Positions 1-64,000 of a stretch of DNA of 64,000 nt are shown here, in pieces. The notes below the pieces were generated by a model. The model saw only the letters and a list, made by a program, of their open reading frames with translations, did not search any database and was not told the origin of the DNA. This DNA comes from Rhodamnia argentea (Eukaryota > Streptophyta > Magnoliopsida > Myrtales > Myrtaceae): the NCBI RefSeq assembly GCF_020921035.1, contig NC_063156.1, positions 4,960,001-5,024,000 on the forward strand, read 5' to 3'. A program made the position numbers and the translations under genes. Position 1 is the first letter of the stretch, and every line of letters starts with the position of its first letter.

Positions 1-2520
1 GTGATGCTTCAATTAAAGATATCTTTGTCGAGAGTTGCTTTTCACTACACAGGGCAACCTGTGGCAATCATAGAGCAAAGTCATGCTAGAGAAGAGAGAA
101 GCAATGGAATTTAAAGAGCACGAGCCAAAGTAAACCGATAAATAATGCTTTGTATGTCGGGAGCATCTTAAAACTCCCGTTCAAGATTGTGGCTAAGGGT
201 AATCCAGATAGAAGTCAAACATGGTAATCATCTATGAAGTTCACAATGTCCACAAAAGTCAATCAACTACTAAAAATGCAAAAATGTAAGTGAGTTGAAT
301 TGACTTTTGGATTCTTAGCCATCCTTTATTGTAGAAAATCAACATGGTTGGCCTTCAGAATGAAATGCTCTCTGTTGCTCAAAAGGATATTGCGTTGCAT
401 TTCCTTGGAAATAAATGCATGGAAAATGAAATAAAACCCTGACTATAACAAAATAAGCAACTCTCACATTGATTTCTGAATATCAATCGTTGAAGATGAT
501 AAACTAGAAAGAATCGTACATGCTCTCTGTGGCCATCACCTAGAACAGCAACGGAACACTTTAGAGAAGGAAGGGAAAAGGGAAAAGAGGCAATACTTGT
601 AATGGGAAATGATGCACCATAAACCCGTAGCCATACTCCATTGCTTTTTCATATGATACACGAAACCCACATCCGAGATAGACCTCAAGCATATTAGCAA
701 CCTAATCCATAACAGAAGTGAGATCCAGAAGGATATTTATGAGTTAAATCGACTTTTGTATTCTTAAACCTCCTCTAGTGTAGGAAATCGACATGGTTGA
801 CTTTCAGAATGAAGTGGCTATGCTTTGCTGCTCAAAAGGATATTGCGTTGCGTTTCCTTGAGAGTAAATGCATGGTGAATGAATTACACCACAACTATTA
901 AACATAAACATCTCTCATAATAGCCGATAACTCTCTACAGCCATCGCTTAGAACAACAACAGAGCACCTTAGAGGAGAAGGGAGAAAAAGGCAATACTTG
1001 TTCTTTGAGAGGCATAACTTGGCCACCATACTTCATTAGTTGTTCCTTCGCTACATCATACATATCTCCGGGATATACCTCAAGCTTATTAACAACCTAA
1101 TAAATAACAGAGAGGATACATGCTGAGTCCAGTTAAAAGAGAGGCAAAAGGATATAGCAAACAGACTAATGCTGAAACGAAAGTTGGTCTAAACCAGACA
1201 CCTCATAAGTTATAGCGCTCAAAACTGGAAACAGATTGCAGAAAAACATGCCGTAAAGGATACTGGTTGGATCAACCATTAGAAACCACCCACAGATGGA
1301 GATAAAATTAAATTGCTCCTTTAGATTTGTATCAAATGAGGATCAAAAGAGCATTTAAAGTACACTGAAGACATTCACCTCCATGACAAATTTTTGCCAC
1401 AAAATATATGTCAACCTACTCTTCTCTCGAATATAAGGCTCGATATTCTGGTGCTTCTTCGGAAGGAAAACCGACAAGATGCGAAATAGAATTACAAAAT
1501 TAAGCTAGAAAATCTATGGATAAAAAGGTTAGATATTGTCAAAGCAGTTCTAGTATCATACAACCTATTAAAAACTATTATCATCCACTAATTCGTCAAT
1601 GCTTGTGAGTGTCACCAAATTTAATTGCTTGGGGGAGGAACACTGAGCCAATGAAGCCATGGACTAGGATAAACATTCAAAAAAGACACACCTCTGGATT
1701 TTGCTTCAGCGATTCAAGCGTAACCAAATCGTGCGGGCATATTATCAAAGATCTCACCTGCACTCAAGAAATCGTTCTGAAGCATAAAAGAATGCACTAT
1801 CCAAGCAAAACCATCAATTAGCATGAATAAAACCCTCAATTACATTTCGTTCCAGGGAAAAGATCATCGTGGTTTCTTCTCTACATAATCCCTGCAACCA
1901 AAGCCATATCATTACATTTACCTTGCCTTGCCACAATAACATTAAACGTATACTTTGCACAGATTATACCCAGATTATACTCTGATAATTTTGCGGGCAA
2001 CCAAACAGATCATGAAGCCCAAATGCAAGAACTCAATTTTCCAAGCCTCATTTCAATTTCCCTTGCTTTCCTTCCCAAACAATCGTCAGAATTCATTCCA
2101 AATCCAAAATTTAGAGCTCACAGCACTCACCTGAGAGTTATGTTTGGTCTCGACCACGTACACGGAGCACTTGCCGTCGTCCCCGGACACGCACGTGAAG
2201 AGTAACACGCGTTCCCCGGGAAGCGTCCTCCTGCGACCGAATCCCTCGCCGTCGCCGCCATTCTCCCTCTGGTCATCGGAGCTCTCTATCGGACTCTTCA
2301 CATCGAGAATCGGATCCTCGAAGTGGGTATTGGGATCGGGCACGGGCGCACGAGAGTAGTAAGCGGCAGCGGATGGCCCAGTCGCGAGGCAGCTGGTAGA
2401 GAGACTTTCGTGGTGGGTAAAACGAAAGTGAGACTGGGGTGGGAGAGGAGAGACCGAGATGAGTGGAGTGGGGTTAGTGGCCGAGCTGGGCCATTCACGA
2501 ACCGGGTTAAGGTAAGGTGA
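1..2520 (-). pseudogene. Decayed tandem copy of the TraB-domain gene (5' part; runs off the left edge)
   Basis: This is a paralogue of the intact TraB gene at 3648-7089, in the same orientation and directly downstream of it. The first exon (about 2498-2128) starts MNGPARPLTPLHSSRSLLS like its parent but then changes frame. In the remainder the parental GTAHVS motif has become ETKHNS. A degenerate exon 2 lies near 1895-1855 and an exon 3 near 1756-1690. The fourth exon (VPTFGEM in the parent) is almost wholly deleted near 1250. The fifth exon occurs twice, at 1096-998 and 701-597, both recognisable by the NxLEVY core. A diverged start of exon 6 sits at about 51-1. The exon 1 frameshift, the deleted exon and the lost motif make it a pseudogene. 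The 3' exons, if present, lie outside the window. Confidence 0.85.
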
Positions 2521-2595
2521 AGGCGCGCGAAAGGCTGTCAATTTCTGGATTTCTTGCTTGATCCTCCTCCATCCATGGAAAGGTTTTCGTAACAT

Positions 2596-3647
2596 TGCGT
2601 CTTAACGACAGGTAAGAGCAGATTCTTATAGAGAGAGAGAGGAAGAGAGAGTTTGTGTTGGTTATATGATTTGCACGTGGAGCGCTAAATTAAGGAAGGA
2701 TTGATCTCGTGATCAAATTTGCAATTGCGTCACTGATTTTTTGGCCAAATCAAAGCAATCGGCCTGATATATTCTGAAGATACTCATGCGAAAGATGGGA
2801 TTTTTTCGTATTTGTCAGACTTAAACAGATAATTACAATCAATTATGTTGTTAGCCAAAAGAAGGGGCATTTTGATTAACATCGCGCTTGAACAAATTTA
2901 CTGTCTCTGAAACAGTATATCCTCTGAATTGGAGACAAAACTTGACTAGGAGTTGGATTGCTTGGAAGATGCGAATTGTGCCTTTGGTTCAATGGTGAAA
3001 ACGAGGTGTCGGGATTATCGCCGTAAGCATCGTTCTAGTGGAGAGATGTCATGCTCAGAAAGTATGACTTGATCATGGAGCAAGCTGTGTAGTCTATTTG
3101 CCATTTTACAGGCCCGTCAATCAATGAAAGAGTACGTAATATTAGGTTCAAGGATGGGCCATCTATGAATGAAATTTGCTTGCTCAGCTTCCGAACCGGT
3201 GAGCTTCAATCGATCTACTAGTGTTGATCAACCAACGTCCTCCACATAAGGCCAACCTTGCCCGTCCACTGAGCAAGTCTAGTTACCATCCCTCATCTTG
3301 GCAATTCTCCTATGAATGGCACTAGTTCTCATTGGAAACGCATCTTCTTCAATGAGAATTCTCCCGCTCAGGCATCAAATACAGAAACACAACGATGATA
3401 AAACAAGTACCGGTGAACCAGCTTCCAGCACTCTATTGATGCTTCCTGCTCAGGTGTGACAAGTAACAATCTACCTCGAATAGCAGGAGCTTTACAACTT
3501 GTTATGAGAATTACACGTACCGCAGAAGAAAAAATTCAATAAATGAAGATTGACTATACACAATTTCCACTGTGCTGCACCCACGTAAGTTATGCTGTCA
3601 TATGTCAATCAGTCCGCAGAGGCTGTCCAACAGAATTGTTTCACATA
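2596..3647. other. Intergenic, no gene seen
   Basis: This is AT-rich spacer between the promoter side of the TraB pseudogene and the stop codon of the intact TraB gene. A GA-rich run sits at about 2630-2650. It should contain the 3' UTR of the intact gene near 3647. I recognise no coding homology, RNA gene or transposon ends. Confidence 0.5.
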
Positions 3648-6600
3648 TCATTTCTTCCATCCAAAGTAGATACCAGAGAGGATGGCCACCCCAGCAACTG
3701 CGATACCCAAAGATGAGAGCATTTTGACTGTAGAAACGGCTGGCTTTTTCGAAGGAACTTCCAGAAGATCCTTTACCTGACATAAGCAACAAAACAAGTT
3801 AAATTAAACATCAGATGCAGAAAATATTGACACGATTTAGCATGTATTAAACCATCAATTAGTAAGACTAACCACCACAGGCTGCTGCCAATGCTTCCTG
3901 ATACCGGCAAGATGGCCCTTGCCGACAACTGCAACAACTGAACTATGTTCTCTCGCAACTTTTAGCAATGTCCATGACATGTACCTAACAGACAAATGAG
4001 GCAAAAGTTTGATAGAACGGCATGTTATACATCCTCTATGAGGGCTGCAGTTACGGGGATAACTATCCCAAACATAATCGACCATACTCCCCGAGAACTC
4101 GTGCAATGAATCGGGAGAGAAACTAAGTATGAAGAACTCATGTTCGTGATAGCTTGAGCTAGATGAACAGGACCAAGCAAGACGATGTATTGTGGTAAAG
4201 GCTGTTAGTGATGCTAGTATCGAACTGAGGGGATGGGCTATCACTTAAAGTCAATATAGCTACCGATGTAATAAAAATCTTCTAGAATCTAAACCGTTTA
4301 CTACCAGTTCAGATATAGCTTGTGCTTCCTTGCGGCAATAAGACGTGCAATTTTGATTGTGAAAGTAATTAATATTGAAAAATGGACAGGAAAACAGTCT
4401 TGACTTGGCCATCTTCCACAGGGGTAGATCTTTACAATGAAATATTGAAACATAAAGAGAATACTCACTGATCTCGCTCATGAACAAGTGTCTCCATTAG
4501 GGTGGGAAATTCCTTGCTCATTTCTTGAATCACAAGAGTCAGCATGTCCACATCGTCCAGGTCCTTCAGCTAATGCAGAAAACCAGAAAAATCAACAATG
4601 TGGATTGGCTTTTTACTGATGCTCCTCTATATTACACGCAAAAAGCACTCGAAAAATTCTCTATAGATATAACGAAATAAAGCTTACCATTTTATTAAGA
4701 TCCTCGGGGCTTGGTAGGAAGACTGCTTGGAAAAGTAAGGAATATATTAACTTTATCTTATGCCAGAGTGGCATTTTTCCCCATGTCCTTCGTAAGGTAA
4801 CCTGTGGCAGTCATAGGAAAAAGTCATATTAGAGAAAAAAAAAAAGAGCAAGAATTAAAGAGACCAAACTAAAGTAAATTTAGAAATAGTGGTTCATAAA
4901 TTTGTAGCATCTAAAACTGCAATTCAAGATAAACTATTGAGGGTACTCAAGACAGAAGGCAAACATGATTATTGTCTGTGATGTCCATAGAAGTCAATCA
5001 ATTACTAAAATGTGTAAGAAACAAACATGGTTGGGTTTCAAAATGGAGTGCTTATGCTGTGCTGCTCAAAAGAATATTGTGCTGCATTTCCTTGAGAAGA
5101 GGTTTCTGGAGAACACCCTACCTAATATTACATAATAAGCACCTCTCACATTGATTTCTAACTATCAATCATTGAAGCCGATAGAAAATAATTCCATCCG
5201 CAAATGAAAAGTTTATGGTTGACTAATTTTGCTACAACAAAGGGAGGACACAGGGTCAAGCCTTTTTTCCCCCTTAAACTTCGCCCTTTGCAATAGCATT
5301 TAAGGAACTGGGAAAAGCATGAAAAAAAGGCTCGAAGTCATAGATGCTCTCTACAGTGATTACTTAGAACAGCAACATGAACACCTTAGAAACAATACCT
5401 GTATTGGGCGATCGCCTAATATAACCTTGCCTCCATACTTCATTGCTTCTTCAAATGCTACACGAAACTCAGCTCCAGGATAGACCTCAAGCTTATTAGC
5501 AACCTAATAAAAAACAGAAGTGAGACCTAAAGGGATATATGTTAAGTCCAGTTAAAAGAAAAGGATATAGCAAACAGCATAATGCTTACATAAAAGTTTA
5601 GTCCAAACCAGACAAGTCATAAGTTATTGCGATCACAACTGAAAACAGATTGGAGAAAAACATGCCTTGGCAAGGAACCAGCTGTAAAGGATTCCGAATG
5701 CGTTGTGTTTTTTCTTGAACATTTCCACCATTTCTCCGAATGTAGGTACCTGGCAGACCATAAGAAGACATCCAAAAGATGGAGATGAAATCAAATCGAT
5801 CCTTTAGATTTGAATCCCAATGATACTGATCAAAAGAGCATTCAATATACACCGATGACATTTATTTCCATCCAAAAAGAATGCAAAAATGTATGTTAAA
5901 ATACTCTTCTGCCCAAGAATAATACTCAATATTCTGGTGCTTCTTCAAAAGGAAAACCAACAATATGTGGATTAGAATTACAGCATCAAGCTAGAAAATC
6001 TATAGGATAAAAAAGTAAGACATTGTGAAGACAGTTCTAGAGTCAAACAAAACAAGTATCACACAAACTATTAAAAACTATGATTATCTACTAATTCATC
6101 AATGCATTCCAAACATTTTGCTAGTGGGAGGAACATTGAGCAAATGAAGGTAATGTGAGAGCAAAGAGCACGATGAATATTCCTACAACACACACCTTCA
6201 GATTCTGCGGGGTAAGTAGAGCCACTCGATTAGGGCATAACTCCAAAAATACCACCTGCACTCAAACAGAAACCCAAAAACTTTCTCAAGGAACTACCTT
6301 GCAATGCATGCGAAACCCACAACATGATGCAATCGTCAATTAGCACAAACAGAAAAACAAACACCTGTGGTTTCAAGTAACTGATCACTGCCTCTACTTC
6401 TCTACAAGATTCCTGCAACCAAAACCATATCATTACATTTACACTATGAACTTCCCTTGCCAAATAACATGAACGGATACTACACAGGCAAATTAGGGCC
6501 ACATTTTCCCAACAACCAAACAGATCATCAGCCCACATGCAAAAACTTAATTTCCAAATCCAAAATTGAGAGCTCCAAACTTCACAACACTCACCTCAGA

Positions 6601-7089
6601 CACATGGGCCGTCCCGACCAAGTGCACGTCACACGTGCCGCCCTCTGCTGAGGACTCGCACGTGAGGACCACCACGCTCCTGGAGAGTTCTTCGGGAAGC
6701 GTCCTCCTCAGATTGGATCCCTCGCCATCGCCTTCACCGCCGCTCCGATAAGCAGCCTCGTCGCCGTCGTCCTCCCTCGCGACATCGACCCCAACGAAGC
6801 TCTCACTCAGGCTCTCCACGTTTGGGTTCGGATCGTCGATGTGGACGAAATCCTCGACCGAATTCGAGTCAGGCTCGGGCGCGCAAGGGTCCATGGCGGT
6901 GGCGGGTCTGGTCGCGATGGAGCTCGGGCGGTTCTTAGAGGGGATAGTGGAGAGACTACACCTGGTGGTTTTGGAGGGTGAAACGAATCTGAGACGTGGG
7001 TGGGAGGTTCTGACAGTAGAAGACGAGAGGGAGGAGAGGAGAGAGCGAGATGAGCGGAGCAGGGCGAGTGGGCGAGTCGGGCAATTCAT
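3648..7089 (-). CDS. TraB domain-containing protein, tail-anchored (TRB1-like)
   Basis: The nine exons are 7089-6595, 6412-6365, 6255-6196, 5749-5666, 5503-5399, 4801-4688, 4569-4469, 3984-3873 and 3776-3648, giving 415 aa with consistent phases. The family signature GTAHVS lies at about residues 159-164 and is followed by ESCREVEAVISYLKPQ, VFLELCPNRVALLTP, EMVEMFKKKHNAF, GDRPIQVTLRRTWGKMP and VVGKGHLAGIRKHW. The C-terminus is a single hydrophobic segment (MLSSLGIAVAGVAILSGIYF) ending in WKK, typical of a tail anchor. The N-terminus is Ser/Arg-rich and could be an organellar presequence; an inner Met opening MDPCAPEP is an alternative start. TraB/PrgY-family proteins in Arabidopsis (TRB1) sit on the mitochondrial outer membrane and act in ER-mitochondria contact and mitophagy; that role is inferred here. 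Intron 4 has a GC donor (AAG/GCATGT). Confidence 0.93.
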
Positions 7090-7843
7090 GAACCGGGTTA
7101 AGGTGAAGCTGAGGAATGCGAATCGCTTGCCATGTCTGGATGTTTACCTCGAATCCTCCATTTATGACAATCGATCTTTTCCTCGATTGCGTGTTTACGA
7201 TGGAGTGATGAATTCGCAAAAACGAGCAGACTGACGACGACTCGGAATCAAAGATGGAGCGGATTCTTGCACGAACAAGGCCAGTTTGATGTTTACAGGT
7301 GCGACCTTTTCTTACCTCGATGCCCAAATTTTAAAAGCAAGCGTGTAGCTTTTTAACTTCACCCTAGTCCTTTTCGATACTCCTTCGTGGGTCTTTATAT
7401 TGGGCTTCGGGCTTTGTGGGGAGCTCGAGGCTCGAGCTAAGCTAGGGCTCGCTTCTTATAGAAACCCAAACCAGACTCCATTTCCAGACGCGAACGAGCA
7501 ACTTCTTCTTCTTCTTCTTCGGCGTGCTTTGTATCGGCGGTGTCGGCGGTGCTCATCTGTGACCTGAGCTTCGTCCTCTTCTCAAGGTCAGCTTCATTTT
7601 TATCCTCCATTTCGTGTCTCTCTGCTTTAGAGAAAACAAACTACCCATCATCGACAATACGTTCTGGGACATGCAGGGATCGTAATCTTACTCGTTTGAA
7701 TCCGACTCAGAAGCTTCTGTGAGCTCGGAATTGCTTATCGTCCTCCGAATTGTTCGATCGTTCTGTGTATTCGGCCTCCGTCGCCTTGGTTGCCGTTGTT
7801 TGATTTTCTAGGAAGTTCCGAATCGATCGAGTTGTATCTCACT
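7090..7843. promoter_or_regulatory. Shared divergent promoter and leaders of the TraB and CCCH genes
   Basis: About 750 bp separates the two divergent start codons, so both promoters must overlap here. A CTT-repeat pyrimidine patch lies at about 7503-7519 and fits the 5' leader of the plus-strand gene. A plausible 3' splice site (TTTTCTAG) at about 7811 lies 33 bp before the CCCH start codon, suggesting an intron in its 5' UTR with a donor near 7586. No clear TATA box was identified on either side. The exact transcription starts cannot be read from sequence. Confidence 0.5.
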
Positions 7844-10800
7844 ATGGTCGACAGGAAGCTGTTCAAGACGAAGCTGTGCGTCTTGTACCAAAGGGGTCAC
7901 TGTAACAGGCAGAGTTGCTCGTTTGCGCACGGACAAGCAGAGCTTAGGCGATTTGTCGCCCCCAATACTGGTAATTGTGATGTGCTTCCTTGCACTTCTG
8001 GTCGTCGCGGCTTTTGAATTCCAGCTTGTCAGTGATTCTATTGTGTATGGGTTCGTGAGAACAGAAATTGGCAGGACAGGTGATCGTCCGATTTGTGTTT
8101 GGTGGATATTGATTGGAATCACGTAAGCTTCAATTTCCACCTCGGTTGGGAATGTTAACAACATTGAAGACCCGACAGAGTTAGTCAATGGTTTAGATGT
8201 GCGTGCCATTTTTTGCGTATCTAACCATGTTCAGCAAGCCATATAGTGCATGTAGTTTTCGTTCTTGCTTGAATGTATCGAGCTTTGAAGCATCGAGCTT
8301 GATGATGCTGTGTTAAGCTCACTTATCTAGCCGTATCGGCATCATTGATGTGCATTGTAATTGGCTGCAACTATGTCTTGTTTATCTTTGAATCTGCTTC
8401 TATTATAGCGCTTGTCTGCTTAAGGAGGTTATAATTGTTGTCTGCTTTTTTTGCTGAATGCTGCTTTCCACTTTGCTGTGTTTTCTTTCTTGTGCTGTAT
8501 TTGGTCTCCGCATGTTTTTGCTCCCTCTGCAGCTTGTAAGTGTTTCACTGCTGGATGATGGGATTATTTCCTACTTCAGTTGAAACATTTATCTAATCAT
8601 GCCAATGCAATTCATTAGATGGGATAGTTGATTTGCTATGTGCTTGATGTTGCCAGAGAACAATTCCAAGGGAAAATACAAATTTCCATGCCAACCCAGG
8701 GATTTTTTGGTTGTTGGAAAATATGAAGTGATTTGACAATTTCATTGATACAGTTATTTGCATTTTCTTGCAGCTGTCCCTAAAGTGTTCTTTCCATGAA
8801 GCAGATAATTATACTCTATCTTCCCCTTATTCTTTCGTCCTGAATTTTCCTAGCTGTTTTCTGTTTCTTATCCAAAAGTTATGCTTGCGCTCGCATTCAT
8901 ATATTGGCCCTGCATAACTTGAAGCAGAAGCATCTTCCATACCTCTGATGTGTGTGCGAGGAGATTCCATTAGTATCAATTGCTGAATAGAGATTTCAGG
9001 ACATGGGTTATCGAGAGACTTAATGCACTATATCAGCAATTTCAAGGCTGGGATAGACTCTTCTGGATAATCCAATGCTTATGGGATGACTTTAAAAGTC
9101 ATTAGTATATGATATATAATGGGCTTCATCTTGGCTTACTGTAATTCGTCCACCAGACTGGGAAGCTACTTTTGGGGGAATTCTCTAGTCAAATTTGTAT
9201 TCTTCTGTATATGATTCTTAGAAACAAGGTGATAGCATGATATGTTCAACTTATCTCTATCATGTTACGAGGAAGGAGCTCACGGTATTCTCTTCGTCTA
9301 ATTCTTCGCATATATGATCCAAATGGATTTCGTGGATGGAGATGATGCGACTTCTAATGGCTTTTTAGTCTGAACTCTGAAGCAACAAAATTATTCATTG
9401 TGGATCAGATTGTATCATATCATGTGACAACAAGGAGAATTTATCGATAGTATGGTTCAGAATTCTTTTGTGTCTCTTGTTGCTCAACATGAAGAAGAGG
9501 GCTGTCAACTATTCTAAAACTCCTATTCTACTTTGACATTTCAAGGGTTGTCTTGATATACTCTCCAAATGGGTCTTTTATAACTATCTGTTCTATGAGA
9601 TCGCTTGTTGCTATGGTTCCTTGGCATGTCATGGAGGCACTTTTTCTATTCATTGTTATGTTATTCATATTGCTCACTATGACGGTAAGCTTTGCCTCAC
9701 TATGACTTATAGGTCATCTAAACTAGAAGATTTGGCAACTTCTGTACCATACTGGAATTTATTATCTTCTTATCATAGGTAGGAGGGATTACCGAGGTGG
9801 TGATTTGAGGAATAAAATTGGCAGAAGGTATTCTCCTCGGAGAAGGTATTCCCCAGGAAAAGATGCAAGAACTCGCCATGGATTTCATGGTCAGAAGCCA
9901 CACTCTACTGTGTCTCTTATCCTGTGATAACATTGTATAACCTTCTTTGATTTGCATACAACCTATGGCCATGTGGCTTTTCTTTATTCATTGATTTATA
10001 GCAGTGGGTAATGGATTGGAGCAATGAATCTATCTGTTGAACTATTTACATCAAAATACTTGCAGTTCTTTTGTTCACTTTTTTCTCCCGTGTGCTGTAA
10101 TTTGCAGGATACAGCCATTCAAGGTCCCCTGAGGAAAATAAGTAAGCTAGCACAAACTCTCCCTCTCGTGCACTTACTGCCATTTTTAAGTGTGTGTGAT
10201 CTGTTCATCTTTTGCTTGTTTTCTGTCTCTGTTGCCATCACAATATCTTATTAGGAATCGATTAGTTATTCTTTCAACATTACATTTTACGCAACTATCT
10301 CTAGAGTTATCTTTCAGTCAAAGATGAACTAGTGGATCTCCAGTGGTTTGTATGAACTAGTGGATCTCTAGTGGTTTGTACTTTTTTTCTCCAATACGAG
10401 AGATTCAGTACTTCAATTGAGTTGGAGATATGATACGTTGGCAGTGGCAGTCTCCATGTTCGAAAGTTATATGGAATCTGATTCACAAAATATTGATTGT
10501 GGGAGGTTGTTGCATAATAGCTTTGTTCAAAGGCATGAATATCTCTTTGTTATGGTAGTGTTTGCTTAACGTGCTGCTACCAATCTAGGATTTTCTTCTG
10601 AGATATATCTGTCAGGCTATAACAATCATAGTGACCTGGCTTGCTTATCGAGGTTGCCAGATAAGAAGATCTTTTTCATGAGATTGGCCAATAGCTCCTG
10701 GAAAAAAGTGAATCGATAACCCAAATGGATTAACACTACTGAATGAGGCATCCACATCATCAAGGAAGCTATCCCTTTTCCCAAAAAATTTGATGGTACA

Positions 10801-13800
10801 TTGAGACCAGGAGTGGGGCTGTTTATCGGTCCATTGGGAATTGCATAGGCTTAACATGTGTAGGCTACTTTGCTGTCTGTTGGTATTGGAATGAAGTCAC
10901 ATAGATTGTGATACGGAACAAAGCACCAGGTACCACTTGTCACAGAAGTGGTATGTAGGGGGTAGGCTTAGTTGGCCTCGAATGACAAATAAACTGCAAG
11001 ACCAACCTCTTTCTATCAAGTGAAGCAACAGTTTTACCACCATTAGGTTTATGTAATATCTTTCGATACCATGAGTATGTGGCGGGATCAGTTGGAGCAC
11101 CAATTTCGGTGAACTGGAAAGTGAATGGACCCAACATCTAGAAATCATCCGAATATCCTGTGGAATCCAGAAAATCCCATCCTATGTTTGGTGCAACCTA
11201 AGATAGGATTGAAAATCTTGGAAAATATCTGTCATATTTGGTTGCTTTGGCCTCCTCCCGCCTCTTCCGACACTCCCTGTAGTGCCCCGAGTCTTCTGTC
11301 CCATCCGTTGCCCTCTTGATTGGCATCCTCGCGGTCACTGTTGTCAATGCAAACCTCGCGTGAGGATCATGACCCTCTGTCTACGTCAAAGGTCAATTTC
11401 TGATTTCGGACTGAAGGTGCTTATAAGGCTAAAAACAATGGCAATTTTTTCACTGCGCTGGAGCAAATATTGTTCCTTTTGTGCCTCCTCCACATCCTGA
11501 AGAACAAACTCAGTATTCAAAAAATAAGCCAGTTTTTTTATTCACCTAGCCAATTGGTCCAGTCCATCATAGATCTCCTGTGCCTTTGGGTGTGAAGTGT
11601 CACCCACATAGAACTTGCGAACTATATTTGTCACTTGAATCCAGCTACAAATGCTTCTTTTGCAAGACTTTTAAGTTTCATTTTCTTTCTGATCACTGCT
11701 GCATCTTCCCATAGACGTGCTGAGGCATACATATTTGATAGCCAGATATAAGCTGCAGGGTTGTACCATTCCTGCTTAAAATCATTGCTGCAGCTTATTT
11801 TGCAAGTTCAACACTGCTGCGAGCTTGGCAGGCTCAAAGAATTGTACACCAGACCAGTGTATGAGCCCTGAGAGTCATTGAATTTATAAATTATAAACTG
11901 AAAGGCTTCGACAAGGGATCCAGATCTGCCAATAAGTGCAGAATGCATGCGTTGTATTCGATTCTGGGCACAATACTGAGTGCAGGCTCCCATTGGTTGG
12001 AAGGGATGACAATTGAATGTCGTGGTGGTGGTCCTCGTGCAGTGGCCGACGAAACAGTATTCGGTCTTCTCACTCCACTTTTTATTGTTGGAAGATAACT
12101 GGGTTTGTTATGTTCTTTTTTGTAATTTTTATTTAATCCGGGTTTATCCCACTTCATCTCAGATTTCTTATCTAAGAATTTTTTCGGGTATATCCGGTCT
12201 AGAGGGCGTTGCCAAATACCTGATAGGATAATTTGTTATCCTATCCTAACTTAAATCCGGACTACCAAATGCAGCCTTAACACTTGACCAAAATGAATAA
12301 ATCAGGCTCATGATCTTATTTTCCATGCTCTAACATGCATTTCTTGGTCATTGTGTTATTTGGTTTTGTATTTTCTATATGTTATTACACGTCATTTTTA
12401 TGATGGGCAGGGTTATTGCTGTACTTCTTTATTTATGTGATGATTTTTGTCATACGCTTATATTTGAGTTCATTATTAAACTGCAGTGATAGAAAGCGCA
12501 GGAAGAAGCAGCATTTGGATGGTCAAAGTGACACTTCAGATCTCAATCTTCCAGAGGGGACTGAAGATCGAGAAAGAGGAGGGAAATCCACGTCATCCCA
12601 ATCCAAGTATGCCCTTCTGGAGCAGGTAAGTGAAATCTTTTGGATATCCTAGTCTTAGTTTATAATTTTTTCTTAAAGTATGTTCCTCAGAGGGAGTTTT
12701 GCTTGTTTGATCTTGGAACTGGACATGCAGTTAAAGCAGGTGACGTCAGATATCAGCATGTTGAAACGCCACAAGAATCAGCAAGAGGTGAGTTTGTCGT
12801 TTGTTCTTTTATTTCATGTTTGTTTTTACCTATACGAGAGCTTCTATGCGGCTCTTTTTTTTTCCCTTATTTATTGTGTGTTTCATAGCTTTAATAACTG
12901 CTATCCTTGTGTGGATTTATTTAATATGAAGATGTACTTGGACGAGCAACTTCAAGAGGCAGATAGTCTATCCTCTAAAATTCAGGAGCTTGAAGGTCAG
13001 TTGCACAAAGAAAAGAAAGAGTGCAAAAGGTAGGAAGCAGCAAGTCTGCCCTTTTCTGGCATTCCATTATGCATTATGTTTGTGAGAAATGTATTCCTTT
13101 TGTATCGTTTCTCCTCCTTTCCTGGTCTTATTTTGACACGATTGGATGTTTAGGATCACATCAAAGATCAAGAAATTCGTCAAAGCGCATCAGCGTTATT
13201 CACGATCACAAGATGAACTGAAAAGGCAAAAGCTCTTTCTTTTATTTTCATCTTGGAGCTACCTATTCGATGTTTGATTCCATGCATTTCAAATTGCTTC
13301 CAGCTTCAGGGAATTTCTTTTATTCATAGTTTTATCATTATTCTGAATTTTGCAGATCAGAGCTCCAACTTCACACTCTGGGAGACCAGCTTGGCATGGA
13401 TGCTATGGGTGGGGGAAACAATGAAGAGGACTCGAGTGTCAACATCGTCAGTGATGGAGAGCCTACTGGGAATTATGTCTCTAGCCCAAAGAGTATGCTA
13501 ATTGCTACTGTTTACTGCACTGTTCTTCCTATCTATTTCACTTCCTCTTTGTTTTTGACTGAGGAAAATAATGTCACATTGAAAAGGGAACTGAGGATAC
13601 AATTTATTACAAAGGTTTTCAATATCAGTGGGATCTATAACCTTCCGTTAGTTTTCTAAGTGGTATAAAGAATTGAAAAGGGAGGTTAGGATATGTTTTT
13701 CTGGTCTAACTAAAGATCGGAGGATCTGGGCAAAATTTCGACATTTATTTAGGGAATGCATTAGTACAAGAAAACAGCAACTATCGTTGACATGATAAGT

Positions 13801-14829
13801 ACATTTTTGTAAATTCTGGAGTCATTGAAAGATGGAACTGTTTGCAATCTCCGAAGTTTGGAGCATATAGAAACTAGTGGGTAATTTTTTTATGTGACAA
13901 GTAGGTCTCATGTGTGCTGTTACTCATTTTTCTTGTTTGCATGCATTTGTTTGTAAAATTTGTGATTGTGGCATATTGACATGAAACAGGTAGACTGAAG
14001 TATTCACAGGGGAAAACATATCCTCAAGTGAATGATGACAAAGTTGAAGAAGGGTATGGACAAAAGAGTGGCTCTAAGCAAGTTGATGAAGGCAAGAGTA
14101 AGAGAGAGAAAACTGTATCTTCTAGCATTTCTTCAGCAGATAAGGTTCCCTTTTGTTCTTAATTCATCAGATGATTTGTACTTGAGATGATACTACTGTC
14201 TTTGTGTTGGCTATTAGAAATTTGCGACTGTGTGCTCGACATATATTTCTTTTTCTTTCCCTTGAAGGTTCCACCCAAAGGACCGGTGACTGGGATGACG
14301 TTACCACCAACTGGAATGGCTGCTCATGCTATTGACGAACTTGCTGATATTGAAGAAGAGAACACTGAATTGGCTGAGCTTGCTTTAGCAGGAAATGAGG
14401 TGGCTGAAATGAAAGGCTTGCCTTTATCAATAGCGCCCTTGCCCAGTGTTCACAAGAATTCTTATTCTCAGGTATGTTTCCATCTCTTTTCAGCATTACA
14501 GCGAAGAGGAAGAGAGGATAGAGCTGTTTCTCGGGATTTTTTTGAATGAGTTAGTTACCCTAGTTTAGTCTTGCAAATGGTTACAATCGCTCTCTGGTTC
14601 CTTTTGTCTTGCGGAACTGTAAGTTCTCAACTGACGACCACAGCACAGCGTCAATTTTCTTCTTCTTCTTCTTCTTTTTTTTTTTTTTTTTTTTTTTGTG
14701 GGGAGGGGAAGGAATTCTGCTTGTAATTGCTTCTTATATGAGTTTTTTCTCTTGCAGTATAAGCATAGTGGTGAGAATGTGGACTTGAAGGGGCTGGTAG
14801 AGGAGACAGTGAACGTGGATAATGTGTAG
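7844..14829 (+). CDS. CCCH zinc-finger, coiled-coil protein (401 aa)
   Basis: The eleven coding exons are 7844-7970, 9779-9889, 10108-10141, 12487-12625, 12731-12787, 12932-13029, 13154-13225, 13356-13492, 13990-14144, 14268-14471 and 14758-14829; all phases fit and the sum is 402 codons with stop. Residues 12-29 form one zinc finger (C-x7-C-x4-C-x3-H) in the context FKTKLCVLYQRGHCN. Next comes an Arg/Ser/Tyr stretch with two RRYSP repeats, a basic DRKRRKKQH motif (about 91-100), then a coiled coil over about residues 138-230. The C-terminus has an acidic helix (IDELADIEEENTELAEL) and ends NVDNV. I recognise the fold as a conserved plant single-CCCH protein, probably RNA-binding and nuclear, without a firm gene name. 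Intron 7 has a GC donor (AAAAG/GCAAAA). Intron 3 (10142-12486) carries a PPR pseudogene on the other strand. The last exon is duplicated near 40.9 kb. Confidence 0.92.
10324..10379 (+). repeat. 28-bp direct repeat, two copies, in intron 3 of the CCCH gene
   Basis: Two adjacent 28-bp units (10324-10351 and 10352-10379) differ by one base. They look like a recent slippage or footprint duplication and have no evident function. Confidence 0.85.
11290..12000 (-). pseudogene. PPR protein of the DYW class, C-terminal relic in a host intron
   Basis: The minus strand of CCCH intron 3 encodes broken pieces of a pentatricopeptide-repeat protein. Recognisable fragments are NPAAYIWLSNMYASARLWED with the following KKMKLKSLAKEA (about 11770-11655), FYVGDTSHPKAQEIYDGLDQ (about 11620-11550) and the DYW-domain lead DVEEAQKEQYLLQRSEKIA (about 11500-11440), in the order expected for the end of an E/DYW PPR protein. 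In-frame stops and frame changes separate them, and the CxDCH zinc motif of the DYW domain is no longer readable. PPR-DYW proteins edit organellar RNA; this copy cannot. How it entered the intron is unclear, and I see no convincing transposon ends around it. Confidence 0.8.
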
Positions 14830-15300
14830 GATCATCCGAGACCTTAGTACGATTTATTATCTTTGTGAGATTCTGCGAGCCTTACATTTTTGGGAGACCT
14901 GGAAGCGAAGCTTGTGTACAGCATCTAGTTAATTGGGTGTACTCACATACATCTTCTTACTATTATCGGTGGCATTAGTTTGGAAGATGGAAACATGATG
15001 AACGGAAGTCCTCTTTTGATTAAAGTCCTTTTAATAACTTCTTTTACTTGCCAAATCGTGTAAGGCTACCTTTTAGCGGTGTGTTTACATAGGGTGAGAT
15101 ATCGCTGAAATTTCTTGATGTGTTGCAGTATTCTTAGAACTGAGTGTAATAGCCATCTTGGCATTTCGACCCTTGATCCATGAACTTGTCATTTTCCAAA
15201 CTAAGCTTGCTTATTATGTTGCAAAACAAGTTAGGAAGTGAAGTGACTTGTCACATGCTTTCTTCATGACTAGCTCATATGATTGCCAAAAAATATTTTA
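14500..15300 (+). repeat. Source of a segmental duplication: CCCH gene 3' end and downstream flank
   Basis: The last intron, last exon, 3' UTR and several hundred bases downstream of the CCCH gene recur as a diverged copy at about 40650-41130. Shared landmarks are the exon ending NVDNV, a run near 14980-15010 carrying GGAAGATGGAAACATGATGA, and a block near 15270-15310. The copy lies the same way round and is likewise followed by TNL 3'-end sequence, so the two blocks are a duplicated locus rather than independent insertions. Confidence 0.8.
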
Positions 15301-15835
15301 AGATTAGGAACTTCCTTCGGATTACAGAGTAAGATGCTTGTGCCTTACCTTCTTTAAAGCAATGCACATGCACCCAATGTGGGCGCTGGTGTATATGCTG
15401 CATAATAGAGAATTGTGTGGAAAGTGGCAGGTTGCGCTGCGAAAATTGGTTTCTTTCGAATTTCCCGGTGTCTTCGAAGATGCTGCGCCGAGGACTGTTG
15501 GGCGGGCAACTGGAGCATGATGTTTTGCAGGTTTGGGCTGGACATTGAGACATTATGTTTTACTGTTACGTTAGGGCTTGGAATAGGTATACGGTGTTTT
15601 GTCCCAAACAATGGGAAAAAGCAAAGAGCAGAGAGAGATGAGATGAGAACGATCTGGACTTCTAAGATACACAGGTGTACCGTACTCTCAACTATTTCTA
15701 CGGTTCTCTTACATTTTGGTATGAAGATTCGTCGTAATATCATAAATCCGTTAATTAACTATTTTGTTGCGAAGATAGTAAATTCGTTGGTTAACGATTA
15801 CATGATACACGTATTATATCATGGAAGGGTCCGAT
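15301..15835. other. Spacer, nothing recognised
   Basis: This is unique-looking sequence between the CCCH gene flank and the TNL 3' relic. Open stretches exist on both strands but have no plant protein features I recognise. It has no counterpart that I can see in the 41-42 kb copy of the locus. Confidence 0.4.
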
Positions 15836-15839
15836 AGGA

Positions 15840-16720
15840 TAGTAGCCAAAATAGAGAGGAAACTAAGTGCTCGTGTGCGAGATAAATGAGCGAAGAGAAG
15901 AAAGTGAGGCCAGTCGCGTTCGTCAAAAGTTTGGATAGCATTTCCGAATCTTCATTTCCATGAAATTCTGCGTTGTGGAGATGTGTGCTATGTGTTAACC
16001 GGTGGCAAACGTTTGAAATGAGCTGGTTGCTGTCATCGAAGATAGTTATCCTGATGATACTTTGTGTAACCCTCTAGTGGAAGCTTTTGGGTTTGGCGAT
16101 CCCGCTCGTGGGTTTTTCCCAGCTGGGGTTCTCCCGTTAAATTTCTATATGCCAGAGTATGCATTTTCGCTTCAGTATTACCCGGCGGCAGTACTCATTG
16201 CGCTCATTTGTTCACACAGTCCCTCGCGAAAGACCGTCTATTATCAGTTAGCCTCCCGGTTCACTCTTTGAAGCAATCTCGGCTATAAGATAGTTAAAGA
16301 AGATAGCCAACAGGAGTAAGGTCTATCACCCGGGTTCGGGCAGGAGACTACTATTCTCTGGTCGGTAAGGAATCAGGGAAAACCCAGGGACAAGAAGAAA
16401 GGATTGGCTTACTTGGGATGATGACCCCTCCTATGATCATACTGTAGCAGCAAGCATGGAAGTACCTCGCATACATCAGCAAACGCTTATGTAAGTAGTT
16501 ATCCTAACATAACCAAGATAGATTGCGCTTCCTCTTCGCAATCTACCCCTGCCTTTTTTTCTTCTCCCTCAGTCGGCGAAGCATGCAGTTCTTGAGGCTT
16601 CTTCTGGATGTGGAAACCCCGGCCTTGAGTGAAGTCACTCATTCTAATGGAGTCCTGAAGTTCTTTGTCTCTATTGAGAAATTTAACCTATCAGAATGGG
16701 GTCCCAATCTATGAAACCGA
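15840..16720 (-). pseudogene. 3'-end relic of a TNL gene with its downstream flank
   Basis: This segment is a degenerate paralogue of 42343-43480, which holds the 3' end and downstream flank of TNL gene A. On the minus strand at about 16640-16540 it reads a KNCMLRRLRE-like stretch matching FRNCTSRRLRK of gene A. The stretch around CATACATCAGCAAACGCTTA at about 16465-16490 is nearly identical to 43306-43325. No LRR, NB-ARC or TIR sequence remains above it before pseudogene C, so only the C-terminal tail of one family member survives here. Confidence 0.7.
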
Positions 16721-17765
16721 CAACTGAACCGGTTTCTTTAGGAACTAGCCTTGAACCAAACCGGCCAGTTCCAAGGCCGATCCGGAAATTGGGCCCCTCT
16801 CTCTCTCTTTTTTTTTTTTTTTTCCTGTATCGTTGCTTTTACGAATCAAGAATACTTAATGCACTTGTAAAATAAAACCTTTGCATAAAACAAATAAACG
16901 TAAGACTAACTAAAATACTGCAACATATGTAGTGTCGAGTGTCTGAGTTATCACATGACAAGAAATCAAATAAGAGAACTTTTGTGAACGACAGAACAAT
17001 AACATTAACATAAGTCTTGGGCTTTTGAACACAACAAACTAAGTAACAGCCTACGCAAAAGTTTCAATAAGCATATCCAAAAAGTAAGATAAGTAAAAAA
17101 AAAAATATACACAAAACATGTAACGTGAATCATAGAACTCTATTCCTCGTTCACCCACAAAAGATTGCTCCAAGTTCTCACCACCTGACAAAAAAAAAAA
17201 AAGAACAAATACAGCTAATCACTTAACAATATTTTCAAATTAAAATTACTATACATTGAACTCAAATGATTAGTAGAAAACCCCACCATTATAAATTCAT
17301 TCCATTTCAACTTTTAATCTCTATTTATCGATGGTAATCTCCTCGGAAAGACAATCCATATCTAACAACAAGAAAAGATTGATTAGGCTTTCATTCACTT
17401 ATTAAAGATACACAAGAAGGAATTACAAGATAAAAAAGAAACATCGGACTTACCAAACTCAATTTGTTTCCGCATTCTCGATGATAATAATCTCCTCGGT
17501 ATTCACTTCCTAGAAATACATATCTAACAACAAGAAAAGATTGATTAAGTATGCACTTACTAGAAATACAAAAGAAGGAATTATTAGATATATAGAAATA
17601 CACATGACTTACCAAACTGAATTTTTTTTTCTTCCTCGTCCATGCTCTGTTCAATATTAATTGGCACAGGATCGGCTCCCGAACAATCTTTGAGTGCAAA
17701 TCAAAGATTGCACCATTGTAAGTGCCCAAAAACCTCGGAAGTCATCACCACACCACCTGATTTGA
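16721..17765. repeat. Spacer with an imperfect tandem duplication at 17341-17625
   Basis: The segment is AT-rich and contains poly-T and poly-A runs. Between about 17341 and 17625 a block of roughly 170 bp is repeated imperfectly; both copies contain TATCTAACAACAAGAAAAG followed by GATTGATTA, an AGAAGGAATTA stretch and GACTTACCAAACT. No gene was recognised. Some of it may be decayed TNL 3' exon or UTR sequence. Confidence 0.55.
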
Positions 17766-17769
17766 TTAG

Positions 17770-20125
17770 AGCCGCCTCCTAACCAGCGGGAGATAAGGTC
17801 CCGTTCGCGGTCCCGTTTGCGGTGCTGCTTGCAGATTGAGTTGGCCCTGAAGCTCCGTGGGTCCAGTCTTCTGTTTCGTTCGCGGTCCCATTCGCGGTCC
17901 GTTTGCAGTGCTGCTTCCAGTCTTCAGACTCGTACAACTCAACAAACACAAGTTCATGAGATCCTGGAGCCCCTTTGTTCTGTCCGGACATTCAACTAAT
18001 CTTGCATCCTGCCTCAGTAGGCTGGACAAAACTTTCTAGTCTGCCCATCGAGTCTGGCAAATAGCAACCACTATCGCCCTGGATAAGCAAATCCCTCGTC
18101 AGTTGCCTTCTTATCCCAAAGCTGTTCATCCGTAACCTCAGACGTCCGCAGCTCCTAATCAAAGGAGGCAGGACCGCAATGGTCGTCCCAGATAGATCCA
18201 ACTCAACCAACGAACTTAACTCCCCCACAGTATCCGGCAGCGAATTTAGACTAGTACAATTCACCAAACACAAGTGCTCAAGACCCACCAGCCCTTTGAT
18301 TGTTACCGGGAGCCCAACTAGTCCTGTATCTTCCATTACTAGCCTTGACAAACCTCTTAGATTGCCGATCGAGTCTGGCAAATACCGAATGCTAAAACCC
18401 TGGATCAAGATGAGCTCTTTCAAGGCAGTTAGATGACCAATTTCCTCGGGCAACTCTTTAAGAGATGGACACCATTTGATTTTCAAGTAAATCAACTGCT
18501 GTAGTTCACCAATTGAGTGATCAATTTCAGCCAACTGCGGGAAATCTTTCAGAACCAATCTCTCCAAACTCCTAAATTCAGAGAAGCACGGAGTTTTGAT
18601 TAAGGATTTAGACCCCACGATTTTCAAAACTTTCAGTTTACTTGCTACCTGCAAAACAGAAACCAACTTAATAATCTCAAGATTCTGTATGCATTGCAGA
18701 ATATGTGCATGTCATCATATACTAAGACAATCAGTAGAAAGAGTAAATGAATCTGGTGAAATTGTACCATGATTTCAGCCCATCGGCGCCATTCTTCTGT
18801 GGTGATATTGCCTGAAAGCTTGAGAACAACGAGGTGATTCAGCACAAAGTTGTCCGCTTGAAGTCGCGAAGGACAATTTCGCCACCAAAGCCATCTTAGC
18901 TCCGGCAAAATATCCTCGCAGTCGTCAGTAAAGTTCCCTCCATCCAGTTTGAGATACCTTGCGTTCGTGAAATTCGCAAAATCTTTCCGTATGAAATTTT
19001 GTCTCGATTTAGTTGGCGTGAGTGCTGCCACATTTGTTGCTCCCTGATGGAAAATATAATATAAACGTACTCGTTATAGTGCTATCGAGACGCAACAGTT
19101 ACATAAACCTAAAGACACTTTTTGTTCGTTTGAATGTGAGAATTATCTAGATAGAAGAAGATAGATTTTGCTACTTTATATTTTAAGATAAAGAACCTCT
19201 GTCATATACCAATTTCAGAGAACTTGTAAAGTTAAAAGATAGATTGGATAGGTGTGATCATGTAATGGATAAGTTCAATAGGTCTTCTAAACCTTTTGTT
19301 TTTATCTTATTTAAATAATTTTGGAAATGCGTGCACTAATTATTTGTGGAAAAAAGAAGAAGAGATAATTAGCAAATTTCTTTAACGAAAAAAAAAAATT
19401 GATTCACAAGTTTTTCTATTACGGGCTTCTTAGCTTGTAATAAATAAAGAAGGCAATATGCAAGAGACCCGTACTAGTGTAGAAAAGAATAAAATGGGGT
19501 TGTTTGTACTTACCTTTTTTTCGCTTGGGACGGACATCTCGAGAAACCACAATCTGCTTCAATCTCCCCAGTTTTTGATATTCTTTAGACGAACGATCTC
19601 TCTCCCAAGATCTCTTAACTGATCATGCATTGATATCCTATCATGATCAATCTTGATCAAGGACTTTCGGATAAGGACGTCAATTTCGACTTCCGGGTAA
19701 AAGTCACAAGCTTCCCACATATACATTGCATTAGTTTTTTTGTTGTTAACAAAGAAACATGCAATGCCCAGAAAAATTTGTTGCCCCTCACGTCCAAGTG
19801 CGTCATAACTAATCTTTAACCTCTCTTGGACCTCTTTGTGAGGCACTTCCTTCAACTTGGTCAGTGTGGTTTTCCACTTTGCTTTACTTATGGTACGAAG
19901 ATGTGAACCTACCACCTCTAGAGCCAGTGGAAGTCCTCCGGTGCGTTCAACAACCTGTCTTGAAAGATCATAAAGACCACAAGGAGCCGAATCTGTGTTG
20001 AAAGCACGCTTGTTGAAAAGTGGCAAAGCATGATCAAAATGCATTTCCTTCATTTCGTGCAGAAACTTTTGCCCAGACTGTGTTAAGACATTTTCTTCTG
20101 ATCCATCCATATTTGGTCATAGGAA
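17770..20125 (-). pseudogene. TNL pseudogene C (5'-truncated NB-ARC, linker exon, LRR)
   Basis: Remaining exons match gene B. They are the 3' half of the NB-ARC exon (20125-19514), the linker exon (19043-18768) and the LRR exon (from 18648 down to about 17992, then out of frame to about 17900). Seen features are TGGLPLALEVVGSHLR, the MHD motif as MHDQLRDLGREIV, and LRR units such as [21 protein letters not shown]. The TIR exon and P-loop half are gone: similarity to gene B stops abruptly at about 20125. An Arg CGA codon after NWGD is TGA, an in-frame stop. A frameshift follows GCKIS, after which the LRR text resumes in another frame as LVECPDRTKGLQD. At its end a GC-rich run (about 17900-17790) repeats GP/GT-type motifs. 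Non-functional as an NLR. Confidence 0.9.
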
Positions 20126-21263
20126 ATTAGTCAGATGAACACAATTGAAAAAAAATATGAAAATGATTACGACTAAATTATCGAAATTGAAAGGTTTAAA
20201 ACTGAATTGACACAATTATACTAGATTTATGGCTTTTTTGGTACTTTTCCTCCCTCTACACACACCTATACGACATCATTTCTGATTTAATTACTAAAAC
20301 AACGAGAAACATATGATATCTTCACCATCTTGCCCAATTGATTCTTAAATCTAACTATAGGTGTTTCCGAGAGAAAAGTGAATAATTGTTTATAGGCATT
20401 TTGTTTTTGACATAAGACTAGGTAGTCCAAATCCACTAGCCCGCTTCGATCGAAAAGTAGCGTGTATCAACACTCTAGGGTCAAATATGGAGGATATGGA
20501 AGTAAGGAAATAATGTAAAAAGTGTTAAATTTATTGCAGTTTTGTCAATTTAATCTTTAATTTTTTTTGTCGATTGGATTCTAAACCTTTCGTATTTGTA
20601 CCAATTCAATCTATCCGACTAATTTTGACTTAAAATTGACATCATAGATGTCGATCGTCCTACGTGGTACGGCCGACAACGACGTGAACAATTTTTAATA
20701 ATATTTTAATTATTTTCGAATCATTTATTTATTTATTTATTCTTTTTTTCTCTCTCTCTTTCTTTTCTTCCCTTCCTTCTTCCTCCAACCTGTCGTCGAG
20801 TCAAAGGCGAGGGCCGGCAAAGTCGACCTCACCAGCCTCTAGCATAGCTCGCCCCTACTAGCCACTGGCAAGGACAAGCCTTATCAGCCCCTGCCTAGGC
20901 TCAACATCGTGGCGAGGTCGACATCATTGGCTAGAGGCAGAAGGAAGGGAAGAAAAGAATAGGAAAGAGAAGGAAAAGAAAAAAAAAGTAATTCGAAAAA
21001 AATATTAAAATATTATTAAAAAGAGTCCACAGCCCCGGCTGTGCTAGCTAAATTGGATTTGATTCTGCATGAAGTTAACTAATCCCATCTCAATGTCCGT
21101 GTACTCAATGAGGAAGAAGATCTATTCATAAAACTTTCAACAAGACAACAACAAGACAGCTTAATAAATGATGTAGCAAAAGATCTAAGTACATATGCAC
21201 AGAAACCGAGCAATGCTCATCTATATCATGTTTATCTCTTCTTGAGCAGTCGGAAGTCTGGAT
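20126..21263. repeat. Non-autonomous repeat remnants between pseudogene C and gene B
   Basis: At about 20165-20245 lies the end of a family of dispersed elements, recognisable by the GGTTTAAAACTGAATTGACA core; related ends occur near 38.5, 41.2 and 51.1 kb. A second element of about 550 bp lies at about 20500-21040. It contains an internal imperfect inverted repeat (TTTTTAATAATATTTTAATTA near 20690, complementary to a run near 21000) around a GC-rich core. The truncation point of pseudogene C coincides with this repeat zone. No gene seen. Confidence 0.55.
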
Positions 21264-24200
21264 TTATCGACAGGAAGCTCCGATCGATTGGAGCACTGTC
21301 CACACGTCTGACCGGAGATCCAGCCTATTCATTCTGCTCATCTCGCAGCACCGCAAAGCCAAACGAGTCAACTCCTCAGCCAGCTTATAGGGCCACTCTC
21401 CAGCCAATGGATCCAACATGGCCTCCGAAGTCCCTGCACTGATTGCCCTTTGCACTACGTTGGCTATTCCTAAGGCGGGCCTCCTCGTCAATAACTCAAG
21501 CAGTATAATCCCGAAAGAGTAAACGTCAGACTTTGTGGTGAGCTCTCGCGTGACAAGGAACTCAGGGTCCATGTACCCAAACGACCCTACGGTGGTGCTG
21601 TTGGTCGACCGCTTGCCGCGGGACAGCAGCCGGCAGATGCCAAAATCACTGAGCTTGCTCGCGGGGTGCGCATCCAGTAGGATGTTCCCCGGTTTGACGT
21701 CCCTGTGGACGATGCTGTGAGGCGTGCAAGAGTGGAGGAAGGCTAGGACGGAGCAGAACTCCATGGCGGTGCGCATTTGGACTTGCCAAGGCGACTGCTT
21801 CACCCTGTTGCTGCTGCGGAGCCAGTCTCCGAGGCTTCCGTTTGGAATATGTTCGTAAACAAGAGTGCAGGGATCGGGACAAGCACCGATGGGCGTGATG
21901 AGATTAGGATGCCTTACCTTGCTTAACGTATCCACCTGTGACAAATTAATCAAGAGTTCGTTGATCAGCAATGATAATCTCGATCACAGTGAGTAATGTA
22001 CTCTTACAGTGAATTCGTGATGCCATAATGATATTATTATGAGAAACAAATTCATTTCCAGATGAACCAAAGTCCTCATATTATTTGTATTATTCTTAAT
22101 TATGGTTTAGAGAAAACATGAAAAGAAGTAGAGGATACTCAAGAATTCTTACCTCCTGTCTAAATTCTTGTGAACCTTGCATGCTAGGAAATTTCATGAT
22201 CTTTATGGCCACCGGTGTATGTCGAAGGAAACCTCTATACACGCTCCCATAACTGCCTTCTCTGATCTTCAAGGACGGATCGAAGTTCTGCGCAGCATCC
22301 CAGATTTCGGTCATGGAGAACTCGGACAAGTACTCAATGCGGGAGGAATCTCCTTTTCTTCTGCTCACCTCCTTGGCCTTCTGGAGCGCGTTCTCGAAGT
22401 CGATCTGCAGCAGCTCTCGCTCTTGTCTCAAAGTCCGTGACATTTCATTGGCCTCAATAATTTTCAGCTCCAACTCCTTTCTGCTCTGGGCTTGGGCAAC
22501 GCGAAGTTTTTCCATCACTGTATCTAGCTGATCCTTCGCCTTCTCAAGTTCTTCCTCCAATTTTTTCTGCCACAGGTCAACAAAACATCTTTTATCTTCG
22601 TGTAAATTGAGTCATACATGCGAATTTCTATTAAACAGGAGAAGCAAAGGTAGAAACATGGCCTCCCCTTGTCTTATTTTGTGCATACCAGAGTGTTAAA
22701 AAGTAATGAGCCGATATGATCGTCTGACTGAATCGAGTGCGGATGATGGGCAGGACTCCTTGAAAACTGTCCGATTTCTTGGAAAGTTACTTGTCTCTTC
22801 ACCATGCTCGCCGCACTGGGCTGCACTGAAGGAGTGCTATCTGGGGAAGGCGAAGCAATTGGCATCGCCGCACGTCTGTCGGCTGAAGAGAAAGCTCTTT
22901 TCAGAATGTCTTGAAATGGATTGCTCAACTTCGCCGTACCACTTCTCTGTAGTGTGGCGGATTCAGATTGGGAGAGGATTGAGTTTCCGGCTCCGAGGGT
23001 AGAAGTTGTCAGCGGTGGCAGATCCCTGTTTTCAAAAGGAATCAAAACAACTTTCATGGTGAAGCCAAAAGTGACGCATCACTTTATAAATGAATTGTAC
23101 GTACTAAGACTTCAAGAGCAGCAGCATAACATGCTGTTAATCTAACAATGGATTAAAAACAGTTACATAATTATTTCTCGATTTAACTTATTGTGCTATG
23201 AGCCGATCACCAGCACCGTCACGTGGGTGATCGATAGGTTCGAAGGAGACAAATTCAAAAGTTAAAAGGTTGGAGGATGACCTTGGGCGAATGAGGTGCC
23301 TGTCGTAGATAAACCAAATTGGATAAGAGACGTGAGCTTTATCGCGAACGAAGACGGCTTTTCTGGACTTGATTTCTATTTTCCTGCCAATTCGAAACCA
23401 AGGAAGACAGTGAATTGATTTGGTGTAGATACAGATGATACCAAACACAAACTTGTAGATACATACAAGATTTTAGATTCTTGGAACGATATATCGCCAG
23501 ATTTTCTTCATTTGTTTAGAAAAACAAGACCTATTTCTGATACATGACGTATAATGATGGACTGGGGGCGAACTAGGACATCGAGTTCAACAAGCGCTAC
23601 CATGTTTTCCTCAAAGATCAGACATGTTCAACACATACTTTAAGGATTAATAAAGATATAAGTGTCGGGTTTAATGGCGCAAATGAGGATCCAAACAAAC
23701 GTGTCCTTTTTATTTTATGAAGAGGACAGGTTTAGACGAATAAGTCATCGACCATGCGGGCTTGTCTTCTTGTTCTTATACGTACCTGAAGTAGCGGTTG
23801 GTTGCTGCAGCAACCATCGCGACCTTTCTGGTAATATGCAAACACCTGACTTCTCGATTCTCGGAAAGATATGTCGTCTGTTCTTGTACGTACTTGAAAT
23901 AGCGTCTGGCTGCTGTTGCATCAATTACAAGCTTTCTGATCCCATGCAAACGTATGGGCTCCCCAATTCCCGTATGGATGATGTTCGATTCTACGTACTC
24001 TTTTTCTACCGGTGCCTATCAACCGATAAACAAATTAATTTGCTTCACTATAATCGTCTCTAAATGAAGTACATATATAATCATGTAAACTTTTGCCACG
24101 CTAGAACTGCATATTTATATATGTGCCATTCACTAGCACTTTGTTAAGAAGTCATTGACCAGGATGTTTGATCATCTAAATGAAGAATAAGAAGAAGAAG

Positions 24201-27200
24201 AAAGTAAATATACCCCCATTTTCTGACAAAAACGCAGGTAGGTATCCGTGATCTTATGCATGTTCATCCTCTCGTTTTCTCTGTGTTCTCTCGGCATTAT
24301 CTCGTCCAGGCCTCCTGTAAAGCAAGGGCAAATTAAAGGCACAATCAATTGTAATTTACAGAACAGTAAAGGCAATAGAAAATGCATGGATTGTGATATG
24401 CAGAGAGAAAAAGAAAGAAAGATCGTTGGCTTACCCATGGGGATCGTCTGTGAAGGGACTAGAACATGAATGATACAGATCTTGACTTTGCCTCCTGATT
24501 GATGCACCGCCCAAGCAAGCTTCGCTTTGTCCTCTTTCATATCCTTCCCAACTGCGACATAAATCATGCCTTCCAGAACTGGCGTCTCCAGTTTTGTCGA
24601 GACCCTTTGAATGCTCCGATCGATTGGATCACTTTCCACACGCCAGAGATCCAGCCAATTCCTTCTGCTCATCGCCCCGCACCTCAAAGCCAAATGAGTC
24701 AACTCCTCGGCCAGCATATAGGGCCGCCGTCCAGCCAATGGATCCAACATGGCCTCTAAAGTCCCTGCACTGATCGCCCTTTGGACTACGTTGGCTATTC
24801 CTAAGGTGGGCCTCCTCGTCAATAACTCAAGCAGTATAATCCCGAAAGAATAAACGTCAAGCTTTGTGGTGAGCTCTCGAGTAATGAGGAACTCAGGGTC
24901 CATGTACCCAAACGTCCCTATCGGGTCGGTTGGGCACAGTACGGGGGTGCTGTTGCTCACGGGGTGCGCATCTAATAGGATGTTCACCGGTTTGAGGTCC
25001 CCGTGGACGATGCTGTGAGGCTTGCAAGAGTGGAGGAAGGCTAGGGCAGAGCAGAGCTCCGTGGCGATGCGTTGTCGGACTCGCCGAGGCAACTGCTTCG
25101 CCCTGTTGCTGCTGCAGAGCCAGTCTCCGAGGCTTCCGTTGCGTTCAACAACTTGTCTTGAAAGATCGTAAAGATCACAAGGAGCCGAATCTGTGAGGAA
25201 AGCATGCTCGCTGAAAAGTTGCAAAGCATGATCAAAATGCATTTCCTCCATTTCCTGTTCCCAGATAGCTGTCCCAGATAGATACAACTCAGTCGATGTC
25301 CTTAACTCCCCAGCAGCATCCGACAGCGAACTTGGATTCGCAAAGTCCAACAAAGACAAGTATTCATGATCCCCAAGCCCATTGATTGTCTCCAGAAATC
25401 CATCTGATCCTCTATCGTCCATTGATAGCCTTAGCCAACTTCTTAGATTGCCGATCGAGTCTGGCGAATGACGAACACTAAGACCCTGCATAGGCAAATC
25501 CCTCATCAGCGGTGCTCTTATCCCAAAACTGTTCATCCGTACTGTCAAATTTTCAAGCTCCCAAATAAAACGAGGCAGATTCCCAACAGTTGTCCCAGAT
25601 AGATCCAACTCAGTCAACGACTTCAGCTCCCCAACCGCATCCGGCAGCGAATTTAGATTCGTACAATTCACCAAACACAAGTGCTTAAGATCCACCAGCC
25701 CTTTAATTGTGTCTGGAAGTTCAACTAATCCTGTATCCTCCATCACTAGCCTTGACAAACCTCTTATATTACCTATCGAGTCCGGCAAATCACTAACACT
25801 ATGACCCTGGATCAAGATGAGCTCTTTCAGGGCAGTTAGACAACCAATTTCCTTAGGCAACTCTCTAAGCCGGGGACACCATTTGATTTTCAAGTAATTC
25901 AACTGCCTTAGTTCACCGATCGAGCTATCAATTTCGGCCAACCTCAGGAAATCTTTCAGTACCAATCTCTCTAAACTCATAAATTCAGAGAAGCAAGGCG
26001 TTCTGATTAAGGATTTAGATCCCGCGATTTTCAAAACTTTCAGTTTGCTAGCCACCTGCAAAACAGAAACCAACTTAATACTCCCAGGATTCTGTATGCA
26101 TTGCAAAATAGGTGCATGTCATCATGCATTAAGACAATTAGGGGAAAGAGCAAATGAATCAGGTGAAACTGTACCATAATTTTGACCCATCCGCTCCATT
26201 CTTCTGTGGTGATATTGCCTGAAAGCTTGAGAACAACTAGGCGATTCAGCACCAAGTTGTTCGCTTGAAGTTTCGAAGGACAATTTTGCCAAGAAAGCCA
26301 TCTTAGCTCCGGCAAAACATCTTCACAGTCATCGGTAAAGTTCCCTCCATCCAATCTGAGAAACCTTGCCTTCGTGAAATTCGCAAAATCTTCGCGTGTG
26401 AAATTGTGTCTCGATCTCCTTGGTGTGAGTGCTACCGCATTTTTCGTTCCCTGACAGGAAAATAAAATATCAAACGTATATCATATAACAATCTTTCTCC
26501 TTGGCAGATGACTATATCTATGCTTTCATATAAAAATATACACTAGTTCTTCGACCTATTGTGCCTAATTATGTTAAGTGCTTATGCTGTAATAGTTACT
26601 AATGCTTGTTTTTGATCCCATGGAACTTATGTTTGTTACTTAGCAATCTGCTCGCTTGGCAAAGAAGCTGATCTATTACCAATGTAACCTTTTCAAAACA
26701 CTCAAATATGTAATTCATGGTAACTCGGTAAAGAGTTAAAGTAAACATGACGTCACTTACTGAATTTGAATCAATCTCTTGAAGAGAGAATTCTTTAACT
26801 TTACCGGACGTTACCAATGTAACCTTTTCAAAACTCGCTCCTTTATAGTGCTATCGAGACCCAACAGTTTCATAGACCCTAAAGACTTGTTTTTTTTTTT
26901 TTTTGAATGTGCGTTATATAGATAGAACAAGATGGATTTTGCTACTTCATACAAAAAACCTCGTCATATACCAATCAGGAAATTGTAAAGTTAAACATAG
27001 ATGGGATTGGTATGATTATGTAATGGAAAAGGTTCAATTGGTCTTTCAAACCCGGTTTTTTTATCTTATTTCAATAATTTTGGAAATGGGGTGCACTATT
27101 TATTGATAATCAAAAAGAGATAACTAGCAAATTTCTTTGACGAAAAAAAAAATGAATTCACAAGTTTTTCAATTACGGGCTTCTTAGCTTGTAATAAATG

Positions 27201-29172
27201 AAGAAGGCAATATGCAAGAGAGATCAACTCTTAGACACACAGTAGTGTGAAAAAGAATAAAATGGTGTTGTTCGAACTTACCTTTTGCGCTTGGAACATC
27301 TCGAGAAACCATAATCTGCTACGATCTCCACAGTTTCTTATATTCTCTTGACGAATAATCTCCCTCGCAAGATCCATTAACTGACCATGCATCAATATCC
27401 TATCATTATCAATCTTGATCAAGGACTTACGGATAAGGATGTCAATTTCCACTTCCGGGTAAAAGTCACAAGCTTCCCACATATGCATTGCATTAGCCTT
27501 TTTCTTGTTAACAAAGAAACATCCAATGTCCAGAAAAATTTGTTGCCCCTCACATCCAAGTGCATCATAACTAATTTGTAACCTCTGTCGGACCTTTTCG
27601 TGAGGCACTTCCTTCAACTTCTTCAATGTGGTTTTCCACTTTGCCTTGCTTATGGTGCGAAGATGTGAACCTATCACCTCAACTGCCAATGGAAGTCCTC
27701 CGGTGAGTTCAACAACTTGTCTTGAAAGATCATAAAGATCACAAGGAGCAGAGTCCGTGTTGAAAGCAAGCTTGTTGAAAAGTAGAAGAGCATGATCAAA
27801 ATGCATTTCCTTCATTTCGTACGGAAAAATATGTCCAGACCGGGACAAAATATTTTCTTCCAATCCATCGACATTGGTCATAGGAAAATCTCTTGTCGTA
27901 ATGATGATCCTACTCCCCGGACCATACGAGTAAGAATTCATCGCCAGATTCATAAATTGATCTTTTTCACCCATGTCATCCAAAACAAGTAAGACACGCT
28001 TCTTAGGTAATATTTCTTTGATCATATTATTTCCTTCCTTAGGGTCGATGGTTTCATGAAGCAAGAAACCGAAAAGATCCTCCACTAATTTTCTTTGCAT
28101 TTTTAGAATGCCGTGGCATGAAGATGACTCGTGGATGTTCGAAAGGAAGGAGTGACCTTCAAATTGAGGAAAGAGTTGGTTGTACACTGTTTCGGCAAGA
28201 GTTGTCTTTCCAATGCCACCTATCCCATGGATAATGACAAATCGTACGCCACCAGTATCACAACTTAACAGTTTCTTTATGGCTTCTACATGATCATCAA
28301 TTCCAACCAGATCGGTGGGCAAATACCTTTTCCTTATTGTGATCTTCTGCAAGACCGTTTCAGTGATGTCTGCAATGACCTTGCCATGCCTGCCATATTC
28401 ATGAAATCGTTGCGCGTAAGACTATGTATAACCAATTAGAATTTCAAATAGAAGCATATAATAATGATAATCAGCGTGCTGTTATGTATTCTTCATGTGG
28501 TATTCGCCATGGATGTTCATAAGTGGCTCCTTCCACATGAATCAAGTAAGGCTTTCTCTTTCGGAGTTCATCAGCAGATGTATAAAAAAATGCGTGCTTG
28601 TGTGCGCTATACACGACCAGAAGGTAGATATAGCAATGACCCAAATGGATATATAGACAGATAAATAAAAGAATATCGTGTCGGTACCTTCGACCTTTCA
28701 CACACCATCCCCTGGTTCTAGCCACCGTGGTCAAAGCCTCCTTCCAAGGCTGCACTTCAGCGCAGCCAAGTTCCTTCTCATGCTTGTTTAGGGCGCTATT
28801 GTACATCTCCGTTTCAAGCTTAACATCAAAGGGTTCCACGTCGAAAAAGATTGGTAGTATCTCTTTCCCCGTGGATTGGCGAGTGCACTCCACCATGCAT
28901 GTCAGCTCTCGGAGGCACCACCGACTCGAGGCGTAGCCTTGGGAGAAAACTATAATGTATATTTGGGAGCATTTTACTGCTCCCAAGATCTCCGAGATAT
29001 TTTTGCCCGGACCTAGCGCTTCCTCGTCCCTAAAAATGCGGATTCCTGTGCGGTTCATGTACTCGTAAAGGCAATCTGTGAATGTGTCGCGAGTGTCGGG
29101 TCCTCGAAAGCTCAAGAACACGTCGAAGTCGCCACATGTCGCAGTCCCTGAGTCGGCCCCTTCGTCCCCCAT
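21264..29172 (-). CDS. Gene B: TIR-NB-ARC-LRR fused to pseudokinase fragment, USP, coiled coil and kinase
   Basis: Ten exons join in frame to 1745 aa: 29172-28688, 28389-27282, 26450-26175, 26055-24435, 24314-24214, 24015-23894, 23383-23282, 23025-22689, 22566-22153 and 21935-21264. The TIR (about 12-155) has [11 protein letters not shown] and the catalytic-type Glu in WCLREL. The NB-ARC (about 180-500) has the P-loop [12 protein letters not shown], kinase-2 [25 protein letters not shown] and GLPLA; its MHD motif is MHG. The LRR is at about 624-885. Exon 4 continues into an NB-ARC scrap ([14 protein letters not shown], about 890-928), a kinase fragment (about 928-1107, HGD, no DFG) and the start of a USP domain ([19 protein letters not shown]). 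The USP ends near 1271; a coiled coil follows at about 1385-1450, then a complete RD kinase (GSYGSV loop, AIKI lysine, [12 protein letters not shown]). No U-box follows. Known family: RLCK-IX/PUB-type USP-kinases. That all ten exons form one transcript is inference; a separate internal promoter for the USP-kinase part is the main alternative. Confidence 0.7.
23765..23990 (-). repeat. Tandem duplication of a USP exon in gene B
   Basis: Two roughly 110-bp units lie side by side (about 23985-23879 and 23878-23768). Each encodes the [16 protein letters not shown] end of the USP domain followed by a GTACGT donor. The upstream unit is the one whose phase joins correctly to the next exon ([17 protein letters not shown]). 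The second unit could act as an alternative exon or be dead. Confidence 0.7.
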
Positions 29173-29745
29173 CTGATAACAGAGATTGATGTCGCCGACG
29201 ACTTCTTTTTGTGGTCCTTGAGGAGATTTCTACAGCAAGTGGGACTTGCCACGTCAAGCCACATCGACATATTATTTTATCAGTATATGGCTAATAAAGT
29301 CTCGTTGATTGACCGTGTTTTTGTGCCTATAAGATTGGTTTTTATACTTCCCTTCTTCCCTTTGACAGTTTGCATTAACAATTTAACATTGAAAGCCCAC
29401 GGTGAAGCGAAAGCGCAAAGCAATGTCTTGGAAAAAGTCCTTGCTTAATAAAACCATGAGATGCGATTAAACCTGATTAAAAAAAAAATGCAATGGAGTA
29501 CTTGCAAAAGTACAGCACATTCGAAAATCACAAAAAAAAAAAAACACAAAAAAATGCGTCACCTTCAAAAAAATTTGGCGTGCGATTGACGAAGTGCATC
29601 CATGGGAGAACCACAATAAAAAATCAAAAGGACAAAAAAAAAATGGAAATTCTATAAGACGAAAAATCATTGAAGATATAAGATCATCATCGTCGTCCAT
29701 CAAATTAAAAAGCAATAGAAAAGCCCATTACCAACTGCCCCTATA
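29173..29745. other. Upstream leader and flank of gene B
   Basis: The first about 60 bp share sequence with the leaders of the other TNLs (the GAGGAGATTTCTACAGC-like motif, also near 32970 and 51890), so they are probably 5' UTR or core promoter. The rest is AT-rich with many short A runs and no gene. Confidence 0.5.
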
Positions 29746-30195
29746 ATTAGGGGTAATAGATTTCAAGATGGTTGTAGGATTGAGTATAATGGATCTACCT
29801 AACCGAAATTGTCTGACTAGACCGAATCGATCGATTTGATCTGATTCCCTAGGACTCCCGTTCGGCGGTTATCGTCGATGCGATTTCCGCTTCTGTGGGG
29901 AGTCGAACCGGACCGAATAATATATTTCTCAAAAAACAAAAAATCTTAAACACAAAGCTAAACATAAACCTACATCTAAATCAAGATATTTAGTGCGCTT
30001 AGTATGGCTTTCAAGTTTAGCCACAAGACAATACGATGAACGAGCGATAATCCGGTGAATATGTCCCTATGGAAAAAAAAAATAAAACGACAAATCATTA
30101 GATAAAAAAAAAAAGTGACCAGTCCAATGATTGGATCGCTCGACAAGTGGTTTCAAAATGGGACCGAACCGAGCCGGGAACCTATCACCCCTAAT
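29746..30195. mobile_element. MITE-like element with inverted ends
   Basis: The left end ATTAGGGGTAATAG is matched, inverted with one mismatch, by CTATCACCCCTAAT at 30182-30195. The roughly 450-bp interior has no coding capacity and contains several ACCGAA/CCGAAC motifs. A second similar element seems to start at once (TAGGGGCGTCAATAGTTCAG at about 30198). The ends are of hAT-like type; the superfamily is a guess. Confidence 0.65.
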
Positions 30196-30476
30196 GGTAG
30201 GGGCGTCAATAGTTCAGTTCAGTTCGGTTTTTCAAAAAATCTAACTGAACTGAATTATAAGCTTAGATTGAACCGAATCTCGTTCTAAAGTGACTATGAA
30301 CTGAACCTAAAATCCAATTCAGTTCGATTTTCGATTTTCGTTTCTCAATTTATATTTTTATATTTTTATTTTTGAGAGGAGGGCCGACAGGGGTCACAGC
30401 CCGTCGCAGGCCGGTGAGGCATTGCGGCCCTGACTGATCCGGATCTGAAACCACTGTACAGAGAGAAACCACATAC

Positions 30477-30690
30477 CACAATCTCAGCAATGACGCGAGG
30501 TTGCCTGCGCGGCCTGAGAAGGAAATCCAGGAGGCGAGTGACCAAAACGACGAGGCATAACTGCAGTATGACGAGCGGGAGCGCGTAGTACAGGGGGTTG
30601 TCACCGGGGAACACCCCGTTCGATATTGCCTTCATCGCTGCAGGACACAAGCTCGCGTCGGTAGAGGTGGGTGTGGCAGCGCAAAGAAGA
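30477..30690 (-). pseudogene. Orphan first exon of a CHX-type cation/H+ antiporter
   Basis: The minus strand encodes the N-terminus of the plant CHX family: [10 protein letters not shown], then [19 protein letters not shown] (first membrane helix), then [13 protein letters not shown], followed at once by a GT donor at the place where CHX exon 1 normally ends (before GGILLGPS). No second exon follows downstream; repeat sequence begins within about 120 bp. The expected initiator Met upstream of ATPTSTDA is not present in frame, although an inner Met (30635) exists. CHX proteins exchange K+ for protons on endomembranes; this fragment, of perhaps 70 residues, cannot. Probably a truncated duplicate. 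Confidence 0.8.
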
Positions 30691-31850
30691 ATCCAACCTA
30701 GCCGTCTGCAGCCGACGATAATCACTGTATTTGACAGACCCAAATCAGGAACGTCATCATAGAAGAGTAGCTAGACGAGTCCTTGTGCATGGAGATTCGA
30801 CGGTTCTTCATCACTGAAGAGTACGTAGCTAATCGACCAAGCAGAGGAGAAAAATGCGTAAGAGAAAACCTTACCAGGAGGAGGGAGATCTCGAGATGGG
30901 GGAGGAAGCCGGAAGGGAGAGGGGGACGTCGCCGTGAGAGAGACAAAGGCGTGCGTCGTGACTCCCTGTGAGCGAAAGAGAAGGCATAGTTATTAGAATT
31001 TTTAAGTGCAATAGTATATTGGTTCGGCTGTTCGGATGGATGTGTCCCTCGGCGGGAAGACCAATATTTACAGATTGTAATATTTAAAAATCGAGAACCG
31101 GATCGCTCTGCGAGACCGCCCGTAACCGGCCGGTTGGGGCGGTTTTTGATTTGAAACCAAGGCACAGCACTCCGAAATCGAAACCGATAGAGAGAGTACC
31201 TAAGAGTGAGCTGATTGGTGGCAGACCGACAAAGGCGAGGCCGCAACCCACGAGACCGAGAAAGAGAAGGGGGCGTCAAGCGTTAAGTGAGAGAGAGAAA
31301 GATCGAATGGCGCTGCCGGAGAGACCCGAGAGAGAGAGAGAGAGATGATCTGAGAGAGCGCGCTCAAGAGGCTAAATAGAGAGACAGAGAGGCCGGATTT
31401 GAGAAAGCGAGTGCGAAATGACAACGCAAGAAATGAGAAAGCGTTTGAGAGACTTGACTTAAAAAAAAAAACATTCTTTTATATTGTTCTAGAAGAGTTT
31501 TTTTTTAGGTTTTATTTTGAGCTGGTTTTGAACCGGCAGCGGCTGTGGGCCATCACAAGATACATTGGCTCCGTACAGAATTTCCTTGAAAGTGATCTTG
31601 TTTGTTCCATTTGGTCGCCTGAATATGTATTGCATTTCTGAAAAAAAAAAGAATGAGAACAACGATTTATTAGACTGCATCGGATCATTTGCAATTTTGC
31701 ATCTCCCATCTCTTTATTTGCCTTTGTAATGTGTCTGATAGAAGCATTTGGGTTTGATGATACCTACCAAAGCTTTGACTCGTACTACTTCGCCAGAAAT
31801 TATTAAGTTTTGTAAATCGACCTATTTCATGTCGTATTGTTAACCTCAAC
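30691..31850. other. Flank of the CHX fragment, GA-rich, no gene
   Basis: The segment holds several GA/CT-rich runs (for example about 31328-31345), as in plant 5' leaders, and may include the old CHX promoter. Motifs resembling the neighbouring MITEs occur at about 31010-31140. Open stretches on the minus strand are Arg/Ser-rich and look like chance frames. Confidence 0.4.
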
Positions 31851-31854
31851 AAAA

Positions 31855-33150
31855 TTGTAATTTGATTTCGGCCCTTCCGCTCCACTCTTTTGTGGTGATA
31901 TCGTTTGAAAGCCTGAGAACAACTAGGTGACTCAGTAAAAATTTGTTTGCTTGAAGCTTCGGAGGACAATTTGGCCAGCAAAGCCATCTTAGCTCTGGCA
32001 GGTTGCCCTCAAAGTTGCCAACAAAGTTCCCTCCATCCGATTCAAGAAAACCTTGCGTTGATGAGGTATCCAAAATCTACGAGTGTGTAATTATGTCTCG
32101 ATCTCCATAGTTTGAGTGCTGCCACATTTCCGATTCCCTGACAGAAAATATAGTATAGAAGTGGGTCTCTTGACTTGAGCTGTAAGGTCGGATCCAATAA
32201 ATATCGAATACAACATTGATTTCTTTGAAATTTGATATTTATTTATTGAGATAAGTGCTCTATAAATCTTAAAACTTGTCACTGAAGTGCAATAGAGAAT
32301 TAAATCTTGCAATCAAATACTAAAACTTGTCAAATTGGTTCAATCAATCCTTTTCGCTCACTCCGTCCAATGTGGCTGATGGAAGGTGTTTATGCGGTTT
32401 TTTTTAATTATTTTCTTTTTTTTATGTGGCGTTGACTTCACTAAAACATGATAAATAAGACTAAAATGATGTCGTTTTGATCGAAATCTTATTTTGAACC
32501 CAAATTTTATTGAACTTGATTAACAAATAAAAAAGGCTAATTTTTTATTTAACAAAGGAACACACAAAAGAAAAAAAAAATAGGCAAGGGCCTTCATGCC
32601 GTCGCCCTCACCATCACCGGAACGGTGGGACAATGGCCGATAAGGGTCGCCGGGGGTTGGGCAATGGGCGGCGCCGGCGACCCTCACCCTCATAGAATTG
32701 TATGCATCACCGTCTATCCCTTTACTCATCTCATTTTATATCTGATGGAATTATATTGTACATGATATTCCTGCATATATCAAACTTAACTTAAGCTGTC
32801 CCCAAAATTTGTTATGTTTTTACAAATCAACCTATATACCCACTTTAGATTACACAACTATTGCCTGCAACAATTGCTATATAAGCAGGTTGCTCAATTT
32901 TTTTTTTTAACGATTATAAAGATCTTTCATTAGCTAAGGTATTTTTTAAGGTCAATCAACAACAAGGTCGTTGAGGAGATTTATACGGCTAGAAGCGCGT
33001 TTAAGATTGAGTAGAAACTTCCAGTCTCTTTCCCTGTAGCTTTAGGGTCACTCATCGAAGACCTCTTCAGCTTGTCATTGCTCAACTCTCTCTCTCTCTC
33101 TCTCCGCGTGAATGAGCCACTTGAAAATAACAATAAAAAAGTCGTCGGAA
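31855..33150 (-). pseudogene. TNL relic: leader plus a lone linker exon
   Basis: At 32145-31855 a copy of the family's linker exon (exon 3) is readable as NVAALKLWRSRHNY, then after a one-base frameshift as ESDGGNFVGNFEGNLPEL and WCWPNCPPKLQANKF. At about 32940-33150 lies sequence matching the 5' leader of gene A (51880-52130), including a GCTTGTCATTGCTCAACTC-like run and GTGAATGAGCCA. The TIR and NB-ARC exons that should lie between are absent, and dispersed repeat (32230-32720) occupies the place. So one family member lost its core and kept both flanks of the deletion. Confidence 0.75.
32230..32720. repeat. Dispersed non-autonomous repeat remnant
   Basis: A segment with AAAACTTGTCAAATTGGTTC-like borders and a GC-rich centre (about 32590-32690) surrounded by T- and A-rich arms. 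It has the same general build as the elements at 20.5-21.0 and 37.9-38.6 kb. No coding capacity. Confidence 0.4.
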
Positions 33151-33610
33151 AATGCTAAGTAATCCCACACCAACCGGCGGAATCTTCGAAGGGATTGAAT
33201 GGGCGAACATTCTGACTTTTTCATTTCCACCGCCCACCTTGCTTCAGTTTTGTTGCTTTTCCTCTTGGCTTTTTTTTTTTTTTTTTTGGCTTTTTACTCT
33301 CAACTATATAATTATGTTGAGGGAAATATCCTACAATCCCAAAATGTTTCAAGGACAATAGCTCCTGAAGTTAATGCATGTGGATGTACTCTTATATGTT
33401 TGACTAACCTGAAATTGATTGTTGAAGTTTTATGGACGTTGGTTGCAATTTCTAGATTTGATTGTTGGTACAACTCAAAAAGACACCCTGGATTTATGGT
33501 GGGCGTCAAAAGAAGGAGAAGAAGAATGAAAATGAATCAGTGAAGCTTGATTCATGATAGGCGCTTGAAGAAGAACGAATATCAAAAGTTACAAGGATAT
33601 ATCGAAGAGA
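33151..33610. repeat. Paralogous TNL upstream flank (left half)
   Basis: About 33380-33610 matches 41790-41990 (shared GTTGGTTGCAATTTCTAGAT-like run and TTTATGGTGGGCGT). About 33150-33330 matches 40190-40370 and, more weakly, 52240-52360. The similarity is cut at 33615 by the solo LTR and resumes at 36091. An open frame at 33199-33543 has no recognisable product. Confidence 0.75.
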
Positions 33611-33615
33611 AATTG

Positions 33616-36090
33616 TGTCGCGACCTAAAAATTCAGAAAATTTCCAGGCTAATGGATTATCTGGTTAATTATTTAACCAACCTAACTCGGACTCTCCCAA
33701 ATCCATACCAAATCGCAACTTGAGGTTCAATTGATTAACATGCAATGTATTTTAATTTTGGAGCCGCCACTAATCATTTATGGTAGGTCGATTAGAAACC
33801 TAAATAAAATAGTGGGAGAACTATTTTATTCCTACGAACTAGAGATTAAGAGTTCGGGGACTTGATTACGCCAGATTACTCTAACGCCCTTTCGGTAACA
33901 TTTTATTTCATGAAAAATCATTTAAGAAGGCAACATTAATTGATTTTAACCTAAGTCACTAACAAAGGTTATCATGCGGGTGCACAATCAATTAATGAAC
34001 ATCCAGAAATCAATATAATCAAGGGAGCATGCGCCACACAAAATTATTTTTTTATTTTCGATTTTTATATGAATGCATGAAAGACTATACTACATATGAT
34101 GCAATGCCGTGATGCAAATGCAAGACTAAGTTAAATGACGTGCAAAAGATGACATGCAAATGAAAATTAACTCCGTGACATATGAATTAATTAAAATTTT
34201 AAATATGCAATTTTAAACTAAAGTAACAAGATATGCTTATAGTTTAATTAAATGGACTACGTGATGTTGGAATCAATTAAATTAACCTAAGCATACAATT
34301 CTACATGCAATACAAACTAACATGCAACCTATATGACACGGTATGAGATGACATAGCAAAGATGAATGACGTGGCATGGATGACGTGGCAAAGATGACGT
34401 GGCAAAGATGAATTTTTTTATTTTCGGATGAATTTATTTCCTAAAATAGAACTATGCCAAAACAATTTTTATCTTGTATATTTTAGAGTTTACATTGACC
34501 TAAACCCTAATATATTGAAGATATATTATTTTAAACATAAGATTCTATTTAAACATGCAATTTCTATTCTAGTATGCAATCTAACCTAAATAAAAAATTA
34601 GATATGCAATATCTACTTGATGTTATTTTTTAAAAGATGCAATTTTCAGATATGCAAAGTGAATGAACGCAATTTTTTTTAATTTTTTAGATCACATCAT
34701 GCCACGGGTATATTCTAAAAAAAATATGACAATCAAACAATTCAAGTCAAATTAGGAAAGTGAATATACCAATCAATGTCAATCAAGAAAGTGGATATAT
34801 TAATCAATTTTTGAAATCTTTCGCGAATATTTGAGTTAATCTTTAATTCGTAATCTTACGATTAACGATTATACCCAAATCCTTGCCTAATCGAGTATTC
34901 CATCAATAATCCTAAAGATGGACGTTCTCGATTGTGTGACAAGTTGCGGATTAGGAAAGAAAATTTTCCTAATCAACCTGTATTTTGAAAAAATATCCAC
35001 TTCGATGCAATATTCAAGATATGCAAATAAATCACAAAATAAGCAAGTGAATATATCAAAGTTCAAGATAGGAAATTTACCTTGTCTTGCAAAATTTGCA
35101 CTTTCCACAAATTGCACACCAAGCTTCAAGCGATCGACCGAATGGCTAGGGAAATTCATACGCACGATTAGGATTAACAAAGCGAAATCATAGCAGCTAT
35201 TTAGCATCTTAAACAGCACCGAACAGTGGAGATATTGTGCCAAAAAAAATGTGATAATCGCTCTCAAAGCACTAGCAAAATCTGCACTGAAGCATTAGCA
35301 ATAACACCCAAAAAACTGCACTATTTTTGAACCTAACAGTGGCTAAATTGAGCACCAAACAGTGATGAAATCAGACTCAAACGACAAAGTATCTAGCACC
35401 AATGCACAAGGACTTCAAATGCTAAAATCTAGCTCGAACGGACACCGGACAGTAGCGAAAAAAGGCTTGGACAGCAGCGGAAACCAGTGTGGAAAGCAGC
35501 GATTTTGGACCCTGAATAGCAATCAGAAGCACCGAACAGCAGCAAGAGATCTTCGGTTGATAAGTAGAGGCGTTGAATAGCAGTAAAAGACCTACGAAAC
35601 AGCGAGCAAAGATGCCGAACAGCAGCAAAAATCGGCCTCGGGGGGAAACCTTCAACCTTTCTCACCGTTTTCCTCTTCACGCCAATCTCACGTGAATTTG
35701 ATGTACGTGCAGAAAATTTTTTGCTCCACCCACTTTTGTGAACGTCCATGACATATGTATATATAGGCATGAGATTAGGGTTTCTTGCCCATATCTCTTT
35801 CCTATTTTCATTCAAAGGACATATTATGATATCTCTACGATATTATTGAAACAATTGGCTCATTTATCCTTTAAGATTTGAAATATTATTGCCCCCAAAC
35901 CAATATTACGAATTTTAATGAATTAATTGCTTCCATCGTCGGTCCTATAAAATGCAAATGTAATGCATGAATGCTAAAATTAATGATAAAAATGATTTAA
36001 TTATTTTTTTTGTGAGAGCTAAAACTAATCCTCTTTTTTTTTTTATACAAGATAAATGATTTAAGAAAAATCAAAATTTAGGTGTCAACA
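33616..36090. mobile_element. Solo LTR (2475 bp) with 5-bp target duplication
   Basis: The element starts TGTCGCGACCT and ends GGTGTCAACA, that is TG..CA, and is bounded on both sides by AATTG (33611-33615 and 36091-36095). The paralogous unoccupied site is visible near 42000, where the two flanks are directly joined. No second LTR, gag or pol is present, so this is a solo LTR left by LTR-LTR recombination, or less likely a non-autonomous insertion. Inside are three tandem TGACGTGGCA boxes (34367-34404) and an area rich in ACAGCAGC-like words (about 35210-35640). Confidence 0.9.
34367..34404 (+). promoter_or_regulatory. Three tandem TGACGTGGCA boxes in the solo LTR
   Basis: Identical decamers lie at 34367-34376, 34381-34390 and 34395-34404, a period of 14 bp. 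The word contains a TGACG half-site and an ACGTGG core, the type bound by plant bZIP factors (TGA and bZIP28/60-like UPRE, consensus TGACGTGG). Any activity is inferred. Confidence 0.6.
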
Positions 36091-36095
36091 AATTG

Positions 36096-37879
36096 TTGAA
36101 GCATGAAACAAGGAAGATGTTCCTAAAGTCTTTGGAGAGATCTTTCACATGAACCTACTTTTGTGTTCGATTGCATTTATTGAGTTTGTCCTTTCTTGAC
36201 TTTCATTGTGTGCTTTGTTCATGTTGAGGACTTTAATACAATAATGTTGTCATACCTCCAACCTATATAGAGGTTGTGAAGTTCAGTTTGTACAAGACAC
36301 GGGAGCAAAGCGAGCTTCGTGTTATAGCAAGAGCATTGGCATTCCAATAAAGAGTTCTCCCTCCAATCTGTATTTGTGTCCTTATTCCGAATTTTCAAAG
36401 TCATCATTTTTTTTGTTTCGGTTCCAATATTATCAGTCGATCAAACATAACCTTTACTTGAGTGGTAATTTCGCCACAATACTTTACCGAGCTATCATTT
36501 CAATGCTATAGCGTCCACGACCGTAGTTGAAGCCTTAAACAATAATCCATGCTCTGACCAACATTAGATGCAAATTACTGTATTCATGTGCATCCAGATT
36601 CTTCTTGGCATTATAGTCCGCAAGCGTTGCCTGCCTCCCTTCAAAGGGTAAATCCTCGTCTACCTAGGGAAACTGTGACCTGCAAGATTTTAGGATTCTC
36701 GCACTTCAGTTCTATATATGCACATTATAAGAGAATCCAGAATACAAACACAATTTACAGTCCACCGTCCACATCGTGATAAGCTTCCGCTTGTCAGCAC
36801 ATAAAACAAAACAGGACTGCGTGTGGCATTGTTAAACTGGGAATCCTAACTAGTTCATATTCATACTTGAAGAATAGCGAGGAAGACAGATTTGAGGAGG
36901 AATTTTTATATGATTCGATATGTTACTGAGTATTGCATCAGTTTATTTATAAGTTTTATGAAATAACTATTTAAGAAAAGCAAATTAGATATGCAAATCA
37001 AAATAGAGATGAAAAATCAGAGGAAATATTTTAAATATCTCTGGAAGACATATAAATATCTCTAACGGTGAGTCGAAACAAATCAACTTCAGTTTGAAAA
37101 ATAATCTGGGCAGTGTCCCAATGTCTTCGATTGCCCTGAAATCAGCGGAAATGAAAAGTGAACAGTAGACGAGATTTCCATAGGTCAATCATCTGACAGC
37201 GGCTAGTCTGATGGTAGTTTCAGCTTCTCGAAAAGGAAGTAAAAAGTCGAAGAATTGGAGGCCAACAACATGCGTCCTTTGCGGTTGACTTTGCTGTCGG
37301 AACAGTAAATGAACAAACATAGTCAATATGGTTAGTGTGGCTACAGTAAGCAGAATGAGCCAGCACTGCTAAGCGAAGGTTATAGTGTGAGGAGTGTCTT
37401 CTCTGCGTCAGAAAATACCTCCGTGAAAAAGAAAAGCTTAACTTGGCGACGTGTCGCCAGCATTGTAATACGACTAAAGTGGTGCTTGGCAAGATGCCAA
37501 TGGAGCACTCGGGGTGATTACTGTCAAGCGGAACTATGGGACTGATTTATTTTGCTACAAAATGCATGGGGTGCACCGATGGGTTTATTTTGCTACGGGT
37601 GCATAGGACCACATTAAACAAATTATAATTCATAAACCACATTGTACCTTAGGACAAAATTTATGGACAATATTGAACAAAATTCAAAGTTCAAATACCA
37701 CATTACATATTGAGTCAAAATTCAATGACCATTTTTGTCATTATCCCTTAATCAATTGATCCATTTTTTTTTTTTTGGTCGAACAAATCGATCCAGTTAA
37801 AATTCGCATACCCTGTCAACAAGCTGCAGACTCATTACCAAGGGCATTCAAATATGGTTGAGATACTTTCCTGGCTACT
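36096..37879. repeat. Paralogous TNL upstream flank (right half) and spacer
   Basis: From 36096 to about 36430 the sequence follows 42000-42320 closely (for example GAAGCATGAAACAAGGAAGA). From about 36435 to 36690 it follows 52440-52690 and partly 40400-40530. The region from 36700 to 37879 has no match I can see. It holds an open minus-strand frame (37492-37220) without recognisable features and, near 37610-37740, degenerate repeats about a missing element. No gene called. Confidence 0.6.
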
Positions 37880-38590
37880 TCCTGCCAATAGAGACAATGG
37901 CAAATGCATGACCTTTCAAATTTTGGAAAAAAAATATTGTAAACCTATTGTATTGGTATAATGCAATCATAAACCTTTAGTTGGGCTAATATAATTGTAT
38001 AGTTTCACATGGATACTAATTAAGTCCATTTGACCAATTTAGGCTGGAAATCATTGACGTGGACGCTAACTATCGCATGTGAAATGACCAGCATTGACTC
38101 ATACAATTAACTTTTCATTTTCTTAAAAAATCTATATATTATTTATTTCTTTTTCCTTTTACCTTTCCTTTTTTTCCTTTTACTATGGTGGCAAGCTCTA
38201 GCAACTGTTGGGTGAGGGCCGACAAAGCCCTTTCCGGCTTTGGTAAGGCCATCGCGACTGCGGGCGAGGCTCACGACTAGCGAGGCATCGCCCAGAGCAT
38301 CGCAACTCGCTAGCCACAGTTAATAAAAAAAAAAGACAAGAAGAAAACAGAAATAAATAAAAAGAATTTAAAGGAATTTAAAAATTTGAAAAAAAATCCA
38401 CATCGGTGTCAGCTATGCCACGTAGGAAAGCAATGTCCATATCGGCAATATTTAGCCAAAATTGACCAAATGGCTTAAATTTGCAAAATGTCAAAATATT
38501 TTGGACTAAATTGGCCAAATTAATAGGTTTTGAATTGAATTAGCACTAGTGCAGTAAGTTTATGACTTTTTTGGTAATTTTCCTTATTCA
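37880..38590. repeat. Non-autonomous repeat element
   Basis: About 700 bp with weakly complementary ends (AAAAAAATATTGTAAACC-like on the left; GTTTATGACTTTTTTGGT on the right) and a GC-rich centre at about 38190-38310 flanked by pyrimidine and purine tracts. It is related in build to 20.5-21.0 kb and at its right end to the MITE in gene A. No coding capacity. Confidence 0.5.
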
Positions 38591-38799
38591 TATGGGTGAA
38601 GTTCCTAACTTATTACCTCAGCTTTGCCTTGCTAAAACCTTGAACTTTATTAAGAGTGCTTTTTTACACTCATCCTCCTCACTTTCCATGATTAATAACA
38701 TGGTGTCCCAATAGTCAATCACTGTCAAGATCCAACAGCTTATAGTTAGCCATTGGACTTTGACAAATTCGTTAGAGAATGTAAAGTTGGGTTCCCATA

Positions 38800-39420
38800 A
38801 TGTTTGACTATTATCAATTGGTCTAAGACTCATTCCTTTAACACCAGTGGTAACTAAACCTCTTGAGAGTCCTTTAATGAATGGATTAGCCAAGTTATTA
38901 TTTGTATGAACACAAATTTCTAAAATAATTTCATCGGTAATTAATTGTCGAATATACCCATATCGCAAGCCAATGTCTAGATTTTCGATTTAGATATTAT
39001 TACCTCACTATCGCACTATAAGGATATGAATACCATTGGTTGTGGCCACAACTCTTTATTCAATAGCAAATTCCGCAGCTATTCAGACTCTTTACCAACC
39101 ACTGGCAGTACTATTAATTCAAATTCCATCATTGAATGAGTTATACATATTTGTTTTTTTTATGCCCATGAGATTGCAACATTTGCAAGGTTGAAAACCC
39201 ATCCAGATGTCGATTTATTATCATATTGTGTTAGTGGGATCATCCAAATATCCTTCTAGCGCTGCTAGTTGTCGTCCATAGAATGGACCATAATTTATGT
39301 TCTCTTTAACTGACCAATAATTCTACTCATGGCCTTTCAATATACAGTTCTAGGATTACTTGTAAATGTGGACAATTTACACGCAATAAAAGCTATAAGC
39401 AGTCTTATGCAGTGCACAGC
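38800..39420 (-). mobile_element. Degenerate Ty1/copia RNase H fragment
   Basis: Read on the minus strand with frame changes and stops, this is the C-terminal RNase H part of a copia polyprotein. Seen are a TSGWVFNL-like piece, an ICITHSMMEFE piece, LDIGLRYGYIRQLITDE and NNLANPFIKGLSRGLVTT, in the order expected for the family. No LTR was found beside it. It lies just downstream of the TIR relic. Confidence 0.8.
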
Positions 39421-39494
39421 ACATATTCGACTTTCAATAGCACTAGCATATTCTAATTGAGTTAAAGACTACAGTATTTGATGCCTTTTATCTT

Positions 39495-39977
39495 TCATTT
39501 GCCATCCCCTGATTTTGTTTTCGGAGCCTCCTTCCATGGCTTCACTAGAGTGCAGCCATGGTCCTCCTCATGCTTCCGTAGGGAGATTTTGTATAGCTCC
39601 GTTTCAAGCTTAACATCCGAGTTATCCCCATCGTAAAAGATTGGTAATATTTCTTTCCCCATGGGTTTTCGAGTGCAATCCACAATGCATGTCAGCTCTC
39701 ACAAGCACTATTTACTCGAAGCATAGTCCTTGGAGAAAATAGGAATATATTTTGAGGAGATTCTTATTGCTTGCAGAATCTCTGGAATCTTTTTGCTAGT
39801 CCTAACTCGTCGTCGTCCCTCAAAAGCGGATTCATGTGTGTCACTCATGAACTCGTAAAGGCAGTTTGTAAATCCGTTATGAGTGCCGGGTCCTCGAAAG
39901 CTCAACAACACGTCGTAGTTGCCACCAGTTTTCGACAAAAAAAAATGTTGACCTCTCCGTCCCCCATCTGATAACAC
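39495..39977 (-). pseudogene. Lone TIR exon relic of a TNL
   Basis: Similar throughout to exon 1 of gene [10 protein letters not shown] leader, YDVLLSFRGPGT, CLYEFMSDT, SKDYASSK, then a stop in place of the Trp of the WCLREL motif, and on as [11 protein letters not shown] and VKPWKEAPKT. An inserted FFLSKT stretch near the N-terminus and a frame change in the HESAFEGRRRV region add to the damage. The exon 1 donor region is followed by copia debris, not by an NB-ARC exon. Confidence 0.9.
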
Positions 39978-40640
39978 AAAGAGATGTTATCGGTGACTTC
40001 TTTTTGAGGTCCTTGGAGGTTTCTACTAGCCAGAGGCGCGATTAAGATGCGGAGTAACTTCCGCTCCCTTTCTTTCCGAGTATGGTCAACCATGGAAGTC
40101 CCTTTCAGCTTGTCATTGTTTAACTCTCTCTTTTCGCTAAGATGGCGAGTCATTTTCAGCTTGTCATTGTTGAACCATTGTGGCAAAATGCTAAATAATG
40201 CCCAATCCGACAGGCGGGAACTTCCAGCGGGTTGATTGAGGGAATATTCTGAGTTTCTATTTCCGTTGTCCACCTTGCTTTAGTTTTGTTGCTTTTCTTG
40301 TTGCCTCATGTTCTCTTTCCTTTCCTTTTTGTTCTTTTCGCTTTTACTCTCAACTATATAATCATGTTGAAGTAAACATGCAAGATTCACAAATTGTCTA
40401 ACCTGTAAATGAGTCGCAATTATGTCGAAATGCTTAACCAAGCCATCATTTCATAGACACAACTTTCGTGACCATAGTTGAACCCTTGAGCAATAATCTG
40501 CGGTTTGAAGCCAACGTTAGATGCAAACTTATCGTCTAACACAAAATGGCTAGGGTTTATGGATATGAATTTGCTGATTGCTCGTGTTTCTCCCAAAAAA
40601 AGTGGAATGCTTGGTCCTAACCAGACTAGTGGTGAAGAAT
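39978..40640. repeat. Leader and upstream flank of the TIR relic
   Basis: This is paralogous to the flank of gene A (51840-52560) and to 32950-33330. Shared landmarks include GGTGACTTCTTTTTG-type leader text and CTCAACTATATAATCATGTTGAA at 40347-40369. No gene. Confidence 0.65.
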
Positions 40641-40649
40641 TGCGATTAC

Positions 40650-41130
40650 ATTGTACTGCATTATAGTAAAGAAGAGAGGATAGATCTGTCTTGCGGGGTT
40701 AGTCAAATGAGTTAGCGTTCGCCCAAATTAGTCTTGCAAATGAGTTACGATGTTTCTTTAAGGTCCTTTTGTCATGCAAAGACCATATGTTCGGAACTGA
40801 TGGTTGTGGCTTTCTTGGTAAATACTAGTTGTATTTGCTTCTTGTATGAGTAACTTCCCTTGCAGTATGAGCAAAATGATGAGACTGGGGACTTGAAGGG
40901 GCTGGCGGAGATGGTGAACGTGGATAATGTTTAGGATCATCTACTAAGTTGGATGTACTCTTCTGATGTGTTTCTTCTTACCATTCTCAGCGGCATTACT
41001 TCTTGAAGATGGAAGCATGATGAACTGAAGTCCTCTTTTGATTGAAGCCCTTCAATGACTATGCCACATACTTCCTTCACGACTAGCTTGAATGGTTGCC
41101 AAACATATTCTGAAGTTCAGGAATCCATTG
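40650..41130 (+). pseudogene. Relic of the CCCH gene 3' end (last exon copy)
   Basis: A diverged copy of 14500-15300. The last exon is preserved after a CTTGCAG acceptor (40864) as YEQNDETGDLKGLAEMVNVD, then NV and a stop at about 40934; the parent has YKHSGENVDLKGLVEETVNV. It is followed by the 3' UTR block containing GATGGAAGCATGATGAACTG. No earlier CCCH exon is present. The relic precedes the 3' end of gene A just as the parent precedes the TNL 3' relic at 15.8 kb. Confidence 0.88.
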
Positions 41131-43017
41131 TACTGTTCGACCAGAGTGGAAAATTGAATCATATCGGCTGCCATTGCAAGAATGTCTGGTTATGTTACAT
41201 ACTTTAATTGGGAGTCAATTAGTAAGATGAAAAGGTTTTGGACTAAATTAGCAAAAGAGCAGTAAGTTTAGGATTTGTTGGACAATTTTTGGCTTGTGGC
41301 TTACCCTTTAAAAGCCCATGGGGTAGTGGCTAAACATATACAAATTTTTAAGCTACGCGTACCCCACACCCCCCCCCAAAATGGAAAAAACAAATTAAGC
41401 TATAACACTTGTTCCTTAAATTGACTGATTTTCATTAGGATGGTAATCTTTATATGTATTTTGGTCAGAAGATGGTAAGTTTATTTGAAGGTCCTTTGAA
41501 TGCCTTAATGATATCAACTTTCCACCAGAAATTGTAAATAATACTTTGCTTCAGTAATCACGATAATCCATAACATCTCGTAAACAAAAGGAACCTGTTG
41601 GAGAGTATCCTTGTATGTAGTAACTTTTCGTTAATCAGTAATAGCATTGAGCAAGGTAAAAGCTCGATGGTTGAAGCTCTTGATGTGACAAAAGCTACGT
41701 TGCAATTTTGTGAGCAAGGTAAGTTGGGAAAAGATGTGGCCATTCCCTTTGGCCGTAAAAGAAAAAAGCAAGAGCAGATAGATGAGAATAATTATTTGAA
41801 TAACATAAAATTGATTGTTGACGTTTTACGCATATTGGTTGCGGTTTCTAGATTTGGTTGTTAGTACAATTCAAAGGGACACCCTAGATTTATGGTGGGC
41901 GTTAGAAGAAGAAGAATGAAAACGAATTAGTGAAGTCTGATTCATGATAAGTGCCTGAAGAAGAATGAATACCAAAGGCTACAAGAATTTATTTAAGAGT
42001 AACTATTGAAGCATGAAACAAGGAAGATGTTGCTAAAGTCTTTGGAGAGCTCTTCCATGTGAAGCTACTTTTGTGTTCAACTGCATTTATTGAGTTTGTC
42101 CTTTCTTGACTTTCATTATGTGCTTTGCTTATACTGTGGACTTTAATGCAATAATGTTGTCGGACCTCCAACCAATATAGAGGTTGTGAAGATCAGTTTG
42201 TATAAGCCACGGAAGCAAAGTGAGCCTTGAGTTGTAGCACGAGCACTTGCATTCCAATAAAATTTCTATCTTTATTTGTGCCTTATTCTAAAATTCCAAA
42301 GTCATTGTTATTATTTTGATTCCAACGACAATGCCTGGACAAAAGCCAAAATAGAGCGGGAAATGAGTGCTCGTGTGTGAGATACAGTGAGCGAGAGGAA
42401 GAGAAGGAAGTGAAGCCGGCCGTGTTGGTCGAAACATTGGACAGCGATTTCAATCCCGATTCACATGAGATACTACAATGTTGTTCGTGGCCGGTGCCAA
42501 ATGTCGAAAAGCCTCTTCCATCGATGTATCTTCGAAATTCTAGTCCGGTGAGGTCCGGCTGCACTTATATAGGATGACTATTTAGGCGTGGGATCAGGAT
42601 TAGTCCACCCAAATATTGCTATGACTGTGCGATATCTGTTAACTTACGTGTCAAAAGGAAAGCATCGAACGGTGACGCATTATCCAGGGCAAATCTCCGA
42701 GATACATAACGTGGAGCCTTTAGAATTAGAAGCTTTCTTACCTTGTCCCCTCCTGCTCCTTTGTCGTGAAATCGCACGCACGTACGCAATATTGTCCATT
42801 TGCACCAAAAACTAACAAAAAAAATATGTCCCTCACAATTAGGTAAGTTTCCAGAAACCTGCATCCCAAGTCCTGCACGAATGGCCGTCAATCATCAGTT
42901 AGCCTAGCATTTCACTATTTGAAGCAACATACGCTAATAACGGGGTAGGAAATCAGCGAAAAGCCAGGGACACCAAAAAAGAAGAAGAAGAAGAAGAAGA
43001 AAAAGATGATGATGGGC
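41131..43017. other. Spacer with duplicated blocks downstream of gene A
   Basis: About 41150-41290 holds an end of the dispersed element family (GGTTTTGGACTAAATTAGCA). 41790-42320 is paralogous to 33380-33610 plus 36096-36430 and represents the site before solo-LTR insertion. 42343-43000 is paralogous to 15840-16400. A GAA repeat lies at 42975-43005. The 3' UTR of gene A must start at 43017. No further gene seen. Confidence 0.55.
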
Positions 43018-46000
43018 TCACTTATGATGATGATGACCTCTCCTCCGATTGCGGCGGCACCAATGGAGAAAGGGAATGTACATATCTTCCCAGAATTGAC
43101 AAAAGTCTTCCTCAGGTATTTCTCTATAGATGACCTCACCAAACCATTTCATGGCCCTGGCGAATTCCCACGCAAGGCGAGTTTTTTGCTTGACGTCAGG
43201 TGCGCGGCCAAGGAGCGAGCGAGCCTCTTCGAACATGTAGTCATAATGCGGCTTTGTCTTCATAAACGGGCTCAGAATGCAACAATGAAAACAGACGCCA
43301 ACCGCATACATCAGCAAACGCTTATCTAAGTAGTTATGCAAGCATAACCATGTTAGATTTCGCTGCCCCATGGCTCGCAATCTACCCCAGCGTGTTTTCC
43401 TCAGTCGGCGACTCGTGCAGTTCCTGAAGCTTCTTCTAGACCCCGGACCCTGAACTTGAGTGGCCTCCTGATGCCAAGAGTTCAACATTCCAATGTAGTC
43501 TGGAAGTTTTTTGCTCGACCACGGAATTCTCAGCAGCAGATTGGTAGAACGCAAGATTTGGGATGAGAATTGGGTTAAGATCTCCAGAGTCTCCACCCGA
43601 CAACCAATCTGATCACTCCGCCCAGGCTCGAATAAGGAAATTAAAACGGCAATGGAAAGCTGAGGAAACCGAGGAGAAGTTTCCAACGAAGGACTATCAC
43701 TGAACTCTCTGACCTCCGAGGTTATGCACATACAATAATCGCAGAATTCCAAAGAGAGCAGTTGTTCGTCTTTTCTCTGATATTCATGCATCCCCTTGGA
43801 TACCCACTTTCTTTCCCCCCAGGTCACGAGCATTAACATCAGGTTTTTCATGTACCGAATTGGTTGAGACGAGGTCATTATCCCGGTGTCCCCAAGTGGG
43901 ACTTCCGCGGCAATATTCAACCGCAAATCATCACCGGGAGAAAAGATTACCCTCGCTAAAATCTTAGGTAAGCCCCTCCCTGAAAGGTGATTCTCATGAA
44001 ATCCTGGCGTTACAACTTTCCTCGCGTCCTGACTAATTGCAATCTCGAACGGGTCATCTAGTTCCAGTTCTGCAAGGTCCAAGCGATCCTCGAGATCTTG
44101 CATGAGAGTCCGATACCTCACCAGTTGTCTGCTTAGCTTACTACCTACTATCAGATCTCGGACTTGCCAAAGCGATGGAGGTAGTTCCTCGATGGGTGTC
44201 CCAAATAGATTCATGTGTGTCAACGACTTTAGCTCTCCAACAGCATCCGACAGCGAATTTAGATTCCTACAATTCGCCAAACACATGTGCTCAAGATCCA
44301 CTAGCTTTTTTATTGTGTCCGGAAGTTCAACTAATCCTGTATCCTCCATTATTAGCCTTGACAAAAGTCTTAGATTACCAATCGAGTCCGGCAAATAACA
44401 AACACTACAGCACTCGATCAAGATGAGCTCTCTCAGGGCGGTGAGAGAACCAATTTCCTGGGGCAGCTCTCTAAGAAGCGGACAACGTTTGATTTTCAAG
44501 TAAACCAACCGCTTTAGTTTACCGATTGACCGACCGATTTCGACCAATCCTGTATCCTCCATTATTAGCCTTGACAAAAGTCTTAGATTACCAATCGAGT
44601 CCGGCAAATAACAAACACTACAGCACTCGATCAAGATGAGCTCTCTCAGGGCGGTGAGAGAACCAATTTCCTGGGGCAGCTCTCTAAGAAGCGGACAACG
44701 TTTGATTTTCAAGTAAACCAACCGCTCTAGTTTACCGATTGACCGACCGATTTCAACCAATCCTATATCCTCCACTATTAGCCTTGACAAAAGTCTTAGA
44801 TTACCAATCGAGTCCGGCAAATAACAAACACTACAGCACTCGATCAAGATGAGCTCTCTCAGGGCGGTGAGAGAACCAATTTCCTGGGGCAGCTCTCTAA
44901 GAAGCGGACAACGTTTGATTTTCAAGTAAACCAACCGCTCTAGTTTACCGATTGACCAACCGATTTCGACCAATCCTGTATCCTCCATTATTAGCCTTGA
45001 CAAAAGTCTTAGATTACCAATCGAGTCTGGCAAATAACAAACACTACAGCACTCGATCAAGATGAGCTCTCTTAGGGCGGTGAGAGAACCAATTTCCTGG
45101 GGCAGCTCTCTAAGAAGCGGACAACGTTTGATTTTCAAGTAAACCAACCGCTCTAGTTTACCGATTGATCGACCGATTTCAACCAATCCTGTATCCTCCA
45201 TTATTAGCCTTGACAAAAGTCTTAGATTACCAATTGAGTCCGGCAAATAACAAACACTACAGCACTCGATCAAGATGAGCTCTCTCAGGGCGGTGAGAGA
45301 ACCAATTTCCTGGGGCAGCTCTCTAAGAAGCGGACAACGTTTGATTTTCAAGTAAACCAACAGCTCTAGTTTACCGATTGACCGACCGATTTCAACCAAA
45401 CTTGGTAAATCTTTCAGAACCAATCTCTCCAAACTCATAAATTCAGAGAAGCAAGGTGTTTTGATAAAGGATTTGGATCCCGCGAGATTCAAAACTTTCA
45501 GTTTACTTGCCACCTGTAAAACAGCAACCCACTTAATACTGTCGGGACTCGACAAGCAATGCAAACTAGGTGCATGTCCTCACATATTCAGACGATTAGT
45601 TGGAAGAGTAAATGAATAAGGTGAAATAGTACCATCATTTCGACCCATTTGCTCCATTCTTCTACGGTGAAATCACCTGAAAGCTTGAGAACAACTAGGT
45701 GATTCAGAACAAAGTTGTTTGCTTGAAGTTTTGGAGGAAAATTTCGCCAACAAAGCCATCTTAGCTCTGGCAATATTATCTTAAAGTTGCCAGCCAAATT
45801 CTGTCCATCCAATTCAAGAAACCTTGCGCCCCTGAGATTCGCACAATCTTCGGGTGTTAATTTGTAATTGTGTCTCAATTTCCATGATGTGAATGCTTCC
45901 ACATTTTCTGTTCCCTGAGGGTAGGAAAACAAAGTTAATAGCCACTAACATCACCTTAGGTATACCTTATAAGGCCTCAGATTTTATTTTGAGATAATTA

Positions 46001-49000
46001 GTTATCGAGTTATATGAATAATAATTAAGACTTCGTTCTCATATGAGGTTCTAGATATTTTGTGGATTATTAGAAGGACTGGTTTCTTATAATTCCTTTT
46101 TTTTATTTGCGAGACATTGCTACATTTGAATCACAATTTTGAACAGAGAATTACCCGACATATTCATAAAACCTTAGACCTTTTTTTTTTGTTCAAATGC
46201 GCATTATCTAGATAGAACAAGATAGATTTTGCTATTTTATACGTAAAACCTCACCATATATCAATTAGACAAATTGCAAAAGTCAACAGATAAATTGTAT
46301 TGGTATGATTTTGTAATGGAAAAGTTCAAGTGGTCTGTTAAATCTAAATTCTCTTGTTTTCTATTTCTATCTTATTTAAATAAATTGGAAAACGGCTGCG
46401 CCGTTTATCGGTGAAGAAATCAGATAATTAGCAATAAGGGAAAATGTAATTAATCAACAAGTTTCCCATAGTACAATAACTGAAGAAGCGAATGTGCAAG
46501 AGAGATGAATTCCCAGACGCGTAGTAGTGCAGGAAGGAATAAAATAGGGTTGTTGGTACTTACCCTTTTAGCCTGTATTATGTCCGGGGCCATCTCGGGA
46601 TGCCACAATCTGCTTTGATCTCCAAATTTCCCGATAGTCTCTCGACGAACAATTTCTCTCCCAAAATCTCTTACTTGATCATGCATCCATATTCTATGAT
46701 CAACAATCTCGATCAAGGATCGATTGACAAGGACGTCAATTTCAACTTTCGAGAAAAGGTTACAAGCTTCCCACACATACATTGCTTCAGTTTTCTTCAT
46801 GTTAACAAAGAAGCATGCGATGTCAAGAAAGATTTGTTTCGCCCCATATTCAAGAGCCTCATAACTAATCTCTAACGAACAACGGATTTTGTTGTGAGGC
46901 GCTTGCTTCAACTTCTTTGGTGCGCTTTTTGAAACTGCTCCAGGTACCATAGGGTCCCAGCAATCCTCAATACCTTCCAAGCGAGGCAAATCCGACATCA
47001 GTTGCATTCTTATCTTACTACTGTTCAACCGCAACGTCAGATCTTTGCGGTTCCAAATCGAATGAGGTAGTTCCTTGATAGTTGTCCCAGATAGATCCAA
47101 CTCAGTCAACGACTTCAACTCCCCAACTTCATCTGGCAGCGAGTCTAGACTCGTACAATTCGCCAAACACAAGTACTCAAGATCCGCTTGCCCTTTGATT
47201 GAGTCCGGAAGTCCAACTAATCCTGTATCCTCCATTACTAGCCTTGACAAACCTCTTAGATTGCAGATCGAGCGTGGCAAAGCACGAACGCTGAAACACT
47301 GGATCAAGATGAGCTCTCTCAGTGCAGTTAAATGGCCAATATCCCAGGGCAACCCTCCGAGACGCGGGCACCATTTGATCTTCAAGTAAATCAACCGCTC
47401 TAGTTTACCAATTGAGCTGTCAATTTGAGTCAACCTTGGGAAATCTTTCAGAACCAATCTCTCCAAACTCGTAAGTTCAGGGAAGCAAGGTGTTTTCATT
47501 AAGGATTTAGATCCCGCGATTTTCAAAACTTTCAATTTACTTGCCACCTGCAAGAACAGCAACCGGCTTGATATTGTCAGGACTTCGTTATGCATTGCAA
47601 AATAGGTGCATGTCATTATATAGTCAGACGATTAGTTGAAAGGGGAATGGATTAGGTGAAATCGTACCATGATTTCAGCCCATCCGCTCCATTCTTCTGC
47701 GGTGATATGGCCTGAAAGCTTGAGAACAACGAGGTGATTCAGTACAAAATTGTTCGCACGAAGTTTCGGAGGACAATTTCGCCAACAAAGCCATCTTAGC
47801 TCCGGCAAAATCTCCTCAAAGTTGCCGGCAAAGTTCCCTCCATCCAATTCAAGAAATCTCACGTTCATGAGATTCGTAAAATCTTCACGTGTAAAATCGT
47901 GTCTTGATCTCCATAGTGCGAGCGCTATCACATTTTCTGTTCCCTGGAGGTAGGAAAACAAAGCTAAAAAACCACTACCGGTACCACAGGTATACATCAT
48001 TTCATTTACTATCGAATCGTACACTATGAAAGTTGAAATTGAAATCCATAATAAATGTGGACAGACCAATTCTGCTTTGTGGCTTAATCAAAGTCTTTGT
48101 GATTTTGGCCTTAACCATGGCCGATGTACTCAGCAATGAAACTGACTTATTTGTAGTTTTTGTTGGTGTTGAGTAGGATTCAAGAACAAGAAAAGGACAA
48201 TATCATAATTTTTGTACGACGCTCACTTTTTTGTTGTAATTTTTCCACTGATTATTTAAGTGTTTCTTTTTCAAAAAACCTTTCATTCTATGAGATGTTC
48301 TGTTAATTCAACATATGTTTGTCCTGCAAAATCAACGGGAAAGTCATTTGGCAGTTGCTCGCCTTAGGTCAATTAGGTCCTTCACAAACCCTTTCCATGT
48401 CCCCACAATGACATCGGCGATTTCCCTTGCCGGACAATACAACAAGGGAATTTGTCGACTTTCTTGTTCATGGCCATGATCCTTGGGCATAATTCCATTT
48501 TCGACTTTCACTCTCTTTTAAAAAAAACAAAGTCGGATATGTTTTTAATAAATAAATCCATGTGAAATTTGTTGCCGGAGGTATATTACTGGAGTCATTC
48601 AAATGAAAAATTATACGACTTATGCAACTAAGTGTTATGCTACAAAAGTGAGCTTCATACAAAGATTATGACATTGTTAGCATCCTTTTTCCGGAACTTG
48701 GAGGCTGAGTTCAATTTTATCAGAGTGCGCAGCGGAATGAATATTTTTTTCATTTCAATCTTGATGGAGGTGTGAACTCCTGTGATTATGATTCTATGGG
48801 TGAATTTCGATGGAGTTGATGTGTGTAGGCTTTTGTGTAAAAGAATAATTTTCTAATATTATTTGAGGTTTAAAGGACTGAATGTTTTGAAGTTTAAGTG
48901 GTTAACTATCATTTCTGAGTTTTCCATGAATTATATACTCAAAGTAACTCAATAGGGAGTTGAAGGAAACATGACGATGCTCATTAAATTTGTATTAAAC

Positions 49001-51834
49001 TTTTGTACAGAGAATTCTTTTTAGCTTTGCCAGACATTATTGATGTAACCTCTTCAAAAGAAATACCTTTTCATAGTATTCTCGAAACTCAACAGCTTCA
49101 TAAAACCTTAGACATTTTTTTTCCCTTCGAATGTGCAATATCTAGATAGAACAAGATTGACTTTCCTACTTTATGTAAGAAACTTCGTCATAAATCAGTC
49201 ACAGCAATTGTAAAGTTAAAAGATAAATTGGATAGGTATCATTATGTAATGGAAATGTTCAAATGGTCTTTGAAACCCAATTTATATTGTTTCAGATACT
49301 TCTATCGTATTCAAATAATTTCTAAAATGAGTGCACCATTTGTTGCTGAAAAACCATCGGATAATTAGCAATTCACAAGTTTTTTTTTTGTTGCATGGGC
49401 TTCTTAGTTAATAATAAATGAAGAAAGCAATGTGCAAGAGAGGTGAGCTCCCAGACGCCAAGTAGTGTAGGAAGGAATGAAATAGTTGTGTTCATACTTA
49501 CCTTTCTAGCTCGTACTACATCCAAAGCCGTCTTGATAAATCCCAATCTACTTCGTTCTCCAGGTTTTCCGATATTCTCTTGACGAACAATTGCCCTACC
49601 AAAATCTCTTAACCGATCATGCATCCAAATCCTGTCATGATCAATCTTGATCAGGGACTTATTGATAAGAACAACAATTTCGACTTCCGGAAAGAGGTCA
49701 CAGGCTTCCCATAAGTACATTGCATTAGTTATTTTCTTGTCAACGAAGAAACAAGCAATGTCCAAAAAAATTTGTTGCGCCTCATATCCTAATGCATCAT
49801 AACTAATCTTCAAGCTCTGTTGGACTTTTTCAAGAGGCACTTCCTTCAACTTCTTCAGTGTGCTTTTCCACTTTGCTTTATCCATGGTACGAAGATGTGA
49901 ACCTATCACCTCGAGAGCTAATGGAAGTCCACCAGTTAGTTCAACAACTTCTCTTGAAAGATCAAGATCACATGGAGCCACATCCGTGTTGAAAGCAAGC
50001 TTGTTGAAAAGTTGCAGAGCATGATCAAAATGTAATTCCTTCATTTCGTACAAGAAAACTTTTGTAGACCCCATTAAGATTTTTTTCTCCAATCCTTCCA
50101 ACTTGGTCTTAGTAGAAACACTCTTGTCTCTGGTTGTAAAGATGATCCTACTCCCTGGACCACACAAATAAGACTTCATCGCTAGCTGCAAAACTTGATC
50201 ATTTTCATCCATGTCATCGAAAACAAGTAAGACTCTTTTGGTAGGTAACCTCTTTTTGATCATATTGTTCCCTTCCTCAAAATCAAAGGTCTCAAGAAGA
50301 GAGAAACTGAAAAGATCCGATACTAATTTTCTTTGCAATTTTGTAACACCACCACCTGAAGATGATTCTCGGATGTTCGAAAGAAAGGAGTGGCCTTCGA
50401 ATTGAGGAGAGAGCCGGTTGAAGACTGCTTTGGCAAGACTTGTCTTTCCAATGCCACCTATTCCATGGATTATGACAAATCGTACATCACTAATGTCACT
50501 ATCTAACAGTTTCTCTATGGCTTCTATACGGTCATCAATACCAATTAGATCAACGGGCAAATCTCTTTTTTTAATTGCGATATTCTGTGAAACCTTTTGA
50601 CTGATGTCTTTAATGGCCTTGCCTTGCCTGCCATATTCATGTAACATAGCATATGAGACTACATATAAGCAATTCGAACTTCAAGTAGAAGCAAATAATT
50701 ATAACTAGCGTGCTGCACATGTATTTTCCGTGTGATATTCACGATGGATGTACATAAATCACTCTTTCCACATATACAGTATAAGCTTCTCTTTCAAGAG
50801 TGGTGAGTATTGCCCCCAAAGAGTTTACCTGAACATTTTAAATTAGAGATATGTCTGTATTTGAACCATTCACTTGAGGCATCTTTGGAGCAAAATTATC
50901 CAAAAAGTCATAAATATATTGTGCGGCGGCCAATTCAATCCAAAACATTTTAATTGTGCCAATTCAATCCTAAACATTTTGCCAAGTAATCCTAAATCTT
51001 TTGACAATTTGTCAATTAGCCCCCTCAGCCAATTATCCACATAATTGATTTAGAACTAAATTGAAAAGACTTCAAAAAGTATTGATGAAATTGAAAGGTT
51101 TAGAACTGAATTGATCAATCATCCAAAACGTTTTGAATTGAATTAGCCGTCGTACAATAAGTATAGGACTTTTTGGATAATTATCCCCCTTTGGAGTTCA
51201 TCAGCATAGAGATAGTCTTAACCTAGTTGTAGAAAATAATGTGCACAAATCTACGTGCTTATGTGCGCTCCTGTATAATACAGATCGAAGGGTAGATCTA
51301 ACGATAGTCTAACAAATAAACATATAAAGGAAGATCGAAGAGATACTTTTGATCTTTGATATGCCATCCTCTGATTTTTGCCACCGTCTTCAGAGCCGCC
51401 CTCCACGGCTTCACTTCAGTGCAGCCAAGGTTCGCCTCATGCTTCCCTAGGGCGCTTTCGTACAGCTCCGTTTCAAGCTTAACATCTGAGGGATCCACGT
51501 CGTAAAAGATGGGTAATATCTCTTTCCCCATGGATTGGCGAGCGCACTCCACCATGCATGTCAGCTCTCGTAGGCACCATTTACTCGAAGCGTAATCCTT
51601 GGAGAAAATAGGAATGTATATTTGGGACCTTTTTACTGCTCGCAAAATCTCAGAGATCTTTTCGCCTGGCCGTAACTCTTCGTCATCCCTAAAAATTCGG
51701 ATTCCCGTGTTGCTCATGAACTCGTAAAGGCAGTCTGTGAATCCGTTACGAGTGTCGGGACCTCGAAAGCTCAAGAACACATCGTAGTCGCCACCACCGG
51801 TTGCAGTCCCTGAGTTGGCCTCTTCGTCCCCCAT
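43018..51834 (-). CDS. Gene A: TNL with duplicated WHD-LRR block and five-unit LRR array
   Basis: Six exons join in frame to 1883 aa: 51834-51347, 50627-49502, 47943-47668, 47547-46564, 45914-45633 and 45513-43018. The TIR (about 14-155) has [16 protein letters not shown] and WCLREL. The NB-ARC (about 190-530) has [48 protein letters not shown] and MHDRLRDFGRAIV. Exon 3 is the family linker (LELDGGNFAGNFEEILPEL). Exon 4 starts with LRRs and then continues without a break into the last third of an NB-ARC (about 836-958: APKKLKQAP, IFLDIACFF, MHDQVRDFGREIV), ending at the donor used by true NB-ARC exons. Exon 5 is a second linker; exon 6 is a second LRR with five 71-aa units, then about 390 residues of C-terminal domain. 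The usual TNL is 1000-1300 aa. All introns from the second on are phase 0. TNLs sense effectors and signal by TIR NADase activity; recognition here is unknown. An alternative is two overlapping transcripts. Confidence 0.8.
44335..45399 (-). repeat. Five tandem 213-bp LRR units in gene A
   Basis: The landmark TCCTGTATCCTCCATTATTA (or its variant) recurs at exact 213-bp steps (44335, 44548, 44761, 44974, 45187). Each unit encodes 71 residues, about three LRRs, beginning LVEIGRSIGKLERLVYLKIK and containing [16 protein letters not shown]. Units differ at only a few positions (for example W for R, VEDIG for MEDTG), which points to recent expansion or ongoing homogenisation. Confidence 0.97.
50895..51181. 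mobile_element. MITE-like element in intron 1 of gene A
   Basis: About 287 bp with near-perfect inverted ends of roughly 55 bp: ATTATCCAAAAAGTC at the left and its complement (GACTTTTTGGATAAT) at the right, followed inwards by GGCCAATTCAATCCAAAAC and its partner. The interior is non-coding. The same end family is seen at about 20.2, 38.5 and 41.2 kb. It lies between the TIR and NB-ARC exons and should be removed by splicing. Confidence 0.85.
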
Positions 51835-53701
51835 CTGATAACATTAAGAGAGATGTTACCGGTGACTTCTTTTTGTGGTCATTGGGGAGATTTCTACCAG
51901 CCAGAGGCACAATGAAGATGCGCAGCAACTTCCACTCTCTTTCTTTCCGCGTAAGGTTTGACCCTCAAAGTCCTTTTCAGCTGGTCATTATTTAACTACC
52001 TTTCTTTCCGCGTTAGGTGAGGAGTCAATTTCAGCTCGTCATTATTGAACCGTCTGGTCATCCGCTTGAATGAGCCATCTTGAGTCTTGACAATACGGGT
52101 GTGAAAATGCTAAATAATCCCCATTTTCAGTTTGAGAGTTGTTAGCTCGATTTATGACTACACGATCTCTCAATCAATAAGTATTTTATGAAAAACATGC
52201 GATGATGATATATGGATTTATGGTTGAAATTGTATCGTCAACAAAACATTTCCCTTTCAATTTTGTTGCTTTTCTTGTTGCCTCATGTTCTCTTACCTTT
52301 TTCTTTTCTTTTCTTTTCTTTTCCTTTCTTTTCCTTTTTACTCTCAACTATATAATCATGTTGAAGGAAATATGCTAGATTCCCAAATCATCTTACGAAA
52401 AATGGCTCGGGAATGTCTATGGATATGGATGTACGCTAATATCGGTCCATCAAACATAACCTGTAACCGAGTCATGATTATGTCGCAATGCTCAACCAAG
52501 CTTCATTTCATAGTTACAGCTTTCACGACCATAGTTGAATCCTTAAACAATAAACTGTGGTCTGAAGCGAACGTTAGAGACAAAACTAATGCAATATTGT
52601 CCATTAAGATTCTTGTTGGCACTTGGAGCACTTGCACGTGAAACCATAGACCGCAAGCAGCGCCTGCCTCCCTTCAATGGGTAAATCCTTGTCAATACAA
52701 TGACCTGTGTGTGGCTGCTGGTTTCATGGTCCAACCCAGCTGCTATCAATCGGTAGTAATAATTCCGACATTACAAATTGATTTTACTCACTGTGGGGAT
52801 TTTCTTTTTCTTTTACCCAATTGCAAATTTTGGACAAATTGTCCCTATTTTAGTCGCCGGACCGGCCGGCATTTTTAGGCTCTTATTTGAGACCGACTTA
52901 GCCACTTTAAGTCATCGATATAACCGAGATATTTGGGTGCGATTGCATTATCTCCGCCGAAAACAGGAGCAGCTCCTAAATCAGAAAAATCATATTTTGT
53001 GGGATATTTTGGAGAAAATCGAGCAACTTAATGCAAGGGGGGCGCCCCTAAAGATATCTGCATCAAAGTCCACTTTGGGCCCTTTTTTTTAGAAAATTTC
53101 CTCCACTTTATGTATTTATTTGAAATTTTCCTGATTTTTCAGTTAAGATATGTTGATTAACGAAAATTACGAACATGGTTCATAACCATTACGAAAGAAA
53201 ATCCTTTATAAAAATGAGCATCTAATGCGAATGTCACGTCGCAAGAGGGACCGTCGGTGCTCCCTTGGCAATCCATCCGCTAGCCTCGAGATGACTCGCC
53301 TAAATCGCATGGTCGACCGCCCTTGAGATGGCCGCGACAACTGTAGGCTGATGCATCAATCGACATAGAGTTAACTACATGTGAATCATCCAGTTATGCA
53401 ATTATCATTTATTGAAGAGCTCCGATAGCACTTCAATATAGCCTAAGATCCGAAAATAGTTTTGGATTCGTGCGAAGCGAGAGCTAGTGGCCATGGGCAT
53501 GGAACTGGCTTGCAGCCGTTTGGCTCACCACCAATGACAATTATGTCATTCACATAGAAAGATATTACAAAATGTTACAGTTCATAAGCAAACAAATCAA
53601 CAAAGGAAAATGACAAATACAAATTTTTTTATGCTACAGGGGCCGTCGATCCATTTGATCGCATCATCTTCAAGAATGTGCTTGTGATATTGACAGCCAC
53701 C
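51835..53701. other. Upstream flank of gene A and spacer to pseudogene E
   Basis: 51835-52130 is the leader/promoter of gene A and is shared with the flanks at 33.0 and 40.0 kb. 52240-52690 is paralogous to 40.3-40.5 and 36.4-36.7 kb. A pyrimidine tract with TTTTC repeats lies at about 52300-52340. An open plus-strand frame at 52778-53092 has no recognisable domain and is probably chance or repeat sequence. 53100-53700 shows nothing I can name. Confidence 0.5.
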
Positions 53702-54553
53702 TTAACACGTCAGTGCCTTTGAGGCACATAAAATCCTGGCTCTTAAATTGTCCTCCGACTTCTCAGGAGATGGGTATACTTCCTGATCTTCGCTCAGGAC
53801 CAGGCCATCTTGCTCCAGTGTTCTTCCAGGGCACCAGCAGTCCTCGACATCGTCCAGGAGAGGCAAATCCCTCGGCGGTTGTGTTCGTATGCTGAAACTG
53901 TTAGCCCCTAGGAAATGTTTTAGCACGTCTGCTATCCAAAAGCGTGGTTTCCTCATAGATGACCCCGAGAGATCCAACTCTTTCAACGACTTTAACCGCC
54001 AAACATCGTCCGACAGCGTATCTAGATTCGTACAATTCGTCAAACTTAAGTGCTCCAGATCGTCCAGCCTTTGGATCGTGTCAGGAAGTTCAACTAATCC
54101 TGTATTGTCCATTTCTAGCCTTGACAGCAGTCTTAGATTGCCGATCGAGTCTGGCAAATGACAAACACTGTAAACCTGGATCAAGATGAGCTCTCTCAGT
54201 GCGGTTAGATGACCGATTTCCTCGGGCAACTCTCTAAGACTCGGACACCATTTGATTTTCAAGCAAATCAACCGCTCCAGTTTACCAATTGAGCGATCAA
54301 TTTCGTCCAACCTCTGGAAATCTTTCAGAACCAGTCTCTCCAAACTCCTGAATTCAGAGAAGCTAGGTGTTTTGATTAAGGATTCAGATCCAGCGAGTTT
54401 CAAAACTTTTAGTTTACATGCCACCTGTAAAACAGCAACCAACTTAAACATTCTCAGGACTCGTTATGCATGGCAAGATAGGTTCCTGTTATTATTTATT
54501 CAAGAAGATTAGTTAGAAGACTAAATGATCAGGTGAAGTCGTACCATTATTTT

Positions 54554-57500
54554 TGTGACGCCCGGGAAATTTGGACTATGTAATTTGCCCAAATTCAATA
54601 AAGAGAAAGAAATTGAATTTTAGTCGGTGCAAATTTTTGGATCGCAAGAACATAAGTGACGATTTTTGGACGTTTCCCGAAATATCGTTCGATTTCGATT
54701 GGGTCTCGAAATCGTGGTCACTGCGACTTAGGATTTTTAATCCTCGCGCCTAAGCTTTTCCCGGACCGAACCTAGCCCGTGAAAATCCAAATTTTATTCC
54801 CAATCGGTTGAGCCAAAAATCCGATCGGTCCCGAATTGTCAAATTACGGAATCGCCCTTGGATATTATACATATAAGACGAGGAAAATTAATTTTGAAGT
54901 GATTGTGGACCCCACCTTCAGTCAATCCTCAGCCACCCCAGTCAAACTGGTCAAAGTTTTCTCTCTCCTCCCTCTTCTCTCTCTCTCCCGTTGCTCTCTC
55001 TTCCTCCTCTGTTTTTTGCGCGAGAACAGCTCCCACCGTGCACAACTCCTCTTCCTTGGCGATTTTTGCCAAACCACCACCTCCATCCACCACCCTACTC
55101 CTCAATCCACCACTCCTCGCCACCACCACCGTCATCCCGGCTGCCGTTCGCCGCCGGAAAGCCCAGAACAGCCCCGGCGAAATCCCGCCCTGTTTCGCGT
55201 TCGTGGGCTACCCGAGCTACTCCGGTCGTCCCGAGCCCCTTCGACCACCACCCACCACCACACCATCTTCCCCTCGACCTCCAGACGCCATCTCACCGCC
55301 GCGCACAGCCGCGGAGCCACCGATCAGCCCCAAAACAGAACCGAAGCCCCTCATGCTCTGTTTTCGTCGGGCCTCGGTTTCGCCATCCTCCGCCGCGATT
55401 CGGCCGCACCCATTGGCCGCTTACCACCCCAAACCATCGTCCTTCACCTCTAGTTGTCCCACGAAGTCGCCGGAAGCCGGCCGCCACTCGTAGAGCCCGA
55501 TTTGAGCCCCGATTGGACCTCCCCTATTTCGCGCCCGTTTCCCCTGTTTTCTGCGCGATTCTATACAGCCGCTGTTTGGCCGCCTCCGGCCGCCGTCCGC
55601 CACCCCCAGCTGGTCCCGAAGGTCGTCCTTGACCTGTAGGTGAGTCCCCCAGCCTTCCCCTAGCCTCGCCTCTGCCCGAGAGGTCGAGTTTCCCTCAATT
55701 TAGCCCCGATTTCCCTATTTTTACCACCGCCGGTTCTGTTTTTCAACTTTCGTCGCTCGCCGGACCTCCAATCGCTGAGTTGCTGCTGTTTGCAGCGATT
55801 TCACCGCCGAACTCGTCATTGTTTTCGGCCGTGAACAGTGTCGCCGAACAATGCCGCCGGTGAAACGGTGTTTTCCGACGTGAACTGTGTTTTCCGCGTG
55901 AATAGTGATTTTCGGCCCCGGCCTCGAAAATCGTGCCCGACCCGACCTCGACCACCGTTTTTGGTGAGTTGACCCTAATCCTTGGTTAGGGCGCTAATTA
56001 CGCCTAGGATTAGTTAGCTAGTCGGTAAGGAATTTAGGTAGATTTGATTATGGTCGGATTAGTTAGAAACCCGGTTTAGGGTAAATGACCATAATCGATT
56101 AAATTAGAATTGTCTGTGGCTAATTTATGTTAGACGAATTTGATTGTATGTTGTGATTTGATCGCGAGCGAGCGATAGGTTAAGGACGAGCGATCGATTA
56201 GCGATTATAAATTGAATTGGCTAATCAATGACTTTGGCACGAAATTGAGCCCTTATGTGGCCTAATCGAATTGGTTTATTCATGTTGAATTGATGATTTT
56301 GTTTGGGCGGATCACCGCATTGAAATGTTGATTTGAGTATCCTGGATGCTCGTTGAGTGAATTGGCGTCCGCTTGGGAATTAATTGTTCTACGTATCTTT
56401 GCGGTGTCTATTTGGTAGTCTACATATGCATATGACCGTGTGCAAGATCAAAGACATATTTTAGCATGAAAATGGCTTTATGCCGAGTCTTTGAGCACGT
56501 TGTGTGAGCATCCACCCTAAATCAAAGAGAATAAATTGATTAATGTGTCGGGTGTGCTGTATGGCCATATGAAAGAACGATGATGGGTTTTCCTAGCAAG
56601 TTATTGTAAGCTACCCATAGGATTTGAGTTAATCTTGTTTAGATGTAAGCTACCCATAGGATCACCCCGAAGTCGACCTGGGGATTGATCGTGGCGTGAG
56701 CTACGAGCTAACATTGATTGACAAACAAGTTGGCCATGGATCCAGTGAGGAACGAATTGTACTAGAACCTCGTACCGGCCGCGCACCGGTCGAGGACCGA
56801 TCACCCTAGATCATGTGACGTGTGTTGGAAGAATACGGGTCGAGACGAACCAATCCTGCATCAACTTGAGTTGGTCATGAGAGGTGATCTCGATAGTACT
56901 CGACTATACCATCGGTTTAGGAATGGGTGATTCCAACTCTAAATCGAGATAACCGAGGTGGCCCTCGACTCATCAGTTGTCCGTGAGCCGAGCTGTTTTG
57001 ACTGAATGAGTGGTCGGACTCTCGGCTCAAATGGGTACTTGAAGTTAATGATTCTATGAATATCCCAATGATTGTCGAGTGCTAGTTTCAATCTTGAAGC
57101 ATTGAGGAAGGAACCAATCACCAATTGACCTTGCCCATTTAAATAGAAAGCTCAAATTGCCATTAGTGTTGGTCGTAAATGGCATTTGTAGAATAAGAAG
57201 GAAGGCAGCGATAGGTTACGTCTATTGATAACCAAGAAGTGTCGATTGATATGTGAGGATGGTTGATTTGGTGATTCAGTATAGTTACAGTATAACATTC
57301 GAAATTCGAATTGCATGACAAGGTTGGATGATGACAAACTAAATTTGGATCAAAGGAGATAGGCGACCCAACTTATTTGAGCAGATTATGGATGCAGATT
57401 GGGACGGGTTGACACTTGGGGAGTGCATTAAACGGAGATAAAGACCAATTTGAAGCGAGTATTGTAGGATGAAAAGAAAGAATGTTATAAGGCGCTAGTG

Positions 57501-60491
57501 ACTTCGTCTTTCAAGATTGGGTAACGATATAAATTTCGGGGACGAAATTTCCTAAAGTGGGGAGAGTTGTAACACCCTAAATTTTGGGCAATGAAAATAG
57601 TGAAATCTAGTCTATGGAACGACTAGAAAATTTTAATTTGATGCTCAAAGTTTGGATGTTAAGAAATTAGAAATCGGAAATTTCCGGGACCGTTACTCGA
57701 ATTGGAATAAATTCCGATTAAATGAGTAATTGCGTCTTAGAATTAGAAAATTCCATTAATCCTTGTTCGGGATAATTTGACTCGAGTTCGGATTAAATAA
57801 CCCACCGTCGGGTTTCCGGACGCCCGAAATTCCTAGGGTGCGAAATTACGAAAATACCCCCGGCCAAAATGTGAAATTACGAAAATGCCCCTAGGGTTTT
57901 ATGAACTAATGGACAAAGACATTAAATTAGTGGACCCCACGTGACCAGCTCAGCCCTTAGTCAGCCCTCTAGAATTCTCTCTCGTTCTCTCCTCCTCCCA
58001 CGTACACCCCTCATTTCCACCGACTTGCTCCAGCTCTTGTTCCTCCCTTCGTTTCTTCATTTTCAGCAACAAACCTCACAGAAACCGACCACCCCACCAT
58101 ACTACAACATCCATAGAACCACCTCGAAGTGATCGGACCGCCGCTGCACCGCCGGAGTCGCCGGAAAGCCCGCTGCAAAAGGGCTTCGCGAGGTGCCCTG
58201 TTTTCGCCGGACTGTCTTTGCCGTTGCTTCTTCGCTTCTGTTTTGCACAAGTCCAGCCACCGCCACTGCCTCCGACCACCCTTAGACACCTCTAGACGTC
58301 ACTCAGCCATCCCAGCCCGCCCCAGCCACCGCCGGGACAGCCCGGCAAAGCCCCGGAACCGCCGGACTTCTCTGCGCCTGTTTTGACTTCGTTACAACCT
58401 GGGTTCGTGCTCGGCCCCTATTCGCCGTCACGCCGCCCTTCTCCGCCCACCTCCGGACACCATAAACTCCCGGACACACCCTCGAACCATCCCCACCAGC
58501 CCCACGACCTACCGCCGCCGCTAGAGCCCCGGAACGCCCCGACCTCCTCCCCTGTTTCGGTTTCCCTGCTTCTGTTTTTCTTTGCTTGCATCTTTGTGTT
58601 TTTCTTGCCGCCGGCGCCACCTCCGGCCACCGTGAGCCACCACCGGCCACCAACATCTTTCCCCCGACCACCGTGCACCTCCACCATCAATCCCGAAGCC
58701 GATCGCCGCCCGTAGCCCACCGTAGGAGCCCAATTAGCCCCGGCCATGCTTGTTTCCCCTGTTTTGGGGCCGGGCTAGTTTCTGTTGGGCCTGTTTATTG
58801 GACCTGCGAGTTGGGCCTCGGCCCAATCTGCTGTGGGTTGTTAAATTGGGCTTTATATTAGGCCCGCGGACTCATTCAATCAAAAGTTGGGCCCGTAGTT
58901 CGAGGATTTTGGTTCGCGATCCATTCGAGCCCAAAGTTCGCGCTAAGGATTTTTCGGAGGATCGTCATTGGCTTAACCTCGCGCAATTAACGGTGAGTCG
59001 ACCTCTAATCCTTGGCTAAGTCGTTAATTACGTTTGGATTAGTTTAATTAGATTATTATGGTATTTTGGTAAATTAATTAGGGCCGGTTTAGGCTAGAAA
59101 CTTGGTTTAGGTTAAATGACCCTAATTAATTAGGTAATTTGACTATGGCTAGTTTGGACCGAATAATTGATTGATTGATTGGCTTTGTCTGATCGTGAGC
59201 GAATAATATATCAAGGATGAGCGTATGACGGATTGATGATCCGAATTTAATTACGTACAATTGGATTGATTGTTTGCCATTGAATTACTTTTCTACGCTC
59301 GATTATAATATATGTGGATTAATTGATGAAATGCCCTGACGGATGGCTAGTTAAAGTGATTGATTGGTTGGAGTTCGATCATTTGATTTATGGATGCGAG
59401 GTCGCATGGACAACATATGCATTTGTGTGATTACTCAAGAGTTTCTTTGTGTGAGCATATCGTGTGAGCATTTGACTAAATGCGGATTATAAACCGGCTA
59501 TTTCTTGAGTATGCTTGAGTGGTCACACGATGGACTATTCCTGTCAAGTTCGTACCGTGCCGGTCGTACGGAATCATACGACTTGTCGGATGCACGTCAA
59601 TTCGTGCCGTGCCGGTCGTACGGATCACACGGATTGACGGATGTCGGTCGCAGCTTGTGACGGACCGAAGCCCCTACGGGGATTCCCGATAGTGCCGTGT
59701 CGTGCCGGTCATACGAGTCACACGGGCTATCGGATGCCGTCGCCGAAAGTAAGGGACGAAGCCCGGTCCTGGCGATAGACACTGCCGGTCGTAGTGTAAA
59801 GTCACACCCGTCGTGTGCAATTGGGCCGGATGGCCATTAATAATCGAACCACGTGTGGTGTCTGCGTATGTGATTGACGTGACAATCATGGTTGATATGT
59901 GTGGCATATTATGTTAAATATTGCATGATGCGTGATTTCCAGCAGGTGAGTTGCATGTGATTGGAAGAAATATATATTATATGTGATTGATTGTTAGGAC
60001 TCTCTGGACGAATCAACGCCTTAGCCGGGCTTAGGCGTTGACTCACGGAGATTTTTATCTCACCCCGTGTTAACCATTTCGGGTCCACAGTGATCCAGCG
60101 ACCCTTTACCGTGACTTCAAGGATTCGTAGGCTTTTGGATAGGTACTGATGTGGATTTTTGGGAGTAGATGAGAATTTAACCCTACTTGACCCTTATACC
60201 TTTTTGTTGGTCTTAGAAAGCCGCCCCGAAGAATGGGGTTATATATGTGACTATAGTTCTATAGGGTTAATGATCATCTGCTTTTAGTACTGTATTGTGA
60301 GTTGTTCTGATATATGACTGATGTTGTTGACTTTATTTCTATCCCTACTGTTTTTCTTGATTTGGGAGAATTCGCGTTTCCGCATGTGCGCTATAGTATG
60401 GACGGTCAATAACGTACCTGGGGCGTTATCTTTTATGACCGGAGGCGTTTTGGTAGGGATGCCGCGTACTCGGGAGAGTCGGGTCGTGACA
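54554..60491 (+). mobile_element. Gypsy-type LTR retrotransposon composite, no coding capacity
   Basis: The left end starts TGTGACGCCC (54554). A second LTR starts TGTAACACCC at 57568, directly after a polypurine tract (AAAGTGGGGAGAGT) and the typical pre-LTR text TTTCGGGGACGAAATTT, and ends GGGTCGTGACA at 60491. So 57568-60491 is a 3' LTR of about 2.9 kb and the last few hundred bases before it are the internal 3' end. The left part has the same layout as that LTR (GTGGACCCCAC, then CT-rich, then CCGCC-rich, then CTAATCCTTGG) but is clearly diverged, so it belongs to a different copy. No gag, protease or RT is seen and the flanks do not share a target duplication. Both LTRs contain a GC-rich proline-coding stretch (about 55000-55640 and 57960-58740), which I do not regard as genes. 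Confidence 0.85.
59540..59790 (+). repeat. Short repeats in the 3' LTR (GTGCCGGTCGTACGG-type)
   Basis: At least three degenerate units of about 55-85 bp share GTGCCGGTCGTACGGA with a following TCACACGG or TCATACGAC and a CGGATG word. The units have partial dyad symmetry (CCGGTCGTACGG). They lie in the LTR of the Gypsy-type composite; function unknown. Confidence 0.7.
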
Positions 60492-61614
60492 CTACCACAT
60501 TTTCTGTTCCACGATGGAAGGCAAACAAAGTTACTAACTACTATCGGTATCTTAGATATACACTAGTTCTGTTTTGAAGTTACTAACTACTACCAGTATC
60601 TTAGATATACACCGATGGAAGGCAAACAAAGTTACTAACTACTACCACATTTTACGTTCACTGCGAAATTACCCCGCTATGAAAATGTCAATTGAAATTC
60701 ATAAGTGTGCACAAGCCAGTTCTGTTTTGTGGCTTAATCACAAGTCTTGTCCGGCTTCTTAGCTAGTAATTAATGAAAAATGTAACATCCAAGAGAGGTG
60801 AATTCCTAGACGCGTACTAGCGTAGGAAGAAGTAAATAAGCGGTGTTCGTACTTACCTTCTTGGCTCGTGTCATGTCCAGGGCCTTCTTGGGAAACCACG
60901 ATCCGCTCCGATCTCCAGGGTTTGCAATATTCTCTTGACGAATAATTTCCCTCCCAAGATCTTTCAACGGATCGTGCATCCATAATCTATCATGATCAAT
61001 AATCTTGACCAATGATTTATTGATAAGGACGTCAAGTTCGACTTCGGGGAAAAAGTCGCAAGCTTCCCACATATACATTGCATTGGTTCTCTTCCTGTTG
61101 ATGAAGAAACATGCAATGTCCAGAAAAATTTGTTTGGCCTCATATTCAAGTTCATCATAACTTATCTTTAACTTCTGCTGGACTTTTTCGAGAGGCACTT
61201 CCTTTAACTTCTTCGGTGCGTGTTTCCACTTTGCTTTACTGCGGGTACGGAGAAGTGAACCTATCACCTCCAGAGCCAATGGAAGTCCTCCGGTGAGGGT
61301 AACAACTTCCTTTGAAAGATCATTGAGGTCACGGGGAGGCCAATCTGTGTTGAGAACAAGCTTGTTAAAAAGTTCAAGAGCATGATCAAAATGCATTTCC
61401 CTCATTTCGTACGGATAAACTTTTCTAGACTGTGTTGAGATATTTTCCTCCGATCCTTCCACCTTGGTCTTAGGAAAGACACTCTTATCTCTAGTTGTGA
61501 TGATGATCCTACTCCCTGGACCACACGAATAAGTCTGTTCAGCTAGTTGCATGAATTGATCATTTCCATCCATGTCATCGAAAACAAGTAATACTCGTTT
61601 GTTAGGTAATCTGT

Positions 61615-61667
61615 TGCTGATCATAGTGTTTTTTTTTTTTTTTTGGTAAGGTGCTGATCATAGTGTT
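61615..61667 (-). mobile_element. Poly-T mini-insertion with 16-bp target duplication
   Basis: The 16-mer TGCTGATCATAGTGTT occurs at 61615-61630 and again at 61652-61667, separated by a run of T and GGTAAGG. Read on the minus strand this is a short sequence ending in poly-A flanked by a long target duplication, as left by LINE-type target-primed reverse transcription with extreme 5' truncation. Net gain is 37 bp, which puts the NB-ARC exon of pseudogene E out of frame. Confidence 0.85.
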
Positions 61668-61786
61668 CCCTTCCTCAAAATCAAATGTTTCGGGAAGCGA
61701 GAAGCTGAAAAGATCCGCTAATAACTTTCTTTGCATTTGCACAATGCCACCACACGGAGATGATTCTCGAATGTCCGAAAGGAAGG

Positions 61787-64000
61787 TGTTGTAATATAAC
61801 GCGGAAGCTAACCCGGATCTTGCAAATAAGTCAATGCGAAAAGCCACGAGAAATAACAATGAACAATAAAGGACACCAGAAATTACGTGGTTCGGTCCGA
61901 ATATCGGTACCTACATCCACGGGAGAGCCAAGAAGAACAATCCACTATAATCGGAGAATCGGAATTACAATCGCTCAATACGCTCGTGTTTCCCGCACCT
62001 AGATTATACCCAAACCCAAAGTGTTCACAAATAAACAACTTACTTGGATATAACAAAATAAAACTCACGAAGTACAAAACTCAATCGCGTTCGGCACTCC
62101 TCGCAATCTAAGAGAGAACCCAAAGAAGAGCGTCGTCCTCTTATCCTCGCGGCGCGAACTTGCGGTTCCATCTCTCTGCAAAGAAAAGACTACCTTTTCT
62201 TTTGTGCGGCTTCGGTCTTATATTTCAGCCTCACTCTGCACAACCTTTTTTCTTTTGTCCAGAGAAAGTAACCTAAAAGCACCTCACTCCCTTTTTGTTT
62301 TGCTTTTTCTCTCTCTGACAAACTTGGCCCCCCAATTTCATACACCACATAACTTACGAAGGCTTTTCTTCCCTTTTGAACTCTTTGGGGCCCACCATGA
62401 TTTCTTGATCTACCATTACTCAAGAAACCATGTGCTCTTCTTTCTTTCCTATCGGACCAAAATCTTGAGTAATGATCAAACGTGGTCCCCATATTTTATC
62501 TTGTGGTGCCAATAACAATTTTAAACTCGAGACATATTTAACAATTCTCCACCTTGGCTCGATGTTTGAAAGCCAAGTTAATAATGCTCATCATCCATGC
62601 TGCTCTCCCAACGCCCCCACGAGCGCTCACTCTCTACAGACGCCAATAGTGCTCAAGCAAAGCTTGAGCTTCGCCAAAGGAACAGGCTTAGTCATCATGT
62701 CCGCGGGGTTCTCTGCTGTAGCAATCTTTTTCACAACAACCTTACCCTTCGCTAAGACATCTCGGATGAAGTGGTACCTGATATTGATATGCTTTGTTCG
62801 CTCGTGATAAACCGGATTATATGCCGGATAAATCGCACCTTGGTTATCACATTGTATATCAACACTTTTCTGTTCTAACCCAAAGTCCATGAGCAAACCT
62901 TGCAACCATATCGCCTCTTTCGCTACAAAAGTCGGTGCCATGTACTGCGCCTCGATCGACGACAAGGCTACGTGGTCCTGTAAGGACGCCTTCCAACTAA
63001 TCGCACCACCTGCAAGCGTAAATACGTACCCGGCTAAAGACCCGCACTCATCCAAGTCACCCGCATGATCGGAATCCACAAAACCGGTGGTCTCACTGCC
63101 ATTATTGTCCCTCCGGTATACTATACCAATGTCTGATGTCCCCTTCAAATATTCGAGGATCCATTTCACGACTTCCCAATGAGTTTTACCGGACGCTTCA
63201 TATAACGACTAACCACACCGACGACTTGTGAAATATCGGGCCTAGTGCATACCATAGCATACATAATACTACCCATGGCACTAGAATAAGGAACACGAGA
63301 CATATGCTCCTCTTCCTCCTCGGTTTGCGGTGATAACTTAACCGAAAGTTTAAAGTGCTTTGCTAATGGTGTACTCACGGACTTCGTTGATCGCATATTA
63401 AAACGTGCAACAATTTTCTCAATATATTTCTTTTGAGACAGACGTAATAATCCTGCAGTCCTGTCACGCAAAATCTCCATACCCAATATTTTCTTCGCAG
63501 CACCTAAATCTTTCATCTCAAACTCAGCACTCAATCGCCTCTTCAACACATCAATATCGGACATATTTTTCGCTGCTATCAACATATCATCAACATATAA
63601 TAGCAGATATATCAAAGACCCGTCCTCCAATCTCCCGAAATAAACACGGTTATCCATCTGACTCTTTGAATAGTCCCGACTAGCCATGAAAGCGTCAAAC
63701 CGCTTATACCACTGTCTAGGAGATTGTTTCAGCCCATATAAAGATTTCTTTAATAAGCAAACATGATCTTTCTTACCCGGAATAGCAAATCCCTCCGTTG
63801 CCTCATGTAAATCTGCTCCTCCAACTCACCGTGAAGAAACGCCGTTTTCACATCAAGTCGCTCCAACTCGAGATCCCGTGCGGCAACAAAGGCAAGTAAA
63901 ACACGAATAGAAGTATGCCTTACCACGGGAGAAAACACCTCACTGTAATCAATGCCTTCCCGCTGGGTATACCCCTTCGCAACAAGTCTCGCCTTGTATC
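61787..64000 (-). mobile_element. Ty1/copia retrotransposon, 3' part (Tork/Tnt1-like), runs off the right edge
   Basis: The 3' LTR spans 62543-61787 on the minus strand (TGTTAAATATG..TATTACAACA, 757 bp), preceded by a purine tract ending GGTGGAGAAT. Above it the polyprotein reads RNase H (63169-62627: STxGY-like LAGYVFTLAGGAISWKA, LSSIEAQYMA, a KHINIRYHFIRD piece) and reverse transcriptase (63687-63166: YVDDMLIAAKN, MKDLGAAKKILGMEI, then KKYIEKIVARFN; 63938-63750: [14 protein letters not shown]). Two one-base deletions shift the frame, one after IYMRQ (about 63800) and one after SRYMKRP (about 63190), so this copy is not autonomous as it stands. Lineage from RT wording; low certainty. It interrupts TNL pseudogene E in the NB-ARC exon. 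Confidence 0.92.

Follow-up and report, generated by a model that had tools for sequence, protein, structure and literature searches.

The locus at 21264..29172 of a 64,000-nucleotide stretch of the Rhodamnia argentea genome (the window) raises two questions: whether a TNL immune receptor and a USP-kinase are encoded there as a single gene, and whether the appended part is a working signalling kinase, a bait or a passenger. Integrated domains are mostly met as finished products. At this locus, a single genome shows which family was the donor, how the pieces are joined and how selection has changed, and a test of bait versus passenger is therefore direct.

Gene Model and Domain Architecture

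The in-frame TNL/USP-kinase architecture is real as an encoded frame. The preliminary description had proposed a ten-exon model with GT..AG borders and a single frame of 5238 nt, which has been reproduced: the ten minus-strand exons, all GT..AG, encode 1745 aa with no internal stops (Table 1). When 36 combinations of sites at ambiguous borders were tried, four turned out to be open, the proposed model among them; the other three differ in using an alternative donor of exon 6 (23786), a donor of exon 7 located further upstream (23315), or the two together. The domains follow in the order TIR, NB-ARC, LRR, NB-ARC scrap, kinase fragment, USP-like domain, coiled coil, and kinase. In the 1745-aa model, Pfam recognizes TIR (7.9e-35), NB-ARC (1.4e-29), LRR_14 (1.9e-18), and Pkinase (4e-59, in two stretches), and finds no U-box; exon 4 alone yields a Pkinase match of 9.2e-17. 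The three domains that define a TNL are thus present in order within one frame, and a foreign domain (Pkinase) lies inside that same frame, as in other integrated-domain receptors. The MHD motif of the winged helix reads MHG in the chimera, while it is MHD in all four window paralogues that hold the stretch (B, C, D, and E); as the three defining domains are present, this variant is no ground for excluding the protein from the TNL class.

Of the domains originally listed, TIR, NB-ARC, LRR, and Pkinase are confirmed by Pfam, but the USP domain has no Pfam Usp match, either in the chimera or in two relatives. This region gave one NCBIfam match far below the cut-off and, with phmmer against PDB, one chance-level hit. 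Since Pfam gave no confirmation, the label is a putative one, based on general knowledge of the family, by which we take the N-terminal part of the tail to be a USP-like domain and the tail family to be that of the PUB33-like/RLCK-IX USP-kinases.

Table 1. Features of the TNL/USP-kinase locus and its surroundings, in window coordinates.
Feature	Position	Strand	Basis or remark
Exon 1: start codon and TIR	28688..29172	-	Model, Pfam; TATAWA motif at 29346
Exon 2: NB-ARC plus winged helix, with MHG in place of MHD	27282..28389	-	Own-branch omega 0.26
Exon 3: LRR start	26175..26450	-	Model, sequence comparison
Exon 4, whole	24435..26055	-	Model
Exon 4, part 1: LRR, including diverged extra unit 25491-25258	25258..26055	-	Own-branch omega 0.44
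Exon 4, part 2: NB-ARC scrap, source copy close to TNL-B	25135..25257	-	90.2% to 19937-20059
Exon 4, part 3: fragment of a kinase C-lobe, without N-lobe and DFG	24613..25140	-	
Exon 4, part 4: USP-like domain begins; GAGC at the join is shared with the kinase tail	24435..24616	-	
Exon 5: USP-like domain	24214..24314	-	K5 of the C3 array has 27 nt more
Exon 6: USP-like domain	23894..24015	-	Its 3' end and donor duplicated, donor at 23786
Exon 7: end of USP-like domain	23282..23383	-	Model
Exon 8: linker	22689..23025	-	Model
Exon 9: coiled coil and kinase N-lobe (glycine loop REGS, VAIK)	22153..22566	-	Coiled coil putative
Exon 10: C-lobe of the kinase with HRD and DFG, activation segment shortened by 7 residues, stop codon	21264..21935	-	
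3' flank common to C3 USP-kinase genes	21054..21263	-	Sequence comparison
TNL-B, a neighbour whose match starts only in mid NB-ARC; nearest relative of scrap	17990..20126	-	

Origin of the USP-Kinase Tail

The relatives of the tail form a tandem USP-kinase array on contig C3 of the same genome, the window lying on C7. This array comprises seven near full-length last exons and a founder bearing a U-box (Pfam 6.1e-20), and no TNL match was found in 180 kb of sequence at that site. The tail is homologous to the array genes at the DNA level, introns included, and its exon structure corresponds to theirs. Among them, K5 encodes an open protein of 712 aa with corresponding exons (or one of 670-672 aa when any of three alternative acceptors is taken for a single exon), while K7 has a stop codon in the kinase. 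The missing U-box, mentioned in the preliminary description, is no feature of the fusion: none of the seven near full-length array copies reads through into a U-box. The array had thus lost this domain first, and its loss via the fusion has been rejected.

The C7 tail is devoid of the start codon and the first ~20 residues of the array genes, and holds the kinase fragment in their place. A search of the window at E 1e-3 recovered none of the 5' flanks of K5-K7 (600 b each), whereas the 3' flank of the array genes is kept. Consequently, the chimera shows one start, that of the TNL, and one end, that of the kinase. This anatomy favours a predicted organization of the locus as one transcription unit.

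Joins and Splicing in Exon 4

The NB-ARC scrap (25257-25135) is closer to TNL-B (20059-19937) than to the NB-ARC of its own gene (87.5% identity), with a dS of 0.09 to TNL-B, compared to 0.29 for the NB-ARC of A versus B. Its pairwise omega is 1.25 versus TNL-B and 0.46 versus the gene's own NB-ARC, with very wide intervals given its ~40 codons. The kinase fragment (25140-24613) shares 83.4% identity with the last exon of the same gene. Close to the end of the fragment, a gap of 5 nt takes it out of its original frame, and the reading from the fragment into the USP-like domain hinges on this gap. Short common sequences are found at two of the three joins between the pieces of exon 4, and the extra LRR unit has a pairwise omega of 0.87. 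The notion that the fragment was recently copied from the adjoining full kinase has been rejected, although the tree pairs both as sisters (96%): the fragment retains an activation-segment piece missing from the full copy, and is therefore older than that deletion.

The preliminary description had also stated that the fusion cannot be an artefact of an exon boundary. In the model, the start of the USP-like domain does belong to the same exon as the LRR. A cryptic intron lying entirely within exon 4 has been ruled out, as no internal acceptor scores >3.0 (3.6-9.7 for the nine modelled acceptors, by approximate matrices). However, the internal donors 25761 (8.1) and 25773 (6.6) fall within the range of the modelled ones (3.0-13.0), and a possible splice from either to the acceptor at 24314 would preserve the frame while removing the patch along with some of the LRR and the start of the USP-like domain; the statement was thus slightly too strong. 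The product of such a splice would still link the TNL to the USP-kinase. The 25761 donor word is also present, a single time, in the LRR exons of paralogues B and E but is absent from those of F and G, and may therefore represent nothing more than LRR coding sequence.

Motifs and Selection in the Kinase Tail

The tail had been described as a complete RD kinase. Its HRD motif is present, as are the VAIK lysine and DFG, but an intact glycine loop and activation segment, which an active RD kinase should hold, are both wanting. The first glycine of the loop, intact in all eight C3 copies, is replaced by arginine, and the seven residues missing from the activation segment belong to a stretch present in the same eight copies (one residue shorter in the founder). 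Even the RD motif is private to the C7 copy, HGD being found in the seven array copies, the founder, and the kinase fragment. In addition, one glycine of the USP-like domain is changed to aspartate.

In kinase exons 9 and 10, the C7 branch has an omega of 1.15, not different from 1, versus 0.33 for the rest (2dL 8.82; nominal p ~0.003, with nine branches tested and a home-made likelihood; the K7 stop was masked in the omega fits). The branch of the kinase fragment, at 0.65, is not significantly relaxed compared to the rest (2dL 2.15), with its codons at map positions 510-533, which are unalignable, left out of the tree and the fits; the pairwise omega between the fragment and the full kinase is 0.83. 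The USP and linker exons retain some constraint (C7 branch omega 0.62, 2dL versus 1 of 4.15). The branch of these exons also extends back before the move to C7.

Frame retention is weak evidence of selection. Eight of the 12 exon indels relative to K5 are multiples of three, and the other four cancel pairwise within exon 8, compared to 12 of 43 in the introns. In drift simulations, however, the two inserted pieces alone stayed stop-free in 23% or 5% of the runs, and in 8.6% or 1.1% when the extra LRR unit was included; depending on the assumed rate, the kinase exons did so in 29%, 12%, or 3%, and the USP and linker exons in 43%, 23%, or 2%.

Constraint on the TNL Half

The TNL half shows the lowest branch omega among the window paralogues tested, with 2dL values versus 1 of 16.06 for the NB-ARC and 7.78 for the LRR. 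The LRR fit covers exon 3 and exon 4 to 25493, leaving out LRR fragment I (31.8-32.2 kb), and the stop in the NB-ARC of TNL-B was masked. This constraint is no proof that the chimera works, since most of the TNL branch may be older than the fusion, judging by the dS values of the scrap versus TNL-B (0.09) and of the NB-ARC of A versus B (0.29). A head-to-head NLR partner was considered and rejected, as all TNL matches found in the window lie on the minus strand.

Proposed Mechanism and Alternative Explanations

We read the locus as a real NLR-integrated-domain gene, probably with a non-catalytic tail. In the proposed mechanism, the LRR exon of the TNL continues in frame into a USP-kinase that descends, at the DNA level, from the C3-array family, and transcription from the TNL promoter to the 3' end of the kinase gene, as suggested by the anatomy, would give one long protein. 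The TIR/NB-ARC/LRR half, judging by its constraint, would act as an ordinary TNL. The tail would be no working signalling kinase; owing to the loss of its own start and the changes at key sites, the kinase part resembles a worn appendage or a bait rather than a working enzyme. The most favoured reading, to which we give tentatively not quite an even chance, is that the tail is a non-kinase appendage drifting in its residues with its frame open. The only recognizable stop codon and 3' end lie after the kinase. A stop arising earlier, with up to six introns still downstream of it, would put the TNL mRNA at risk of nonsense-mediated decay, a likely cause of the frame staying open. The appendage might additionally act as an effector bait.

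Among the alternatives to this drifting appendage, a degenerate tail retained as a decoy is rather unlikely. An effector aimed at the USP-kinases of the C3 array would touch the tail and so trigger the TIR. Kinases are the most abundant class of NLR fusions in the available part of PMC4759884, and among the three most frequent ones in that of PMC5067614; the frame is open across the tail, the kinase profile still matches despite the changed catalytic-site motifs, and the USP and linker exons are not fully relaxed. However, a bait should retain some surface, which the unconstrained kinase exons do not suggest, the effector is hypothetical, and the integrated kinases reported in the available part of PMC4759884 conserve the catalytic lysine and aspartate, both kept here, but are not reported there to have altered loops. 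The fuller version, in which the TNL took a whole USP-kinase from another chromosome as a C-terminal bait and the C3 array is the real target of the pathogen, is on balance unlikely. Of the two functions initially proposed for the tail, that of a bait is possible, while that of the receptor's own signalling kinase is disfavoured by the omega of 1.15, the lost loop glycine, and the missing activation-segment stretch. Against these, the VAIK lysine, HRD, and DFG speak for an active kinase supplying the output of the receptor, an explanation that we consider highly improbable.

The tail could instead be a dead remnant of a decaying chimera, haphazardly spliced in, spliced around, or polyadenylated away. 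The omega values of the kinase branch, of the fragment versus the full kinase, and of the extra LRR unit are in line with this, as are the MHG variant, the internal in-frame donors, and the fact that the inserted pieces stay stop-free by drift alone not rarely (5-23%); the continuously open frame, the low omega of the TNL half, and the lack of significant relaxation in the fragment branch make it quite unlikely. That the USP-kinase is a second gene, transcribed from a cryptic promoter in exon 4, is very improbable given the absence of its original start, N-terminus, and 5' flank; in-frame ATGs do lie close to the USP start (24672 and 24567), but no TATAWA was found within 25400-24570. Many plant promoters are devoid of this motif. 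Finally, an assembly error at the join is hardly credible, even in a repetitive cluster: the window contains no Ns, the joined pieces differ by ~10-17% from their nearest window relatives and are therefore not collapsed copies, and two of the three joins share short sequences. As a caution, an annotated NLR-kinase architecture can hold a kinase with no visible amino-acid constraint.

Comparison with Known Systems

In RRS1, the WRKY domain is located after the LRR. Like integrated decoys of this type (RRS1-WRKY, in the available part of PMC5067614), the C7 chimera is a TNL in which a non-NLR domain follows the LRR; unlike in them, any effector, target, or paired NLR would be hypothetical. Words beginning with "usp" do not appear in the main text of the NLR papers PMC4759884, PMC10720953, PMC12787737, PMC4709456, PMC5067614, and PMC9528084, the integrated-domain lists of PMC10720953 and PMC12787737 being supplements outside this count. 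If the bait reading is true, the locus would represent a new NLR-integrated-domain architecture with a donor family identifiable in the same genome.

Rice genes of the USP + kinase and USP + kinase + U-box types have been described (PMC8355530, in its available part). The C7 tail resembles USP-kinase genes with or without a U-box in that its exons correspond to those of the C3 array genes, but it lacks the start codon and the N-terminus, and is joined to a TNL. Close parallels are Rpg5, Tsn1, and AT4G12020 from Arabidopsis, the latter a TNL with a kinase, which are likewise NLRs with an appended kinase according to the available parts of PMC5067614, PMC9528084, and PMC4759884. Compared to them, the appended unit here is a USP-coiled-coil-kinase accompanied by an additional kinase fragment as well as an NB-ARC scrap, and its glycine loop and activation segment are altered.

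Gene Model and Composition of Exon 4

The ten-exon frame proposed in the preliminary description for the minus-strand chimera is borne out: it spans 5238 nt (1745 residues), is free of internal stops, and has GT..AG borders throughout. When 36 plausible border combinations were tried, four gave open frames, this model among them. Pfam recognises TIR, NB-ARC, LRR, and kinase (two stretches), each above cut-off, and finds the Usp profile in neither the chimera nor two relatives; the name USP for the tail domain therefore follows the general picture of PUB33-like proteins. The founder, a U-box-bearing USP-kinase gene on contig C3, gives a weak DNA_photolyase match (E 0.006, under the profile's cut-off), which is at least compatible with the USP label because both domains belong to one superfamily.

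Exon 4, which leads from the LRR to the USP-like domain, reads as a patchwork of sources. CGGA is common to both sides of its NB-ARC/kinase join and GAGC to both sides of the kinase/USP join, so that at least two of the three joins carry short shared sequence. The kinase fragment has neither an N-lobe nor the DFG stretch, and close to its end it shows a 5-nt gap against the full copy, which shifts the reading to the USP frame. Either of two internal donors (modelled donors score 3.0–13.0) could be joined to the acceptor at 24314 by an in-frame splice bypassing the patch. Further downstream, the end of exon 6 and its donor seem duplicated, and the frame is open with either donor.

Features of the chimera and of the surrounding TNL cluster
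Feature	Position	Size	Remarks
LRR sequence of exon 4	up to ~25258		
NB-ARC piece of exon 4	after the LRR	123 bp	nearest is the neighbouring TNL-B, 90.2%
Kinase C-lobe piece of exon 4	after the NB-ARC scrap	528 bp	83.4% vs the chimera's own last exon
USP start in exon 4	after the kinase fragment		
Internal donors of exon 4	25761; 25773		scores 8.1; 6.6
Seeming duplication of exon-6 end and donor	23786-24015		two stretches of the window's contig (C7) both pair with one ~60-bp piece of C3
Stretch similar to C3	33616-35023	1.4 kb	82% identity to C3:28559013-28560461, adjoining array copy K2
TIR relative	39429-39929		five in-frame stops; probably a pseudogene
Repeat units in the LRR exon of a paralogous TNL	44326-45399	five units of 213 bp	head-to-tail, 97% matches
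Another paralogue	46450-47631		LRR in frame with the winged-helix part of NB-ARC; branch omega of that piece 1.05
Open frames	62627-63825		by eye, presumably like a copia-type retrotransposon polymerase

Elsewhere in the cluster, the 213-bp units sit in an 853-codon open frame and mark a recent LRR expansion. The in-frame LRR/NB-ARC paralogue, taken together with the chimera, indicates that LRR-to-NB-ARC joins arose at least two times.

Origin of the Kinase Tail

A search of the genome (346.66 Mb, 74 contigs), in which the window is C7:4960001-5024000, found 13 matches to the chimera's last kinase exon. Two of them are those at C7, ten lie on C3 (28.425–28.572 Mb), and one of 93 bases lies on C8. 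The 180 kb of C3 examined (C3:28415001-28595000) contain a tandem array with seven near full-length last exons at 81–85% identity, five of which are preceded by USP exons, and also the more distant founder. The array genes are USP-kinases that lack the founder's U-box; several copies are partial, and K7 has a stop. K5 is an open 712-residue protein whose exons correspond to C7 exons 4–10, one acceptor being uncertain. All C3 matches of the 1745-residue model start at residue 915 or beyond, and no TNL-like match to it was found in these 180 kb at E 0.1. The TNL half, by contrast, has its relatives close by: 40 of 190 candidates were scored, and among the 55 matches listed, every one of the 18 that exceed 200 bits falls on C7 (4978–5030 kb). 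Homology between C7 and C3 takes in introns and the 3' flank, so the tail arose as a DNA-level copy.

The founder reads on to an intron-split U-box (Pfam 6.1e-20 once joined). In six of the seven array copies the stop after the kinase falls at the same place, give or take one codon, and in K2 ~12 codons later; none of the seven reads through into a U-box, and the lineage was therefore already U-box-free. The missing U-box noted earlier is thus confirmed for the chimera's lineage, but it is no novelty of the fusion.

Array genes such as K5, K6, and K7 open with MAVV..., ~20 residues ahead of the point where C7 homology starts. At C7 the kinase fragment stands in place of this start, and the 600-b 5' flanks of these three copies match nothing in the window. 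The array-gene 3' flank is retained, and the similarity of the TNL half to TNL-B ends at 25348. The only start that can be recognised at the locus is consequently that of the TNL, and the only end that of the kinase, which is the best sequence-only argument, short of proof, for a single transcription unit.

Selection on Both Halves

In trees of window paralogues, the TNL half has the lowest branch omega (dN/dS) of the five branches tested, both for NB-ARC (0.26; 2dL vs 1 of 16.06) and for LRR (0.44; 7.78). By dS, a rough measure here as the scrap has forty codons, the NB-ARC scrap is nearer to TNL-B (0.09) than the NB-ARC of the TNL half is (0.29). The fusion therefore apparently postdates the split between the TNL half and TNL-B, and much of the TNL branch may predate the fusion. 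The MHD motif, kept in paralogues B, C, D, and E, is MHG in the chimera, a variant that could alter receptor activity.

The tree of array copies places the exon-4 fragment as sister to the C7 kinase (96% support). Over exons 9 and 10 (coiled coil and kinase), omega is 1.15 on the C7 branch, compared with 0.33 for the other branches (2dL 8.82; 0.08 when tested against 1); with a Bonferroni factor for the nine kinase branches tested, p is ~0.03. Other branches give 0.21–0.29 (K3, K5, K6), 0.44 (K7), and 0.46 (K8), with 0.59 and 0.80 for the partial copies K1 and K2. The exon-4 fragment (0.65) differs significantly neither from the rest (2dL 2.15) nor from 1 (0.88), and for the USP plus linker exons the C7 value (0.62) resembles that of the rest (0.56). 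Of the kinase positions that are invariant in all other copies, C7 has a replacement of its own at 17/188 (one site an artefact), K8 at 16/185, and K7 at 15/186; K7 and K8 are on longer branches, and the simple count makes C7 less striking.

The private changes of C7 fall at functional places. The first Gly of the glycine loop, placed by alignment to the FERONIA loop, is present in all eight C3 copies and is Arg in C7 (GEGG, or GEGA in K8, to REGS); a USP glycine kept in all six C3 copies having that exon is Asp; the HGD of relatives is HRD; and seven activation-segment residues carried by the array copies and the fragment are lost. Of the "complete RD kinase" described previously, the VAIK Lys, HRD, and DFG remain, but the loop Gly and these seven residues do not.

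Despite this drift, the frame is still open, though support for selection as the cause is modest. In neutral simulations (substitutions without frameshifts), the scrap and kinase fragment stayed stop-free in 23% or 5% of cases (half or all of the branch divergence), or 8.6% or 1.1% with the extra LRR unit. Depending on the assumed rate, the figures were 29%, 12%, or 3% for the kinase exons and 43%, 23%, or 2% for the USP and linker exons. Relative to K5, 12 indels fall in exons: eight have lengths divisible by three, and the remaining four offset each other in pairs inside exon 8. In introns, 12 of 43 indels have such lengths. Some of these events may be older than the move.

Interpretation and Precedents

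The favoured reading is a chimeric TNL-ID gene whose tail is non-catalytic. If a premature stop, with several exon junctions behind it, led to silencing of the TNL mRNA by nonsense-mediated decay, the tail would be trapped in the gene while serving no purpose itself; such a mechanism predicts residues that drift in a frame that stays open. The main rival is an integrated decoy, in which the tail would be kept as an effector bait.

In the main texts of the open-licence PMC literature searched, no description was found of the USP-kinase variant, whose donor family and joins can both be seen here. As a TNL gene with a kinase tail, the chimera belongs to a known kind, since NLR-kinase is, in one survey, the most abundant NLR-fusion class (161 NLRs, 19 species; PMC4759884).
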